A stretch of DNA of 64,000 bases from Eublepharis macularius (taxonomy: Eukaryota; Chordata; Lepidosauria; Squamata; Eublepharidae), in the NCBI RefSeq assembly GCF_028583425.1, contig NC_072801.1:19860001-19924000 (forward strand), written 5' to 3'. The notes beneath the pieces are model-generated. The model saw only the letters and a program-made list of their open reading frames with translations, was not told the origin of the DNA and did no database searches. The position numbers and the translations under genes are program-made. Numbering within the stretch: the stretch's first letter is position 1; every line of letters starts with the position of its first letter. Shown piece after piece: positions 1 to 64,000 of the stretch.

Positions 1-154
1 ATGGGTCCATCGAGCCAAGAGTGGGGTGCTTCTTGTAATACAGGAAGTGCCTGGGATTGAAACATAAGCGTGGGCTCTGCTTCCAGACCTTCCAAGAGAA
101 ACTGTGCTGTGTTGTACTTCATTCGTACACTATGTTTCTCCCCTATGGGGATCC

Positions 155-259
155 AAAGTGGCTTGTAGCATTCTCTCGTTCTCCATTTTATCCTCACAAC
201 GGTTTAAAGTAGGTTAGGCCAAGAGTATGTGACTGGCCCATGGTCACCCAGCAAGCTTT
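155..259 (-). repeat. CORE-like tRNA SINE, 3' portion of a split copy
   Basis: Minus-strand SINE of the class with a 'cctcacaac', 'gactggccc', 'gtcacccagcaagc' pattern. It stops at AGCAAGCTTT (250-259) and resumes at the same ten bases at 1451-1460, so the copy was split by a later insertion. Confidence 0.75.
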
Positions 260-1450
260 TTTAAATATATACTTATTTTATTAATAAGATTAAAAGCACA
301 GTAAAAAAGGCAGAGTAATAGAAGAAGAAAAAAGTAAAGAAAAAAGAATACAAAGAGAAGAACAAAGATTGAAAATAACAGAAAAATAATATGTTTCATT
401 TTCCATTTTTCTCTACACCACCTATCATATTTCAACAAACCTTCGCAAATTTTGAATTTGCTAATAAACTGGGAAGGTGGTTGGCCTATAGACTGAGAAA
501 AGAGAGAGAGAAAAAATGATCTTAAAATTGCAAGATGGTAATACTATGCTAACAGAAAATGGGGCCATCCGAAAGACCCTTTTTAAGTATTATTCAAACT
601 TGTACAGAAGACAGGATATTTCTTTAAAGGAATTGAATGATTGGTCGAATCCACACTTCCTTTTTGTTTCCACACCTTTTCCGCACCCGCAGCGCTGTTC
701 AAGCAGATACTCACACACTTTCCCATTCCGTGTGTTCCCTGCCATCACCATGCCACAATTGCACCTCCTTTCCGTGCCATGTGATAATGGCGGAAATCTG
801 TTTTTGCCTGGCCCCTTTTTTTTTTTTTAAAAAGGGCTTTCATAGCACATTTGCACAATAAAGAAAGGTCCATACACCGCAAAACCTACTTTAGTGAGCA
901 GCGGTTTGTGCGGGAAAAGGCTAGGAACATATTGGCTGTGCTGCGAAGCATGCCAACCACAATCTGAGCCATCATTAGAAATATCACGCTCTGAGCATTC
1001 ATGTTGGCGACTACTACAAGCAGAACACCACTGTGAGCAACAGGGTTTCCGGAGAATGTTTTAATGTGACAAATTATTTTCAAATTTGCCCACCATAACA
1101 ACCAGCCAATTGTTAGAAAGTGGTCTGCGACGAGCAAAAAATGGGCCAATCAAAGTTGAGGGGGAGGGGACCTTGCCATTTCTTAAAAGTCGGAATATCG
1201 GTATAGCGCAAAATTGACTTTTTTTTTTTTAAAGGGAAGTGACGTGTGCCGTCAACGCTGACAACGGAGGAGGGAACCGCCCACTATAACACTTTACTCA
1301 GTGGCATATGGAGAACTGATTGCGCCACGAAGACGCACTGGGAGGGTGAATGTGATGATGCACAGCATGGTAGCGGAATGAACCCAGCTGCCATGACTGC
1401 GCAAGGTAAGCGGATGATGAGCGCGTGTGGATTTGGCCATTATTTAACCT
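260..1450 (-). mobile_element. L1-like insertion with 10-bp target duplication and internal inversion
   Basis: The insert is bounded by AGCAAGCTTT on both sides (250-259, 1451-1460). A T-run at its left end reads as a poly(A) tail on the minus strand. The piece at about 485-642 is in the opposite (plus) orientation and encodes a fragment resembling the region just before the reverse transcriptase in L1 ORF2 (QDGNTMLTENGAIRKTLFKY, then YYSNLY). Sense 3' part plus inverted 5' part is the expected product of twin priming. The insert is further interrupted by a terminal-inverted-repeat element at 643-1438. The duplication is seen directly; the L1 assignment is by motif only. Confidence 0.55.
643..1438. 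mobile_element. TIR element with 3-bp target duplication (family D, 796 bp)
   Basis: Ends are GGTCGAATCCACAC at the left and the complement of GGCCAAATCCACAC at the right, flanked by ATT at 640-642 and 1439-1441. The terminal pattern (GGYC, five to six bases, CACAC) matches the two short palindromes at 9551 and 35544. No transposase is recognisable inside, so it is non-autonomous. A three-base duplication is typical of PIF/Harbinger elements, but the superfamily is inferred. Confidence 0.6.
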
Positions 1451-1545
1451 AGCAAGCTTTCATGGCAGAGTGGGGATTTGAACCTGATTCTCCCAGGTCA
1501 TAGTCTGACACGGAAACTGCTACACCATACTGGCTCTCTGAAGCA
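1451..1545 (-). repeat. CORE-like tRNA SINE, tRNA-like 5' portion of the split copy
   Basis: Continues the SINE broken at 259: 'catggcagagtggggatttg' followed by the antisense B-box region and 'ctacaccatactggctctc'. Together with 155-259 it makes one ordinary SINE. Confidence 0.75.
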
Positions 1546-2589
1546 TCTAGGGGAACAAAACATCAGAAGTTGCTCTGTACAGGTGGAGATCACTGGTACA
1601 GCCCAGTCGTATCTACCCTGCTAAGCGGTTTTGCTACCAGAGATGATGTTTAACTAGAGATTTCAGGAACTGCACCTGGGACCTTCAGTGTACAAGGCAT
1701 CAGAGCACCACCGTGCTTCTCCTACATGCCTGTTCTGCTGTGAAGCTTGCTGGGTGCCCTTTGGCCAGTTCTTGTCTCTCACAACATACCTTGCTTCCCG
1801 GGGTTGTTGAGAGGGTAATGTGAGGAAAGGAGAAACTTGTATTCCGCCCTGAGCTTCTTGGAGGAAGGAGATTAAAAATAGACTAGACAGTTCATTTTTC
1901 TTCATAATCTGGCAGTGGCCAACACACCTATTGAATTAATGTGAAATACTAGCCCACTTTTCATTAGCTCAGTATTGACAAAGAAATCGTATGTTGGCCC
2001 CAGAGACCTAATTAAAGGATTCCATGTTTGGGCCATTAGCAGGATTTATAGTTTAGCAGAGGAAGTGTGATTATGGGCGATTGTGACTTGTGAGTTGGTT
2101 CTGCTGGCTGGTGTGTGCAGAAGAGAAAAATAACAAAGCATACACTTGCTTATAATTAGAAAGGAAATAAGAGTTCTTTATTGTAGGAACTCCATACTCT
2201 GATAAAGGAGGAGAGATAGATCCTAACTACCTATCTAGTCTAAGGATGGACATGGATGCTAGGACAAGTCCTGCATCCATGCTTGCAAGATGGAGGAAGG
2301 AGAAGGAGAGAGATGTTGCCTGGAAGAGAAGAAGTGAGAGGGAGGAAGTCAGGAGGAGGAAATCCTGAGAATAGCAATCTACATATCAAAGGATGGTCAG
2401 AGAAGTAAACAGAGTGCCCTGACCTCTCTATCTTTCTATCTCTTTGGTTTGTCCCCCTCTGAAACCTGAGCACTGAATTCTCCTCTCCCAACAAGTTTCT
2501 TGGAATTAGTACATTTTGGCTTGTTTGGCTCAGAGGACACCAATTCTAGTACTACAGTCTAACCCCCAGACCACAGTGCCTCTCCATGG
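1546..2589. other. Intergenic, no gene seen
   Basis: No coding signal. A stretch at about 2150-2500 contains 'aataagagttctttattg' and purine-rich sequence that could be an old LTR remnant, but I cannot assign it. Confidence 0.5.
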
Positions 2590-2736
2590 ATGCCATGGTA
2601 CTTGCGGACACTTTTTTTCAAAAGTGAGCAGGGATTTCCCAGCAGGGCTTTTGATTGGTCATTGGAGATCTGCACTTATTATCCTGTATCAGAATTCCAA
2701 AGATGCCTGCAGGCTCAAAAAGAGTGGAGACCCCTG
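2590..2736 (-). mobile_element. Old hAT-type DNA transposon fragment
   Basis: The right end read on the minus strand begins CAGGGGTCTCCACTC, followed by a 'gagcctgcaggcatctttgg' segment. This is the familiar end of hAT (Charlie-like) elements in reptiles. The other end is not clear, so it is likely truncated. Confidence 0.5.
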
Positions 2737-2949
2737 TTCTAGATCATGGGCTAACAGGTAGACTGTATGCTTTATATGCATAAGTTCTTCCACCCCTGGT
2801 CTACCCCCCCCCCCAGCCTCTTTGATGAAAACTTCTTGGGTGGAAGGTGTTGGGAGAGACCATTTTTCTGGCGAGTTGCCGCCAGTCAAACAGACAATAC
2901 AGTGCAAGATGGACCAGTAATTGTGCAGTGCAGCTTCCATATTCATATG

Positions 2950-3169
2950 CAGGGCTTTTTTTCACCTGGAACGCGGTGGAACAGAGTTCCGGAACCTCTT
3001 GAAAATGGTCACATGGCTGGTGGCCCCGCCCCCTGATCTCCAGAACGGAAGGCAATCTAAACTCCCCTCTGTCTGGAGCTCAGGGGGTGGGGCCACCAGC
3101 CATGTGACCATTTTCTCCAAGGGCAACCCACTGAGTTCCACCACCTCTTTTTGCAGAAAAAAAGCCCTG
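2950..3169. mobile_element. Palindromic hAT-type MITE, copy 1 (220 bp)
   Basis: Begins CAGGGCTTTTTTTC and ends with its complement. Flanked by exact 8-bp duplications TTCATATG (2942-2949, 3170-3177). The arms contain a GTCACATGGCTGGTGGCCCC segment on one side and its complement on the other, so the single strand folds into one long hairpin. No coding capacity. CAGGG ends plus 8-bp duplications place it with hAT transposons. Confidence 0.88.
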
Positions 3170-3312
3170 TTCATATGTATATCATATTACAGAGCTGTGG
3201 AAAGGGCAGCTTCCTATATGTTCCTAAAACAGAGCATGTAGTGGAATTGCTTGAACATCCATCCCTGTCTTCATGGCGAAGGAACTTTCAGGATTACCCA
3301 TGAGTTGCCATT

Positions 3313-3390
3313 GTTGTGACCCACCCTGAGCCCACTTGTGTGGAGGGCGGGATATAAATCCAACAAAGAAAATAAATAGTATCTGTATTG
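3313..3390 (+). repeat. 3' tail of a reptilian LINE/SINE
   Basis: Contains 'gtgacccaccctgagccc' and 'gcgggatataaatcc' followed by an A-rich end. The same tail is seen on the minus strand at about 16.7 kb. Confidence 0.5.
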
Positions 3391-3504
3391 GTCTGAGAGG
3401 TGAGATCAAAGCCATTGCTGGGCATTCTCCTATGCCCACCAAAATTGGTGCACCAAATTGTTTATTAAGGCAGAGTTTTTTTTTTCCAGAGGTTTACTTT
3501 TTAT

Positions 3505-3820
3505 CAGGGCTTTTTTTCTGGGAAAAGAGGTGGTGGAACTCAGTGGTGGAACTCGGGACCACACAATGATGTCGCTTTAGGTTAGCTGGAACAAGGGGGT
3601 GGGGGTTAAAGTTTAAATTGCCCTAGTTGAAAATGGTCAGATGGCTGGTGGCCCCGCCCCCTGATCTCCAGACAGAGGGGTGCAGAGGGGCCAACGGCGT
3701 GGAGGGCAATCTCAACTCCGCTCTGTCTGGAGATCAGGGGGCGGGGCCACCGACCATGTGATCATTTTCAAGAGGTGCCGGAACTCTGTTCCACCACGTT
3801 CCTGCTGAAAAAAAACCCTG
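3505..3820. mobile_element. Palindromic hAT-type MITE, copy 2 (316 bp)
   Basis: Same family as 2950-3169. Exact 8-bp duplications CTTTTTAT at 3497-3504 and 3821-3828 delimit it. It is longer, with an extra segment in the left arm and loop including 'ggtggaactcgggaccacac'. The right terminal G-run is decayed (AAACCCTG instead of AAGCCCTG). Confidence 0.86.
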
Positions 3821-3829
3821 CTTTTTATC

Positions 3830-4585
3830 TATGGAACAAGTGTGCAGCGCTCGAATCCCGCCTTCTAGTTTCTGTATGTGTGTTCATTGCAGATTCCTCG
3901 CCATTGTCTTTAACATTTCAAGGGACTGGAGCATCTCGGCCTCTCCTTTGTTGTGTCTGGAGAGTGTTGTAAGCGCTCGAATTAATTGCAGGCTGCCATG
4001 GCGGCTGAGCCATCAAATTCCAGCCTCGGAGAGGTAATAGCCTGATGATTATTTAACAGTCTGGAAGTGCAGAGCCAGCTTTCCGTTGCTTTGGTTTGGT
4101 GCGCTTTAGGGTGAGTGTGCTATTCCTTTTTTAAAAAAAAAAATTGAGGAATTAAAAGGCTAAAAAGAAAAAGTCAGCAGGCCTTCAGCAATGAATGGCT
4201 CTAAGTACATTGTGGAAGTGAAAGCCATGAATCATTTTGACAAGTCAACAGCTAATGGGATTGCAAAATGTGCGTGTATCTGCAAGAGTAGAGGTACGAC
4301 GGTTATAAGACAGAGCTACTGCTCAAAATACATCCACATGTTCAACGGAATCCAGGTGTGAAGGCTTTTCATGACTCAAGGGTCTGATCTGTCATAGCTC
4401 CTCATTCCAAAAAGCCACGGGAACTGTAGTTTTATGAGAATGCTCAAACTTCTGTGTATCCCCATGATCGCACTCCTAGAAATAGAATTTCTTCTCATTC
4501 CTTGACAACCACACCGACAATTTAATTAAGGCAAGAATGCGAGAGACACACACAACAAGATGGTGCTCTGCTTTAGATGCTTCGG
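3830..4585. other. Intergenic, no gene seen
   Basis: Low-complexity A-rich tract at about 4125-4145; otherwise no recognised repeat or coding signal. Confidence 0.5.
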
Positions 4586-4587
4586 GT

Positions 4588-4790
4588 GGGCCTGTGACTC
4601 CGTGGTAGACATCTATGCTTTGCATGCAGAAGGATTCCAAGTTCAATACCCAGCATCTCCAGTTGAAAGGATCAGGTGGTAAGGGATGTGAAAGGACAGA
4701 GACTCTGGAGAGCCACTGCCAGGCCAAGAAGGCAAGAATGACTGTGATAGAACAACAGTCTGTCTCAGTAGGAAGCAGCTTCATGTGTTT
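4588..4790 (+). repeat. Sauria SINE
   Basis: tRNA-like head 'gtggtagacatctatgcttt', 'gcatgcagaaggattccaag' and B-box-like 'gttcaatacc', followed by 'ctggagagccactgccag', 'acagtctgtctcagtaggaa' and 'gcagcttcatgtg'. This order is the signature of the squamate Sauria SINE. Confidence 0.8.
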
Positions 4791-4814
4791 GTACTACTAC
4801 ATTTTTATCTTGTC

Positions 4815-4976
4815 CTTCTTCCAAGGCGTTCTCCCTCCCCATTTCCACTTCACAATAACCTTGCAAGAGGTCATGCTAAGAGTGACTGGTCCAAAGCAGC
4901 TTTAACCCAGAAGAGGGAGAGATTTGAACCCAGCACCTAGTCTAACATTCTGAGCATTACACCACACTGGCCTCCA
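4815..4976 (-). repeat. CORE-like tRNA SINE
   Basis: Minus-strand copy with 'gagtgactggtcc', 'gatttgaaccca' (antisense B box) and 'cattacaccacactggcc'. Diverged. Confidence 0.65.
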
Positions 4977-4989
4977 GCCTGTCCCCGTG

Positions 4990-5282
4990 TATGTTATGTG
5001 CTGTCAAGTCACCTCTGACCTATGGTGACCCTATGAATGAAAGACCTCCAAAATGTCCTATCATTAACAGACTTGCTCAGATCCTGCAAACTGGAGGACA
5101 TGGCTTCTTTTATTGAGTCAAGCCATCTCGTTTTAGGTCTTCCTCGTTTCTTACTGCCTTCCACTTTTCCTAGCATTATTGATTTTTCCACAGACTCTTG
5201 TCATCTCATGATGTGACCAAAGTACGAGAGCCTCGGTTTTGTTATTTTAGCTTCTAGGGAGAATTCAGCCTGCCTCTACTCA
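4990..5282 (-). mobile_element. BovB-type (RTE clade) LINE, 3' coding end, broken
   Basis: Minus-strand translation includes EKSIMLGKVEGSKKRGRPKT, then RWLDSIKEA and NDRTFWRSFIHRV, the conserved C-terminal end of BovB-type reverse transcriptase ORFs. Upstream, FGHIMR is readable but a stop follows. The 3' end carries the usual 'gccatagg' type signal in diverged form. The same segment occurs on the plus strand at 54552-55048. Confidence 0.75.
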
Positions 5283-5572
5283 CCATGAATGTGTCCAATC
5301 TCCCGTTTTAAACATGTTTAAGTCAATGGCCTCACTGCATCTTATAATAACAAATTCCATAAACTTTTTGAACGTCAGCAAGTCAAAGGTTATTTATGTG
5401 ATATGTGGTGGAAAGGTTTGCTTACCACCTATATCAAAATGTTAAGAAAAAGTTAAGTATGTGTGAAGAACACCTTTTCCAGATCTGTATACCATTTTTA
5501 TTGGATGTATTGCTTAAAAGCTGATAATAATTTCCTTATAAGATTGCAAAAAGATACTGATAGTGATTTAGA

Positions 5573-5714
<142 letters not shown>

Positions 5715-5724
5715 ATCTTATGAA

Positions 5725-5938
5725 AACATGAAGCTGTCTTATATTGCATCAGATTCTTGGTCCATCAAAGTCATTCAGTACAGTCTACTCGGACTGGAAA
5801 TGTTTCTCCAGGTTCTCAGGCAGAGGTCTTCCCTATCACCTGCTGTCTTGTCCTTTTAAATGGAGATGCCGGGGATTGAACCTGGGACCTTCTGCAAGCC
5901 ACGTAGATGTTTTATCACTGAGCCACAGCCCCTCTCCA
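5725..5938 (-). repeat. Sauria SINE
   Basis: Minus-strand copy: 'gaagctgtcttatattgcat' at its 3' end, 'agtctactcggactgg', antisense B box 'gggattgaacctggg' and 'cactgagccacagcccctc'. Confidence 0.82.
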
Positions 5939-8900
5939 TGTTTGGAAACACCTTTACCATTTGCCTCTCTTATAGGGAAAATCTGATGAAAATGATCGAT
6001 CAATGGCATCTTTGCAGGAGAGCAAACGCTGATGGAACTATGAATAATAAGTGCTGGTTTCGTGAGTAGAAAAGACAGATTTTTCCCACATGCAGTAGAC
6101 ATGTAAATGGGTGTGCAATAGATTACTGGAAACAAATGGTTGGAATTGTATCAGTTGGATGGAAGAGAGATTCCCTATAAAACAGAGTGTTTACTGATAA
6201 ATTGGGTGGGTGACATGCCTACAAATATTCAAGCGGTAGCTTTATATATGATAACCGCAGCCAGATTGGTCTTTATCAGGAGCTGGAAGCAAAAAATGGG
6301 CCCCATATTAATGACTGGCTGATGAAAATAAAGAGACCAACACACTGGTGAAACTAATGGGTAACTAGCAAAAGAGAAATATTTCCAGTTTAGACTCATT
6401 ATGGTCAAGGTTTGCCCAGAGAATGGAACTCACAGCAAAATGTGAAAAAAAGAATTCTTAATTTCACAGGGTTTTTATGTTTTGTGTAGACAGGCTCATT
6501 TTGCACTTACTATGTATACTCTTTTTATTGTAGCATGTATGTATATATTTTTAAAAATCTAGGAAGTAATTATAATTTATGTGTAGGAGAGCTTCCTTTT
6601 GTCTGTCCCTAAATCCGCTTTGTTTGGGGCAATTGTTTCAGCGATGTGCAACCTCATCAGCCTCAGAAGAGTGTAGGGCGATAACCATCTATAAAACAAA
6701 CACGGCTGCACTACTGCAAAATGACACTGTAATGAGACAGCCTCCACCGGCTGAGAATTTATTAGAATACAAACAAGTATTGCCAAACACAATATAGTCT
6801 CTACTTATGAAAATATCAATCGTTACAGTTTGAATAGGCAGTAAATCACATTTGTATGTACTTCATATTGTGTTTTTGTTTTAAAAAAGCATTGTTCATA
6901 CTGGTTTGGTTTTTTTTTTTTAAATGAAAGACACGTACAAATCATTTTGTCATAAGGCCTGGTATAATATATGTTCTGTTTCCTTTCTCACTGTAACTGG
7001 AGGCATTTGAAATAAAAGCTGAATCGAGCCAAATGCTAGGCGCAAGCATAGTCCCCCAGTTCCATTCCATTGTAATTGCAGCATGTTGCTTTGATTCACT
7101 GGTATCTAATTCCAAAATAACTAGGAGATTTAAAAAAATGAATTCTGGCATCAGAGCACGCACAATGAGCTGCTAGCGTCTTCATTGCTTTTGTATCATT
7201 TTTCTCTTCCATGTTACTAATATTCACAGATGCATTGCTAAAACACTGCAGAAAAGCAATCTCGATGTGACTTTTGCACAGATGACCGCATGAAAGCTCC
7301 CCCCCCCGATCTGCACATAAAATGTAAAAAGAATCTTGATAACAAGATTCTCTTACATCTCGATTGCTGTGTTGCAGTGTTTTATCTACGTACACATGCA
7401 CGCTGGTAATATTCACAGACGGATCCGAACGGTATTGAAAGCTGTGGCACTGGGTATATGCACAGTGCACTGCACAACATCTGGAAATCCAAAATCTAGG
7501 GACAGACTCAGAGAAGGAAAAGTTCTGAAACATCCCCACAAAGTCTCGTTCTCTCTGTCTCCCCACAAACACTCGATTGTTTTTGCCTCTTCTGTTCTTG
7601 GTTAAATGCTGATTGTTGCGACATCAGCAATTACAAAGTGATTCAGCAAGGCAGTGCTAAGTTAACAACAGTCGTTGAATTAAGCTTTGCTAAACAAAGT
7701 AGATATAGTAAGGCCAAGCTTCTCAAAGGGTGAGGCAAGTTGCCCTCACTCCTGCACAGGTCAGAATGGTTACCAGGGAAAGCAGGAGGCCGTATCTGAT
7801 TCTCCCAAATGAGTTTTGTGCACCAATATTTGACCAGGATACAAATGTGACTCCCTCCTCCTGAACAGGAGATTTCCCACTGCAGTAACTGGCAGTGAGA
7901 AAGCTAATGGTACAATTCCTTGGCGGGATTTTTGCATTATCTCAGTTAGACTCGCAAGGGGCTTCTACATTGGGGGAGGCATGCTGGGAGGAAGTTTAAG
8001 AATCTGAAGTGAAGTAAAAGCTTTCGGATAGACCTTGACAGTAGCTTCTGTGGCAGATTAAAAACAATGAAAATAACATTTCCCCAAAGCATCCTCGCTA
8101 CCTCACCCCAAAACATGCACAATTGGGTGTAGTTATACCTCGGGGCTCAGCTAGAATTTGAAAGTTGCAAACTGGTTAATACCGGTACAGTAATTTATAA
8201 TTTGCATGTTAGACTCGCCTGCATTGCACCTTTCCTGAGGTCTCAAATGAGCATGAATTTAAGACAGCTCAGACTGCTCCTGCCTGGTCTACTTGAGAAT
8301 TAACCAGCTTGTAACTTGTGCAGGATCTCAAGCTGAGACTGGCAATAGGGCCCCAGCTGCTTAGATTTTATCACCTTCATGTTCTCAGAGAGTTCTAAAG
8401 GCCTGGCTTGCAGCGTGCGGATTGTCTAGTGTTTGATAAGCCATGGAGAAGTCACAAACATGCTGGAACGCTTTCTTTCTCAAGATAAGGAATAGGGAAA
8501 TGGAGTGACTTGGAACTACCCTTGAGCATGTTCTAGCAACCTTTCAGCACTCACCGTGCTTTCCACAGGCAGTGTGAACGGATAACGAAGCTCAAGACAA
8601 TGCATCCTCCTGGACTGAATCAAGACATCGGCTTCCTATCTCATTACCAATGCTGATTTCTCCACTACCCCTCTGCATACCTCACCCCATTCAATTATGG
8701 CTGCTATTGTCATTCACCGGAGATTGTCATTTGGCTTCTGTAATCACTCCACTCTCCAAGATATAAGGACAGATGGACTCACATTTTAGCTGTATCTGAA
8801 GAAGCAAGCTGTGGCTCACAAAAGCTCATACCCTACTAATTTTTTTTTTAGTCTTATAGGTGCTACTGGACTCTTGCGCTTTTCTACTCCCACAATATTA

Positions 8901-9550
8901 AGCTGGATCTTAAAGGCAAGGGCCATTGAGTGAATGGAGGAGCCCATGCTTGCATGTGACTCCAGTGATCACCTAGACTTGGAGATCGCATGCCCTGCTC
9001 AGCTGTGGTTATTTACAGATAATTAAATAATGGATCTGTGCCCATAATGCAAAAGTGGTTGCAGTGGGAGAGGAAAAACGGCTTTTTGCAAATTGTCCTT
9101 AGGCAGGATACATGGAGCATTAGGAGCATTCCAGACAAACCCCACTGAAATGAATAGCAAGTACAAGCTTTTGAGCGCTCCAGAACTCTACCAGGCTGCA
9201 CGATCAGAATTTTTTTTTAAATGAAGGGAAGAGGAAAAGACTTCTGAGGAACGAAAAAGCTCACTCCTGCACTGTTTTGGTGGGCCCTAAGGAAAAGGTA
9301 TTATACTCCCAGTGAGTTTGGAATTTTTCCACAGACCAGCATGGCTTGGTGCTCTCTGTACCTGTTGTCCTGAAATTAACAATGCCACCCAGAAGCAACA
9401 GTAATAAGACGGAGCTCTTCATTCAGCCATCGTTCTGCAGCAGAAGGCGTGCACTGCAAATGGGAGGCCCAAGGGTCAGATCCCAGCACGTTCTGTTAAA
9501 AGGGTCTTTGGGATCTCACATAGGCCACCTCCTATGGATGCCAAGACCTA
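5939..9550. other. Intergenic, no gene seen
   Basis: AT-rich, with only short overlapping open frames. At 8775-8890 there is a decayed relative of the palindromic retroelement family A ('tctgaagaagcaagctgtgg', then 'tataggtgctactggactct'). A poly-C tract is near 7300. Confidence 0.55.
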
Positions 9551-9732
9551 GGCCGTTTTCACACTGCTTCCCGGCCACGGAACATTGCGCCGAGCTCCCG
9601 GAACGACAGCGTCTTCCTGGTGTGATTTCGCGCGAGAACAGGAGTTCTCGTTCGAAATCACACCAGGAAGACGCTGTCGTTCCGGGAGCTCGGCGCAACG
9701 TTCCGTGGCCGGGAAGCAGTGTGAAAACGGCC
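9551..9732. mobile_element. Near-perfect 182-bp palindromic MITE with 3-bp duplication (family D)
   Basis: Ends GGCCGTTTTCACACTGC and its complement, flanked by CTA at 9548-9550 and 9733-9735. Two arms of about 88 bp are almost exact complements with a loop of roughly six bases. The arms are CpG-rich, unlike the flanks. Open frames crossing it on both strands are symmetrical artefacts of the palindrome. Confidence 0.88.
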
Positions 9733-12700
9733 CTACACTCAATGGAAGAAAACAAAGAAGAGAATGAAATCTGCAAGCCCCGCCCTGGAACAGAGCCGGG
9801 GAGGCCAAAGTTTGCTCCCCCACTATAACATCCCCAAACAGTTCCATGAAAGGTAGGTGGCTTTCCTTGGCCCTCCTGTCATTCGAAATAGCCTACAGCC
9901 ATTCAGGGTTAACAAACCTGCTTAAATGGACTGATTTAGTATAAGATCCTTAGTACGAAAAGTATACAGCAATTGCTTTCCACGCACAAAGTTTAAATAT
10001 ATTTTTTTCCCTTAAAAATCTAAACATTCAGTCACTTAGGGGTAGTTATTAATATAGAAGAGTAAAATGTTAAATATAAATGGGGGTGGGTGATTTGAAA
10101 AAAAATTATCAGATGCATTTTCAGAAACAAGTAAATGTCTATTGCACTTATACAATCATGTAAAACCTTTGCTAGGCACAGTTCCAAGCAAATTCTCAAT
10201 GAGAGAGATCTATTGGTTGGTAACCCCATCCTGAAGAGTTCAGATCAGCTTCAGTTAGAAGTCAGTTTACAATGTAGAGAAACAAAATGCAGAGGAGGAA
10301 TACATGACAACGGGGAGGTGATATAACCTGCTAGTAAAGCATCAAGTGTTTGTGCTGACATTTGGTGATAATTGTTTCAATGAGGACTTTTTTATTAGGG
10401 TAATTTTTAAAGATGTAAATTGTGGGGTGTCCCCCCCCGCCCCATTTTTGAAACATACATATGCACAAAATGTCCAGTAAGAACTCTCTAGCTCCCGGCA
10501 CCTTGTTGAAACACTATTGGCTCCTCAGAAATTCTCTGACCCAGCAATTAAGCATGCAGCACAGCAAAGCAATGGGAAAGGACTGGTCAAATTTAGCAGT
10601 GGAAGAGAAGTTTCAGAAAACATTATCAGGTATGACCCTCCCTTCTAGCTAAACTACCCATGACACTGGAGTTCCATAACTGAAACTACAGATAATTTGG
10701 TCATGAAAAACAGCTGTGTTGATCTGAATTGTCAGTGGTGCGGTTAGGTAATATTAGACTCAGGACTTGACACTCCTCACCCCCTGTCATTGATGTAAGG
10801 CGTTCTAGGAACTGCAACTCCCAGACTACACAAGGGGAAGTGGAAGAAAAAGGATGGAGATTATCTGGATGGTGGTGGCCCTTCTTTAGCTACGGCCTGG
10901 ATTTGTGGCCCTCTTTGCTGAGAAAGGATGGTTGGTCCCCGGGCTTTCAACGCAAAGTCCAATGCTGATGGCACCACTATGAATTGGGACCAGAACACTG
11001 GAGAAGAGAGGGTTAACATTGCGCCCTATGTCATTTCCCCACTGACCACCACCCCAAAAAGTTGCTTTAAGTCCTGATAGGGAAAAAGACAGGCACAATA
11101 TGGGTACCTGTCTTCCCCCCCCCCCCTACCAGGGCTTAAAGCAATTGGGTGGACATTTTTGAATGAGAGAAATGGTATAGAATATATAACTTTCTCATCT
11201 CCAGTGCTGTCACCTTTACTGATATCAGCCCCCCACCATGTCTGCTCAGGGTCAAAGAACAAATCTAGTGTTCCAGTTGTGAGATGGCAACGCGTGTCAT
11301 TAGGCCCTCAGACTAGTGAATGGAACTCTCTTTCGGGAAGGGGACACTCGTTGAATTAAGACCTGCCTGGTATTTGCCCCCTCCATTTGCCATAAGTTTA
11401 TTTTTCTATGTAGAAGGGTTGCAAAACTAATATTGTGACCTGCTCACGCCTGGTGTCAAGTGCCACCCAGTCCCCAGAAGTCCAATGACATTCTCGTACC
11501 AGACCCTGAAAGCACAACAGCAACTTGCGGGGAGGGCAAAATAGAAATCCAATAAAATAAATAAATAAACTTCAACCATATGGAGGTCTATCCACTGCAG
11601 AATTGGGCTCATGAAAACCAAGGCAATGGGAACGTGAAAAAACAATGCTCTCGGATGCTTACAGTTTTGCCAAAATCCCATGCATGTGTTGGGGTATGTG
11701 ATATGGAAAGTTATAGTTGGATTCTTTAAGGCCAGTATTAATTGCCCATCACAACTGTTTCAACAGCCAAGAGAGAACAGGTGAAAATATCCATTGTTCA
11801 TGTTCCTCCTTGACATTTTCTAAAATGTCCAGTATTGCTTCTCTTGGTTTATAAAGCTGGATCTTTTGAATGGCTGCTTACTGAACAATCATTTTAAGCA
11901 TACTGCCCCAATGGTACAGTTCTTGAGAATTGAAAAGTTTCTAGTGTGTTACTTCCACAAATGGATTCTACCCTTAACAGTGAATGTTCAAATGGTACAT
12001 CTGTGATGTCATACATTCACAACCCCTCCCAACCCATTCTTCTTACATTCGTGAGTTTTTCAAATTGGTATAACTTAGAGCTGGACCAAGAAAGGCCCTG
12101 CTAGTTCTTATTTTTCTTAGGCATTATTGAGACCTATAGATTCCCATGTAAATCACAAACTAACAAAGCACCTTGGAGGATGGAACACTGAACTGGAAAG
12201 GGACTTATTGAAGTAGATGCCCACATAGATTGTTTTTGTTCTAGGCTCAGAGGAAAAAAGCCCCCTTCTCCTCCTGCAAAATAGTCTTGATGTCGCATTT
12301 TCAAAAAGCCTTCAGGGTCATTTGGATATTTGCAGCTTTTTTACTGCTTCACATGACAAGCCCTACAGTTCGGCTTCTAGTTTTGGACTCTTCTTCCAGT
12401 GAGCCTGCAAAAAAAGAGTTTATGCCACAATATAAATATCTGGCAGCTGGTTTGCTTCCTTTCTTCAACAGTAGATAATTCGTGCAGTAGAGTTTCCATG
12501 CCAGGATTCAAATTAAAAACACCCTCCTCTGCAGCAAAGGCATATAATAATCCCACCAAGAAATATAGAAAATGTTCAGTTTGGGTGTGTTGCTTCAGTT
12601 CTGTAACAGTTCTGTAACAGGACACTCTCTGGTAGCTTTTCACCCAGATTTTTGCACTGTACAGCATCACTATTTGAACACCTAAACAACCGCTACTGAA

Positions 12701-12944
12701 GGCCTCTTCTCCAAAGTGGTATTTGGGATGCTCTACAAGGTATAAAGCAGCTTTGCCTTCTCATTCCTTCTCCTCCACAGCAATGGCTCCTGTCAACAGT
12801 TCTAGCTTAAATACCTTTCCGGTTGTCAGACAAGTGAAACCCAGCAGCCATGCTTTGCAAAGGACTGTTTGGGCTCCCACGTCCTGTAGATGTAACAACT
12901 TCAAAAGAACTTGGCATCCAAGAGATTAATCTTTCAAGAGACGA
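9733..12944. other. Sequence just downstream of GPR139; no gene seen
   Basis: The part near 12944 should hold the 3' UTR of GPR139 on the minus strand. All open frames here are short, have no recognisable domain and overlap one another. I recognise no clear repeat other than short poly-C/poly-G tracts and simple runs. Confidence 0.6.
11397..11402 (-). terminator. Candidate poly(A) signal for GPR139
   Basis: AATAAA on the minus strand lies about 1.5 kb beyond the GPR139 stop codon. It is a plausible 3'-end signal, but such hexamers are common in AT-rich DNA and no transcript data support it. Confidence 0.2.
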
Positions 12945-13879
12945 TCATGGTGATATTTTTATAGGCTTTCCATTTTTATCATATTGATAAACAAGCATTT
13001 TGATACAGTGCGAGTTGGCAGGGGATATCCAGGGGCTGCTGGTTATCGAAAAGTTATGGTTTGTATAGAACTGGACAGGTTGTTTCTGGCACTTAAAGAA
13101 GGCCTTGAGCGTGGCAGCTGCCATGGTGCGGAATCGCTTGCTAATGAAGCAGTACAGGAAGAAATTGATGGCTGTGTTCAGGAGCGCTAACATGTTGGCA
13201 ACATCGGAGACAATGTGGATGGACCAACTGTCATTTAGCGGCGAGACATAAAGGTGATACAAGATCATGATAATCCTCGGTGCCCACAGGATGGCAAAAA
13301 TGGAGGTGATGGTGAACAAGATGGCAGTTGTTTTCCCGGTGGAATAGCCTCTCAATCGGAAATGACACTTCTGCCGAAGCTTGTATACAATGATGGAATT
13401 CAAGATGAAAAAAATAGAACAGGGGACTAAGTAGATGGTAAAACAGTGGATCCAGATGAGGATGTGATGGACCAGCGTGCTTTTGTAGTCTTCTATCCAG
13501 ATGTTGGGCCACCAATAATAAGGGATGCTGGTCAGAAAACAAATGATGTAAACACTTACTATCACTTTTCGGGTGCGGGCTGGGTAAGAAACCATGTGAT
13601 ATTTCAGAGGATGGCAGACCGCTATGTATCGGTCGATGGTGAGAGGCACGGTAATCCAAATAGAGGTGTGAATGGAAGAAAACTCTAAGACGTCGATGAT
13701 TTTGTCCAGGACCTCTGGCATTTGCTCTTTCAGGATGAAATCTTCCAACAAAAAGTCTACAAAGACAATGAAGAAAAGCACCAGCAAGTCTGCAGCTGCC
13801 AGAGCTAAAAGGTAGTTGTAGGAGGATTTCTGCCTGCGAGCCACTAACTGTGACAGAATGATGACTGTCAAAATGTTTG
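12945..13879 (-). CDS. GPR139: GPR139, coding exon 2 (residues 36-346, TM1 to C-terminus)
   Basis: This exon encodes nearly the whole of an orphan class A G-protein-coupled receptor. In mammals GPR139 sits in the neuronal plasma membrane (habenula, striatum), responds to L-Trp and L-Phe and couples mainly to Gq/11; that is family knowledge. Visible in the joined protein: N37 (1.50) in TM1, LALAAAD with D66 (2.50), DRY at 118-120, TM4 with SIPYYWW (153-159), P188 (5.50), LWAP with P236 (6.50), and an NFFLY variant of NPxxY at 274-278. The C-terminal tail ends [10 protein letters not shown]. Position 3.25 is D94, so the usual TM3-ECL2 disulfide cysteine is absent. The acceptor is AG at 13880-13881 behind a pyrimidine-rich tract (minus strand) and the stop codon is at 12945-12947. 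The reading frame is uninterrupted. The identity is clear because the sequence reads as a close relative of human GPR139 from end to end; GPR142 is the only near paralogue and fits less well. Confidence 0.97.
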
Positions 13880-13972
13880 CTAGAGGGAGAGAGAGAGAGA
13901 AAGAAAAAAGGTTAGCTTCCCATGAGGTTGCAACCATGATTTGCATAGCCAGGCCATTTCAAATGTATATGT

Positions 13973-14320
13973 AAGGTGCAAGCACTGAGTCATTACTGAC
14001 CCACAGGGGGACATCACATCACAACGTTTTTGGGCAGACTTTTGTTACGAGGTGGTTTGCCATTGCCTTCCCCATGGGGAGACCCCCATGGTGCAGAGTG
14101 GCAAGCTGCAGTACTGCAGCCCAAGCTCTGCTCACGACCTGAATGCGATCCTGGCGGAAGCCAGGTTCAGGCAGCTGGCTCAAGGTTAACTTGGCCTTCC
14201 ATCCTTCTAAGGAGGAAGGCAATGTCATCAACCAAGAAAATGTCGTGATGCAACGTCCCCCCCATGGGTCAGCAATGACTCGGTGCTTGCACAGGGGGAC
14301 TGCCTTTACCTTTACCTTTC
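13973..14320. repeat. Inverted pair of tRNA-like SINEs, 95 bp upstream of GPR139 exon 2
   Basis: A partial antisense copy (13973-14080: 'gcaagcactgagtcattact', 'gtttgccattgccttcccc') is joined to a sense copy (about 14085-14320: 'atggtgcagagtggcaagct', 'aatgcgatcctggcggaagc') ending in CTTTAC repeats. The shared 3' portions are complementary over roughly 70 bp and could pair in the pre-mRNA. Confidence 0.75.
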
Positions 14321-14469
14321 GAATGTGTATCCTGATTATTCTAGTTTAGACTCTACAGGATGACCTCAGTTTTGGTGCCGACATTGCTGGTTTCTGCTCT
14401 GGGGACAATCACCACCACTTCATTTGCTCTGTATTGGCTTCACCCTCTGCCATCCAGCCCCTTACAGTG

Positions 14470-14600
14470 TCTATTCTTGACTGGGAGTGGCTTCTCCAGA
14501 AGGGTCTTCTAGCATCTATTATCAGAGATCCTTTTACTGGAGATGCTAGGGATTGAATTTGGGGGTTTTATACAAAGCAGATGCTCTGTCCCTGAGATCT
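14470..14600 (-). repeat. Sauria SINE, partial
   Basis: 'tttactggagatgctaggga', antisense B box 'gattgaatttggg' and 'caaagcagatgctctgtccc' mark the tRNA-like part on the minus strand. Confidence 0.65.
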
Positions 14601-14617
14601 ATATCTTTATCTATATC

Positions 14618-14907
14618 CAGGGCTTTTTTTCTGGGAAAAGAGGTGGTGGAACTCAAGACCGCACAATGATGTCACTTTGGGTCAGCTGGAACAAATGGGG
14701 AGTTTTTTAAAGTTTGAATGGCCCTCAGCGAAAATGGTCACATGGTTGGTGGCCCCGGCCTCTGATCTCCAGGCAGAGGGGAGTTTAGATTGCCCAATCT
14801 AAACTCCCCTCTGTCTGGAGATCAGGGGGCGGGGCCACCGGCATGTGACCATTTTTAAGAGGTGCCGGAACTCCGTTCCACCACGTTCCTGCTGATAAAA
14901 AGCCCTG
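14618..14907. mobile_element. Palindromic hAT-type MITE, copy 3 (290 bp), inside a microsatellite
   Basis: CAGGGCTTTTTTTC at the left and GATAAAAAGCCCTG at the right. The 8-bp duplications TCTATATC (14610-14617, 14908-14915) are part of a (TATATC)n array on both sides. The inverted arms share the 'gatctccaggcagagggg' and 'ctgtctggagatcagggggc' segments. Confidence 0.85.
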
Positions 14908-14977
14908 TCTATATCTATATCTATATCTATATCTATATCTATATCTATATCTATATCTATATCTATATCTATCTATG
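14908..14977. repeat. (TATATC)n microsatellite
   Basis: About 70 bp of TATATC units grading into TATC, then a short CA run. Remnants of the same array lie left of the MITE at 14598-14617. It borders a minus-strand Sauria SINE, whose 3' tail is the likely seed. Confidence 0.93.
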
Positions 14978-14997
14978 TACACACACACACACGAACG

Positions 14998-15147
14998 AGT
15001 TAGACCATAGTCTGTCAAAGTCAGTATTGTCTACTGTGACTGGCAGCTCTTCAAAGTCTGATTCTTTTAAATGGAGATTCCGAAGATGAAACCTACGAGC
15101 TCTTGAATGCAAAGCAGATGCTCTGCCTCTGAGCCACAGCCGTTCTC
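14998..15147 (-). repeat. Sauria SINE
   Basis: 'agtattgtctactgtgactg', 'aaatggagattccgaagatg' and 'gatgctctgcctctgagcca' in minus-strand order. Confidence 0.75.
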
Positions 15148-16386
15148 AGATCAGACCCTGCTTTTATTCCAGAATCGCTGCAAAAATGTGATTTGTCAGA
15201 CTTGTATTTAACAAAGGGAGGTTGACTCTCAAAAGCCTATGCCCTACAACTCTCGTTGGTCTTTAAAGTGCTGCTGGACTCGAATGTTGCTGCCAAAATG
15301 TGCAGGCTGCGCCCTAGCCAAGCATAACTGTACCAAGCTTGCTGCTGCAGTTGGTTCTGTCAGTTCATGCACAAAGCTACAGAGGCTCCCTGGCAGTCTG
15401 AGTTGCCAAGTATTGACAGTTTTTGCATGCACACAGTAATTACTTCTCTTGCAGAGCTAATGTGTGCTGTTTAATGTTAAACTTGCGATCGTGCTGATCG
15501 CCTTTTCAAGGCCAATCAAGAATAATTATGAGGATTCCTCTAAATAAGAATCAAGGGAAATAAGGGGAAGCAAAAGAAATCATGTCCTTATGTGCACTCC
15601 ATGAATGCAATTGCCCAGCACAGACGGTGATACCATTCGATTTATAAATGCTGCCTGCACTTGATTTCTTAAAGAATTGGGGGAATTTTAGCAAGACAGT
15701 ATCCGCTACTAACATTTTTACCTGCAGATATTCAGGAGAATGACACAATCACTCAAGTTCACAGTCATTTGTAGGCAGAGAGAAAAGGAGGTACATTTAT
15801 ACATTGCTGAGAAATAGCTGTTGTAGGGGGAAAAAACAAACAGGAGTCCCATGGCATCTTAAAATATTTAACACATTTTATTAGGGCATAATTTTTTGGT
15901 TCTAGAGCCCACTTTCTGCCAACGGAGGATCCACATCATGCAATTAGGGATCTGCTTATCGCATCCATGGAAGTTTATGCCCCAATAAGAGTGTGTTTAG
16001 GATGCTGTAAGCGCCCCCCCCCCACCTTTGTAATGATCCTTAGTGAGTGTAGGAAGAAAATAGTTTTGACATTCAGCAATGGCATCATTTTGTCAGGCTT
16101 CATATCAGAACCAAGGCTGTAGTCCTCATGATTGATGTTCTCCATGTCTCTGCTGCAGATATCCATTGTTTACATTACCAAACAGTTTAACATCAAAGCA
16201 TCTCTTGGGCTGCCTGGTTGTCCTTTCTGCAAATGTGTTATAGCTGTTCCCTTTGGAAGAGGAAATGAGCCACAAGGGCCCATCCCTCTCCAGGGCTGTG
16301 GACAGCTATCACATGTCCTCAGAGAAGGACAACTTCTTCCCCACACAGGCAAACCCTTTCCTATGAATTATTTTTTTATGATTATT
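15148..16386. other. Intronic, no gene seen
   Basis: Contains decayed family A pieces at about 15220-15280 ('ggtctttaaagtgctgctgg') and 15840-15920. Nothing else recognised. Confidence 0.5.
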
Positions 16387-16683
16387 AGGTAAAGGTAGTC
16401 CCCTGTGCAAGCACCGAGTCATTACTGACCCATGGGGGGATGTTGCATCACAACGTTTTCTTGGCAAACTTTTTGTTTCGTGATGGTTTGCCATTGCCTT
16501 CCCCAGTCATCTACACTTTACCCCCAGGAAACTGGGTACTCATTTTACTGACCTCGGAAGGATAGAAGGCTGAGTCAACCTTGAGCCGGCTACTTGAACC
16601 TGGCTTCCGCCAGGGTTGAACTCAGATCATTAGCAGAGCTTGGGCTGCAGTACTGAGGCTTACCACTCTGTGCCATGGGGCTC
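16387..16683 (-). repeat. tRNA-like SINE, same family as 13973-14320
   Basis: Full-length minus-strand copy: 'aggtaaaggtagtcccctgt' tail, 'gtttgccattgccttcccc', 'gaaggctgagtcaacctt', antisense B box 'gggttgaactc' and 'accactctgtgccatgggg'. Confidence 0.75.
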
Positions 16684-16860
16684 ATTATTATTTGATTATT
16701 ATTATTATTTATTAAATTTATAGCCCACCCTCCCCATGAGCGGGCTCAGGGCGGGTTACAGTAATAAATAGGAATACAAAAGATAAAAACACTAAAATCA
16801 CATGTCTATGGATATAACATCCTATAATCAGGCACAACAAACATAAATTTCAGGATCCCA
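16684..16860 (-). repeat. LINE/SINE 3' end with ATT repeats
   Basis: (ATT)n followed by 'atagcccaccctccccatga' and 'cgggctcagggcgggttaca' (minus-strand 3' end). Same tail type as 3313-3390. Confidence 0.5.
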
Positions 16861-17395
16861 GATGGGCACCTTGAAATCTAACTGCATGACTTGCTTGGGC
16901 TTACCAGGATGATCAGGGACCCTGGAATTTTGTCCCCCAGTCCCTATCCTTGATAGCCCTTGTCCTTCCTACTTATAGAGGAGGGATTTCTGGGTAGCTT
17001 TTGTCCCCACCCCTTTCTTGAGGGACTCAGCACTAAAAGCAGCAACAGCAAGAGGAAACTGTCTCCCTCTACATTTCATCTGGCTTTGTCTCTAACCAGA
17101 ATTAGAAAGCCAATCTGACAAGGCCTGGAGATGTTCTATGCCCATGTTATATGGAGCGGGCTTGTGTGCAAAAGGAATGTTGCTATTTCCATTGGAATCC
17201 CACCAGAGATATTAAAGACAAGAAAGCTGTTCCTTTAACAAGCATGCAGTTTGGAACACCATCCCTGTAGTACGGTGGAGAATTATCAGCTTAGGACCGC
17301 CTCTGTTTAGGAGCTAGAGAAATAAATTTGTTCTGTACTGATGAGTCCTTAGTCCAAAGTAAATGAGAATGCAGGGAGACCCCTGCTCAGGGAGA

Positions 17396-17595
17396 AACCA
17401 TCCATGGCTTAGTGTGAAAGCACTTCGCTTGGAATGCAGGTGGTCTCAAGTTCAGTTCTCTGTCTCTCTAGTTGAAGGATCTCAGGTGGGAGACGTTGAG
17501 AGAGAGAGAGAGAGAGCTGCTGCCACTTGGAGTGGGTGGTAATGAGGTAGGGATGGGTTTATGATCTGACTCACTATAGTGCAGTTTCCTATCGT
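17396..17595 (+). repeat. Sauria SINE, diverged
   Basis: 'ccatggcttagtgtgaaagc', 'cttggaatgcaggtggtctc', 'aagttcagttctc', then 'tatagtgcagtttcctatcg'. An internal (GA)n run is at about 17498-17516. Confidence 0.65.
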
Positions 17596-17611
17596 CAGAT
17601 GCTGCTAATCT

Positions 17612-18120
17612 TGAAGAGCTAGAAAAGGGGCAGGAAAGGCCAACCAAAATGATCATGAGATTGGAGCACATTCTGTACAATGGGCTTTTCCATTTACAAA
17701 AAGACAGCGAAGGGAGATGCTATAGGGATATGAAACGTTATGTATGGCCCGGAAAAGTTGCATAGAGAAAACACCCCTTCACCTCAGCCAGCCTGTAATA
17801 TTAAAACTCAAAGGACCCCGATTAAGACGATGGATAAAAGAAAGAATGCATAATAATCTTATGGAACTCGTTGCCACAAGATCCCTATAAAAGGGGACTG
17901 GACAAATTCATGGAGGAGGGAGAGGTCTGTTCATAGCTATTTGCCATAACAACTAATGGAACTTCCATATTTGGAGGCAGTATACCTCTGAGTACTAGCT
18001 GCAGGGGAGGGCAGCAATGTGTGAGGCTTTGGCCTCTGTGCCTTTCAGGACATCTGATAGCTGACTGTGCAAAACAGGGACTAGATGCACCACTGGGCTG
18101 ATCCAGTTGGTCTTTTTTAT
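17612..18120 (+). mobile_element. CR1 LINE, 3' end
   Basis: Reads through typical CR1 3' motifs: 'gaagagctagaaaaggggca', 'aaccaaaatgatcatgagat', 'ggaactcgttgccacaagat', 'ggacaaattcatggaggagg', 'ggcagtatacctctgagtac' and 'ggctgatccagttggtcttt'. 5' truncated, with no intact ORF. Confidence 0.85.
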
Positions 18121-18260
18121 CTGGGTAGATTTCTCCATGGGCATCCTGTGCTGGTTTTTGACTGTAAGACTAGCTTAGTGGAAGATTGAGGTTTTCCTTG
18201 AAAAGCTTAGAGCACTTGGGAGTCAGATAAAGAAAAAAAAGAAGTAGACCCTAGGAGATT

Positions 18261-18297
18261 CCTATCTATCCATCTATCTATCCATCCATCCATCTGT
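18261..18297. repeat. (CTAT)n/(CCAT)n microsatellite
   Basis: Short imperfect tetranucleotide run. Confidence 0.8.
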
Positions 18298-18359
18298 CGC
18301 ATTTATACTCTAATTGGGACCCAAAGCCACTGGCATCATTCATTTTATAACAGCAACAA

Positions 18360-18594
18360 TAACAACAACAGCAACATCATTTGATTTATATACTGCCCTT
18401 CAGGACAACATAACACCCACTCAGAGCAATTTACAAAGTATGCTATGATTATCCCCACAACCCTGTGAAGTAGGTGGGGTTGAGAGAGCTCTGAAAGAGC
18501 TGTGACTGACCCAAGGTCACCCAGCTGTCTTCAAGTGGAGGAGTGGGGAATCAAACCTGGTCCCTACTGCTCTTAACCACTACACCAAACTGGC
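18360..18594 (-). repeat. tRNA SINE, type with 'gccagtttggtgtagtgg' head
   Basis: Minus strand: 'tactgcccttcaggacaaca' 3' end, 'gaagtaggtggggttgagag', 'actgacccaaggtcacccag', 'gtggggaatcaaacctgg' and 'ccactacaccaaactggc'. The same family recurs at 24000, 34412 and 61709. Confidence 0.85.
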
Positions 18595-18596
18595 AC

Positions 18597-18725
18597 CAAA
18601 TTTTATCCTCACAACAACCCTGTGAGGTTAGTTTAAGCTGAGTGTATATGACTGGCCCAATATCACCCAGTGAGTATCCATGGCGGACCAGGGATTCAAA
18701 CCTGGTGCCCATTCTAATAGCAGAT
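18597..18725 (-). repeat. CORE-like tRNA SINE, partial
   Basis: 'tttatcctcacaacaaccct', 'tatatgactggcccaatatc' and 'gggattcaaacctggtgccc'. Directly adjoins the preceding SINE. Confidence 0.7.
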
Positions 18726-18913
18726 TTCATAGCAGAATGTTCTTAGACAAAGGCAGCAAAAGAGCCCTTGCCCATCGGCAAGGTAAAGCATTTTGCAAAT
18801 TGGTGATACTCCCATAGAAAGCAGGAAAATATTAGTTTATACATTAAAAAGAAGGAAAAAGCCCTCAGCAAACAGCCCAATGAGGCCTGAAAGTGCTCGC
18901 TGCCCTCAGAATT

Positions 18914-19119
18914 TTGAAGAGTCCGGTAGCACCTTTAAGACTAACCAACTTTACTGTAGCATAAGCTTTTGAGAACCACAGCTCTCTTCGTCTCATTTGA
19001 CGAAGAGAGCTGTAGTTCTCGAAAGCTTATGCTACAATAAAGTTTGTTAGTCTTAAAGGTGCTACTGGACTCTTTTCTATTTTGCTGCTGCAGACTAACA
19101 CGGCTAACTCCTCTGGATC
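18914..19119 (+). mobile_element. Palindromic retroelement, family A, copy 1 (206 bp)
   Basis: An inverted-repeat core (left arm 'agcataagcttttgagaacc', right arm 'ttctcgaaagcttatgctac') is followed by a one-sided tail ending 'aactcctctggatc'. Flanked by TCAGAATT (18906-18913, 19120-19127). Variable duplication length and a fixed 3' end point to retroposition. Confidence 0.75.
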
Positions 19120-19129
19120 TCAGAATTAT

Positions 19130-20261
19130 GACACTGCTGGGAGTCAGTTAAGAAGAGAAGAGATGGCCACTCCAACCCTCAGAGTTCATAGTATCCTGAG
19201 TGGTGAGATTCAAGTGTGTGTGTGTGGGGGGGGGGGCGGATTTCCAGATTGTTTGCCCTCCCCTCCCAGAACTCCTTGTCTGTCCCCCCGCCTGTAAATA
19301 AAAATAAAACCCTTCCATCTCATTTAAAATGTGATCGAATAAAGCTGGTCAGTGGTTTGGGTTGGCCTTTGAAATTTTTAGATTTGCTGAACCCCAATTC
19401 AAAATCTGTATATGTTTTTAAAGAAAGCATTTGGTCCCTTATTTTATCTGAAAGATCTGAATGTAGTGCTGAAAACACCTATTATCATATACAGGAGCTT
19501 AGCATTCAAGCGTCTCTAGCCAAACTTACGCAGGGCTAAGCCCATAACATACCAGGAGGGGCTTACTTCTGAATAAACATGGCTAAGTTGGGGGCTGTCT
19601 CCTAGTTCTTTCTTCACCGTACCGGTGCTGCTATGCAACGGGCAGGTCATGCTATGCTTTGAAAATGGCTTTTGGTGTTTAAATGGGTTGCAGCGCAGCT
19701 TGCAAACAGAAGTTTCCACGTGGCTTGGTGGACAAAGTGCCACGGGCTTGCTAAAGAGAGTCTCATATTGTTATTCCTTCAAGTGGATAAACAATCCACC
19801 TCAGCATTAACTCTCACATTTCAAAAGGTCAGACCCACTGTTTGTTTACCACTAGGCAGAAATGCAGAAATGCGGAGGCCCTTTTGCCTTGAGACAAGAG
19901 TGCACCAATAGCTCATTTCAAAATATCTGCATTTGCTCCAAGATGCATTTCCAGGCGCTGCTGACCGTAAGCTGTAAAGGCTGGGGGGCCTGGAGGAAAC
20001 GACAGGGACATCTCCCCATGAACCAATTCTGCCCCTCCAGAATATTATAATTTCAGGCTAGCTAGTCCATTCCAGTTGATACTGAACTGCCCTTGGATTT
20101 CTAGAGTGCTGTTTTCTTTTAATTTACAAACTATTGTTTTTTCCAGCATGCCCAGGGAATCCCCTGTACCTCCCAAGAAGCTGGGCCTGCCCTGCTTGTG
20201 GTCCTGGGTCAGAGCGTTAGGGAGAAGTGCTTGATCATCAGTTCTACTACTAGAAGCACTA
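19130..20261. other. Intronic, no gene seen
   Basis: Short TG and poly-G run near 19217-19240; no coding or repeat assignment. Confidence 0.5.
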
Positions 20262-20468
20262 AGTTAATAATAACTGTGCTTATATAGCACAGATCAGGGC
20301 CCCACTTAGAGTGGTGATGAGCAAAGCCAGTGTTGTTATTAGCCTCGCAATACGGCTGGGGCTGAGAGGAGTGGCTTCCCCAAAGCCTTCTGCTGAGCTC
20401 ATGGCAGCAGTGAGATTCGAACCAGCAGAATGCTGATTCGCAATCCAACCACTTAACCACTATGCTAC
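20262..20468 (-). repeat. tRNA-derived SINE, third type
   Basis: 'gcttatatagcacagatcag' end, 'gtgagattcgaaccagcaga' (antisense B box) and 'accacttaaccactatgcta'. Differs from the CORE-like and Sauria types. Confidence 0.55.
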
Positions 20469-20586
20469 AAAAACTCCTTTTAAAGCCTGTGACCTGTATT
20501 CCTTCGGGTGGTGATCTTGACATTTTCCCAGACCTAGCACAAGCTTTTAACCCTCATTGGTGATATGGGACCCAGTTCTAATTATT

Positions 20587-20778
20587 GTTTATTAGGGTTT
20601 TTTTTTATCCTGCCTTTTTTGTGATGAGGTCAGGGTGGCGTACGTAGTTCTCTTCTATTTTGTTCTTGTAAAAACCCGGTGAGGGAGGTTAGGCGGAGCG
20701 TAATAGAGCAAGGCTCATGGCAGAGTGGAGATTTGAACTCCAATCTTCGCCGCTCCTAATCCAACACCCTAATCACAT
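20587..20778 (-). repeat. CORE-like tRNA SINE
   Basis: 'gggaggttaggcggagcgta', 'catggcagagtggagatttg' and 'aactccaatcttcgccgctc' in minus orientation. Confidence 0.65.
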
Positions 20779-21172
20779 TAACCTCCTCATTCTGGAAGAC
20801 ATGCAGAAGGAAGGGAGCAGGTCCGTCCCGCTTTTCTTATCCTTGTGTGATAAAGGATACCTTCCCATCTCCCGCACAGCTTTTCAAGGTATGAGATATT
20901 GTCCAGCTTCGCATTTGGTTGCGATGATGAAAAATCTGTACATATTTTTCAAAATATTGTGTAGAGCAACATAAACTCAATACCAAGTCGTAATAATTGT
21001 AGAATTGCGAAAGGACTTTTGGCCCTGCACCAATTCCGATATAAGGAGTATGAGACCCGTAGGCAGACCCAGGGATCTTTCCCGTACAATTCTGAACAGA
21101 GTTACATCCTTCTAAGCCCACTGATTGCACAGCCAGTTTGCTCTCTCCAGAAGTTCTTGGATTGCTGACTAG

Positions 21173-21347
21173 CAGGGCTTTTTTTGGGGAAAAGAGGGAA
21201 ATGAGGGAGAAACACTTGGGCCCTCTTACAAAATGGCCATTTCCTCCAGAGGAACTGATCTCTGTTTGGTGATCAGGGGGTGGGGCCACCCGTCACAATT
21301 GGTGCCGGAACTCCATTCCACTGCGTTCCTGCTGAAAAAAAGCTCTG
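21173..21347. mobile_element. Palindromic hAT-type MITE, copy 4 (175 bp)
   Basis: Exact 8-bp duplications CTGACTAG (21165-21172, 21348-21355) flank a CAGGGCTTTTTTTG...AAAAAAAGCTCTG element with a reduced, asymmetric interior. Confidence 0.84.
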
Positions 21348-21840
21348 CTGACTAGCAACCCTCACCAGACAGAGCTAGCAAGGGGTCTCCTTTGCTAAAG
21401 ACCTTTCCTCCTCATAATTATTATTTTCAAAAGAGTCATCTCCTGCCAGAGAGGCCAATATTGACATGACTCTTGAAATGCTACTGAGTTTCAGGTTCTG
21501 AGTTTTGATCTCCTGTCCTGGCAATTCTTTTGTGATGCACATCTGAAAACACTGTGTTGAGGGATACAGATGGGAAATAGAAGGAAATCTCTAAGGGCAA
21601 TCTCTCCTCTGCCATTTCTTCCACCCATCCAAAGAACTGAGAGAGCTTCTTAGATGGGTGTGGGAAGAGGTCATTCAATGCTGCATTTTTATTTGTCCAC
21701 AAGCAGAAGAGTTTGACCAATCCTACGATAGAGCAAATCTTCTCAAATGAGCTTGCTATTTATGCAGAAGAAACTCAACAAGATGCCTTCCCTCTATAAT
21801 CATGCTCCCCCCCCCCCCCAAAGGTGTGTGTGTGCATACG

Positions 21841-22062
21841 CAGGGCTTTTTTTCAGCTGGAATGTGGTGGAACGGAGTTCTGGAACTTCTTGAAAATGGT
21901 CACATGGCTGGTGGCCCCGCCCCCTGATCTCCAGACAAGGGGAGTTTAGATTGCCCTCTGTACTGCTCGGCTGGAGATCAGGGGGCAGGGCCACCAGCCA
22001 TGTGACCATTTGAGGGCAACCCACTGAGTTCCACCACCCCTTTTCCCAGAAAAAAAGCCCTG
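21841..22062. mobile_element. Palindromic hAT-type MITE, copy 5 (222 bp)
   Basis: Exact 8-bp duplications TGCATACG (21833-21840, 22063-22070). Ends CAGGGCTTTTTTTC and AAAAAAGCCCTG. Near-symmetric arms with the GTCACATGGCTGGTGGCCCC segment and its complement. Confidence 0.88.
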
Positions 22063-22273
22063 TGCATACGTATATGCATCCTAGAAGGGGAAGCGGAATG
22101 CACCTCTTTTTCAGTCTTCTCAAACCCCTGTTGACATCAGGAAAACTACAAGACATGCAAAAGTATTGTGCCACACCCACCAGGCACCTCTCCTAACATG
22201 CAGTGGGATATTATCCCCAAGACTCCGGCACATTGTTGGAATCTTGTGTGTACTCTCCTGCTCCTGCAGAGCA

Positions 22274-22357
22274 GATGGGGAATCTGCGGAGGAGCCCAGC
22301 AACTCCATTTGGCACTAGGGCCTCTGTCAGGCTGTGCTCCTCTGCAGATTCCCCATC
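22274..22357. repeat. Inverted repeat of 22 bp (stem-loop)
   Basis: 'gatggggaatctgcggagga' at 22274 is matched by its complement at 22336-22357 with one mismatch, around a 40-bp loop. Not assigned to a family. Confidence 0.7.
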
Positions 22358-22980
22358 GTGCCAGCCCTTGATGCCATTCCCAAAGATATTTAAAGGCCAG
22401 CCTTCCAATAATGAGAGGCGCCTCTGTCTCCCTGGTGAATGAAAATACTATGTTTCCATACTATGTTTCAATAGGCACACACAAAGGAGAAATTTCGCCC
22501 AGCGTTTTTTGTTGTGGATGTAATGTGCTAGCAGGTTTGAACCAGAGAACCTGGCAGCAGGGCCCAGGAGCTTGATTCCCTGTACACCCTGTGCCAGTTG
22601 GCAATCATAGGAACTACAGGTCTGATCCAGGAAGCTCTGTGGCACTACCTTGACAATGGTTGGGAATGGAGGCTGTGTTTTGGATGCCCAGCCATATTGG
22701 GTGGCCTGGAAAGCTAGAAGGGAACTGAAGCCTCAGATTTGGCTGTCCGATCTGAGCAGCCAGAAGCCCTGCATGACAGAGTCTCAGAACTGCAAGCAGC
22801 TCTTCTCTGTGTGGCCAGCACAGGGGCACAGTGTGAGCCTAGTGGCTAGAACGTCAGACAAAGACAGCAGAGGTCCAAGTCCTAATCAATATTTCAGACA
22901 TGTGCTTACATGCGCAGGTCTCCCTTGCTGGAATGAGACAAGAGCAGCTTCCATGAGGCTCCTGGATAGCTGCCCTGTTG
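22358..22980. other. Intronic, no gene seen
   Basis: At 22830-22880 there is a possible head of a tRNA SINE ('gagcctagtggctagaacgt'). No coding evidence. Confidence 0.45.
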
Positions 22981-23180
22981 GGAAGGGGCCATGCCTTGGT
23001 AGCACAAGCATCTCTTTTGTGTGCATAATGTCCAAAGTTGCATCTCCAGCTGAGAAGAATCCATTACCTGGTGAAAAAGACCTTCACCTGACAACCTGGA
23101 GAGCCTCGACCAGTGAGGGCAGACAATACTGACTTTGATAGACCAATGGTCAGACTTGGTAGAAGGCAGCTTTATATTTG
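22981..23180 (+). repeat. Sauria SINE, diverged
   Basis: 'ccttggtagcacaagcatct', 'cctggagagcctcgaccagt', 'atagaccaatggtcagactt' and 'aaggcagctttatat' in plus order. Confidence 0.65.
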
Positions 23181-23900
23181 GGCTCCTGGGTGCATAATAC
23201 CCTCCGATTAAGCCAACGACACTCACAGTGCCGTTCTGACCAAAGTTATATCCTTCTGAGCCCATATGACTTAGAAGGGTGTAACTCTGTTTAGGACAAC
23301 ACGTTGAGCAGATGAACGTTCACTCAGGCTTAAAGAAGAATGCCACCACTGCTGTGTTGGGAGCAGTGTACAGAGCAGGCCTGTAACTCTGGAATAAATT
23401 TTAAAAGGATAGCTCTGAATGTAAAAAAATATGCTGGGGACAGGGGCGGTCTTAGTGATTCTAGGGCCCTGGGCAAAAGTCCGAGATGGGGTTCCAGAAT
23501 CTCTGCTGCCCACCGCCACCCCACAATGGCATGACCCTCCCTGCCCCCTGCTGGGGGGACCCTGAGCCCAAGCAAAGGTTGGCTCTCACCCTGTGCAACA
23601 TGGGTGGGAGCTGCTGCTGCCACCTGAAGCCAGCTGCCCAAGCCCTGGACTGGATGCGTGTGAGCAACTGTGGCCCCCACTGAGTGAGCTGCCATAGCCC
23701 TGAATGGGTAGGTGCAATTGGTAATGGGAGTATTCTCTATCTCCTCCCCTCCATCAAGGGTGCATGGTTGGGGGGTGGGCAGGCGCCTCTAGCATGGGGA
23801 CCTTTAAAGATTATATATCGAGCGGATATTGTGATATAATTTCATTTGATGCAGTTCTCCCAGTTACCTTGTAATAACATAACAACATTTGATGTATATA

Positions 23901-24215
23901 CTTTTGATGCGGTAGCGCATCAAAAGCATCCTGGAACAAGACTGTGGCTTAGTGCCACAAGCCTCACCAAGGAAGCATCTGCTAGGGCGGGACAACTTAA
24001 CGCGGTTGTCAAAGCGCGTTTACAAAGAGCGGTTTACAAAATGTGTTGTTATCCTCACGACACTCACCCTGTGAGGTGGGTGGGGCTGAGAGAGCTCCAA
24101 GAAGCTGTGACTGACCCAAGGTCTCCCAGCTGGTTTCAAGCGGAGGAGTGGGGAATCAAACCTAGCTCTCCAGATTAGAGTCCTGCTGCTCTTAACCACT
24201 ACACCAAACGGGCTC
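23901..24215 (-). repeat. tRNA SINE carrying an 85-bp insertion
   Basis: The SINE of the 18360 type runs from 'aacaacatttgatgtatata' through 'gggacaacttaacgcgg' to 'ccactacaccaaacgggctc'. Between its 3' end and body lies an unrelated 85-bp piece (23901-23985) starting with an 11-bp-arm hairpin. The complement of this piece appears at about 24495-24565. Confidence 0.7.
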
Positions 24216-24494
24216 CTTCCCCTCCGGGTTGGACTTGTCCTAATTGCCTTGATCCCCAGTGCTTTGGTCACCCTTTGTACATGTGGATTGTGCCACCTTC
24301 ACCGACTCCTATGTTCCAGAGACTCGGTGCTGGCTATGCTTACCATGCTGGGCTTGCACGTGCCGAATCCACCCCTTTGCAGACCTGGGAACAATCTTCA
24401 GGTTTTGTTATTGCATGAACAGCTGCCCTTCCTGTATGTGTCTCATTTCCACAGCTGACGCATCATTGCTCCGACCTTGACTTAGCAAAACAAT

Positions 24495-24575
24495 CAGCAG
24501 ACGCTTCCTTGGTGAGGCTTGCGGCACTAGGCCACAGTCTCGTTCCAAGATTCTTCTGATGCGCCACCGGTCCCT
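24495..24575 (-). repeat. Inverted partner of the 23901-23985 segment
   Basis: 'gacgcttccttggtgaggct' and 'gccacagtctcgttccaaga' are the complement of 23901-23985 with scattered changes. The family is unknown to me; a minus-strand open frame of 97 codons covers it but has no recognisable domain. Confidence 0.6.
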
Positions 24576-25139
24576 CCGCCTCCTGCAATTAAGCGGCATC
24601 TGCCGCCGCAAACCTTCTATTCCCTGGAAACTGTCTTTTAAACAGCGACAGCTTAACAGATATTTTGCCAGACGCGGGGTATTGACCAAGACTAAGTACA
24701 TTTAATGCACAATCCTTCCTGCTACCTATATGGGGTTTTGTAAGCAATTTTTATCATGTTTTTTCCCCCCATTGGTAGACAATAGTTCTAGGCTTTAAGC
24801 AATGTCCGTCTCCCGAAATCTCTCAAAACCAGCAGTGTGACTTTTTACAAGCTAACAATCTGTACTTGATGTGTAATAAATGCAAGGTGCCAGGGGTTAA
24901 TGGAGTTTAGCCCCATTGGCTGCAGCGCCAGGAATCAGCTTGGGGGCAGAAGAAGTCTTCGAACGTCAGCCTACTGTAATGGTTAGAGCGTTGCCAGTAT
25001 GGTGTTGTGCTTAGAGAATCAGATGAGGGTCTGGGAAGCTGAGACTCAAGGTCATTTGCTTGAGCCTATGTGTCTGGTCCAAGGTTATCCAATCAGAATT
25101 CATGTCTCCCCAGCCCTTGTCTGGCGTGCCTTGAAAACC

Positions 25140-25376
25140 AAATTAAGTATTTATTTATGAACTTCATTTATACCCACCCTTTTCTCCCCACAGGGGAACC
25201 AAATCGTTCAAATCCATCGTTCTCTCCTCCATTTGATCCTCAAAACAACCCCATGAAATAGGTTAGGCTGAGAGCTTTGGACTGGCCTACCATCTCCATT
25301 CAGCTTCCATGGCAGAGTGAGGTTTCGAACCCGGGTCATCCAGATCTGATACTCTAGCCACTACTCCACACTGGTC
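25140..25376 (-). repeat. CORE-like tRNA SINE with long 3' part
   Basis: 'catttatacccacccttttc' 3' end, 'cctcaaaacaaccccatgaa', 'gaggtttcgaacccgggtca' (antisense B box) and 'cactactccacactggtc'. Confidence 0.75.
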
Positions 25377-25677
25377 ACTATTATGTTACAGCATATTTAA
25401 AACTAGCCAGACCACCCCACATACACCTTTGCAAAATGCTATGACACACGCAAAAAGAAAGTTGCAAGAATCAAAACCATTAATCTAACAACTGATCTCT
25501 GTCCTTTGCATCAACTTTTCCTAGATCGTGAATAAAAGGTGTAAAAGGCTACAGATTTTTTAAAAGTTGCCCTTTGTACTTGATCCTCCTCCTTTAAATT
25601 GAAGAGGAAAATGGGCTACCTTTTCCTTTATGCAAACTCTCTGATTCTCAGTGTTGTTCTCAATAAGTGAACAGTCC

Positions 25678-25873
25678 AGTAGCACCTTTAAGACTAACCA
25701 ACTTTATTGTAGCATAAGCTTTTGAGAACCACAGCTCTCTTCATCAGATGCATCTGACGAGAGCGGTGGTTCTCGAAAGCTTATGCTACAATAAAGTTGC
25801 TTAGTCTTAAAGGTGCTACTGGACTCTTTACTATATTGTGACTACAGACTAACATGGCTAACTCCTCTGGATC
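25678..25873 (+). mobile_element. Palindromic retroelement, family A, copy 2 (196 bp)
   Basis: Flanked by an exact 13-bp duplication TGTTCTCAATAAG (25665-25677, 25874-25886). Core palindrome plus tail ending 'aactcctctggatc' as in copy 1. The right arm contains CTGACGA, a short GAG/CUC stem and GAAA, the spacing of a hammerhead core. Confidence 0.85.
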
Positions 25874-25930
25874 TGTTCTCAATAAGAAGCCATCACTATC
25901 TCACCTTGCGCATGAACTAATGAGCAACCT

Positions 25931-26100
25931 CAAGCTGCCTTATTCTGAAAAACAACTGGTCTGCCAAGGTTGGCATTGTCTACTCAGACTGGCAACAGTG
26001 TTCCTACTGCCTGGTCCTTTGAACTGGAGGTACTGAAAATTGAACACGGGACCTTCTGCAATGCAAAGCAGAGACTTTTCCTCTGAGCCGTAGCCCCTTC
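25931..26100 (-). repeat. Sauria SINE
   Basis: 'aagctgccttattctgaaaa', 'gcattgtctactcagactgg', 'gaaaattgaacacgggacct' and 'ctctgagccgtagccccttc'. Confidence 0.78.
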
Positions 26101-27539
26101 CTAAAAGTCCCCATTGGATTTAACCAAACCCCCAGAATCCTTGCCTTCAACCCTGTGCCAGCCTTGATCATTTAAATTGCAATCCTTTGCAGAATTAATG
26201 CCAGTAATGCCCATAGAAACCAATGGCTGTAGTCTGGTGTAAATCTGCACAGGATTGCACAGTTAGAAGGTTTTCAGGGGGATTAAAATACATGCGCTCA
26301 GGATACCTGAGCCTAAAAAGTCACTCTGTAAATAAATGTTTTCTCCTCCCCAACAGCACGGGCTGTTAGTGTCTCATCACACTACTGCAATGAAATCCTT
26401 GCATTTCTTTATACACTCAGCATACTGTACACGTACAGTCGTCTTGGATGGTAATGGAAACGTTGTCCTCAGATGACACCAGTGAAGCAAGACCGGGACA
26501 GAGGCATGCGGTGAAATCTCTGGTGTTTATAGCGGGGGTTCCTTCTGGTTTTATTGGATCAGATTGTCGGTGCCCTTGCTCCTAACTCAATGAGTTCAGC
26601 CTCTCTGTGGGGGACAAAAAAGGCACCTTGCCAATTTGTGCATGGAGCACAGCTTACGGTGCAAGGGTACATATTTGCTGTAGCAGCAGAGGACTGTTCT
26701 TTAAGCGGTTTTCCCACTCCTTGCATGAGATCACCCTCTTTTCAGGAAGATAGAAAAACGACAGGGAGTGCCTGGTATACCTCATTGCTTTCTATGAACT
26801 GCCTGCGCTCAAATTCTTAAGGTGGACTTGGGTCAAATGCATTAACAGCTTTTCATGGATTCTGTGTCTGTTTTCCCAAGAGGCAGACCCAAACTGTGCC
26901 TTGTTGGAACCAGAAGCTCCACAGGAGGCTAATTTCTAGCCATATCGAACCTGCGCATTGTGTACAATTTAGACTCCCCCTCCCTTTTTAACTTTTCCCT
27001 TTAATTCTTGGCAACAGATCCAAGATGAGAGAAAGAGGGGAGCCGAGAGCTTCAGACTTAATATAACAATGGCATAATTAACCGTTCCAGCATCCCGGTA
27101 TTTTTTCATGCTCCGTTCCAAAATGAGCAATTAGAGCTCCAATCACTAATAGAGTATCATTTGCGACATCAAAGCCTTTTGAGTGGAACGAGGAATTTCT
27201 ACGCTCAAGTATGCATCTCTCTAGTTGATTGCGGGGTGGGTGGGGGGATGGTGTTAGGGATAAGTGAGCATCTCTACTCTGCATGGAATTGTGTGTCAGT
27301 CATTAAAAATATTACTTTGCACTTTAAAGTGGTCTAATGGCCCACCCATAGCACCAGCCTCCACTTTTGCTTACCAAGATCAATTTACTACAGATTCCTC
27401 TGATAACAGATTGTTCTTTTAAAGCCACATGATTCTAGATATAGCTTTGTAGAAGAATGGTTTGGTTGCCCTTGATATAATGAGCTCCTCTATTGAGTCA
27501 CAAAACTGGTAGGGAACTGGATACAAAGGCCTCTGAGGA
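26101..27539. other. Intronic, no gene seen
   Basis: A small palindromic 'gcaatcctttgcagaattaa' to 'ctgcacaggattgc' element lies at about 26180-26262. Otherwise AT-rich and unassigned. Confidence 0.5.
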
Positions 27540-27712
27540 GTCCTGGCTTAGTGGTCAAGAACCTGCCCTGCGTGCAACATGTCCCAGGTTCAATTCCTGG
27601 CTGCCCCTGAGCAGGTGCTAGGAAGGACCTTTCTTTATTGAAAAGCCACTGGCCCATCAGAGTAGAGAATACAGAGCTATCTGGGAATCAATGGTATAGT
27701 TCTGAACGATGT
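27540..27712 (+). repeat. Sauria SINE, diverged
   Basis: 'ctggcttagtggtcaagaac', 'ccaggttcaattcctggctg' (clear B box) and 'atcaatggtatagttctga'. Confidence 0.65.
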
Positions 27713-27902
27713 AACTTCAGATGAGCTTTAGATGGTGGTGAATTAGCTGGTGTGGTCCATGAAAGCCTAATTAGCAAAGCTTTTCCTTCTTTCACTTTTC
27801 TTTTTTTTCCTAGCAAGGTCATCCAGCTATAATCTCTCTCTTCTAAGTGCTCTAGGCTTCTGGCTGATCTACACATTCCCCATCCCCCACCCCAAAAAAG
27901 AA

Positions 27903-28113
27903 GAACATGCTGTCGAGTCACAGCTGACTCATGGCCATCCCATCCACAAGTGTTCAAGGGAATAGAAGGGCAGAGGTGGTTCGCCATTGCCTTCCTCCAT
28001 GTAGCAACTCAAGTCTTCCTTGGTAGTCGACCATCCAAGTATTGACCGTGGTTGACCCTTCTTAGCTCCCAAGCTCTGAAGAGCTTGGACTAATCTAGGC
28101 TAATTGAGTTGCT
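27903..28113 (-). repeat. SINE with a 5S-rRNA-like head
   Basis: The 3' part reads 'tgctgtcgagtcacagctga' and 'ggttcgccattgccttcctc'. The 5' part (minus) resembles the complement of 5S rRNA: 'ccatccaagtattgacc' and 'ttgacccttcttagctccca' against the CATCCAAGTACTAACC and GACCCTGCTTAGCTTCC pattern. Too diverged to be a 5S gene. Confidence 0.55.
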
Positions 28114-31100
28114 CCCCCTACTCAAGTGTACAGATTTTTCCTGAACTGTTAGGTTGGGAAATTGCATATTTGAAACCAGCATTTCAGCATTATCCCTGCT
28201 TTGCTAGCCTTCTATAGGCAGGGAGTTTTTGATGTGCCAGTGTTTAGTCATGCATTCCGGCCTGATGGTTTCTGAAATGCTACAGTTCCAGAGTGCAAGG
28301 CCACACCGTTTTTCTAGAGGCAGATGTGAGTTTTTAGTTTGATGCTTGAGTGCCATTTTATTTAAAAATGTCAGTTATCGTTGACTTTGGTTCACCCTCA
28401 CTTTAGTTGCTGCTGTTAATACTTCTTTTATTTTACACCGTTTTAACACAACTTGATGCCATATATGACACCACTGATGCCATTTTTACACAGTGGACCG
28501 CTAGCTGACTTCATTTTCACAGTGCAAGGGAAAGAGAAAGATGCCCCCCGCCAAAACTTTGCAGTTTGTTTTTAACAAAGGACAAAACAAATCTGAAATT
28601 CAGATATCCAAATTGGAACATACTATTTTTTTTTCAAATTCCTTGTGCCATAAAGTTGGGGAAGTAGATGAATGTTTCTTACAGACCAAGGGATAGCTGG
28701 GCAGGGACTTGATGGGAACTAGGATGGCATTTCAGAAGATCTGCCTTCCTTCAAAGATATTTTCTTAGGAGCAACCTCCCCTTTGCTCTGTGGATGTTAC
28801 TGCAATGGTTAGCTGAGTTGTGTTCCCACTGGAGGGAACACAAGGACCTGTGGAGAGGGGAAATCCTCCTTCCCTCCTACTCCAGCTCCTTAGATTTATA
28901 TTTTCATTGGCTTCAGTGAGATCAGAGCACATGAACAGAATCAGAGCACCATCTTGGGCATAACTATGCTCTTTCCTGGTAACAGAATATATCCAATTTC
29001 AGATGCAATTCCCTGAAAAGACTGTCCCATGAGATACTTCTGACAACGATCTTTTTGAACCATATGGGTCCCTCCTATAATGGGAATTTAAGATTTGAGG
29101 TCTGTGTGGAATTTAAGGCCTGTGTGGGCTTGGAAGAACTGGTTAGAGAATCCCTGGTTTGGCTATGAAGCTCACCAAGTGACCATGGGGGCAGGGGGCA
29201 TTCACTTTTCCCCTAGCTAATCGCACAGGATTGTTGTGTATGTGTGTGTGTGTGTGTGAATTGAACCACCTTATCCTTGCATACTCCTATGATCTCTTTG
29301 GCAGAGGAGAGCTAGTTGATAAATGTGAGGAGTTAATGAGGAAATAGTCTGAAGCAGGACACACATGTCAACCCATTTAACAAGGAGGGAACACAAGGAC
29401 CTGTGGGAGAGGGGAAATCCACCCCCCCCCCGGGGTCCCTTCTTCCTTTCCTCCTGCTCTAGATAAAGTTGTTCTAGGTTGCCTAGGTAACCCAAAATGG
29501 CAACTGAGATCTGTCTTCAAACTTCTTTTGATTTTATATGATCCCACTTCTCTTTTTTCCTTTTTTTTAAAAAGGGGGGGGGGAATTACCCCAGGTTTGC
29601 AGAAACATATCCCTTATCCCCGATTGCCCCCACTGCAAATAGAAAGCAGGTAAAAAGAAGCAGCATGCAGGCTAAAAATCTTTCATTGCAAATCTCTGGA
29701 GTCTTGCAGCATTGCATTTTAAAGAACCACAGCCTTGGTGCTCAATATTCCTTATTTTGCTAACGCTGTCAAAAGCCAGAACGTTGCCTGTCCAATTCCT
29801 GTTGGAAGTTGGCAAATGACATGGTCATTAAGTGGAACCTGTAACACTGGGCAATCCGATCCTACTGGCATCAACAGGTGCTTTGTTTTTTACTTCTGTG
29901 GGTGATGGCTTTTTGCTATTGTTTTTCAAATGGCGCAAACCTTTCTTTAAGGTCATGTGTGTACAATATCAGCAAAGAGAGAAAATTGCTTTCTGGCACT
30001 CCTTTGAAGTTTTGAAGGTAAATCAAGGTTGGAAATGAACCTGGATGAAAGGTTTTGTTGAGATCTCTTTTCAGCCCTGAAAATCAATGGGATGGGTCAG
30101 AAGGGTCTCTGATCCACTAATGAAGAAGTCTTGATCTGATGCACGGTCCCTTTTTTGCACAAGAGGAAGGCTCTGCCATTAGTAGAACAGAACCTTGGGA
30201 TCCAACCCCCTTTTGGAACGGTTTATGGTGACAATTGACAAATAGATCAACCTCGATACCATAAGTAAATACTGGCATTTAAAAAAAATATATTAGGTTT
30301 GCGTACATATGAAAACCAGAGGGAGAATATTTCAGTCTCCCCAGATGGTCTGTTGCTGACTTGAAAAAGTCACTATTCTTCAACGAAAGAGAGGTTTCAG
30401 CGTGAAACTGCTGCATTAGAATTTGTCAAGAAGCTTAATACTATCACATTAAGCCTTAATAAAGAAAATGAATCCTTATTATGCTGCTAGTATTAAATTA
30501 GCTTAGGATCTCTAGTGAGGTTGTGTTATCAGCTACTGGTGCTCCTTTCAAAGCTTCCTATGCTTATCTTGTATGCACTGAAAAGTCTCAGTCTAGGCTT
30601 TTTGCATTTTATCCTCCTGGTTAGATTTCCCCCTCTGTGCCCATGTCTGGATAATCGACCATTGGAGGAAACACTTCAAGCATTGAATGAGAGTTCTCCA
30701 CAAAAGCTTCTGCCACAAACCTGCAAGTTGTTGAAGAGGCAAAAGACTCTTTCCTGATTTGTCTCATCAAGGTTGATTTCGAAGACAGCAAATAGCTATG
30801 GGCTTATTAAAGAGACAGAAGCTCCAAGGGCATTATGTTGTTTCTTTTCAAAAACGTGTGTTAAAGATAACACTGGTTAACAGTAAACCTTTCGATACCA
30901 ACAATGTCAGGATCTGTTTAACAGTCTCACTCGGAAACAAATCCTGTGGACGAAGGGGGGCAGTCCTAAGCAGGTCTCCTTGGAAGTAAGCCCCACTACA
31001 GCTTATTCCCAGGATAGCATGCTTAGGTTTGCAGCCTTATGAAGGGATCGTTTTTTCTACCCAGATGTCTCAGGGATCAGGTCCTGCTTGAAAGACTGAT

Positions 31101-31941
31101 CCATCTAATTCTCACTCCTTCCCCAAGGAACTGAGGACTGCATGCATGGTTTTCACCTCCTCCTTTTTAGTCTCACAACAACCCTGTGAGGCAGGTTAGG
31201 CTGAGTGAAGTGACTCCTAAGCTAGACACTCTTCCTCCTAATCTCAGACATATTGAGGGAGGGCTGGGTGCCGTTGTTCTGTCGATTGCAAAATAAAGCA
31301 GCTCTGTTCAGCAGGGAAGGAAGGTGTTCTACAATCACCTATAGATGCACCCTGTTCTTTCATTTGAGGTCTTAGTGACTTCTGCCTTTCAAGACCTGGT
31401 TGCAATGCCCTGGGGGAGAGATTTGATCTCCAAGGCATTTGCTTTCATGCTTTCATAAAGGCTGCGCAGCTGATGAGGAAAGGGCAACCGTGCAGTCAAA
31501 GCCCAACAGTTGTTTTGTAGGTTTGCATATCTCTTGCTTCATCTGCAGTATTAACCAAGCTGTTCCGAGCCCTGTCTGCCAGAGCCGTTTACCTGTTAGC
31601 TGCTCCTCCAGCCAGTAAGCACGGTGCATCTGAACTGCGAGCTGTGAAGCTGGAGGCAGACTGTTCTTTCGAGCACAGTGCTGTGTCAGCACCACGGACA
31701 GTTCATTTGTTAAAAAGCATCCCAGGAAAACCTCCACGAGTGTGCAAAGGCCCGAGTTGGCCACTGATCGCTCAACAGCTGCTCCAGCTAGGATATACCT
31801 CTTTTTTTTCTTTTTCTTATCATGGCATGCTTTGGGAGACAGAGGAATGACTTAGCTAGAGAATTTAATCCAACTTTCTGAAGTTGGCGACCTCACCTAA
31901 CTGGCTTTCCCGGCACCAGCTCTCCATAGCATAAACCCAGT

Positions 31942-31994
<53 letters not shown>

Positions 31995-32154
31995 CACGTC
32001 TTCTTTGTGTGTGTGTAGGTTTCTAAGTCAGAAAATGTGACTTCCGAGAGGTAAGGGAAGTGGACTGAAGCCTTGAATAAAGTCCACAAGCCAAATCCCA
32101 TCAAGTTTGCTGCCTCCCCTCACCCCATCATAATCTAAATCTTTCTCTCTTTTG
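28114..32154. other. Intronic, no gene seen
   Basis: Contains a (TG)n run at 29232-29258, a 37-bp direct repeat pair (28831, 29384), a CORE-SINE scrap at about 31155-31215, and a (CT)n(AC)n run at 31944-31995. Open frames on both strands are short and featureless. Confidence 0.5.
31944..31995. repeat. (CT)n(AC)n compound microsatellite
   Basis: About 28 bp of CT followed by about 24 bp of AC; a short TG run follows at 32006-32016. Confidence 0.93.
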
Positions 32155-32300
32155 TGCCGTCATGTTCCAACTGACTGGGCTTTCAGGGCAAGTGAGAAGC
32201 AGAGGTTGTTTGCTGTTGTCTTCCTCTGCACAGTCTTCCTTGCAGACCCTGCTTAGCTTCGGAGATCTGACGAGATCGGGCTATACCATGCTGCCTTCCC
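32155..32300 (-). repeat. SINE with a clear 5S-rRNA-like head
   Basis: On the minus strand the 5' part reads 'tagcccgatctcgtcagatc' then 'tccgaagctaagcagggtct', close to bases 25-65 of vertebrate 5S rRNA. The 3' part 'ttcagggcaagtgagaagca' and 'gttgtcttcctctgcac' matches the 27903 copy. Confidence 0.62.
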
Positions 32301-32339
32301 CTCCAAACTAAATCCTAATAATTGAAAAGGCAAAGCAGA

Positions 32340-32518
32340 GGAGGAGCTGCTGCTCTGTGGCTGAATGCATGCTTTGCTTTCCAAAGGTCCTACTTTCAGT
32401 CACTGGCATCTCCAGCTTGATCTCAAGTGGGACCTCTAGAAAGAGAATGGTGGCTGGCCAGAGTTGTCAGAGCTGAGCTATATAGACCAGTGGCCTGACT
32501 GTAGCTAAGGCAGCTTAA
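32340..32518 (+). repeat. Sauria SINE
   Basis: 'gctctgtggctgaatgcatg', 'actttcagtcactggcatct', 'atatagaccagtggcctgac' and 'aaggcagctta'. Confidence 0.7.
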
Positions 32519-32533
32519 CATGCGACTCTCCAG

Positions 32534-32860
32534 GAGAGCGCTAGAACATAGGCTTTGCTAGCAGAAGGTCCCAAGTCCCATCTCTGCCTTCTCCTGTTAA
32601 GAGGTTGGGCAGCAGGTTTTGGACAAAGACCTGCCACAGACCTTGGAGAGCCACTGCCAACCAGAAGCAGCGACAGTGGACCCGGGGTCTACCTTGGTGT
32701 AAGACAGCTTCATATGTTGAGAAGGTCAATTCCTGGCAGTTAAAAGATCCCCATCAGCAGGTGTAGATGGCAAAGCTTGGACAGTCATCACAGAGGGCTG
32801 AGCCTAATGGACCAAGCCTTGGGACTTGGGATAAGGCAGCCCCACATGTTCCGAAGCTGA
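32534..32860 (+). repeat. Sauria SINE followed by a second partial copy
   Basis: First copy to about 32725: 'gaaggtcccaagtcccatct', 'ccttggagagccactgccaa' and 'aagacagcttcatatgttga'. A second piece to 32860 has 'cctaatggaccaagccttgg' and 'ggataaggcagccccacatg'. It lies just inside the intron, about 300 bp from the exon 1 donor. Confidence 0.65.
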
Positions 32861-33029
32861 GATAGGGAAGGAGCCCCCTGCCACCCCAACCTCCCCCATC
32901 CTGCTGTTCAAAGACCAGCTCCTTTCAGGGGAGCCTCGTACCATGCTTCCCTCCTCTGTCCAGTCCCACAGAGCATCCGGAAAGAGGAGTAAGTTGGGAG
33001 TTAAATCCATTTGGGGACTGACTTAAGAA

Positions 33030-33570
33030 AGCGACCCGTCCTACAGGCTGGGCGGTCTCCCCCTTGCCCCGGGCATCCTCTGGCCGCTGGAGCCTCGCAC
33101 CCCCTCGCGCCGAGCCCACCACGGAGCTCCTCCGCCGGAAAGCAGCGGGGAGGCGGGCGCGCCCCTTACCTGGGAGCCCCAGGCAGAGCAGCAGGCTGTA
33201 GTAGACCACGGGCAGGAACCCTAAGCCGCAGCCGGGCAGGGAGCTGTTGCGGATGTGGATGTAGTCGTGCTCCATGGACGCCGGCTTCGGAGGGGCCGGG
33301 GAGGGCAGAGGCAGCGCCCGCCTGGATGCCGGCTCCGCAGTCACCCTCGGCCGCCGGAGCGCAGGACTCGCCGGCCCGGCCCCGCCGCTGCCTGGCGGAG
33401 GAGGAGGAGGCGGCGGCGGCACATGGCCGCGGACCTATGAGCGGCGAGGAGGGCTCGGCCAGCCGCGGCGCGCCAAGGGTTAACCCGCTCCCCGGCTCCC
33501 CTTCGAAGGCGCGCCCTCGCCCGGGCGCTCCGCCGGGTCCTAAAGGGACCTGCGCCGTTCGGCCTCCCGC
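33030..33570 (-). promoter_or_regulatory. GPR139: CpG-rich promoter / 5' UTR region of GPR139
   Basis: The stretch around the start codon is strongly GC-rich with dense CpG, unlike the AT-rich surroundings, and covers exon 1, the 5' untranslated region and presumably the transcription start. No TATA box is obvious. Long plus- and minus-strand open frames here (proline-, arginine- and glycine-rich) are by-products of base composition. The extent is judged by eye; the exact start site cannot be read from sequence. Confidence 0.7.
33170..33275 (-). CDS. GPR139: GPR139, coding exon 1 (residues 1-35 plus one base of codon 36)
   Basis: This is the start of the GPR139 coding sequence. It encodes a short extracellular N-terminus with an N-glycosylation sequon at N10 (NSS, 10-12), then the first half of TM1 ([17 protein letters not shown]). 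The 5' splice site reads G|GTAAGG on the minus strand at 33170/33169. Exon 1 contributes 106 nt and exon 2 935 nt, together 347 codons including the stop, and the junction restores LGLP-ANIL without a break. The ATG at 33275 was chosen because MEH is the start of known GPR139 proteins; its -3 base is T, but +4 is G. The total of 346 residues is slightly shorter than the human protein (353), the difference lying in the N-terminus. No signal peptide is expected or seen. Confidence 0.94.
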
Positions 33571-33960
33571 TTTCCCCTGCAGCCTTCGCGTTGAAAATGC
33601 CTGTGACTTGCAGGGCTTTGGGCAGCCCCTGGACCCGCTTTCAGCCTCTTGCAGTTAGGAAGAAGCAGGTCCCCTTGAGCATGCGCAGAGTGCCCGTTCT
33701 TTACCAACCGAAAATACACGTGGCCAGGCCTGGGATTTTCAAGGAAGCGACTGGGTGAGGCTTGTCCCCTGACGCTTCTCATTTTGGAGTAAAAATATCA
33801 TCATCATCAACAACAACCAATTTGCCAAGAGTTCTTTTGATCATTTCTTTTATGGTTTAATTTTAATTCTTGTTTGTATTTTATGGTTTTGTCATATCTT
33901 TAATTTAAAAAAATTGTCATCATCATCAACAACAACAACAACAACATTTGATTTATAATA

Positions 33961-34411
33961 ATAATATGTTTATTGTTTTTCCGGCCGAAGCCATAAGCCA
34001 TACAAACACCAACAAAATATGAACTGTACACTTGAACATACCCAATTCACGTAGACATAACTCGTCATTATCACTTTAAACTATCTAAACTCATGGAAAT
34101 CTTGTTTCTTTATCACCGTGGCTAAAAAGGAAGCCACTATAGCAGAGGTTTGATTGTCAGGAAAGTTATCAGACAATAACACTGAGATTGCCCAAGGAAG
34201 GAAGGGAAGCTTTTCTTTTAACATAATAGGAATAATAAATCTCTTTCCTTACTCCACTTAGGGCAAAAAAATATTATATGATCCAAGGTCTCTAACTTTC
34301 CTTGTCCACAGTCACAAACTCGTTCAGAATAAGGGAGTCCAGAGAAATGACCAGAAAGCACTTTAGAGGGGAAGGAGTTAAGTCTAGCCAATGTGAAGGC
34401 TCTGCGTTGAC
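33961..34411 (-). mobile_element. Non-LTR retrotransposon 3' end
   Basis: Minus strand near 34235-34325 encodes CDCGQGKLETLDHIIFFCP, the Cys/His cluster common near the C-terminus of LINE reverse transcriptase ORFs. An AT-rich 3' end follows at 33961. Frames are broken. The same motif type occurs at 51070-51770. Confidence 0.5.
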
Positions 34412-34760
34412 ATTTGATTTATATACTGCCCTTCAGGACAATTTAACACCCACTCAGAGAGGTTTACAAAGTGTGTTGCTATTAGCTTCATGACAACAGC
34501 AGCAGCAATAATAACATTCAATTTACACACACACACACAACCCCCCCCCCCGTTTCAGGACAACTTAACACCCACTCAGAGCAGTATACAAAGTATGTTA
34601 TTATCCCCACAATAATCACTCTGTGAGGTGGGTGGGGCTGAGAGAACTCTGAGAGAGCTGTGACTGACCCAAGGTCACCCAGCTGGTGTCAAGCGAGGAG
34701 TGGGGGATCAAACCCGGCTCTCTAGATTAGAGTCCTGCTGCTCTTAACCACTACACCACT
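34412..34760 (-). repeat. tRNA SINE, with partial duplication of its 3' half
   Basis: The 18360-type SINE. The 3' segment 'caggacaatttaacacccac' occurs twice (34435, 34558), separated by AAT and CA repeats. The full head ends at 'accactacaccac'. Confidence 0.78.
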
Positions 34761-35477
34761 GTTTACTTCATGTATACCCTTTGTGCACGGTTATTTATAG
34801 GTTAATCAACTAAAGCTTTAGTTGATTGAATAGTGGGCCACTGGGTTACCACTTGACATTGGTGTTAAAAACAGCTTTGTATATGATGGGTTCCCATAAA
34901 AGAGACAACAAAGGGAAAAATATTAAAGATAGCCTTCTCAAGAGTAACCAATCTATGCATGCTTGCCTGGGGTAAGCCCCATTGAACTTAGTGGGGCTGA
35001 GTTCTGAGTAAATATGTCGCCCGTCTATTAAAATGATAAGCCGCCCCACAATTATCCTCTAAAAGGCATCTATACCAAAGTTTTTCTCTGATATAAATGT
35101 ATTAATATTTATACCAAACTAATATGAATGGATTTTATTAAGTGAATAAAAGCCAGACAATTCATGAAATTTTAAAAAGCTCCTATCGGTGGCTGTCCTT
35201 CCTAGGAAGGCATCCCTTTATCATCAAATGCCCTAGAAATAGGGGCTACCAACTATTTTTTTACAGCTCTTCTGCTTTAACAGCAGCTGGAGATGCAGAC
35301 ATTTAGAAATGGAGCTTTTCTTATATAAGGAAAAGATTCACCCGCTTTCCCTGCATGTTAGGTTACAGTTCAAGGTATGTGAGCCATGCCACTTTTTAAA
35401 AAAGCGATGGATCAGTTCTCTAGATACGAAGATTTTAAAAGAAAAAAAATGTACACAGTCAGGTAAGAGCAGGCTGG

Positions 35478-35543
35478 GGATGATGAGAGGTAGTGTGTGC
35501 AGCGGTTACAGTACCGGACTAGGAGCAGGGAGACCCAGACTCA
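35478..35543 (+). repeat. tRNA SINE head interrupted by a palindromic MITE
   Basis: 'tgtgcagcggttacagtacc' and 'ggagacccagactca' form the A-to-B box part. The copy stops at TCA, where the family D palindrome was inserted, and little is recognisable after 35727. Confidence 0.6.
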
Positions 35544-35724
35544 GGCCATTTCCACACGTCTTACCTGCTTGCGGAACATCACGCAAAAGACCTGGAAGAC
35601 GGCGTCTTCTCACGCGAAATCGTGCCAGGAAGATGCTGTTATCTGGGAGTTCGCGTGAGAAGACGCTGTCTTCTGGGTCTTTCGCGTGATGTTCTGCAAG
35701 CAGGTAAGACGTGTGGAAACGGCC
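35544..35724. mobile_element. 181-bp palindromic MITE with 3-bp duplication (family D)
   Basis: Ends GGCCATTTCCACACGTC and the complement of GGCCGTTTCCACACGTC. TCA flanks both sides (35541-35543, 35725-35727). The arms are about 80 bp and roughly 90% complementary, CpG-rich, with different internal sequence from the 9551 copy. Confidence 0.86.
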
Positions 35725-35727
35725 TCA

Positions 35728-36440
35728 GCTATGAAGTTCATTCCATGTTCAAAGGCAGAAACTCTTGGATCAGTGGCAAAGCGTGGGGGGGGCAGAGGGG
35801 CAGCCGCATCAGGCGCAAAATTATTAGGGGACACCAGCTGCTGAGGAGAGCCTGCACCTCGTCTGCAGGAGCCAGAAGGCCACCCACGCCACCCTGGCCG
35901 ACTGACATGCCAAGGGGGCAGCTGGCTTGCTGAGCGCTGAGCTGGCCCTCTGCAGCAGCTGGCTGAGGAGTGCACCGAGTGGGTAGTGGTAGCACGGGCA
36001 GCTGCGGCAAGTGGCAAGTGGCAGAAGGGTAAGGGGCAGGGAGGCGAGCAGCCCTGAATCACAGGAGCGCTCCTGGAGGGGCAAGCAGCTGCGGCAGAGG
36101 GGTAAGTGGTGGGGAGGCAAATTGCCCTGAATTAGGGGAGTGCTCGTAGGGGGGTGGCTGCGTCCCACACAAATCCATCACTTCTCAGAAGTGACATTAT
36201 CACACAGGGGCCTGGGAGCACGTGTGCACTTCACATGTGGTGCCACAGGCACCACCTCCTGCGGAGTTGCCCCGGGTGCTTGTAACCCACGCTATGCCTC
36301 TGCTTGGAACATCAATGCGGCAGATGTGGGCAACAACATATACCTTGTTTGTGGGCCTCCAGGTTGTATCTGGTCGATGGACCTCTGGTTTGTTCCAGCA
36401 TGTTGACTTTTATGTTCTTCCTTGGTAACTCTTGGCCAGA
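35728..36440. other. GC-richer intergenic stretch, no gene supported
   Basis: Short CAG/CTG- and GGGG-rich sequence gives several overlapping open frames on both strands. 'ggggcaagcagctgcggca' type words repeat at 35990-36120. It could be part of an unrecognised DNA transposon. Confidence 0.4.
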
Positions 36441-36656
36441 TGGATCTCATAGCCTACCTCACAGGGTAGTTGTGAGGATAAAGGGGAGAGGGGAAAGACA
36501 CACATTCTCCATTTTATCATCCCAACAACCTTGTGAGGGAGGTTAGGCTGAGAGAGAGGGATTGGTCGAGGGTGACCCAGCAAGGTTCATCTTGAGTGGG
36601 CATTTAAACCCATGTCTCCCAAGTCCTGGACAGACACTCTAACTACTACATTACAC
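36441..36656 (-). repeat. CORE-like tRNA SINE
   Basis: 'tcccaacaaccttgtgaggg', 'gggtgacccagcaaggttca', 'gcatttaaacccatgtctcc' and 'ctaactactacattacactt'. Confidence 0.7.
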
Positions 36657-37261
36657 TTTGTCTCCTTTCACAGGCTCATGGCTGGCAAGTTTTGATGTCA
36701 CAACATTCTACCTCTCCCCTTACCATCACAGAGCGTATTTTTATGGTGTAAGAAGGTAGGGAAAGGGGAGATTTTCCACTCCCCCCACCAAACAAATGCA
36801 TGATTATAATTGTTTTAAAAACCTAAACATATGGTAAGTTCTCATTTGAGGATTTATTGCTTATCAGGCTGCTTGTCAAAGCCCGCATGTAACATTATGA
36901 TTCAAAACTGGTCATGGATGAAGCCATAAATCCAGCTCAGCCTCCACAGCAGCAGTGAAAACTCAGAGGACTTTCTCTGTGAAATGGAAACAGCAACGGA
37001 GCCTTTGTTTTTTGTAGCTCTTCCGCTCCTGAAATATGGGCTAGGGGTGCTTGGCTAGGACAGAATCAGTAATTTTCTCCCAAGAGTTAGGCAGAGGCCC
37101 ATAATTCATGTGTAGCAGGAGCAAAGTGGTGGCTTTCCTTTCCTCTTGAAAAATGAGCTGTTTCCTTTGACTGATGTACACTCCATTTATGATCACACGT
37201 GGTGGTTTGTTTTTCTGGAGGGATCAGGTGCGCAGAGGACATGTTGCATGAATGAAGTTGT

Positions 37262-37566
37262 TCACCAAGCTGCCTTATACAGCCAGACCGTTTGCCTATC
37301 AAGGGGAGTCTTGTCTATTTTTTTTTATTTTAAAAACAAATGTTTAATCAGAATTTTCTGGCAAGACTCCAACACAGAACAATTTTTGACAGGTGGCATG
37401 CTGATGAGCAAGGGGGGGGGGAAATGAGGGAAGTCTTGTCTACTCTGACTGGTTCTCAGGTCAAGGTTTTCTACATCACCTGCTCCTTTTCACTGGGGAT
37501 GCCAGGTATTGAACTTGGGACTTTCTGCATGCAAAGCAGGTGCTCTACCACTGAGCCGCAGCCCCT
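37262..37566 (-). repeat. Sauria SINE split by a short poly(A)-tailed insertion
   Basis: 'ccaagctgccttatacagcc' (3' end) and 'actctgactggttctcaggt', 'tattgaacttgggactttct' and 'ctaccactgagccgcagccc'. An 11-bp duplication AGTCTTGTCTA (37307-37317, 37432-37442) brackets a 114-bp insert. Confidence 0.8.
37318..37431 (-). mobile_element. 114-bp 5'-truncated LINE insertion inside a Sauria SINE
   Basis: The T-run at 37318-37328 is a poly(A) tail on the minus strand and the insert is flanked by AGTCTTGTCTA on both sides. This is the footprint of target-primed reverse transcription, most likely L1. Confidence 0.7.
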
Positions 37567-37764
37567 CCCAGCAGCCTAGCTGAGATGGTTGGCTCAAGTG
37601 GCAGATCTGGGAGGGGAGAGCCCCCTCCTCACCCATCTCCTTCAGCACCTCCTCTTCCACAGCTGCCTTGGAACCAGAGAACCGTACCACCACTGTCTCA
37701 TTTAGATCACATTTGGGCTGATGGCCCATCAAACACTCACCAGAGATCTATAGCGCATCCCCTG

Positions 37765-37960
37765 CCTTTGATTTTACTTATTTCCCTGCTTATACTCTGC
37801 TTGTCCACCCAAAGTGGCTTACAACATTGCTGTCCATTTTATCCTCACAACAGCCACCCTGTGAGGTAGGCTAGGCTGTGGGACAGTGACTGGCCCAAGG
37901 TCACCCAGTGATCTTCTGTGGCAGAGTGGGGATTCAATCCTAGGTATCCTAGATCCTAGT
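37765..37960 (-). repeat. CORE-like tRNA SINE, split by family A
   Basis: 'cacccaaagtggcttacaac', 'ccctgtgaggtaggctaggc' and 'gggattcaatcctaggtatc'. The remainder (about 38592-38630, 'cctagtctgagtctctgact') lies beyond the inserted element. Confidence 0.75.
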
Positions 37961-38591
37961 AAAGAGTCCAGTAGTAACTTTAAGACTAACCAACTTTATT
38001 GTAGCATAAGCTTTTGGGAACCACAGCTCTCTTCGTCAGATGCAACTTTATTGTAGCATAAGCTTTCGAGAACCACAGCTCTCTTCATCAGATGCATTGT
38101 CAGATGCATCTGACAAAGAAAGCTGTGGTTCTTGAAAGCTTATGCTACAATAAAGTTGCATCTGACGAAGAGAGCTGTGGTTCTCGAAAGTTTATGCTAC
38201 AATAAAGTTGCATCTGACGAAGAGAACTGTGGTTCTCAAAAGCTTATGCTTCAATAAAGTTGCATCTGACGAAGAGAGCTGTGGTTCCCAAAAGCTTATG
38301 CTACAATAAAGTTGCATCTGATGAAGAGAGCTGTGGTTCTCAAAAGCTTATGCTTCAATAAAGTTGCATCTGACGAAGAAAGCTGTGGTTCCCAAAAGCT
38401 TATGCTACAAAAAAGTTGCATCTGATGAAGAGAGCTGTGGTTCTCGAAAGCTTGTGCTACAATAAAGTTGCATCTGACGAAGAGAGCTGTGGTTCTTGAA
38501 AGCTTATGCTACAATAAAGTTGGTTAGTCTTAAAGGTGCTACTGGACTCTTTACCATTTTTCAACTACAGACTAACATGGCTAACTCCTAC
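37961..38591 (+). mobile_element. Palindromic retroelement, family A, copy 3, expanded (631 bp)
   Basis: Flanked by ATCCTAGT (37953-37960, 38592-38599). Same terminal pieces as the other copies ('aaagagtccagtag' left; 'acatggctaactcctac' right). The core has two antisense units, then eight direct units of 52 bp (about 38109-38524). Confidence 0.85.
38109..38524 (+). repeat. Tandem array: eight 52-bp units
   Basis: Each unit runs from 'tctgacgaagagagctgtgg' through 'gcttatgctacaataaagtt' to GCA. Variants include CTGATGA/CTGACGA, TTCTCGAAA/TTCCCAAAA and GCTACAA/GCTTCAA. No spacers, so not a CRISPR. The unit is the right arm of the family A palindrome. Confidence 0.92.
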
Positions 38592-38629
38592 ATCCTAGTC
38601 TGAGTCTCTGACTACTATGTCACATTGGA

Positions 38630-40509
38630 TTTGCACATCTCTGCTTGATGATGTGCATGTTTTATATTCATGCTAGGTTGATGTTGGAGTAACTATGATC
38701 TATCCCTTTCTCCATGCTCAAGGTGTTTTGTAATTATTCTTTAAGACTATCTTGAATACCCCTTTTGAATTGTCAGTCCGAGCACACTTGGTCCGGATGT
38801 TGTCTGGCTGGTGTGTCTTTGAAATACCTTTCCAGAAACATTGCTTTGTGAGATACAGTCAGAAGGAACCGATAGGGAGGGCTCTTCTCTCTCATTTAGT
38901 CCCTGAGAAAAGGAAGAGGAGATTTGTGGAATAATCTGTGTCTGGATAATAGATCAGAAAGGTACCACAAGGATGAGTCACTGCTCTAATAAAAACCAGC
39001 TTTATCAGCAAAAGAAATGCACCAGAAGGAAGGGAGGACGGTGCATTAATTTTCTCAGGCTTGCAGGTGGAGTGCAGCCACAGAAACTGAACCGAGCGGC
39101 ACAGTGTGAGTTGTTTAAGAGACCTACGCAATCTATCCGTTGGTAGGCTCTTAGAGAACAAATGCACATTGCAGATGGGGAGGACGGACCAAATGTTTGA
39201 ATGATCCTGCCTAATCCCCCTTTAAAAGTGCAATCCTAAACTGAGTTATATCTTTGGACTTAAGATGTAATGGTTTAGGATTGTACTATAAGAGGCTCTA
39301 GAACTGGATGCTTTCCGGAGGCCATCCTTCCTTCTCTGAATGTCTGGGGGGGGGGGGGGGAATGCACATCGCCTTTTCTAAAGCCATTAATATTCGACAC
39401 CAGAATTTAACACATTGGCATTAAGAGGTCATCTAAAATATGAAAGGGAGGGGATACGTTTGCTAAATGCAAGATGGCTTAAACTCTTTGTGGCTTTGGG
39501 ATCTGCTGTGGCTTTGGGATCCGCTGCCCATTGGCTCCTAAACACATCGAGATCCCCAAACAAACCACAGTCCACATCATGCTTGTATTGGGACCAGCTA
39601 TAATGACACACATAATCTGCATGTATATGAGCTTGCTAGAAGTCTTCCTCAGGCTAGATGCTACAAAATTTTAAAAAATTAAGGAGCCGGGGGAGAAAAA
39701 TTATTCCAGGCCATATTTTAAAGGCCGTCTCTCCTGCCATCGCTATGCTTAATGCCAGCGCTGCTAGATATACTTAGGTGCCTTTGATGAAGGTTGCACT
39801 ATAGTTCTTTTGGACAAGAGAGGGGGGAGATGGTATTCCTCCACTGGAATTACAAAGGCCAGCCACCGTCCTTTAATCTCTCTGACACTCGGCAAGATAG
39901 GGCTGCAGACAACATTTAAAACCATCAAGGTTATTGTAAAAAAAAAAAAAACCACCAACCCATCGTTTTCTTTTACTTTTCTTGGAAAAAATTCAAGGAT
40001 AAGATCATTAAAATAACTTTCTAATAGAAAATCCCACCCTCCCTTGCTGTCAGTCAGTTGCAAAGCTTAGCTAGGGAGCTGCTTCCCTGTGGTTATTTTC
40101 TGCACTGCGCTTGGAATGATGGAGCGGGTGAACGGCACCCCTGTGTCTCACAGCACAGTGGGGCCTAGCGTTACTGGTGGCGGAGGTAGCAGACTGCACC
40201 TTCCTCTCCGGCCCACGTGCGCCTCTTTAGACTCTACCCCTGGCAGTACAAGGCTCCTTCAGTGCAACAGCAACCAGGAATCCTCCACTGATTTCTCTTC
40301 AGATCTGCAACTAGGAATCCCTTTATCAGAAGGATGGGCAAGGCCTGCCTAGGGGGTCTTTGTTCTGGGCCCTGCTTGGGTGCTTTAAACATCAGTGGCA
40401 GTAAGTGAGAATGCTTGCCTTATGCAGTGGAGATGTTGACAGGCTGCTGTTGAAAACAAAGAAGTGGGCCAGGCTCCCCTCCCAGCCGTGATCCATTAGC
40501 TACCCTCTT
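38630..40509. other. Intergenic, no gene seen
   Basis: A poly-G tract is at 39346-39360. A small tandem duplication of 18 bp ('gtggctttgggatctgct') is at about 39490-39526. No coding support. Confidence 0.5.
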
Positions 40510-40711
40510 AGGGTTACCATCCTCTAGGTTGGGGCCTGGAGATCTCCCCCAATTACAACTAATTTCCAAATTAGAGATCAGTGTGAGAAAATGGTTGCTT
40601 TGAAGGGCAGACTCTGTGGCTTTACCCCCTGCTGAGCTCCCTCTCCAAGCCCCGCCTTCTGCAGGCTTCACCCCCAAATATCCAGGAGTTTCCCAACTTG
40701 CAGTCTTACCT
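40510..40711. repeat. Family G repeat, 'gggttgcca...tggcaaccc' type, copy 1
   Basis: Dispersed element with 'tggggcctggagatctcccc', 'gagatcagtgtgagaaaatg' and a tail 'caggagtttcccaacttgca'. Relatives at 42186, 45168, 45584 and 47481. Confidence 0.6.
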
Positions 40712-40767
40712 CCAAAAATTACTTGACCCTTCTTGCAGTGAACCATAACATTTTACTTATGTAAGAC

Positions 40768-40902
40768 AGAGGGCCAAGCTACAAGTGACGAATGACACTT
40801 GAGCGGCAAGTGGATCGAGTGGAGAGCAAGTGGAGGGCAAGTGAACAGGGAGGAATACACTTGCCGTTCAAGTGTAATTTGTCACTTGTAGTTTGGTCCA
40901 GA
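40768..40902. mobile_element. Palindromic MITE, family C, copy 1
   Basis: 'gagggccaagctacaagtga' at the left, 'tcacttgtagtttggtcc' at the right. The arms contain 'gacacttgagcggcaagtg' and 'cacttgccgttcaagtgt'. A short loop of about 35 bp. No clear target duplication. Confidence 0.75.
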
Positions 40903-41147
40903 GAGTGCTGTCAAGGACATCTTGCGGTGCTCTCCTCTGGCCAGCATTTTCTCCCTATGGCCATTCACAGAGTGGGACCGATAAGAGGGAGGCCCTCTCT
41001 GTGCAGGCTTAAGTTGTGCCTGTTGACTTTAATTTACAGTGGCTGGAAAACCTGGTCCAGATGCTTAAGTCTGTGCACATTTGTGTGCGTACTTGCTCAT
41101 GTGTTAAGATTTAACTAAACCTGCACTGTGGTTAGAACCTGAAAGGA

Positions 41148-41358
41148 TGAATTCATTCATTCCCTACCGTTCACCCAGTGGGGACATAAAACTTACATTG
41201 TTCTCCTTTTCTCTATTTTATCCTCACAACAACCCTGCAAAGTAGGTTAAGCTAAGAGTGTGACTGGCCCAAGGGCACCCAGCAAGCTTCCCTGGCAAAG
41301 TAGGGATTCGAACCTGGGTCTTACAGATCCCAATCTGATGCTCCTACCCAAACGACAA
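41148..41358 (-). repeat. CORE-like tRNA SINE
   Basis: 'tcattccctaccgttcaccc' end, 'gagtgtgactggcccaaggg' and 'gggattcgaacctgggtctt'. Confidence 0.75.
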
Positions 41359-42185
41359 CTTTTTGAATAGGTTTTGTGTTTTCATAGTGTCATTTTAAAG
41401 AACAGGCCCTTGAATACCAACACTTCAGGTTGCAAAGGTCATTGGTGGCTTCCTTCCTTTCCTGTGTCCCTCATTTCTTTTGGCTCCAGTTCGAGCCAAA
41501 ACAAAGAGGTTTGTGCTGAGGTTACAGAAATGTTCGCTGTCTATGAGGAAATCTCTGATTTCTTAGAAGGCCCACCAGGGAATGGGTTGGGCCCAGCTAG
41601 CTAGGAAGGGAGGCTGTCTGTGGCTCTGGTTGACTGTGGTGCTAACAGTCTTTTCCCATGGCAACTGGAAGTGAGTTACATGTCATTGTCGCATTTGAAA
41701 GATATTGACAATGGAATGGGGGGAGCATTTACCCCCTCAGCTTGATTTTCAAGAATGCTGGGTTTTTCAGATGTGCCTGGATCCTGGTAGTGGGAGAACG
41801 AGAACATGGCTGGCCTTCTACCAAACAGCACCCCAAACAGGGAGCATCTCTCCACGCTCGGCTCACTCCGTTGTCATTTGCTCACCTTGGGATACCTTAT
41901 CGTTTTTATCGCTTTAGTAGGGCGTTTCACGACTTCGAGGCACGATTTGCATGCATGATTTATCCCTGTCATATAAAGATGATAGCTATGCATGCCAGGA
42001 TCTGTAAATCTGTCTTTCTTTCGCGCCCTAGAAAAGCAAATAAGAACCAATTTTGTTTCGTCTCAGCATTATCAAAGCATTTTAATTGCATCCTACCGTC
42101 AAGACGTTGAACTGGGCACCAGTAGACCCCAAAACAGGGCCCTGACTCTCTTGCAGGGTGTATGTGTATGCAAGGATACAAGGTC

Positions 42186-42380
42186 GGGTTGCCAATTTCC
42201 AGGTGGAGCCTGGAGAGCTCTTGGAATTGTAACTGATCTCCAGGCTACACAGGCTGGATCAGTGCTTTGGGGTGTGAACTCTGGCATTATAGCCCACTGA
42301 TGGCCCTCCCCAAACCCCATCTTTCCCATGCTGTCACCCAAATCTCCAGGAATTTCCCAGCCCTCTAGCAGGCAACCCTA
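42186..42380. repeat. Family G repeat, copy 2
   Basis: 'gggttgccaatttccaggtg' to 'ctagcaggcaaccct'. 'aactgatctccaggctacac' marks the middle. Confidence 0.62.
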
Positions 42381-43800
42381 CTATGAGGGCAAGGTAAGGA
42401 GGCTCAATGGCAAAAATCTCCCTGTGCACAATGTGTGCGATGGCCATGGAATTTAGCCTGTTGTCCAGTTATGCTATATACTTATAACTAGTAAACGTGA
42501 AAAATTGTAAATTTGGGACCTAACATGGGAGGAAATTTGGCATATAAAATAGAGGTGCTCCCACTGAGCCACAGTCCCTCCCTCCTTTGAGTAAATGCCA
42601 CACAGTAATCCAAGCTCTAGTTACAGTCTTTCTATGTATCTCTTGCTGAGAGAGATGACAGATTTGTTTTCATTTTTTTAAAAAAAATGCATCTTGCCTT
42701 TTAATGTTTGCAAAATGCTGTCTGGGCCCACCTCTTGCTGTGCTTCACAAGCAGCTGGGAGTTTGCCAGACGTGGGATGTCTCCTGCAGTGCGTGGCAGA
42801 TGTTCCGCGCTACCCAGATGTTTAGAAGCTATCTCCCAAAGCACCTGCCCTGTATCCTTCAACCTCGCTGAGAGACGTGACCTTGAGCTGGCTACAAGTA
42901 ATTTTGCCCCTCTTTTCTTCTCTGTTTTGCTTTCTTGCCAAATGGCTTTTGCAATTTCCAGAGAAATACGAGCTTTGAAAGGAATCGCTTCATACAAATC
43001 TGCAACTGTTGCTCTTCTGAGCCCATAAATTAGTTGTGATGGAGTCATAGAAGGATAGAGCTAGAAAGGACCTTGAAGTTCATCTAGCACAACCCCCTGA
43101 TCTAATCAGAAATGTGCAGAGACAGCATCCCAAACAAGTATACTTGAGTGTACTCACAAGAAGATTATTCTTAAGAGAGGGAAATGAGCATCAGGGTTGG
43201 GAATGATCTGGGCTTTGACCCAGGCGACCTGCTGCTGCTCAATTAGACGACAGTGCTTACATACCAGGTTTCCCCCCCCTGCTGTTCCTCCAAAGAGCTC
43301 AGGGCAACATGTGGGGTTCTTCACACTACTATTTTATCCTCAAAACAGCCCTGTGAGGTGGGCTCCTGTTGATTTTTTTTAAAAGATGAGGCTTTGGGTC
43401 TCTTTGTATTGTAGATTTTTATTATTTTGTTGTTGTTTTAAATGCTGTTCCATTATTTCATAAGCCAGCCAAAATACTTTGTAAAAGCCTGGGGCAGGCA
43501 CTGAACAAAATCAGTTAAGAGAACAACCAGGTCAGGATCACCTAGTGAACTTCACGGCGGAGTGGGTCTAATCCAGTACTCGTGCTGGCTCTCTCAGGAG
43601 CTGCATGAACTAATGTTTGCACTTGGTACGAGGCAGCAACAGATGTTTATATATATATATTCATACCCTTGTGCTTGTTGGGTAAGAGCACTCCGTTTCC
43701 AATCTTCCTGTACAACAACTGTTAGCACTTTGTTGGCAAGAGGGAGAAAAAGGAAGAAGGTTGCAGCATTGGAAGACTCCAGCCGTGCAGATATTAAAGG
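42381..43800. other. Intergenic, no gene seen
   Basis: A 115-codon minus-strand frame at 42701-43048 has no domain I recognise. At 43043-43130 'catagaaggatagagctaga' and 'tctagcacaaccccctgatc' match the end of a CR1-like repeat. Pieces of a CORE-like SINE lie at about 43322-43365 and 43531-43599. Confidence 0.45.
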
Positions 43801-44360
43801 AGAGTCAGCGTTGCATAGTGGTTAGAGCATCAGACTAGAATTGGCGAAACCCAGATTGAAATCCCCATTTGCACCAAGATTGAGCTAAACTACATGAGAC
43901 AAATTAAACAAAGACACTCAATTGAAGGAAGACACCATGTTAGCCAGGAAGCATAGTTTGAATTTCACCTCTCTCTATAGAGCCGGCAAAGATCACTCCT
44001 CAGAGAGTTTGTTAATTTCACCTCTACAGAGCTGGCAAAGACAATTCCTCAGAGGGTTTGTTAATAACTGACAGAGCCTTTGGGGAGGCAAAGAGGAAAT
44101 TAACAAGCCCTCTGAGGAGCGATCTTTGCAGACTCTGTAGAGAGAGGTGAAATTCAAACTATGCTTCCCAGCTAACATTGCATCTCCCTTCACTTGAGTG
44201 TCCTCATGTAATTCATCTTGTGTAGTTTATCTCTAATTGGGTGACTTTGAACAGCTCACTGTCCCTCAGCCTAACCTACCTCACAGGATTGTTTTCCAAA
44301 TGGGGGACAGAACCACGTATATTATCCTGAGTTCCTTGGACAAAGGGTGGATAAAATACT
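43801..44360 (+). repeat. CORE-like tRNA SINE split by a palindromic element
   Basis: The head 'gcatagtggttagagcatca' to 'gaaatccccatttgcacc' is at 43801-43880 and the body 'ttgggtgactttgaacagct' onward at 44236-44360. Between them sits the family E element. Confidence 0.72.
43886..44229. mobile_element. Palindromic element, family E (about 344 bp)
   Basis: Ends 'aaactacatgagacaaatta' and the complement of 'aaactacacaagatgaatta'. Arms share 'gcatagtttgaatttcacct' and 'aggtgaaattcaaactatgc'. A diverged relative lies at 46341-46490. No certain target duplication. Confidence 0.68.
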
Positions 44361-45167
44361 TCAGCAAATAATAAATACTTGCAACAACTCAGAGAGATAG
44401 GGTTTTAAAAAAGCTGGTTGAGGTCCAACTCATTGGCTCACCCCTAGCACAATATGCTAATTCCCTCCTGCCTACATTGTACTCGATAAAGAAAAGTTAA
44501 GAAAACCATTTTGTTTGCATCAGGAGGCTCTTTATTACTTGACCTGTATTAGTTTGGGTTCATCACTGTACAAATATACAAAATTGCCTGTAATGCACTT
44601 GATGGAAATCACAGGCGGAAGGTCATAGTGCGCTGACCCACAGCATCGAAAGCCCTTGCACACAGTGAGTGGGATTGCAGCAGAGTCTCGCACATTTTCC
44701 CACTTAATTCATTTTGATATTTTTATCGACGTGGAGGTGGGAATGGCCTGGAGAAGCGTTGCCAAAGTACAGTACAAGGATGGACTGCCGTGGATCTTCC
44801 AAGGGCTGCAGTGAAGTTTATAAGCTAATTGCTGCAACAGCACATGGGCTGTGGTGAGCTAAGTGCTGCCAGCCGCTATTTAAGAGCCCCAAAGAGGCTG
44901 TTTGTTAGTGATGTGGCAATTCTTGCAAATACCTTGCTTGAAAAGTTGCCCTGTTTACTGTGTTGGTTTGCTAGAGTTGAGAACCTGCGTTGTTGTCAGT
45001 GTTTTGAGCTCATTTACATCTGTGTGATTGGTGGCGGTATTCATCCTCACTCAGGCAGCCGTGCTTTGACACATGCTCACAATTTCCTGGATTGTTAGGG
45101 CTGATAGAAATTGGTCTCCCAAATCTGTTCAGGAGGCTACGAAAAAACCACCATCTCCATCTTATAA

Positions 45168-45345
45168 GGTTGCCAGGTGGGAGGTAGGAGACCTGGCACT
45201 TACCTTAGTGCTGCCCTAGCTTGCGTGCAAAGGTCCTGAGAGGCATGTTCCCCCACCTTTCCCCCCACCAGCCAGGTAAGCAGGGCAGGGAGTGGAGGGT
45301 AGGGTAGGGGGATCCCCTGCTCCCACCAGGGGACTGGCAACCCTA
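45168..45345. repeat. Family G repeat, copy 3
   Basis: 'ggttgccaggtgggaggtag' to 'ggggactggcaaccct'. The interior differs from the other copies. Confidence 0.5.
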
Positions 45346-45583
45346 CCACCTCACCAGGAAATTATGCTAGGGAAGCTTGGAAAAAGTCATTTGCAGTAGC
45401 TGGGAGGGTCCTGCCTTCTGTTTTAAGGACTACTCCCCATGGCAATTTACTACCCTGCCCCTCTTTTGGAAAGGTAGGATTTGTGACTTGGTCAGAGAGG
45501 AACAGCAGGGAGCAGGCTAGTCTTGGTGTGAGCACCACACTGGCGCATTTGATGAGCATCCTGTTGATTGCTTGCAAATTAAG

Positions 45584-46028
45584 GTGGCCAACCCTCACTT
45601 GGTCATAGATCCAGAGGAGTTAACCATGTTAGTCTGTAGTTGCAAAATAGTAAAAAGTCCAGTAGCACTTTTTAAACTAACCAACTTACTTGTAGCATAA
45701 ACTTTCGAGAACCACAGCTCTCTTCGTCAGATGCATCTGACGAAGAGAGCTGTGGTTCTCGAAAGCTTATGCTACAAATAAGTTGGTTAGTCTTAAAGGT
45801 GCTACTGGACTCTTTACCATTTTGCAAACCCCACTTGGGAAATTCATGGAGATTGTGGGCAGTGCCTGGGGAGGGCAGAGTACAGGGAAGGAAAGGAACT
45901 CGGCAGGGATGTGATACCACAGATTCCCCACTCTGCAGCTGCCATTTCCTCCTGGGGAATTGATCTCTGAGCCTGGAGATCAGTAATCCCAGCAGAACTC
46001 CAGGTCGCACTGGGAGGTTGGCAACCCT
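45584..46028. repeat. Family G repeat, copy 4, split by family A
   Basis: Starts 'gtggccaaccctcacttgg', is interrupted at 45603, resumes 'ccccacttgggaaattcatg' and ends 'gggaggttggcaaccct'. Confidence 0.68.
45603..45826 (-). mobile_element. Palindromic retroelement, family A, copy 4
   Basis: Minus orientation: 'gatccagaggagttaaccat' at the left is the complement of the usual 3' end. The duplication is AACCCTCACTTGG against AACCCCACTTGG (one-base difference). Arms 'cgagaaccacagctctcttc' and 'gaagagagctgtggttctcg' are perfect complements. Confidence 0.82.
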
Positions 46029-46340
46029 CTTGCAAATGCACTTTGAACAGTTTTGACAGGGTATGCTCAAGAATGGCAAGCGGTTTGGGGCTGCAGACAG
46101 TGGCATTTGCCAGTTTCTAGAAACCTTGTCTAAACTTTGCATACGTAAACAGGCACTGCAGGGCTCAAAGTGCGACCGTTGCAGATTCCGCAATAGCTCC
46201 TTAAGCAGCCGGGGTTGTTGGTCAGATGAAGGAACTACAGGCTGTTGCATCTGGAAATTTGACAGAGCAGCCCATTGTGTCTCCTGAGCTAGGAAGTCAG
46301 GTGATGCTGGAGGACCAGTTGGGTGCAATGGAGGGGTGCA

Positions 46341-46490
46341 TAGTGTCCCAGGGCCTTGGGGAGGCAAAGATGAAATTAACAAGCCCTTGCAGGCTCTGTG
46401 TAGAGTGGTGAAATTGACAGAGGCTTTGTCTTCTTAAACTATGCTTTCCAGCTAACATTGCATCTCCCTACACTTGTGTAAGATGCCTCA
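46341..46490. repeat. Family E fragment
   Basis: 'tggggaggcaaagatgaaat', 'taacaagccc' and 'tccagctaacattgcatctc' match the right half of the 43886 element. Confidence 0.6.
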
Positions 46491-46514
46491 TGTAGAAAGA
46501 CACTGGACAGCAGG

Positions 46515-46675
46515 ATTTGAGCCCAGTGTAACCTTAGAAACCAACAAGATTTTCAGGCTATCTGAAGAAGCGGGCTTTTGACTCTCTTGAAAATCTTGTT
46601 GGTCTCTAAGGTTACACTGGGCTCAAATCCTGCTGTTTGATTGCAGACCAACATGGCTACCTACCTGAAATCAGT
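46515..46675 (+). repeat. Palindromic retroelement related to family A
   Basis: 'gagcccagtgtaaccttaga' is mirrored by 'tctaaggttacactgggctc'; the tail 'gcagaccaacatggctacct' resembles the family A tail. The hinge 'atctgaagaagcgggctttt' is the decayed form of the family A core. Confidence 0.6.
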
Positions 46676-47480
46676 CTGGGCAGTTGGTTGCAGAGTACTA
46701 GCTCCCCTGGCTGCCCTGCCAGCCTTTTTGTTCCCAGCCTGGTTGTCCTGTGCTTCATCTGCAGTCAATCCACCTGTTTCTGAGATACCTGCTGGCTTGA
46801 AGAACCTGACAGCCATCTCCCCTTTCTTAGGCTAAGAGGAAAGTTCAGCCAAAGGAAAACAAAAACAGGGTATGCGTTTCAAGATCACATTTCTAAACGT
46901 ATTGCTAAAAGCTGCAAACATTAAGTTGTCTCATATTACCATGCTTCAAAGCCCAGAGGTAAATTTAAGCGGCCAGTGTTTGCAAAATGCCAATCTAGAC
47001 ATTGGCAGTGCACTTGCAACATATCAGATTGGGCTTAGTGTCCTTTTTGTGGAAAGTGAACTTCTCAGAATTAATATGGGGGAAATAAGTTATTGAGCAT
47101 GCTGGGGGGAAAGTATTTTTTGTGCAAGGTAGCATTTAAACATGTTAGCATCTTCTTTCACTCCGAAGCGGTGAAGCCCTACCATGAGTGGCCAGACAGG
47201 TTATCTATTGTATCGGCAGAGGCTGAAATCCTAACGGTAGAAGAGCCTCTCCTAAGGAGGAGGTGTCCAGTGTCCACAGCTACTCACTTGGTACCACCAG
47301 TGAGAGTTTTGAGTTCTGGAGGGTTTGGGTGCAGAGTGTGGAAATTAGCATAGATAGAGACATTGGAGTAACATTGGCCTTTGGTTTCCAATAGTGCAAT
47401 TGCACTGCTGTGCACTGTTGACGCCATGGTTGAGTGCACAAGCACTGTTCACACAAGAAGTTGCTGTTGTGCTGCAAGCA
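46676..47480. other. Intergenic, no gene seen
   Basis: No recognisable coding or repeat signal. Confidence 0.45.
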
Positions 47481-47733
47481 TTACCAACTCCAACTTGGGA
47501 AATTCCTGGTGATTTGGAGGCAGTGCCTGGGAGAGGCAGAGTTCAGGGAAGGGAGGGAGCTCAGCGGGGATGAGCTGCCACTCTAGGCCTTCTGTTTCTC
47601 TTAGATGCTATGGTATACCATAAAGTTCACACTCCAACACTGTCATTGCCTCCAAGGGAACTGATATCTGGAGTTTGGAGATCAGTTGTCATTCTGGAAG
47701 ATTTCCAGGCTTCACCTTGAAGATGGTGACCCT
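47481..47733. repeat. Family G repeat, copy 5
   Basis: 'ccaacttgggaaattcctgg', 'gaggcagagttcagggaagg', 'tggagatcagttgtcattct' and 'gatggtgaccct'. Confidence 0.62.
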
Positions 47734-48718
47734 AAATCTTTCTGTGACTTTCTGTGACTTTCAAGAGTCACAGATTTCATGCACAATCAGAGCTGGTGCA
47801 TTCTGCCCCTGCACAAACAGGGCGTTCTTTAAAGAAAAAAAATATATATGTGTGCAATGTATAATATATGGAGCACAACTGTACCTAAATGTACTTGACT
47901 GGTACAGTTAGGGAATATTGACTGGTGCAATTGCAGACATCTATTTTTGTTTTGATTTTTAAAAGCCCAGCAGTCAGCATGTGCAATATGGGGAGCAAGA
48001 TGTTTGTGCAACTAGAGATTAGCAAAGGTGACTTCAGGAGAAAAAGCGTGAAAGGGAGGGAAAGGAGAAATGAGAAAAGGGAGCTGACTTTTCAGAAGCA
48101 AACATCCCTGCTCTCTTATACTTGGAAGTAAATTTCCTGGCAATCAAAAGGAAAAAAAATGGCAATTTTCCAGACTGTTTGGCCTCAAGGGCAGCCCAGA
48201 GTGTTAGTTTTAGAACTCCTATAACTCAAACTAGAGATTTTTGCTTGGTTTAGGGTACATCCTGCAACCACTTAGATGAAGCTGATCAAATTCCCATTTT
48301 TAACAGCAGCTAATGTGATTTTCTTTGCCCCCAAGTCCAGCAGTCCTTCACTCTTCAAATGACAAATTCATTTTATTTATTTTTTTTAAAAAAATTACAT
48401 GCCACCTCTACACAAAATAGGATCCTCATATGTTCTCTGTTGCAGTGAACACTAAGTTCCTCTTGTTTAACCCTCAAGCTTCGCCGGGCTGCCAACTTCT
48501 ATGTTGCATCTTTAAAGAACTGTTATACAATTATACTTTTAAATACTCCTACAGTAGCTAATTTTCAGTTAAGAAATTGCTCCAGAGAGAGAAGATGGAG
48601 GGTATTTTGTGATGTCAGAAGCAACCAAGACTATGAGCTCTTTTCTGCTTCAGACTGGCCGAACATAACCCTTGAACGTGATCCTCCAGAAAATATTGCA
48701 CAGGTCAGAATAATGTCA
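47734..48718. other. Intergenic, no gene seen
   Basis: AT-rich; short A- and T-runs near 47830 and 48375. Confidence 0.5.
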
Positions 48719-48726
48719 TGTTTGAA

Positions 48727-49496
48727 CAGGATCTAGAGGGGGGGCAGGGGGTAGTCTGCCCCCGGCGCCGCCAGGGAGGGGGCGCCGGAAGCAGCTCCCA
48801 GAGCGTGCAGGCGGCAGGATGGGCAGCCACGCTGCCTTTTGCTTGCCCCGCGGGACAGGGGGCGGCTGGCTTGCCGCGCACCCCCTGTCCTGCAGGGCAG
48901 GAAAAGGGCAGCGCGGCCGCCCATGCCATTCACTTGCCCTGCAGGAGAGGGGGCAGCCGGCCGCCCCCTGTCCCGCGGGGCAGGTGCATGGCGCGGGCAG
49001 CCTCACAGGCTCCCGCGCTGCCTTTTGCTTGCCCCGCGGGACAGGGGGCGGCCGGCTTGCAGCGCACCCCCTGTCCTGCAGGGCAGGCAAAGGGCAGCGC
49101 GGCCGCCCACGCCGCTCACTTGCCCCACAGGAAAGGGGGCAGCTGGCCGCCCCCTGTCCCGCGGGGCAGGCGCATGGCGCGGGCAGCCTCGTAGCCCCCC
49201 ACACTGCCTTTTGCTTGCTCCGCAGGACAGAGGGCGCGCGCGGCAAGCCAGTCGCCCCCTGTCCCATGGGGCAGGCGAAAGACAGCGTGGGGGGCTGCAA
49301 AGCCGACCGCGCCATTCGCTTCTGAAGTGAATGGTGCGGGCAGCTTCTCAGACCCCCGTGCTGCCTCCGGCGCGCAGCGTGATGACGTCATCAAAATGAC
49401 GTCATCACCCCATGTCAGGAGCGTGCGCATGCTGTGTGCGCGCGCAAGGGCTGGCAAGCGTTGCCCCAGGCGCCGGGAGCGCTAGATCCGGCCCTG
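48727..49496. mobile_element. GC-rich hAT-type element, 770 bp, with 186-bp internal repeats
   Basis: Exact 8-bp duplications TGTTTGAA (48719-48726, 49497-49504). Ends CAGGATCTAG at the left and the complement of CAGGGCCGGATCTAG at the right. The interior repeats with a 186-bp period (starts 48832, 49018, 49204, the last diverged), and each unit contains short inverted 'cccctgtcccgcggggcagg' type segments. No transposase. The long open frames on both strands are products of GC content and symmetry. Confidence 0.88.
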
Positions 49497-49504
49497 TGTT
49501 TGAA

Positions 49505-50860
49505 CTTTATAGAGCAGAGTGACTCCTGATTTTATGAAGCTTACTGGAGGACACCCCAAGTAGGTATATAACTGAATTTTATGACAACTCCAGTTTGATT
49601 CAGAAGTACTGCTGCCATTGTTGGTTTCTCCACATTAATGATAAAACCATAATCCTCCTTTCCCCCCACTGAATGAATGAATGAATTTATTTGCAGTCAG
49701 AGACCATAATAATGACAATACATCCTTATCAATCAATAAAATAATTAAATCCAGCGTAAAAATGTAAAGGACACAAAAAAATACATTTAGCATTTAAAAT
49801 CTTATCTTAAAATGTATATAGTTCTCTGGGAACCACAGCAATTCTAATATTTAAAACATTGACATTAAAATAGTTAAAATTGTAAAAAGAGAGCAGGAGA
49901 CTATGTATGGCTATTCTTTTTATTATGTACTTTAACCAAATAGAGTCAGAATTTGGCTATTTGCCTAGAGATAGTTGGATTTTCATCAATTAGGAGTTTC
50001 TCCAGGCAGGCCTTATTTGCCTCTGCAATTGGTGTGTCTAAGAGTGGGGAAATAAACTAGAAATGTTGCTGGGAAAATGTATGGCCTTTTTTTCTTTCTT
50101 TTTTTTTGCAGCAACAGTGCCAAAATGGAACTAAAATATCGTAAAAGAAACTGACAAAAATGACAAACTTGTCAAGGAAAACACACACAACAATAATAGC
50201 CTTCTAGACCATGCATGAAAATTAAAACCAATGGGAAAAATGCACTCTTGTATATGCCTACATACAAGATCTAAAAGAGCCAAGCCAGGTATCTGTAGTG
50301 TTATAAATATTTCTTGTGAACTGATATCAGTCGAACCAGATACTGTAACATATACTTTGGATGGCCTACTTTGGTGATTTGTGAGTTCCAGCACCACGGT
50401 CCCAAGTTTGACAAACATCGATTTCATTTTAAAGAGGTCACCTCTTAACTTCCTTTTAATTAGCAGTGACAGATGTTCAACTGGAGGAACATCTTTGGAA
50501 TCATTATCCTAATAACGTCCTGTTGGCTTTTAAATGTGCTCCTTCATGTGAATTGGTAATTAGAGCATCCAATCAGAACTGTTTCTGGTACAGGGGAAAA
50601 CCAACCAGAGGGATACAAGCTATGGCCAGAGTTTTCTCTAAGCAATTAAATGCAACCCCAACATCGGCTTTTAACAAACCCCCCCCCAAATTCCCCATCA
50701 AAGCTGTGAACTTTCTTAAGGGTCCATTTTTATTTAAGTTACTTCTATTCTACTTTTTTGGGTCTACTGGACCCATAAAGCCACCTAGCAATAAAAAGAG
50801 GAGAATGATGGTTAGATTTTTTAAAATTTTATTTTATTGTATTTATTTTTATTTGACACA
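49505..50860. other. Intergenic, no gene seen
   Basis: 'ttatttgcagtcagagacca' at about 49686 resembles a LINE 3' end on the minus strand with an (AATG)n tail. Otherwise AT-rich. A short poly-C run is near 50680. Confidence 0.45.
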
Positions 50861-50861
50861 A

Positions 50862-51770
50862 CAGCAGCAGCAGCAGCAACAGCAACCTTTATTGGCATTA
50901 CATCCATGTTAACAAAAACACTCGACGCAACCAGAGGGCCAAACTACAAGTGACGAATGACACTTGAACGGCAAGTGTATTCCTCCCTGTTCACTTGCCC
51001 TCCACTTGCTCTCCACTCCAACCACTTGCTGTTCAAGTGTCATTCATCACTTGTAGCTTGGCCCTCAGTCTACAAATACACAACTCGCCTCATAGATGCA
51101 AGATACAAAAATTTAGCTACAGTTTCGATAACTTTTTGGTTCTGAGTAGCCAATAGGAAGATAACTTTACATTTATCAGATTTTCCAATTTGCTCTCTCA
51201 ACAGCGGGTCAATGAGTATGGGACGTATATCACAGTAATAAGTACAATACAAAAAACATGTTCCAGGGTTTCTATGTCTCGCTGAGCACAAGTGCATAAA
51301 CTGTTAGCATATGGCGTTTTATGGAATCTCCCATAAATTATCGCAGAAGGTAGCACATTAAACCAAGCTAACGAATAAGCTCTGCAATAATGTGGGGCCA
51401 CTAAACAAGTGAGATATTCTGCCCTATACCCATGGGGTAAAAGCCCCAAACCTAGGGGTGAACGCTGCCTGTTGCAAGACTCCTGAGATTCTGAATCTCG
51501 ATGTCAAGGAGTCTTTGTCTGATCAGTGCATAAACTGATTTTTCTGTGAGGGAAAACAAATCTTCAATATTATGGTTAGATTTAATAGCAGCACCATCAA
51601 GGCATATTCCAACAGCAGCTGACCCCAACCCAGTCAGTGAAACTAATGGACCCAGAACAGTAAGGAGTAATAACAAAACCTTCCCAGGTAAAACAAAACC
51701 AGCTAGAACCCAAGGCTGCAAAACGAAGACTTTTTTGGGAATAAGCGCTAGTGAATAAAATGGGACTTAC
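50862..51770 (-). mobile_element. Non-LTR retrotransposon 3' end, frameshifted, with a MITE in its UTR
   Basis: Minus-strand frames encode YALIRQRLLDIEIQNLRSL, then AYSLAWFNVLPSAIIYGRFH, CTCAQRDIETLEHVF and, in another frame, DKCKVIFLLATQNQKVIETV. A cysteine pair followed by ETLEHVF is a typical LINE C-terminal pattern. At least one frameshift and stops separate them. The family C palindrome at 50933-51069 interrupts the 3' UTR. Confidence 0.6.
50933..51069. mobile_element. Palindromic MITE, family C, copy 2
   Basis: 'gagggccaaactacaagtga' and 'tcacttgtagcttggccctc'. Inside, 'cttgaacggcaagtg' and 'cacttgctgttcaagtg'. Confidence 0.8.
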
Positions 51771-54326
51771 TTCTGAGTAGCACTGCTCAGGAGCACTCTC
51801 AAAATCGTTTGCCCCAAATGCTCTCTGAAACAGAGCAGTTTTTTAAGAGCCTAAAACCCTTGACCACTGCCCAGATATTGGGAGGTTGTAATTAAAATTT
51901 AAAAAGCAGAGGAAAAGGGTGCAAGTAGAAGGAATGGTAAAACAGGGAAAGGTGCCTGACTTTAGCGTTCTTGAAAAATGCTAGAAGAAGATTCAGAAAG
52001 AGACTCGTGGTGTCTCCCTTGCCGTATTCGTGGCTTATCTGTGTATTACACACTTGTATTAATAATATAGTATTCTGTGTTGCCGGTCTCTTACCCCTCC
52101 TGTTTGTCAACTGCTTTGAACACACTACAAAAAGCATTACAGAAATTATTAAATAAAACACAAGCCTGAATTGCAGCAATGTTAGCGATAAATGACAGAG
52201 TGAGAGAGATTTTCCGTGGGAGTCCCTTTAACTTGATGGGGGGGCAGTAGATGCTCCAGGGGCCTGACCCTTTTAAAAAACCTACAGCTGATTGGCAGCT
52301 TTGTGGGAGGCGGGGCTCAGCTTTGACGGCAGACTGGCTCTCTCCCTGCATCTTGCAGGGAGGATGGGACGGCTAGGGTGCATGCCTGGTCAATGGGACA
52401 GGAGGAAGTGGCTACCCTCTGAAGGCCAGAAGGGGAGGAGCCAGCAGCAGCAGCAGCAGGGACAAGGTGTTGGAGAACCCCCTTGTCTCCTGATTCTGAG
52501 GCCAATAGGGGCACCAATAAGAGAAATTAGGAAGTGAGCTAATGGAAGGTTGGCCTTTGACACCCCCCCCCCCCCCACAAAGATTCCAGATAGATTTTTG
52601 ACAGGCCTAGTGGTCCTGTCCTGAAATCTGTGTCTGTTTGGATAAATTTGCATGTATAATCCAACTAACGACTGCCAGTGCCTACGAGATTTCGTTTAGC
52701 CCAATTAACATTCTGTTGGGATTCCGAGATGGTTCTATTCAGAGACGCAAGCCATACATTAGCACCGAGCATAATCACTGCAGCAAAGATTCTAATTGCC
52801 TCCCTGATGCAATTTGGTTATACCATCAACTGAGGAATGGCTGCACAAAACTGAGAAAATTGCTGAAATGGCAAAACTGATTTACATTCTCCGATTAAAA
52901 GAACGGAGAAAAACCACAAACTTTTGAAATCACTTGGTAACTGTTAGTGATGTTTCAGGAAGCCTCAACACAAGCTAGATCTAAATGAACACAACCGCTT
53001 TTTGTGATTAGTTCCATTCCAATGAAGTGGCTCCATGTTCCATTATTGATCTCAGAAATTATGTTGCGCTGTAACTAGATCTTAATTTCAAATTGTTTTA
53101 GTGGTTTGGGTCAAATGACCGTACATATGATTGGTCAAATAACCATAAATAAAGAATGAAATGAATGAATCCCCATGGGAAATTTTAGATTGTAAGCCCC
53201 TTAGAGACAGGGGACCTTGTACTTGTGGGTCCACAGCTGCACATGGGCACCTTTGAATGTTGAGCACAGGTTGTGTGTGCCACCATAGAATGGCTACCAG
53301 GGTGCGTGTGCAGAGGGTATGACCAGCCACAAAATGGCTGGCATGGGGACTTGGGCCAGTCCCAGAAAGTTGAGGGATTTCAAGCCAAGCATCCTTCTAA
53401 TGGAAAGACTGCTATTTCTGAATGGATGTTCCCTGCAGTCCCAAAGTTCTCTTGGACTCGTTTGGAACACCTCCGCCTCCAGTGAAGTGGAAAAGTAAAA
53501 AAAGCTGAGAAGGAAGCGGGTAATGGGAAACATATCTGCAGGCACCATGGTGCCCATGTGTGCCACATTAAGGATCGCTGCTATAGAAACATGGTAATCA
53601 TGTAAAGTTTCAAGATGGGAGGTGCAGCTCATTGATTCCCCACAACATCCTTGGCATGCGAGCCCAGCGTTCACCTCCTTTTATCATCCATGTCCTCCAC
53701 AGCTTTCCTCAGGAACTTGTATGTTTTCCTGAGTGAGGGGAACGCATGCGGAAGAGAGCTGAGATAGAATGTGAATGAGCAGAATTCTGCTCCAAGATTT
53801 CATTCAAGTGAATGAACTAGCTCAAAGCACCAAGAAAGCAGAACAGGTCCCAGTATCTTTTTTTCTTAAATGAATTTCTTAACTTCTTGTGCAGACCACA
53901 GAAGTAAGAGTCAAATGATTATTTTCTAACAAATCAGATCAAACTTGTTCTTGAACTTTGTCCAAATATTCCAGCATTGAATAAATGGAAGTCATCATGA
54001 GAGAAGTTTCTCAATTCCTACTTTCTTTCTTACCATTTGAAAAAGAAGGTTAATGTCCAGTAACATGGCATTCCACAGTCTTTCCATTCCATGTGTCAAA
54101 GATGGCAAGCTTGGCTTTGGATTCCTTGCTGACTTTTTATTTTTTGTCGTTAAACTCATTTTAATTGCATTTTCTTGTTTTATAACTGACAGTTCTCCTG
54201 TGGGCTTATATGATCCTAAAAGTGCAATCCTAGACTGAGTTTATATCCTCCTATATCCTCCTCTTTTCCTTGGCTCAATCATCAACCAACCGGAAGACTG
54301 CAATGAAGAAATCAGAAGCCTGAGAC
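51771..54326. other. Intergenic, no gene seen
   Basis: At 52638-52930 a plus-strand frame ending RKLLKWQN could be the very end of an L1-like ORF2, but the match is weak. A poly-C run is at about 52562-52576. No gene supported. Confidence 0.45.
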
Positions 54327-54532
54327 CTGAGGCCAAGCTAGAAGTGACGAACTACACTTGAATAGCAAGTGAACAGACTCACATGTCTTCCTCCCTGTTC
54401 ACTTGTGCTCCACTTGCACTCCACTTGATTGAGTGGAGTGCAAGTGGAGTGCAAGTGAACAGGGAGGAATACATGTGAGTCTGTTCACTTGCCATTCAAG
54501 TGTAACTCGTCACTTCTAGCTTGGCCCTTGGA
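54327..54532. mobile_element. Palindromic MITE, family C, copy 3 (longest arms)
   Basis: 'ggccaagctagaagtgacga' and 'cgtcacttctagcttggccc'. Arms of about 95 bp include 'caagtgaacagactcacatg' and its complement. The change to 'tagaag' is shared by both arms. Confidence 0.82.
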
Positions 54533-54551
54533 AGAGCAGCTGTTGGGGAGC

Positions 54552-55048
54552 TAGATAAAATCCTTAAAGATAAGGATGTCTCTGGGAACCAAGATCAAGA
54601 TAATCCGGACTATGGTATTCCCCATTGCCATGTATGGATGTGGAAGTTGGACAGTAAAGAAAGCTGACAGGAAGAAAATTGATTTGTTTGAAATGTGGTG
54701 CTGGAGGAGAGTTTTGCAGCTATCATGGACAGCCAAAAAGACAAATAAGTGGGTCCTAGATCAAATCGAGCCTGAATTCTCCTTAGAAGCTAAAATGGCA
54801 AGACTAAGGCTATCGTACTTTGGTCACATCATGAGAAGACAAGATTCTCTGGAAAAGTCCATCATGCTAGGAGAAGTGGGAGGCAGCAGGAAAAGAGGAA
54901 GACCTAAAACGAGATGGTTTGACTCAATAAAAGAAGCCACGTCCTCCAGTTTGTAGGATCTGACCAAGTCTGTTAACGATAGGACCTTTTGGAGGTCTTT
55001 CATTCATAAGGTTGCCATAGGTTGGGAGCGACTTGATGGCACATAGCA
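54552..55048 (+). mobile_element. BovB-type (RTE clade) LINE, 3' end of the reverse transcriptase ORF
   Basis: The plus frame reads KIIRTMVFPIAMYGCGSWTV, then DLFEMWCWRRVLQLSWTAKK, YFGHIMRRQDSLEKSIMLGE and RKRGRPKTRWFDSIKEA, the conserved end of BovB-type proteins. A TAG follows SSSL at about 54954; the same frame continues (DLTKSVNDRTFWRSFIHKVA) to a natural stop, so the copy has one nonsense change here. 5' truncated. The end 'gggagcgacttgatggcaca' is the usual 3' signature. Confidence 0.88.
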
Positions 55049-55548
55049 CACAAATGGGCTTAGAAAGGTGTATTTAGGATTGCACTGTATGTGCTCAGCT
55101 TGGACTTGCGGCTTTTAAAAAATTCTACTCTTTTATCCTTTCTGTGTTATTCTATTTTGCTGACTTGGTTGTTGTTTTTGTTTTGATTCTGTGTTTTAAA
55201 TGTTACTGGTTTGGTATTTTTATCGGGTGCTGCCTGGATAAAACTTCCAAAAGGCAAGAGATGATGCACAAAATAAGGAAAAGGGCAACAGAGATTGGCC
55301 ATCAGTAATGTGTGGACCTGATTATTTTCAATTGCCAAGCATTTCCTAGCATTTTTACACTGAAAGCAAGTTAGAGTATGAAGCAGATCCACTCCATTTT
55401 TACTTATCTGAGTCATTGCTTTGTGGCTGCAGTGAGGAATGGTGACTGAGAACAAGCTCCTAAAAACATTTTAGTTCACTCTGGATAGTCAGAATGCTTA
55501 ATGTACCTTCAAACTTACTTTACAGTTAGGTTAGGGGGTAGACATGGG

Positions 55549-56430
55549 CACGAACCATGAAAAAACCAAACCATGCAGTTTGTGGTTCATGGTGTTTTCA
55601 CAAACCAGGAACCATGAACTGGGGCAAGTTCATGAACCGGTTCGTGGTTCATGGGGTTTAAATGCCCCTTTCCAGCCGCTTCGCAGCAGCAGGGAAAGGG
55701 GCATTTAAACCCCCGGATCAGCTGCTTGTCGTGGAGATCCCTGACAAGCAGCTGATCATTTAAGCAGCGAGGCTGTTTAAATGCTGCTCGGAGCAGCAGG
55801 GAAATGGCCATTTAAAGAGTGGGTAAGGATTGGCTGGCTGGCTGGGAACTCCTGGCCAGCCAGCCAGCCAAGCCTCACCTGCTCTTTAAATGGCCATTTC
55901 CCTGCCACTCTGAGCGGCCATTTAAACAGCCCCGCTCTTTAAATGGGCCCACTCTTTAAATGGGCCTCACCCGCTCACCCATTCTTTAAATGGCCCCCAT
56001 TTAAAGAGCAGGTGAGGCTTGGCTGGCTGGGAGTTCCCAGCTGGCCAGCCAAGCCCCACCCGCTCTTTAAATGGCCATTTCCCTGCTGATCCAAGCAGCG
56101 GGGAAATGGCCATTTAAACAGCGGGGCCATTGCCATTTAAACTGTGGGTGGGGCTTGGCTAGCCTGCCAGGAACTCCTGGCTGGCCAGCCAAGTGCCCGC
56201 TGTTTAAATGATCAGCTGCTTGTCGGGGATCTCCCTGACAAGCAGCTGATCCGCAGGTTTAAATGCCCCTTCCCCTGCTGCTTTGCAGTGGCAGGGAAAG
56301 GGGTATTAGTGTTTAAAACGAACCAAATGAACCAGTAGAACAGTTTGTGGAAGTTCATGGAAACGAGCTTTCACGAACCACTGGTTCGTGGGGGGTTTTC
56401 GGTTCATATTCTGGTTCATGCCCATCTGTA
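55549..56430. mobile_element. 882-bp nested foldback element, hAT-like ends
   Basis: TAGACATGGGCACGAACC at the left and the complement of TACAGATGGGCATGAACC at the right, flanked by TTAGGGGG (55541-55548) and TTAGGGAG (56431-56438). The interior is a ladder of inverted repeats: 'catttaaacccccggatcag' with 'ctgatccgcaggtttaaatg', 'ggctggctgggaactcctgg' with several complements, and many 'gctctttaaatggccatttc' units in both directions. No coding capacity. Confidence 0.82.
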
Positions 56431-56493
56431 TTAGGGAGTGAGTGCAACACTGTGGTTAGAATGTCAGATTGGGCTCTGGAAGATGAGGGCTCT

Positions 56494-56687
56494 GTGGGAA
56501 GCTGGTGTACAAAGAGAAAAAGATGAAAACCTACAGCAAGCAGCAAGGGCTAGTTAGATAGGAATATGAAATGGCTAGAAGTCTGTCTCTCCACTGTGCT
56601 ATCGAGTACATTCATTCCTAAATAAACTTTCTTTACTCTTTAATAAGTTTGCATGACTATTGTTGTGTATATAATCTACCAACAGGT
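56494..56687 (+). mobile_element. Possible short solo LTR
   Basis: TGTGGGAAGC start, 'cattcctaaataaactttct' poly(A)-signal-like segment, and an end near CCAACA. It splits a tRNA SINE (56440-56493 and 56700-56820). No clean target duplication was found. Confidence 0.3.
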
Positions 56688-56699
56688 ACAAAGCCCTAT

Positions 56700-58492
56700 T
56701 TTGGCCATTAAACTTGGGTGACCTTACATTGGTCATTCTTTTAGCCTAACCTACTTCACAGGGGATAGGGAGAACTATGTATTCCACTCCTTGGAGATCT
56801 TTGGAGGAGGGCAAGAAAAACAATCTGCTAGGACAGAGTTGCTCCTATCAGACTGGAATGGCCAATTGTCCTGCTGCCTTTCCCAAAGTGTAGGGTTCAG
56901 AGTCTGTACCTCTGGCCAAATTCCCATCACTTCTTTAGTTTGAATGTAAATAGGGGTCTTCTGACACCTTAAAGACTAGCAAACCTTTATTTCAGATGCT
57001 ATGGGTAGATCCTCACATTGCAATCATTTCACGGAGGCCTGTGGAAGAGCCTCCCTGGATGTTGTGAATGATATGTCAAAATGGCAGTCATCCATGTGCA
57101 GGATTTTGCCTGTGCATTTTCAAGATGCTTGCCACTGCCAAAGAGGGATACTATTAAAATTCCAAAGACGGGAACTCTTGAAACCGCTGTCATTTTTCGC
57201 TGGTCTATCTCCGTCAACATTAACTCTGGTAATTGCATTGAAAGATTTCATACAGACAATTAGACTTTGCATCGAGCGCCAGGGATATGCTGCACTTCAA
57301 GTGAGGATTTTATAACTTTATGGATTAGCATCTCATCCAGAGCTTGTCAGTCAGCCATTTATTCTAAGCTTACTTTCTTCCCTTTGAGTTGTGGATGCAG
57401 GGACAGATTCTTCAGTGCAGTTGCATGAAAAGAGGCAGGAGAGATGTTAAAATCTTATTAAGATTCTTCTGCACAGCAGCCCCTGAACCTAGAGGCTGTT
57501 CTGCAGGAGGAACTGGGTCTATGCAGAACCCTCAAGAGCCAAAGGAGGGAATAGCTATACCAGGAGACACCACCTACTTAAGAAACCCAGCTGTGTAATA
57601 GGCCAGAGCAGGTCACATGACAAATCCCAAGGCCTATAAAAAGTTTTAAGGTCAGGTCTGCTCCTTCGGACCCTGTTGAGAAACACTTCAGTTCACATTT
57701 CTAAAGCTGTCTAGTTTGCTTAGACTATCCCAATTTTGATTCCATTTCTCCTTTGTCTGGAACCATGGACCCACGAGTCTTTCATTTCTTCCTCATGGCT
57801 GAAATCTGAGTAAAACAAGCACTAAGCCTTTTTTTAAAGTCCATGACCTATAAATGGGCATATCATAAAAATGGCATAGATGTGTGCAGTAAAAATAGTT
57901 CCAAAAATCGACTGCAATGAAAATGAAGCTACCCAAAGACAACAGCAACATAGGAAATAAAAATGGGACAAAATGGTGGTTTCTGGAATAATACAGCGTG
58001 TTGCTCCAGTTTCCTGGTTTTGGGCCTTGCCATCTCACTTTAATCCCTAGGTAACTTGGTAAGAGCTAAGCCTGCCACGGCAGTTTGGGAAGTGACATTG
58101 AGCCTCTCTCGGGGCCTGGTTTTGCGGAAGGCTATACTTCTGAAGTGTACTAAAGCGTCACAATATTTCAGTAAAGGCACTGCTTCATTCAAGGAAAAGG
58201 CTGGGCAAGGGGAGGAAGAGAGCCAAACGTCGTCCTCAGCTGAACTCAGAGCTGGAGCAGAATTTAATTTACTAAGACTTCCAAATATGTTTCTACCTCG
58301 CCTTTCCACCTCAATTGATTCCTCCAGGTGGCTTATGACGGAGCAGCCCACAATTAAATGACAAACCAAAGTGTTATATGATCAAAATCCATTATAAAAA
58401 TACAACAAATGAAACTAATTTGCTGTAGGCCCGAGTGAACAAGGCTATTTTAATTTGCAATCTAAAGTAGGCAAGGGATATCTCTGAGAAAA
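56700..58492. other. Mostly unassigned intergenic sequence
   Basis: Starts with the tail of a CORE-like SINE ('acttgggtgaccttacattg', to 56820). A family A scrap is at 56950-57000. No gene supported. Confidence 0.45.
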
Positions 58493-58670
58493 GCCACTAT
58501 GATGTAGTGGTATCAGACTGGGAGACCCCCCCACTGCTATGAAATAAATGTCCCAGGTGACCTTGAATCAGTCACTCTTTCTCTCTGCCTAACCTACCTC
58601 ACCAGATTGTTGTGAGGATAAAATGAGGACAGGAAGAACCATGTATCCGCTTCTTGGAGAAAGGAAAGAA
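58493..58670 (+). repeat. CORE-like tRNA SINE
   Basis: 'ctatgatgtagtggtatcag', 'gcctaacctacctcaccaga' and 'tgttgtgaggataaaatgag'. Confidence 0.75.
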
Positions 58671-59419
58671 TTTTTTAAAAAAAGATGACGGGTAAGTGGG
58701 ATAGGAGTGCAGCAAACCATAACAGACAAGTGATTTTGATGCCTCTTCTAGGGCACTTTGTATCTACAAGCCACTGCAGGATTGCGTCCATTGCAGCAAC
58801 AAGAATTCTAGAAAGCACATAGCAGCTACTGGAAAATCCAGCCATCGTTTATCCTATTCAACTAAAGCTGTAACACTATTTGCGAAGTATATCTTCAGGG
58901 CTGTGCACTGAGACCCAGTAGCTAGCCTTTGTGAAGACTTATGTAAGACAAGACCAATTTCATTTCTTAAAGAGCCCGAACTTCTACCCCAATTCAGGTT
59001 TCCAGCCATTCATGGTTGTTATTTAGTTGCAACAAAATGCACCCAATTTTCACTTTCCTATTAATTAGGATGAACCAAATCATAGTGGTGTTGCGCTGCA
59101 TCAAAATGACTCTTGGTGGCTTCCATTGGTCTGTTTACAAACTTGCCAATTTTATTTCCTTAGTATTTTTTGCAATTGTTTCAGGAACAATGAAGGGTTC
59201 CTTTCGAAAGCTACCCAGTACACTGTACTGTTCTCAGGAGGATGTAGATTTGCCAGGTGGAAAAACACTGGAAGCCTCTCAGCCTGAGCCTCTGGTTACT
59301 CATAAGTAAGTATCTCTGAGTTAATTGGGACTTGTGCTCGAGTGTGTATGAATAGGGTTGCTGCCTCATTTGGTATATAGAAGTGAAAGACTGCAGTGTA
59401 TGTAGAAAAGAGCAAGAGT
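58671..59419. other. Intergenic, no gene seen
   Basis: Short plus-strand frame at 59016-59309 (97 codons) without recognisable domains. AT-rich. Confidence 0.45.
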
Positions 59420-59565
59420 CTACTTCTTCAGATATCTGAAGAAGTGAGCAGTGATGAATGAAATCTCATTCCCTGCCACAAATCTTGGTAGTCTTATAGG
59501 TGTTACTGGACTCTTGCTCTTTTCTACTGCTACAGACAGACTGACACGGCTACCCATCTAGTGTT
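59420..59565 (+). repeat. Family A-related retroelement, old copy
   Basis: 'atatctgaagaagtgagcag', 'agtcttataggtgttactgg' and 'gactgacacggctacccatc' share the family A tail. Confidence 0.6.
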
Positions 59566-59599
59566 GTAAATGTTATTCCTATGTTTAAATCCCCACTGT

Positions 59600-59725
59600 G
59601 CAATAAAGTTTCCAGTGTGACCTGCGGCTGGTCATTTTTTCTCTACCTAACCTCCTTTACAGGGTTGTTCTGAGGATAAAATGGGCACCACACTTGATAT
59701 CCTTGAAAGAAGGATGAAATAAAAA
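59600..59725 (+). repeat. CORE-like tRNA SINE, partial
   Basis: 'ctctacctaacctcctttac' and 'gggttgttctgaggataaaa'. Confidence 0.6.
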
Positions 59726-59844
59726 TGTACAGATAAATAGGTAGGAACCTCCAGGTTCAGAAGCAGTATATCCCTGAATCCTAGAAACTGGGGTAGGACT
59801 CCTGTCTTCATGCTGCATTTGTGGGATTCTGCGTATATGTACAT

Positions 59845-60047
59845 ATGAAGCTGCCTTATAAGCAAATCACATCACTGGTCCATCAAGGCCATTATTGTCT
59901 ACTCAGACTGGCAGGAGCTCTCCAGGGCCGGAGGCGGAGGTCTTTCCCATCTCCCACTTTTTTTTGTTACTGGAGACACCAGGGATTGAACTTGGGTTCT
60001 TCTGCATGCAAAGCCAATGCTCTGCCACTGAGCCATGGCTCCTCCCT
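59845..60047 (-). repeat. Sauria SINE
   Basis: 'tgaagctgccttataagcaa', 'attgtctactcagactggca', 'gggattgaacttgggttctt' and 'tgccactgagccatggctcc'; the best preserved copy here. Confidence 0.87.
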
Positions 60048-60110
60048 AAGTAGATGATGGATGCAGGTCCAGATGGATCTTCTGTCTGATTCAACAAGGC
60101 TGTTCTTGTG

Positions 60111-60330
60111 AGTTGGTGTGCTGTAGCGGTTGGGCTAAGATCTGGGAGATTCAGGTGCCGCTCTGTGCTCTGCAGTGAAATTCCCAGAGTGACCTTTCCC
60201 GGACAGAAATTCCCGGACAGCACTTTCTTTCCACCTAACCCCCCTTGCTGGGTTGTTATGAGCCTGAAATGGAGAAGGGAGACTGATGCGTATTTCCCTG
60301 AGCTCGTCATGGGAAAGGAGGAATAGAAAT
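60111..60330 (+). repeat. CORE-like tRNA SINE
   Basis: 'gtgtgctgtagcggttgggc', 'gatctgggagattcaggtgc' and 'gggttgttatgagcctgaaa'. Confidence 0.65.
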
Positions 60331-61708
60331 GGAAGTGATCGGTGCTGTGGGAAAGAAGGCATTGCACACATCTTGCCTCCCCCAACAGCGTTTTTGGTTT
60401 GCAGAGTGGGCGTTGTGCTGGAGAAAGGAATCTCCTCGGCACCTTCATGAGACTCTGGCACAAAGGAGGGTAGAGCCTGGACTGCACAGACAAGAATGCC
60501 TTACTGTTTACCAGGTGCTGCTCAGCTCGGCCCTTTGCAGCAGGCTGGTCTCCGAGGAGTTGTGCCAGGTGCAGAGGGTGCTGGAGGTGTCCCCTTCCAA
60601 GCTTGCCTAGTTTAGTTTAAATAAGCATCACTGGGTGGAGGAGAAAGATCCTCCCCCAACCCAAAGTGCTTGGAAGCCTCTCTTTTAAAGGTATCGCCAA
60701 CACAAAGCACAAGCCAACTCCTGCAGCCGTGCCACTGCTTAGCAACCACACATTAACTCCCCTGGAAAATGCCAAGAGAAGCACCAGCTGAAAATGATAG
60801 GCTGTCAATAATATGGGCATGAAACTCCAGCCAGGGAGGCTGCAAAGGGGCAAACACCCAGCCTGCCATCTGGGACACTGAGGCCCTACTTTGGTTGTTT
60901 CTTTTTGGGAGGGGGGAGACACCATGTTGCTCCTATGTTCCATGCTCCAACTGTCCTAATTTTGCATTCAGGGGATGCTTGGTTAACATTTTGTCAGCAC
61001 AAGCTGCTCAGATTGCTGCTCTTCAGAGGGTCTCTCAAAGCTGGTGGATGCATCTCATTTCTCATGCACATGAAGGTGCATACTTGCGCTCCAATGAACA
61101 TTAAATATTATGCACTGCACGTTTCCTGCCCTGCAGCCACTGAAGTGTATTTGAATTCAATGAATTGTTCAGAACATATTGCAAGACAATATATGGGTTT
61201 TTTTGATCTCTTGATATATCTTTAAGCAAGAAAACAATTTCTTTCTTGGCATTTAAATCTGTTGCAAAGAGGTGGTTGTGATGCATGCAGATTCAGCATA
61301 CAATGGGCAGAGATGAGTTTTCAGCGATGTGTGCTAGGGAGTCGGTGGGCCCAAGGAGCAATCGTTTGTATGAGAACAGGAGCATTGCAGACATGTCCTT
61401 CTTTTCATCTAGATCTATCCAACATTCTTTTTGACTGCAGGACTGGTCAGTTTTGAGGTGGCACTGTCTATGGTCTCCTGTGTCTTTCCTAGTCAGCACA
61501 CAACCACGCATGTGCCCCCAATATGCACAAAGTCCCTCCCACAAGAGGGGGAGTGGAATGTTCATACTTCAAGGAAAGCAGGAGGAAGAGAGGAATAAAG
61601 CTCACGTTGGAAGACAGTAATTCCTGAGAGGTTGCTACGTTCATCTATGGCAGCAAAAAGAAACCAGAATCTTGCAGCACCTTAAAGACTAAGATAGTTT
61701 TAATAATA
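60331..61708. other. Intergenic, no gene seen
   Basis: Several overlapping frames near 60.1-60.9 kb on both strands, none with a domain. 61660-61700 is a family A scrap ('gcagcaccttaaagactaag'). Confidence 0.45.
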
Positions 61709-61938
61709 ATATTTGATTTATATACCGCCCTTCAGGACAACTTAATTCCCACTCAGAGCGGTTTACAAAGTGTCATTATTATCCCCACAACAAAACACCC
61801 TGTGAGGTGGGTGGGGCTGAGAGAGCTGTGACTACCCCAAGGTCACCCAGCTGGCTTCAAGCGGAGGAGTGGGGAATCAAACCCGGCTCTCCAGATTAGA
61901 GTCCCACGCTCTTAACCACTACACCAAACTGGCTCTCC
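61709..61938 (-). repeat. tRNA SINE, 18360 type, well preserved
   Basis: 'ttgatttatataccgccctt', 'gtgaggtgggtggggctgag', 'ggaatcaaacccggctctcc' and 'accactacaccaaactggct'. Confidence 0.88.
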
Positions 61939-62685
61939 AGCATAAGCTTTTGTCACCCGGAGCCCACTTCCGGAGCCCACTTCTGATGCTCTGAGTAGAT
62001 CTTCACTAAAACAAAATTCCAGCAGCCTCTTAAAGACTAACGACAGTATGAGCTCATTACTGAAATAAATGTTGTTTGTCTTTAAGGTCCCACTGGACTT
62101 TTGTTTTATTTTGCAACAGTAGACGTAGATCATCAATAGATCTTCACTATCGTAAAGGGGGAAGAGTTCATGTCCCCTTCTCCATCACCACAAGCCTGAT
62201 CCATAGCATTCCTCCTCCTTGTGGCAGTTTTAGGGCCAGATTATGTGTCTGGTGTTCTGATCATAGAGCGTCAGGAGATTGCTTGGCCCCTCAAGCCACT
62301 TGTGGAAAAAATGTCCTTTTTCCTCAGGCATTTCTTGATAGCTGATTCAGTGCTGCTGATATTTCCACGCTGATGTTTTGCTGTGTATCTTGGACTCGGG
62401 GGGGGGGGGGGTTATTCTAAGCCCAGGTTGTTTTCATTATTAGAAACATCAGTTTGTAATCCACCTTGGAATAGGAAAAATTAGTTTTATTAACCAGGGA
62501 AGTAGCCTTTCCTCCAAATGCATATATTTAGTGTTGAAGTTAATCTGCCCAAAAATACTTTGGCAAGGGCTGCCTGAAGAAAGAGTTTGTTGATTTCCTT
62601 CTTGACAACATGCACAGTACCCCATTAACCTGAAAAAAACCCCTTCCCCCCTACCCTACATGTCATCTAGAAAAAGAGGGAGGCT

Positions 62686-63497
62686 GTTACGACCCCTTTC
62701 TTTCTCTTGGGTAAATTTGGTCTTTACGCCTTTTATTCTTGCCCTCTCTTGGTAAATTGCTGCCACCAGGAATTAAATTCCAGAATAACTTAAAATTTCT
62801 CTTTTTAGTAACGTGCCTAAGGGTCAGGCTTTTTTGTGGTACTATGTGGCCCTGAGGAAAGGAATGGGATATAGGAATGACAGATACTCTGGGATATAAA
62901 AAAACAAAGTAAACTTTTATTTTTATAAGAAGCATATCAGTTTCATATTATTTCTAAAACCTGATGGTTTCAAAAGAGTAGTTCTCAATTCTTACTTTAC
63001 TTAAACCAAGTCACATAGATCTTCTCTCAGGCGCACACACAGTTTGCCTGCTTTTCTCTGACTGAATGTTCTTTCACAAACACACAGTTCAGGTTTCCAT
63101 ATAGGTCATATTTCTCTCAGAACTGCTTAAAAATACTCAGGCTGCACACAGCTTGCCTCTGTTGCCCAGACTGAATCTTTTTTCTCCACTCTGAGAGCCA
63201 AACTACAAGTGATGCCTGACACTAGTTGGATACTTGTCAGCTTCCCTCAAGTTTTGATGGGAAATGTAAGCAGCTTGGCAGAATGTTGGACAAGGGACAG
63301 TTGAAAAGTCCATTGGACAGCAGTCGGAGAGCCAAGCTGCAAGACCAGGATGCCTACATTTCCCATCAAAACTTGAGGAAAGCTGACAAGTGTCCAACCT
63401 GTGTCAGGCGTCACTTGTAGCTTGGCTCTCAGTCTAAAACTGCATTCATTCTGCCCACACTCTCAGTCATCAACCAATCATATCACTCACTCATCCC
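62686..63497. repeat. Unassigned repeat-like sequence, possibly an LTR piece
   Basis: Begins TGTTACGACCCC, a common start for LTRs in reptiles. At 63020-63180 two related segments ('cagtttgcctgcttttctct' and 'cagcttgcctctgttgccca') follow one another. Interrupted by the family C palindrome at 63190. Confidence 0.3.
63190..63432. mobile_element. Palindromic MITE, family C, copy 4 (243 bp)
   Basis: CTGAGAGCCAAACTACAAGT at the left and 'cttgtagcttggctctcag' at the right. Arms also share 'cattggac' loop-side words and 'cccatcaaaacttgagg'/'cctcaagttttgatggg'. Both arms carry GAGAGCC instead of GAGGGCC. Confidence 0.82.
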
Positions 63498-64000
63498 TGT
63501 CATGGCCCAGTCTGAGAGTGAGGTCTCCTCTGGAGGAGAGGAGTCTCGTGTAGCCAGCCAGGACTCCTCAGGAGCTGAGGAGCCCTGTATAGCCAGCCCT
63601 AGCCCTGATTCAGCAGAAGCCAGCAATCAGGAGCAACACCTGATGGCTGATCAGAGCTTGCAGCCAGCAGCTGAGACACCAGCACCCTCTAGCTCCTACA
63701 CCACAGGGGAAGCTCAGCCAGGGACTTCTACAGGTGCAGCGCAGCCAAGAGCCTCCACCCCCCCCAGGTTCACCCACACCCAAGGAACACCGCAGGCAGC
63801 GCCAGAGACTGGAACTGCAGGAGAGACGGCACAGTGCTCGCCTCTTGAGCCAATGCCAGCTGCTGGAGAGTGACGATGAGTAGTGTCAGGATGGAGCCCC
63901 AGCAGCTGGCTGAAAACCACGCCTGGCTATAAGAGCCAGTCTGGAGGAACTGCTGGGTGTGGAAGCAACGTGTTTACTGTCTACAACCATTCTGTGGTCT
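63498..64000 (+). mobile_element. Putative LTR start of a retroelement, cut by the window end
   Basis: Begins TGTCATGGCCCAG. TATAAGAG at 63928-63935 lies about 430 bp inside and would serve as a promoter TATA box. A 123-codon frame (63502-63873) rich in Ser, Glu, Pro and Ala opens at the ATG near the very start, and another frame over its end is Arg/Gln-rich and ends LLESDDE. It is most like a Gypsy-type LTR of squamates, from general appearance only. The frame may be untranslated. Confidence 0.4.

Follow-up and report, generated by a model that had tools for sequence, protein, structure and literature searches.

hAT transposons are described as having short terminal inverted repeats of 10–25 bp (PMC3942097). 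The target of Hermes is given as nTnnnnAn, and its subterminal repeats are described as bound by a BED domain (PMC10368747). The same target pattern serves as a mark of the Ac family (PMC8961557). Elements with variable-number internal repeats are known from Drosophila, where Tetris (PMC4079207) and Galileo (PMC4168063) have been described. Foldback and hairpin-rich transposons have usually been explained after the fact. A single genome that holds many copies with the same ends, differing rows of palindromes and a fixed joint makes the origin, growth and exchange of hairpin arrays testable by comparison of copies. The element described here, from Eublepharis macularius, is very probably a nonautonomous hAT (Ac-group-like) transposon of about 0.35–1.2 kb with a core of palindromic cassettes.

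The window, i.e. the whole stretch of DNA analysed, comprised 64,000 nucleotides of contig NC_072801.1. The surroundings of the element are non-coding and lie far upstream of GPR139; the main coding exon of this gene occupies 12945–13958 (−) (PDB relative 7vug, E 1.4e-165). The open frame at 32925–33434 (−) is presumably the first exon of this gene. The foldback element spans 55539–56430 (892 bp) and is flanked by TTAGGGGG and TTAGGGAG. An earlier note had placed an 882-bp foldback element at 55541–56438. The structure was found as described; the start and length were a few bases off, and the end had taken in the right duplication. No stop-to-stop frame of at least 110 aa overlaps the element. 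The parts of the window copy are as follows.

55531–55538 (no strand): left target-site duplication TTAGGGGG, in the same place relative to the ends in relatives
55539–55557 (+): left terminal inverted repeat and left tip, TAGACATGGGCACGAACCA, matching the majority sequence of 30 relatives at every position
55539–55656 (+): left end zone, with GAACC/GGTTC motifs 3 + 3 in 55539–55652, likely transposase-binding subterminal repeats
55663–55703 (+): cassette A, palindromic, bounded by TTTAAA at 55657–55662 and 55704–55709
55710–55758 (+): cassette S, with a 42-nt hairpin at 55716–55757
55765–55775 (+): short cassette s, between TTTAAG at 55759–55764 and TTTAAA at 55776–55781
55782–55810 (+): cassette H, a half-length B
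55817–55884 (+): cassette C, copy 1, a long hairpin GGCTGGC...GCCAGCC
55891–55920 (+): cassette B, copy 1, shortened
55927–55999 (+): four short cassettes of 11, 11, 24 and 9 nt with TTTAAA between them, probably collapsed C/B cassettes
56006–56065 (+): cassette C, copy 2
56072–56112 (+): cassette B, copy 2, full length
56119–56135 (+): cassette remnant, 17 nt
56142–56202 (+): cassette C, last copy, carrying the GGCTAGCC variant, which is commoner among last-position C cassettes
56209–56257 (−): cassette S', the reverse complement of S
56264–56311 (−): cassette A', the inverted counterpart of A
56318–56430 (+): right end zone, with GAACC/GGTTC motifs 3 + 3 in 56313–56430
56412–56430 (−): right terminal inverted repeat and right tip, inverted, TACAGATGGGCATGAACCA
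56431–56438 (no strand): right target-site duplication TTAGGGAG

The nested layers reported by the earlier note were recovered. The outer inverted repeat is formed by ATGGGCACGAACCA at 55544–55557 (+) and ATGGGCATGAACCA at 56412–56425 (−). The second layer, around GATCAGCTGCTTGTC, consists of two 42-nt hairpins (55716–55757 and 56210–56251), both of which sit within 105-nt inverted arms that are 87% complementary. The flanking duplication, which the note had called near-perfect, matches at 7 of 8 positions (55531–55538 vs 56431–56438); a match of at least 7/8 has a frequency of 0.0006 among random 8-mer pairs drawn from the window. The right duplication is compatible with nTnnnnAn. The GAACC/GGTTC motifs number six in each end zone of about 115 bp and are absent from the 660-bp core (55653–56312), which contains 15 TTTAAA hexamers and has 55.6% G+C. 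The strong structure that the note had expected of a transcript was confirmed by RNA folding. One strand folded to −594 kcal/mol, compared with −326 kcal/mol for 20 shuffles (sd 7.5; z about −36), and the other to −578 compared with −317 kcal/mol (z about −35). Since folding was far below that of the shuffles on both strands, the foldback structure is not due to chance.

The host assembly (2.24 Gb, 72 contigs) was searched for relatives. The whole element gave 6343 first-look candidates and the left 114 bp alone gave 2808, numbers of unscored candidates rather than copy counts; 40 were scored in each search. Two sets of copies were compared: the 39 other scored copies from the whole-element search (set 1), and 34 further copies chosen by the left 114 bp only (set 2). 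The 30 good copies of set 1 were 420 to 1227 bp long.

The core of the copies followed a common plan, A S s H (C B)n C S' A', with TTTAAA or a near form at the joints. When the copies were cut at TTTAAA, the left order A S s H C was found in 30 of 34, followed by B-C units, and S' and A' closed the row where the right side was retained. In the window copy the row is A S s H C B, then four short remnants, C B, the 17-nt remnant, and finally C S' A'. Most cassettes were palindromic in themselves: the 346 TTTAAA-bounded cassettes of 20–90 nt taken from 56 elements matched their own reverse complements with a median identity of 68%, compared with 47% when the same lengths were shifted by about a quarter. 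An identity of 70% was reached by 44.5% of the cassettes and by 0.3% of the shifted ones. The TTTAAATGGCCATTTCC modules that the earlier note had seen in the inner part are present in the element. Their reading as a true arrangement in both directions did not hold, since most inner modules are roughly their own palindromes and need no inversion to appear in both orientations. The asymmetric loop of S had the forward orientation on the left in all 30 copies with a recognised S. On the right, 22 of 23 copies had it reversed, L147 being the exception. Only the outer A-S and S'-A' arms are a true inverted pair.

In 20 two-armed copies, the left and right arms were 86.3% identical within a copy and 85.8% between copies, and 416 of 2000 permutations gave a value as high. 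Because nothing pointed to conversion of the arms or to their having recently formed anew, the outer arms appear, from these identities, to date from the founder of the family. The inner part differed from copy to copy, with one to five C cassettes per copy, in agreement with the variable module number that the note had proposed to look for. Identity within copies was no higher than between copies, either for C (79.1% vs 80.1%) or for B (78.7% vs 82.3%). Recent amplification or gene conversion within a copy was rejected on these values and those of the arms. CTAGC occurred in 10 of 16 C cassettes in last position, compared with 4 of 30 in first and 3 of 28 in middle position, and last C cassettes resembled each other with an identity excess of 0.027 (0/1000 shuffles). 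The sole C of copy L163 was of the last type, and that of L168 could not clearly be placed there. In some short copies, cassettes seem to have been lost between like ones, and the number of C-B units apparently varies in the middle of the row, by loss as well as gain. Module number was rejected as a subfamily mark: C number was unclustered, and the best tree required 11 changes, with shuffles needing no more. The tree is star-like and poorly resolved, with 1 of 31 inner branches well supported, and the supported branches force only 2 changes. Expansion of the arms by repeated rearrangement, as formerly suggested, was not borne out: the arms appear ancestral, it is the C-B middle that varies, and self-palindromic cassettes require no repeated inversion.

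We considered whether the hairpin core was selected as a source of structured RNA, such as an siRNA or miRNA precursor acting on the transposase or on host genes. The folding of both strands far below shuffles, at the z values given above, would suit such a function, as would the retention of the cassette plan across diverged copies. However, copies with the same ends differ freely in how many cassettes they carry and even in which ones, and the element has no Rfam match. We regard this explanation as unlikely.

Differences in cassette identity defined a sister subfamily. Among 58 copies, 46 carried S-type cassettes, eight matched strings of a second subfamily and four fitted neither rule, although two of these four (L184 and L187) resembled the second type by eye. 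The subfamilies were alike from the left end through cassette A (25-column identities of 0.92–1.00, with 0.60 at one indel) and over about 135 bp at the right end (0.88–1.00, then 0.68). Past the next TTTAAA they diverged, with identities mostly of 0.4–0.68. The second subfamily likewise consisted of palindromic units with TTTAAA between them. The least expected result was that the TTTAAA joint was retained and the cassettes were replaced.

We tentatively propose that TTTAAA is a working joint at which strand switching builds, multiplies, loses and swaps palindromic cassettes as units, a possibility to which we give somewhat less than even weight. The switching would take place at the self-complementary TTTAAA in the replicating or excised element, and would explain the palindromes, the changes in number and the exchange together. 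If this is true, the family is a modular cassette system in a defective transposon, with subfamilies arising from the exchange of sets between fixed ends. Alternatively, the cassettes could be nested insertions of tiny palindromic elements that target the TTAA within TTTAAA in a piggyBac-like manner, with TTTAAA copied on each side. All joints are TTTAAA or a near form with TTAA inside, and the sister subfamilies differ exactly between TTTAAA joints, as such insertions would predict. Yet the cassettes share no common terminal repeat, ending instead in CCCCCGG, TGGCC, CTGTGG, CAGC, GGGCCC or CTATCAG. Many are 9–41 nt long, below the size of a transposon, and S/S' and A/A' are inverted partners, which would be unexpected from independent insertions. 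Nested insertion is improbable.

The terminal repeats of the family are 19 bp long and imperfect, with the majority sequences TAGACATGGGCACGAACCA and TAGAGATGGGCACGAACCG in 30 copies; the family ends can be written as TAGA(C/G)ATGGGCACGAACC. A matching pair of ends was found in 33 of the 39 copies of set 1. Their 8-bp duplications matched at six or more positions in 30, at seven or more in 26 and at all eight in 18. In set 2, a right end with a duplication of at least 6/8 was found in 24 of 34 copies, and the duplication was exact in 13. A convincing right end or duplication was absent in 6/39 copies of set 1 and 10/34 of set 2. These counts come from end positions picked by a joint score that counts the duplication itself, and the control with flanks 20–80 bp farther out, in which 0 of 165 reached 6/8, was made without the same joint-score choice. 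The 31 exact duplications of the two sets favoured T at position 2 and A at position 7, each with 29 occurrences. CACGAAC/GTTCGTG motifs were dense in the majority end zones (nine in the left 128 bp, six in the right 135 bp). They are comparable to the subterminal repeats of Hermes, and by this analogy could be bound in the same way.

The target-site duplications of 8 bp and the short terminal inverted repeats are those of hAT transposons, the nTnnnnAn pattern is that of the Ac group, and many dispersed copies with no coding frame are usual for MITEs. The assignment to hAT is based on the ends and target duplications. We also weighed an element of the Foldback/Mutator or the P (Galileo) type, in which the transposase would act on long, repetitive terminal repeats. 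The foldback shape and the variable-number internal repeats, as in Tetris and Galileo, speak for it. The long inverted repeats of Foldback (FB) elements run up to the tips, however, whereas here the conserved inverted ends are short (about 19 bp) and the 105-nt arms are internal. The duplications also differ, being 8 bp with nTnnnnAn here, as against 7–8 bp with GTATTAC as given for Galileo and 8–10 bp as given for Tetris. We consider an element of this type very unlikely, and retain the Ac-like hAT assignment.

The joined flanks of 8 of the 58 copies aligned across the insertion point to uninterrupted repeats elsewhere, and these are therefore empty sites that reveal insertion into other repeats. 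The best alignments were those of L178 (88%, 178 bp), L150 (82%, 105 bp), L186 (78%, 198 bp) and L164 (78%, 232 bp); those of L140, L179, L189 and L191 were weaker. A ninth candidate, L170, was left out as it matched only itself. A scar of inverted duplication or gene amplification at a single, immobile locus, which the foldback shape and the lack of a further copy in the 64-kb window might suggest, is practically refuted by the dispersed relatives with the same ends, the target duplications and the empty sites. The element is one copy of a large mobile nonautonomous family, and the absence of other copies with these ends, which the note had named as grounds for abandoning a mobile family, did not occur. 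For annotation, the foldback that lies upstream of GPR139 counts as a mobile element of the ordinary kind and not as a feature particular to this locus. Outside the host genome, the GATCAGCTGCTTGTC 15-mer was found in at least 120 stretches of viral contigs, where the best BLAST match of the element was 22 bases (E 0.019), as expected by chance. The end pattern was found in 11 viral stretches whose contexts showed no element, and a 21-base cassette pattern had no match in the viral contigs. GTDB genomes gave no matches, and no description of such a family was found in the open-access papers searched.

A partner encoding the transposase was sought among the hAT dimerisation domains of the host genome (4145 candidates, 150 scored), some of which lay in frames of more than 900 aa. 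For 12 of the 150 scored domains, about 700 bp of downstream sequence was compared with the ends of the family; the best match to the terminal repeat was 12/19, and BLAST gave nothing better than E 0.36. Frames of at least 150 aa in the 34 loci L179–L212 were LINE-like or uninformative by eye. Two long copies were rejected as autonomous partners after inspection by eye: L203 holds a LINE insertion and no such gene, and L188 has no recognisable transposase. Separately, hAT dimerisation-domain matches lay in frames of 918–921 aa without inside stops at five places (C1:20954523, C6:132106937, C2:46302251, C1:2751906 and C4:86900597), which suggests a hAT family with long intact frames.

On the reading that we prefer, an Ac-type hAT transposase supplied in trans would bind both to the terminal inverted repeats and to the CACGAACC/GGTTCGTG repeats that are dense in the two end zones, excise the element and reinsert it elsewhere. 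The core between the end zones would be passenger DNA made of TTTAAA-joined palindromic cassettes. Its outer arms A S ... S' A' would have arisen once, before the sampled copies spread. Replication slippage aided by hairpins, or recombination between cassettes of one kind, may then have added and removed cassettes in the inner C-B part. Entire cassette sets may have been swapped at TTTAAA joints, and sister subfamilies that differ in the core but not in the ends would be the outcome. Divergence from the majority sequence outside CpG-like sites was 4.8% in the left 270 bp and 7.9% in the right 135 bp; the window copy diverged by 2.8% and 6.7%, respectively. By sequence divergence, the spread of the family is an old burst and not a recent one. 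Hairpin arrays of this kind could seed satellite DNA, fragile sites or small-RNA precursors.

The window holds further palindromic repeats. One family with AAAGAGTCCAGTAGCACCTTTAAGACTAAC ends is present at 37959–38554, 18917–19074, 25658–25841 and 45640–45827; its copy at 37959–38554 contains a 52-bp unit eight times in tandem, a second example of a foldback that has expanded internally in tandem. What seems to be another MITE family, made up of palindromic repeats whose ends are related (GGCCAARCTACAAGTGAC...), lies at 40771–40899, 43882–44233, 50934–51066, 54331–54526 and 63191–63432. A set of related repeats, each wholly or partly palindromic and with CAGGGCTTTTTTTC at the ends, was seen at 2939–3182, 3505–3836, 14618–14918 and 21835–22075. 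A G+C-rich palindromic array with a unit of about 186 bp, which stays open in several frames, occupies 48820–49319. A frame at 3658–4411 of locus L206 resembles it by eye, and the array may, from its sequence, be dispersed in the genome. Two tRNA-Ala (TGC) predictions by ARAGORN and Rfam, at 37494–37565 and 59971–60042 (−), are either genes or tRNA-derived repeats.

The closest described analogues are nonautonomous Ac-group hAT elements with a hobo/Hermes-like target choice, such as BuT2- and Mar-type MITEs (PMC10368747, PMC8961557, PMC3942097). As described there, they share with our element the short imperfect terminal inverted repeats, the 8-bp nTnnnnAn duplications, the dense subterminal motifs, the lack of coding capacity and the many copies. 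Our element differs in that its interior consists of TTTAAA-joined palindromic cassettes and is not a recognisable deletion derivative of a transposase gene. Galileo, in Drosophila, is similarly described as varying from copy to copy in the length and structure of its inverted repeats, with tandem repeats within them, but it belongs to another superfamily (P), has the target GTATTAC and extended terminal repeats, and its repeats are much longer (PMC4168063). Tetris of Drosophila virilis is, by its description, likewise a modular nonautonomous foldback element with duplications in the 8-bp range and variable internal tandem repeats, and has a shorter relative with the same ends (DAIBAM), as is seen here (PMC4079207). 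In contrast to our element, Tetris is tentatively assigned to Mutator, and its long terminal repeats contain direct repeats of about 220 bp (PMC4079207). The element described here has hAT-like ends and carries its repeats in the middle, where each spans about 110 bp and consists of two palindromes.
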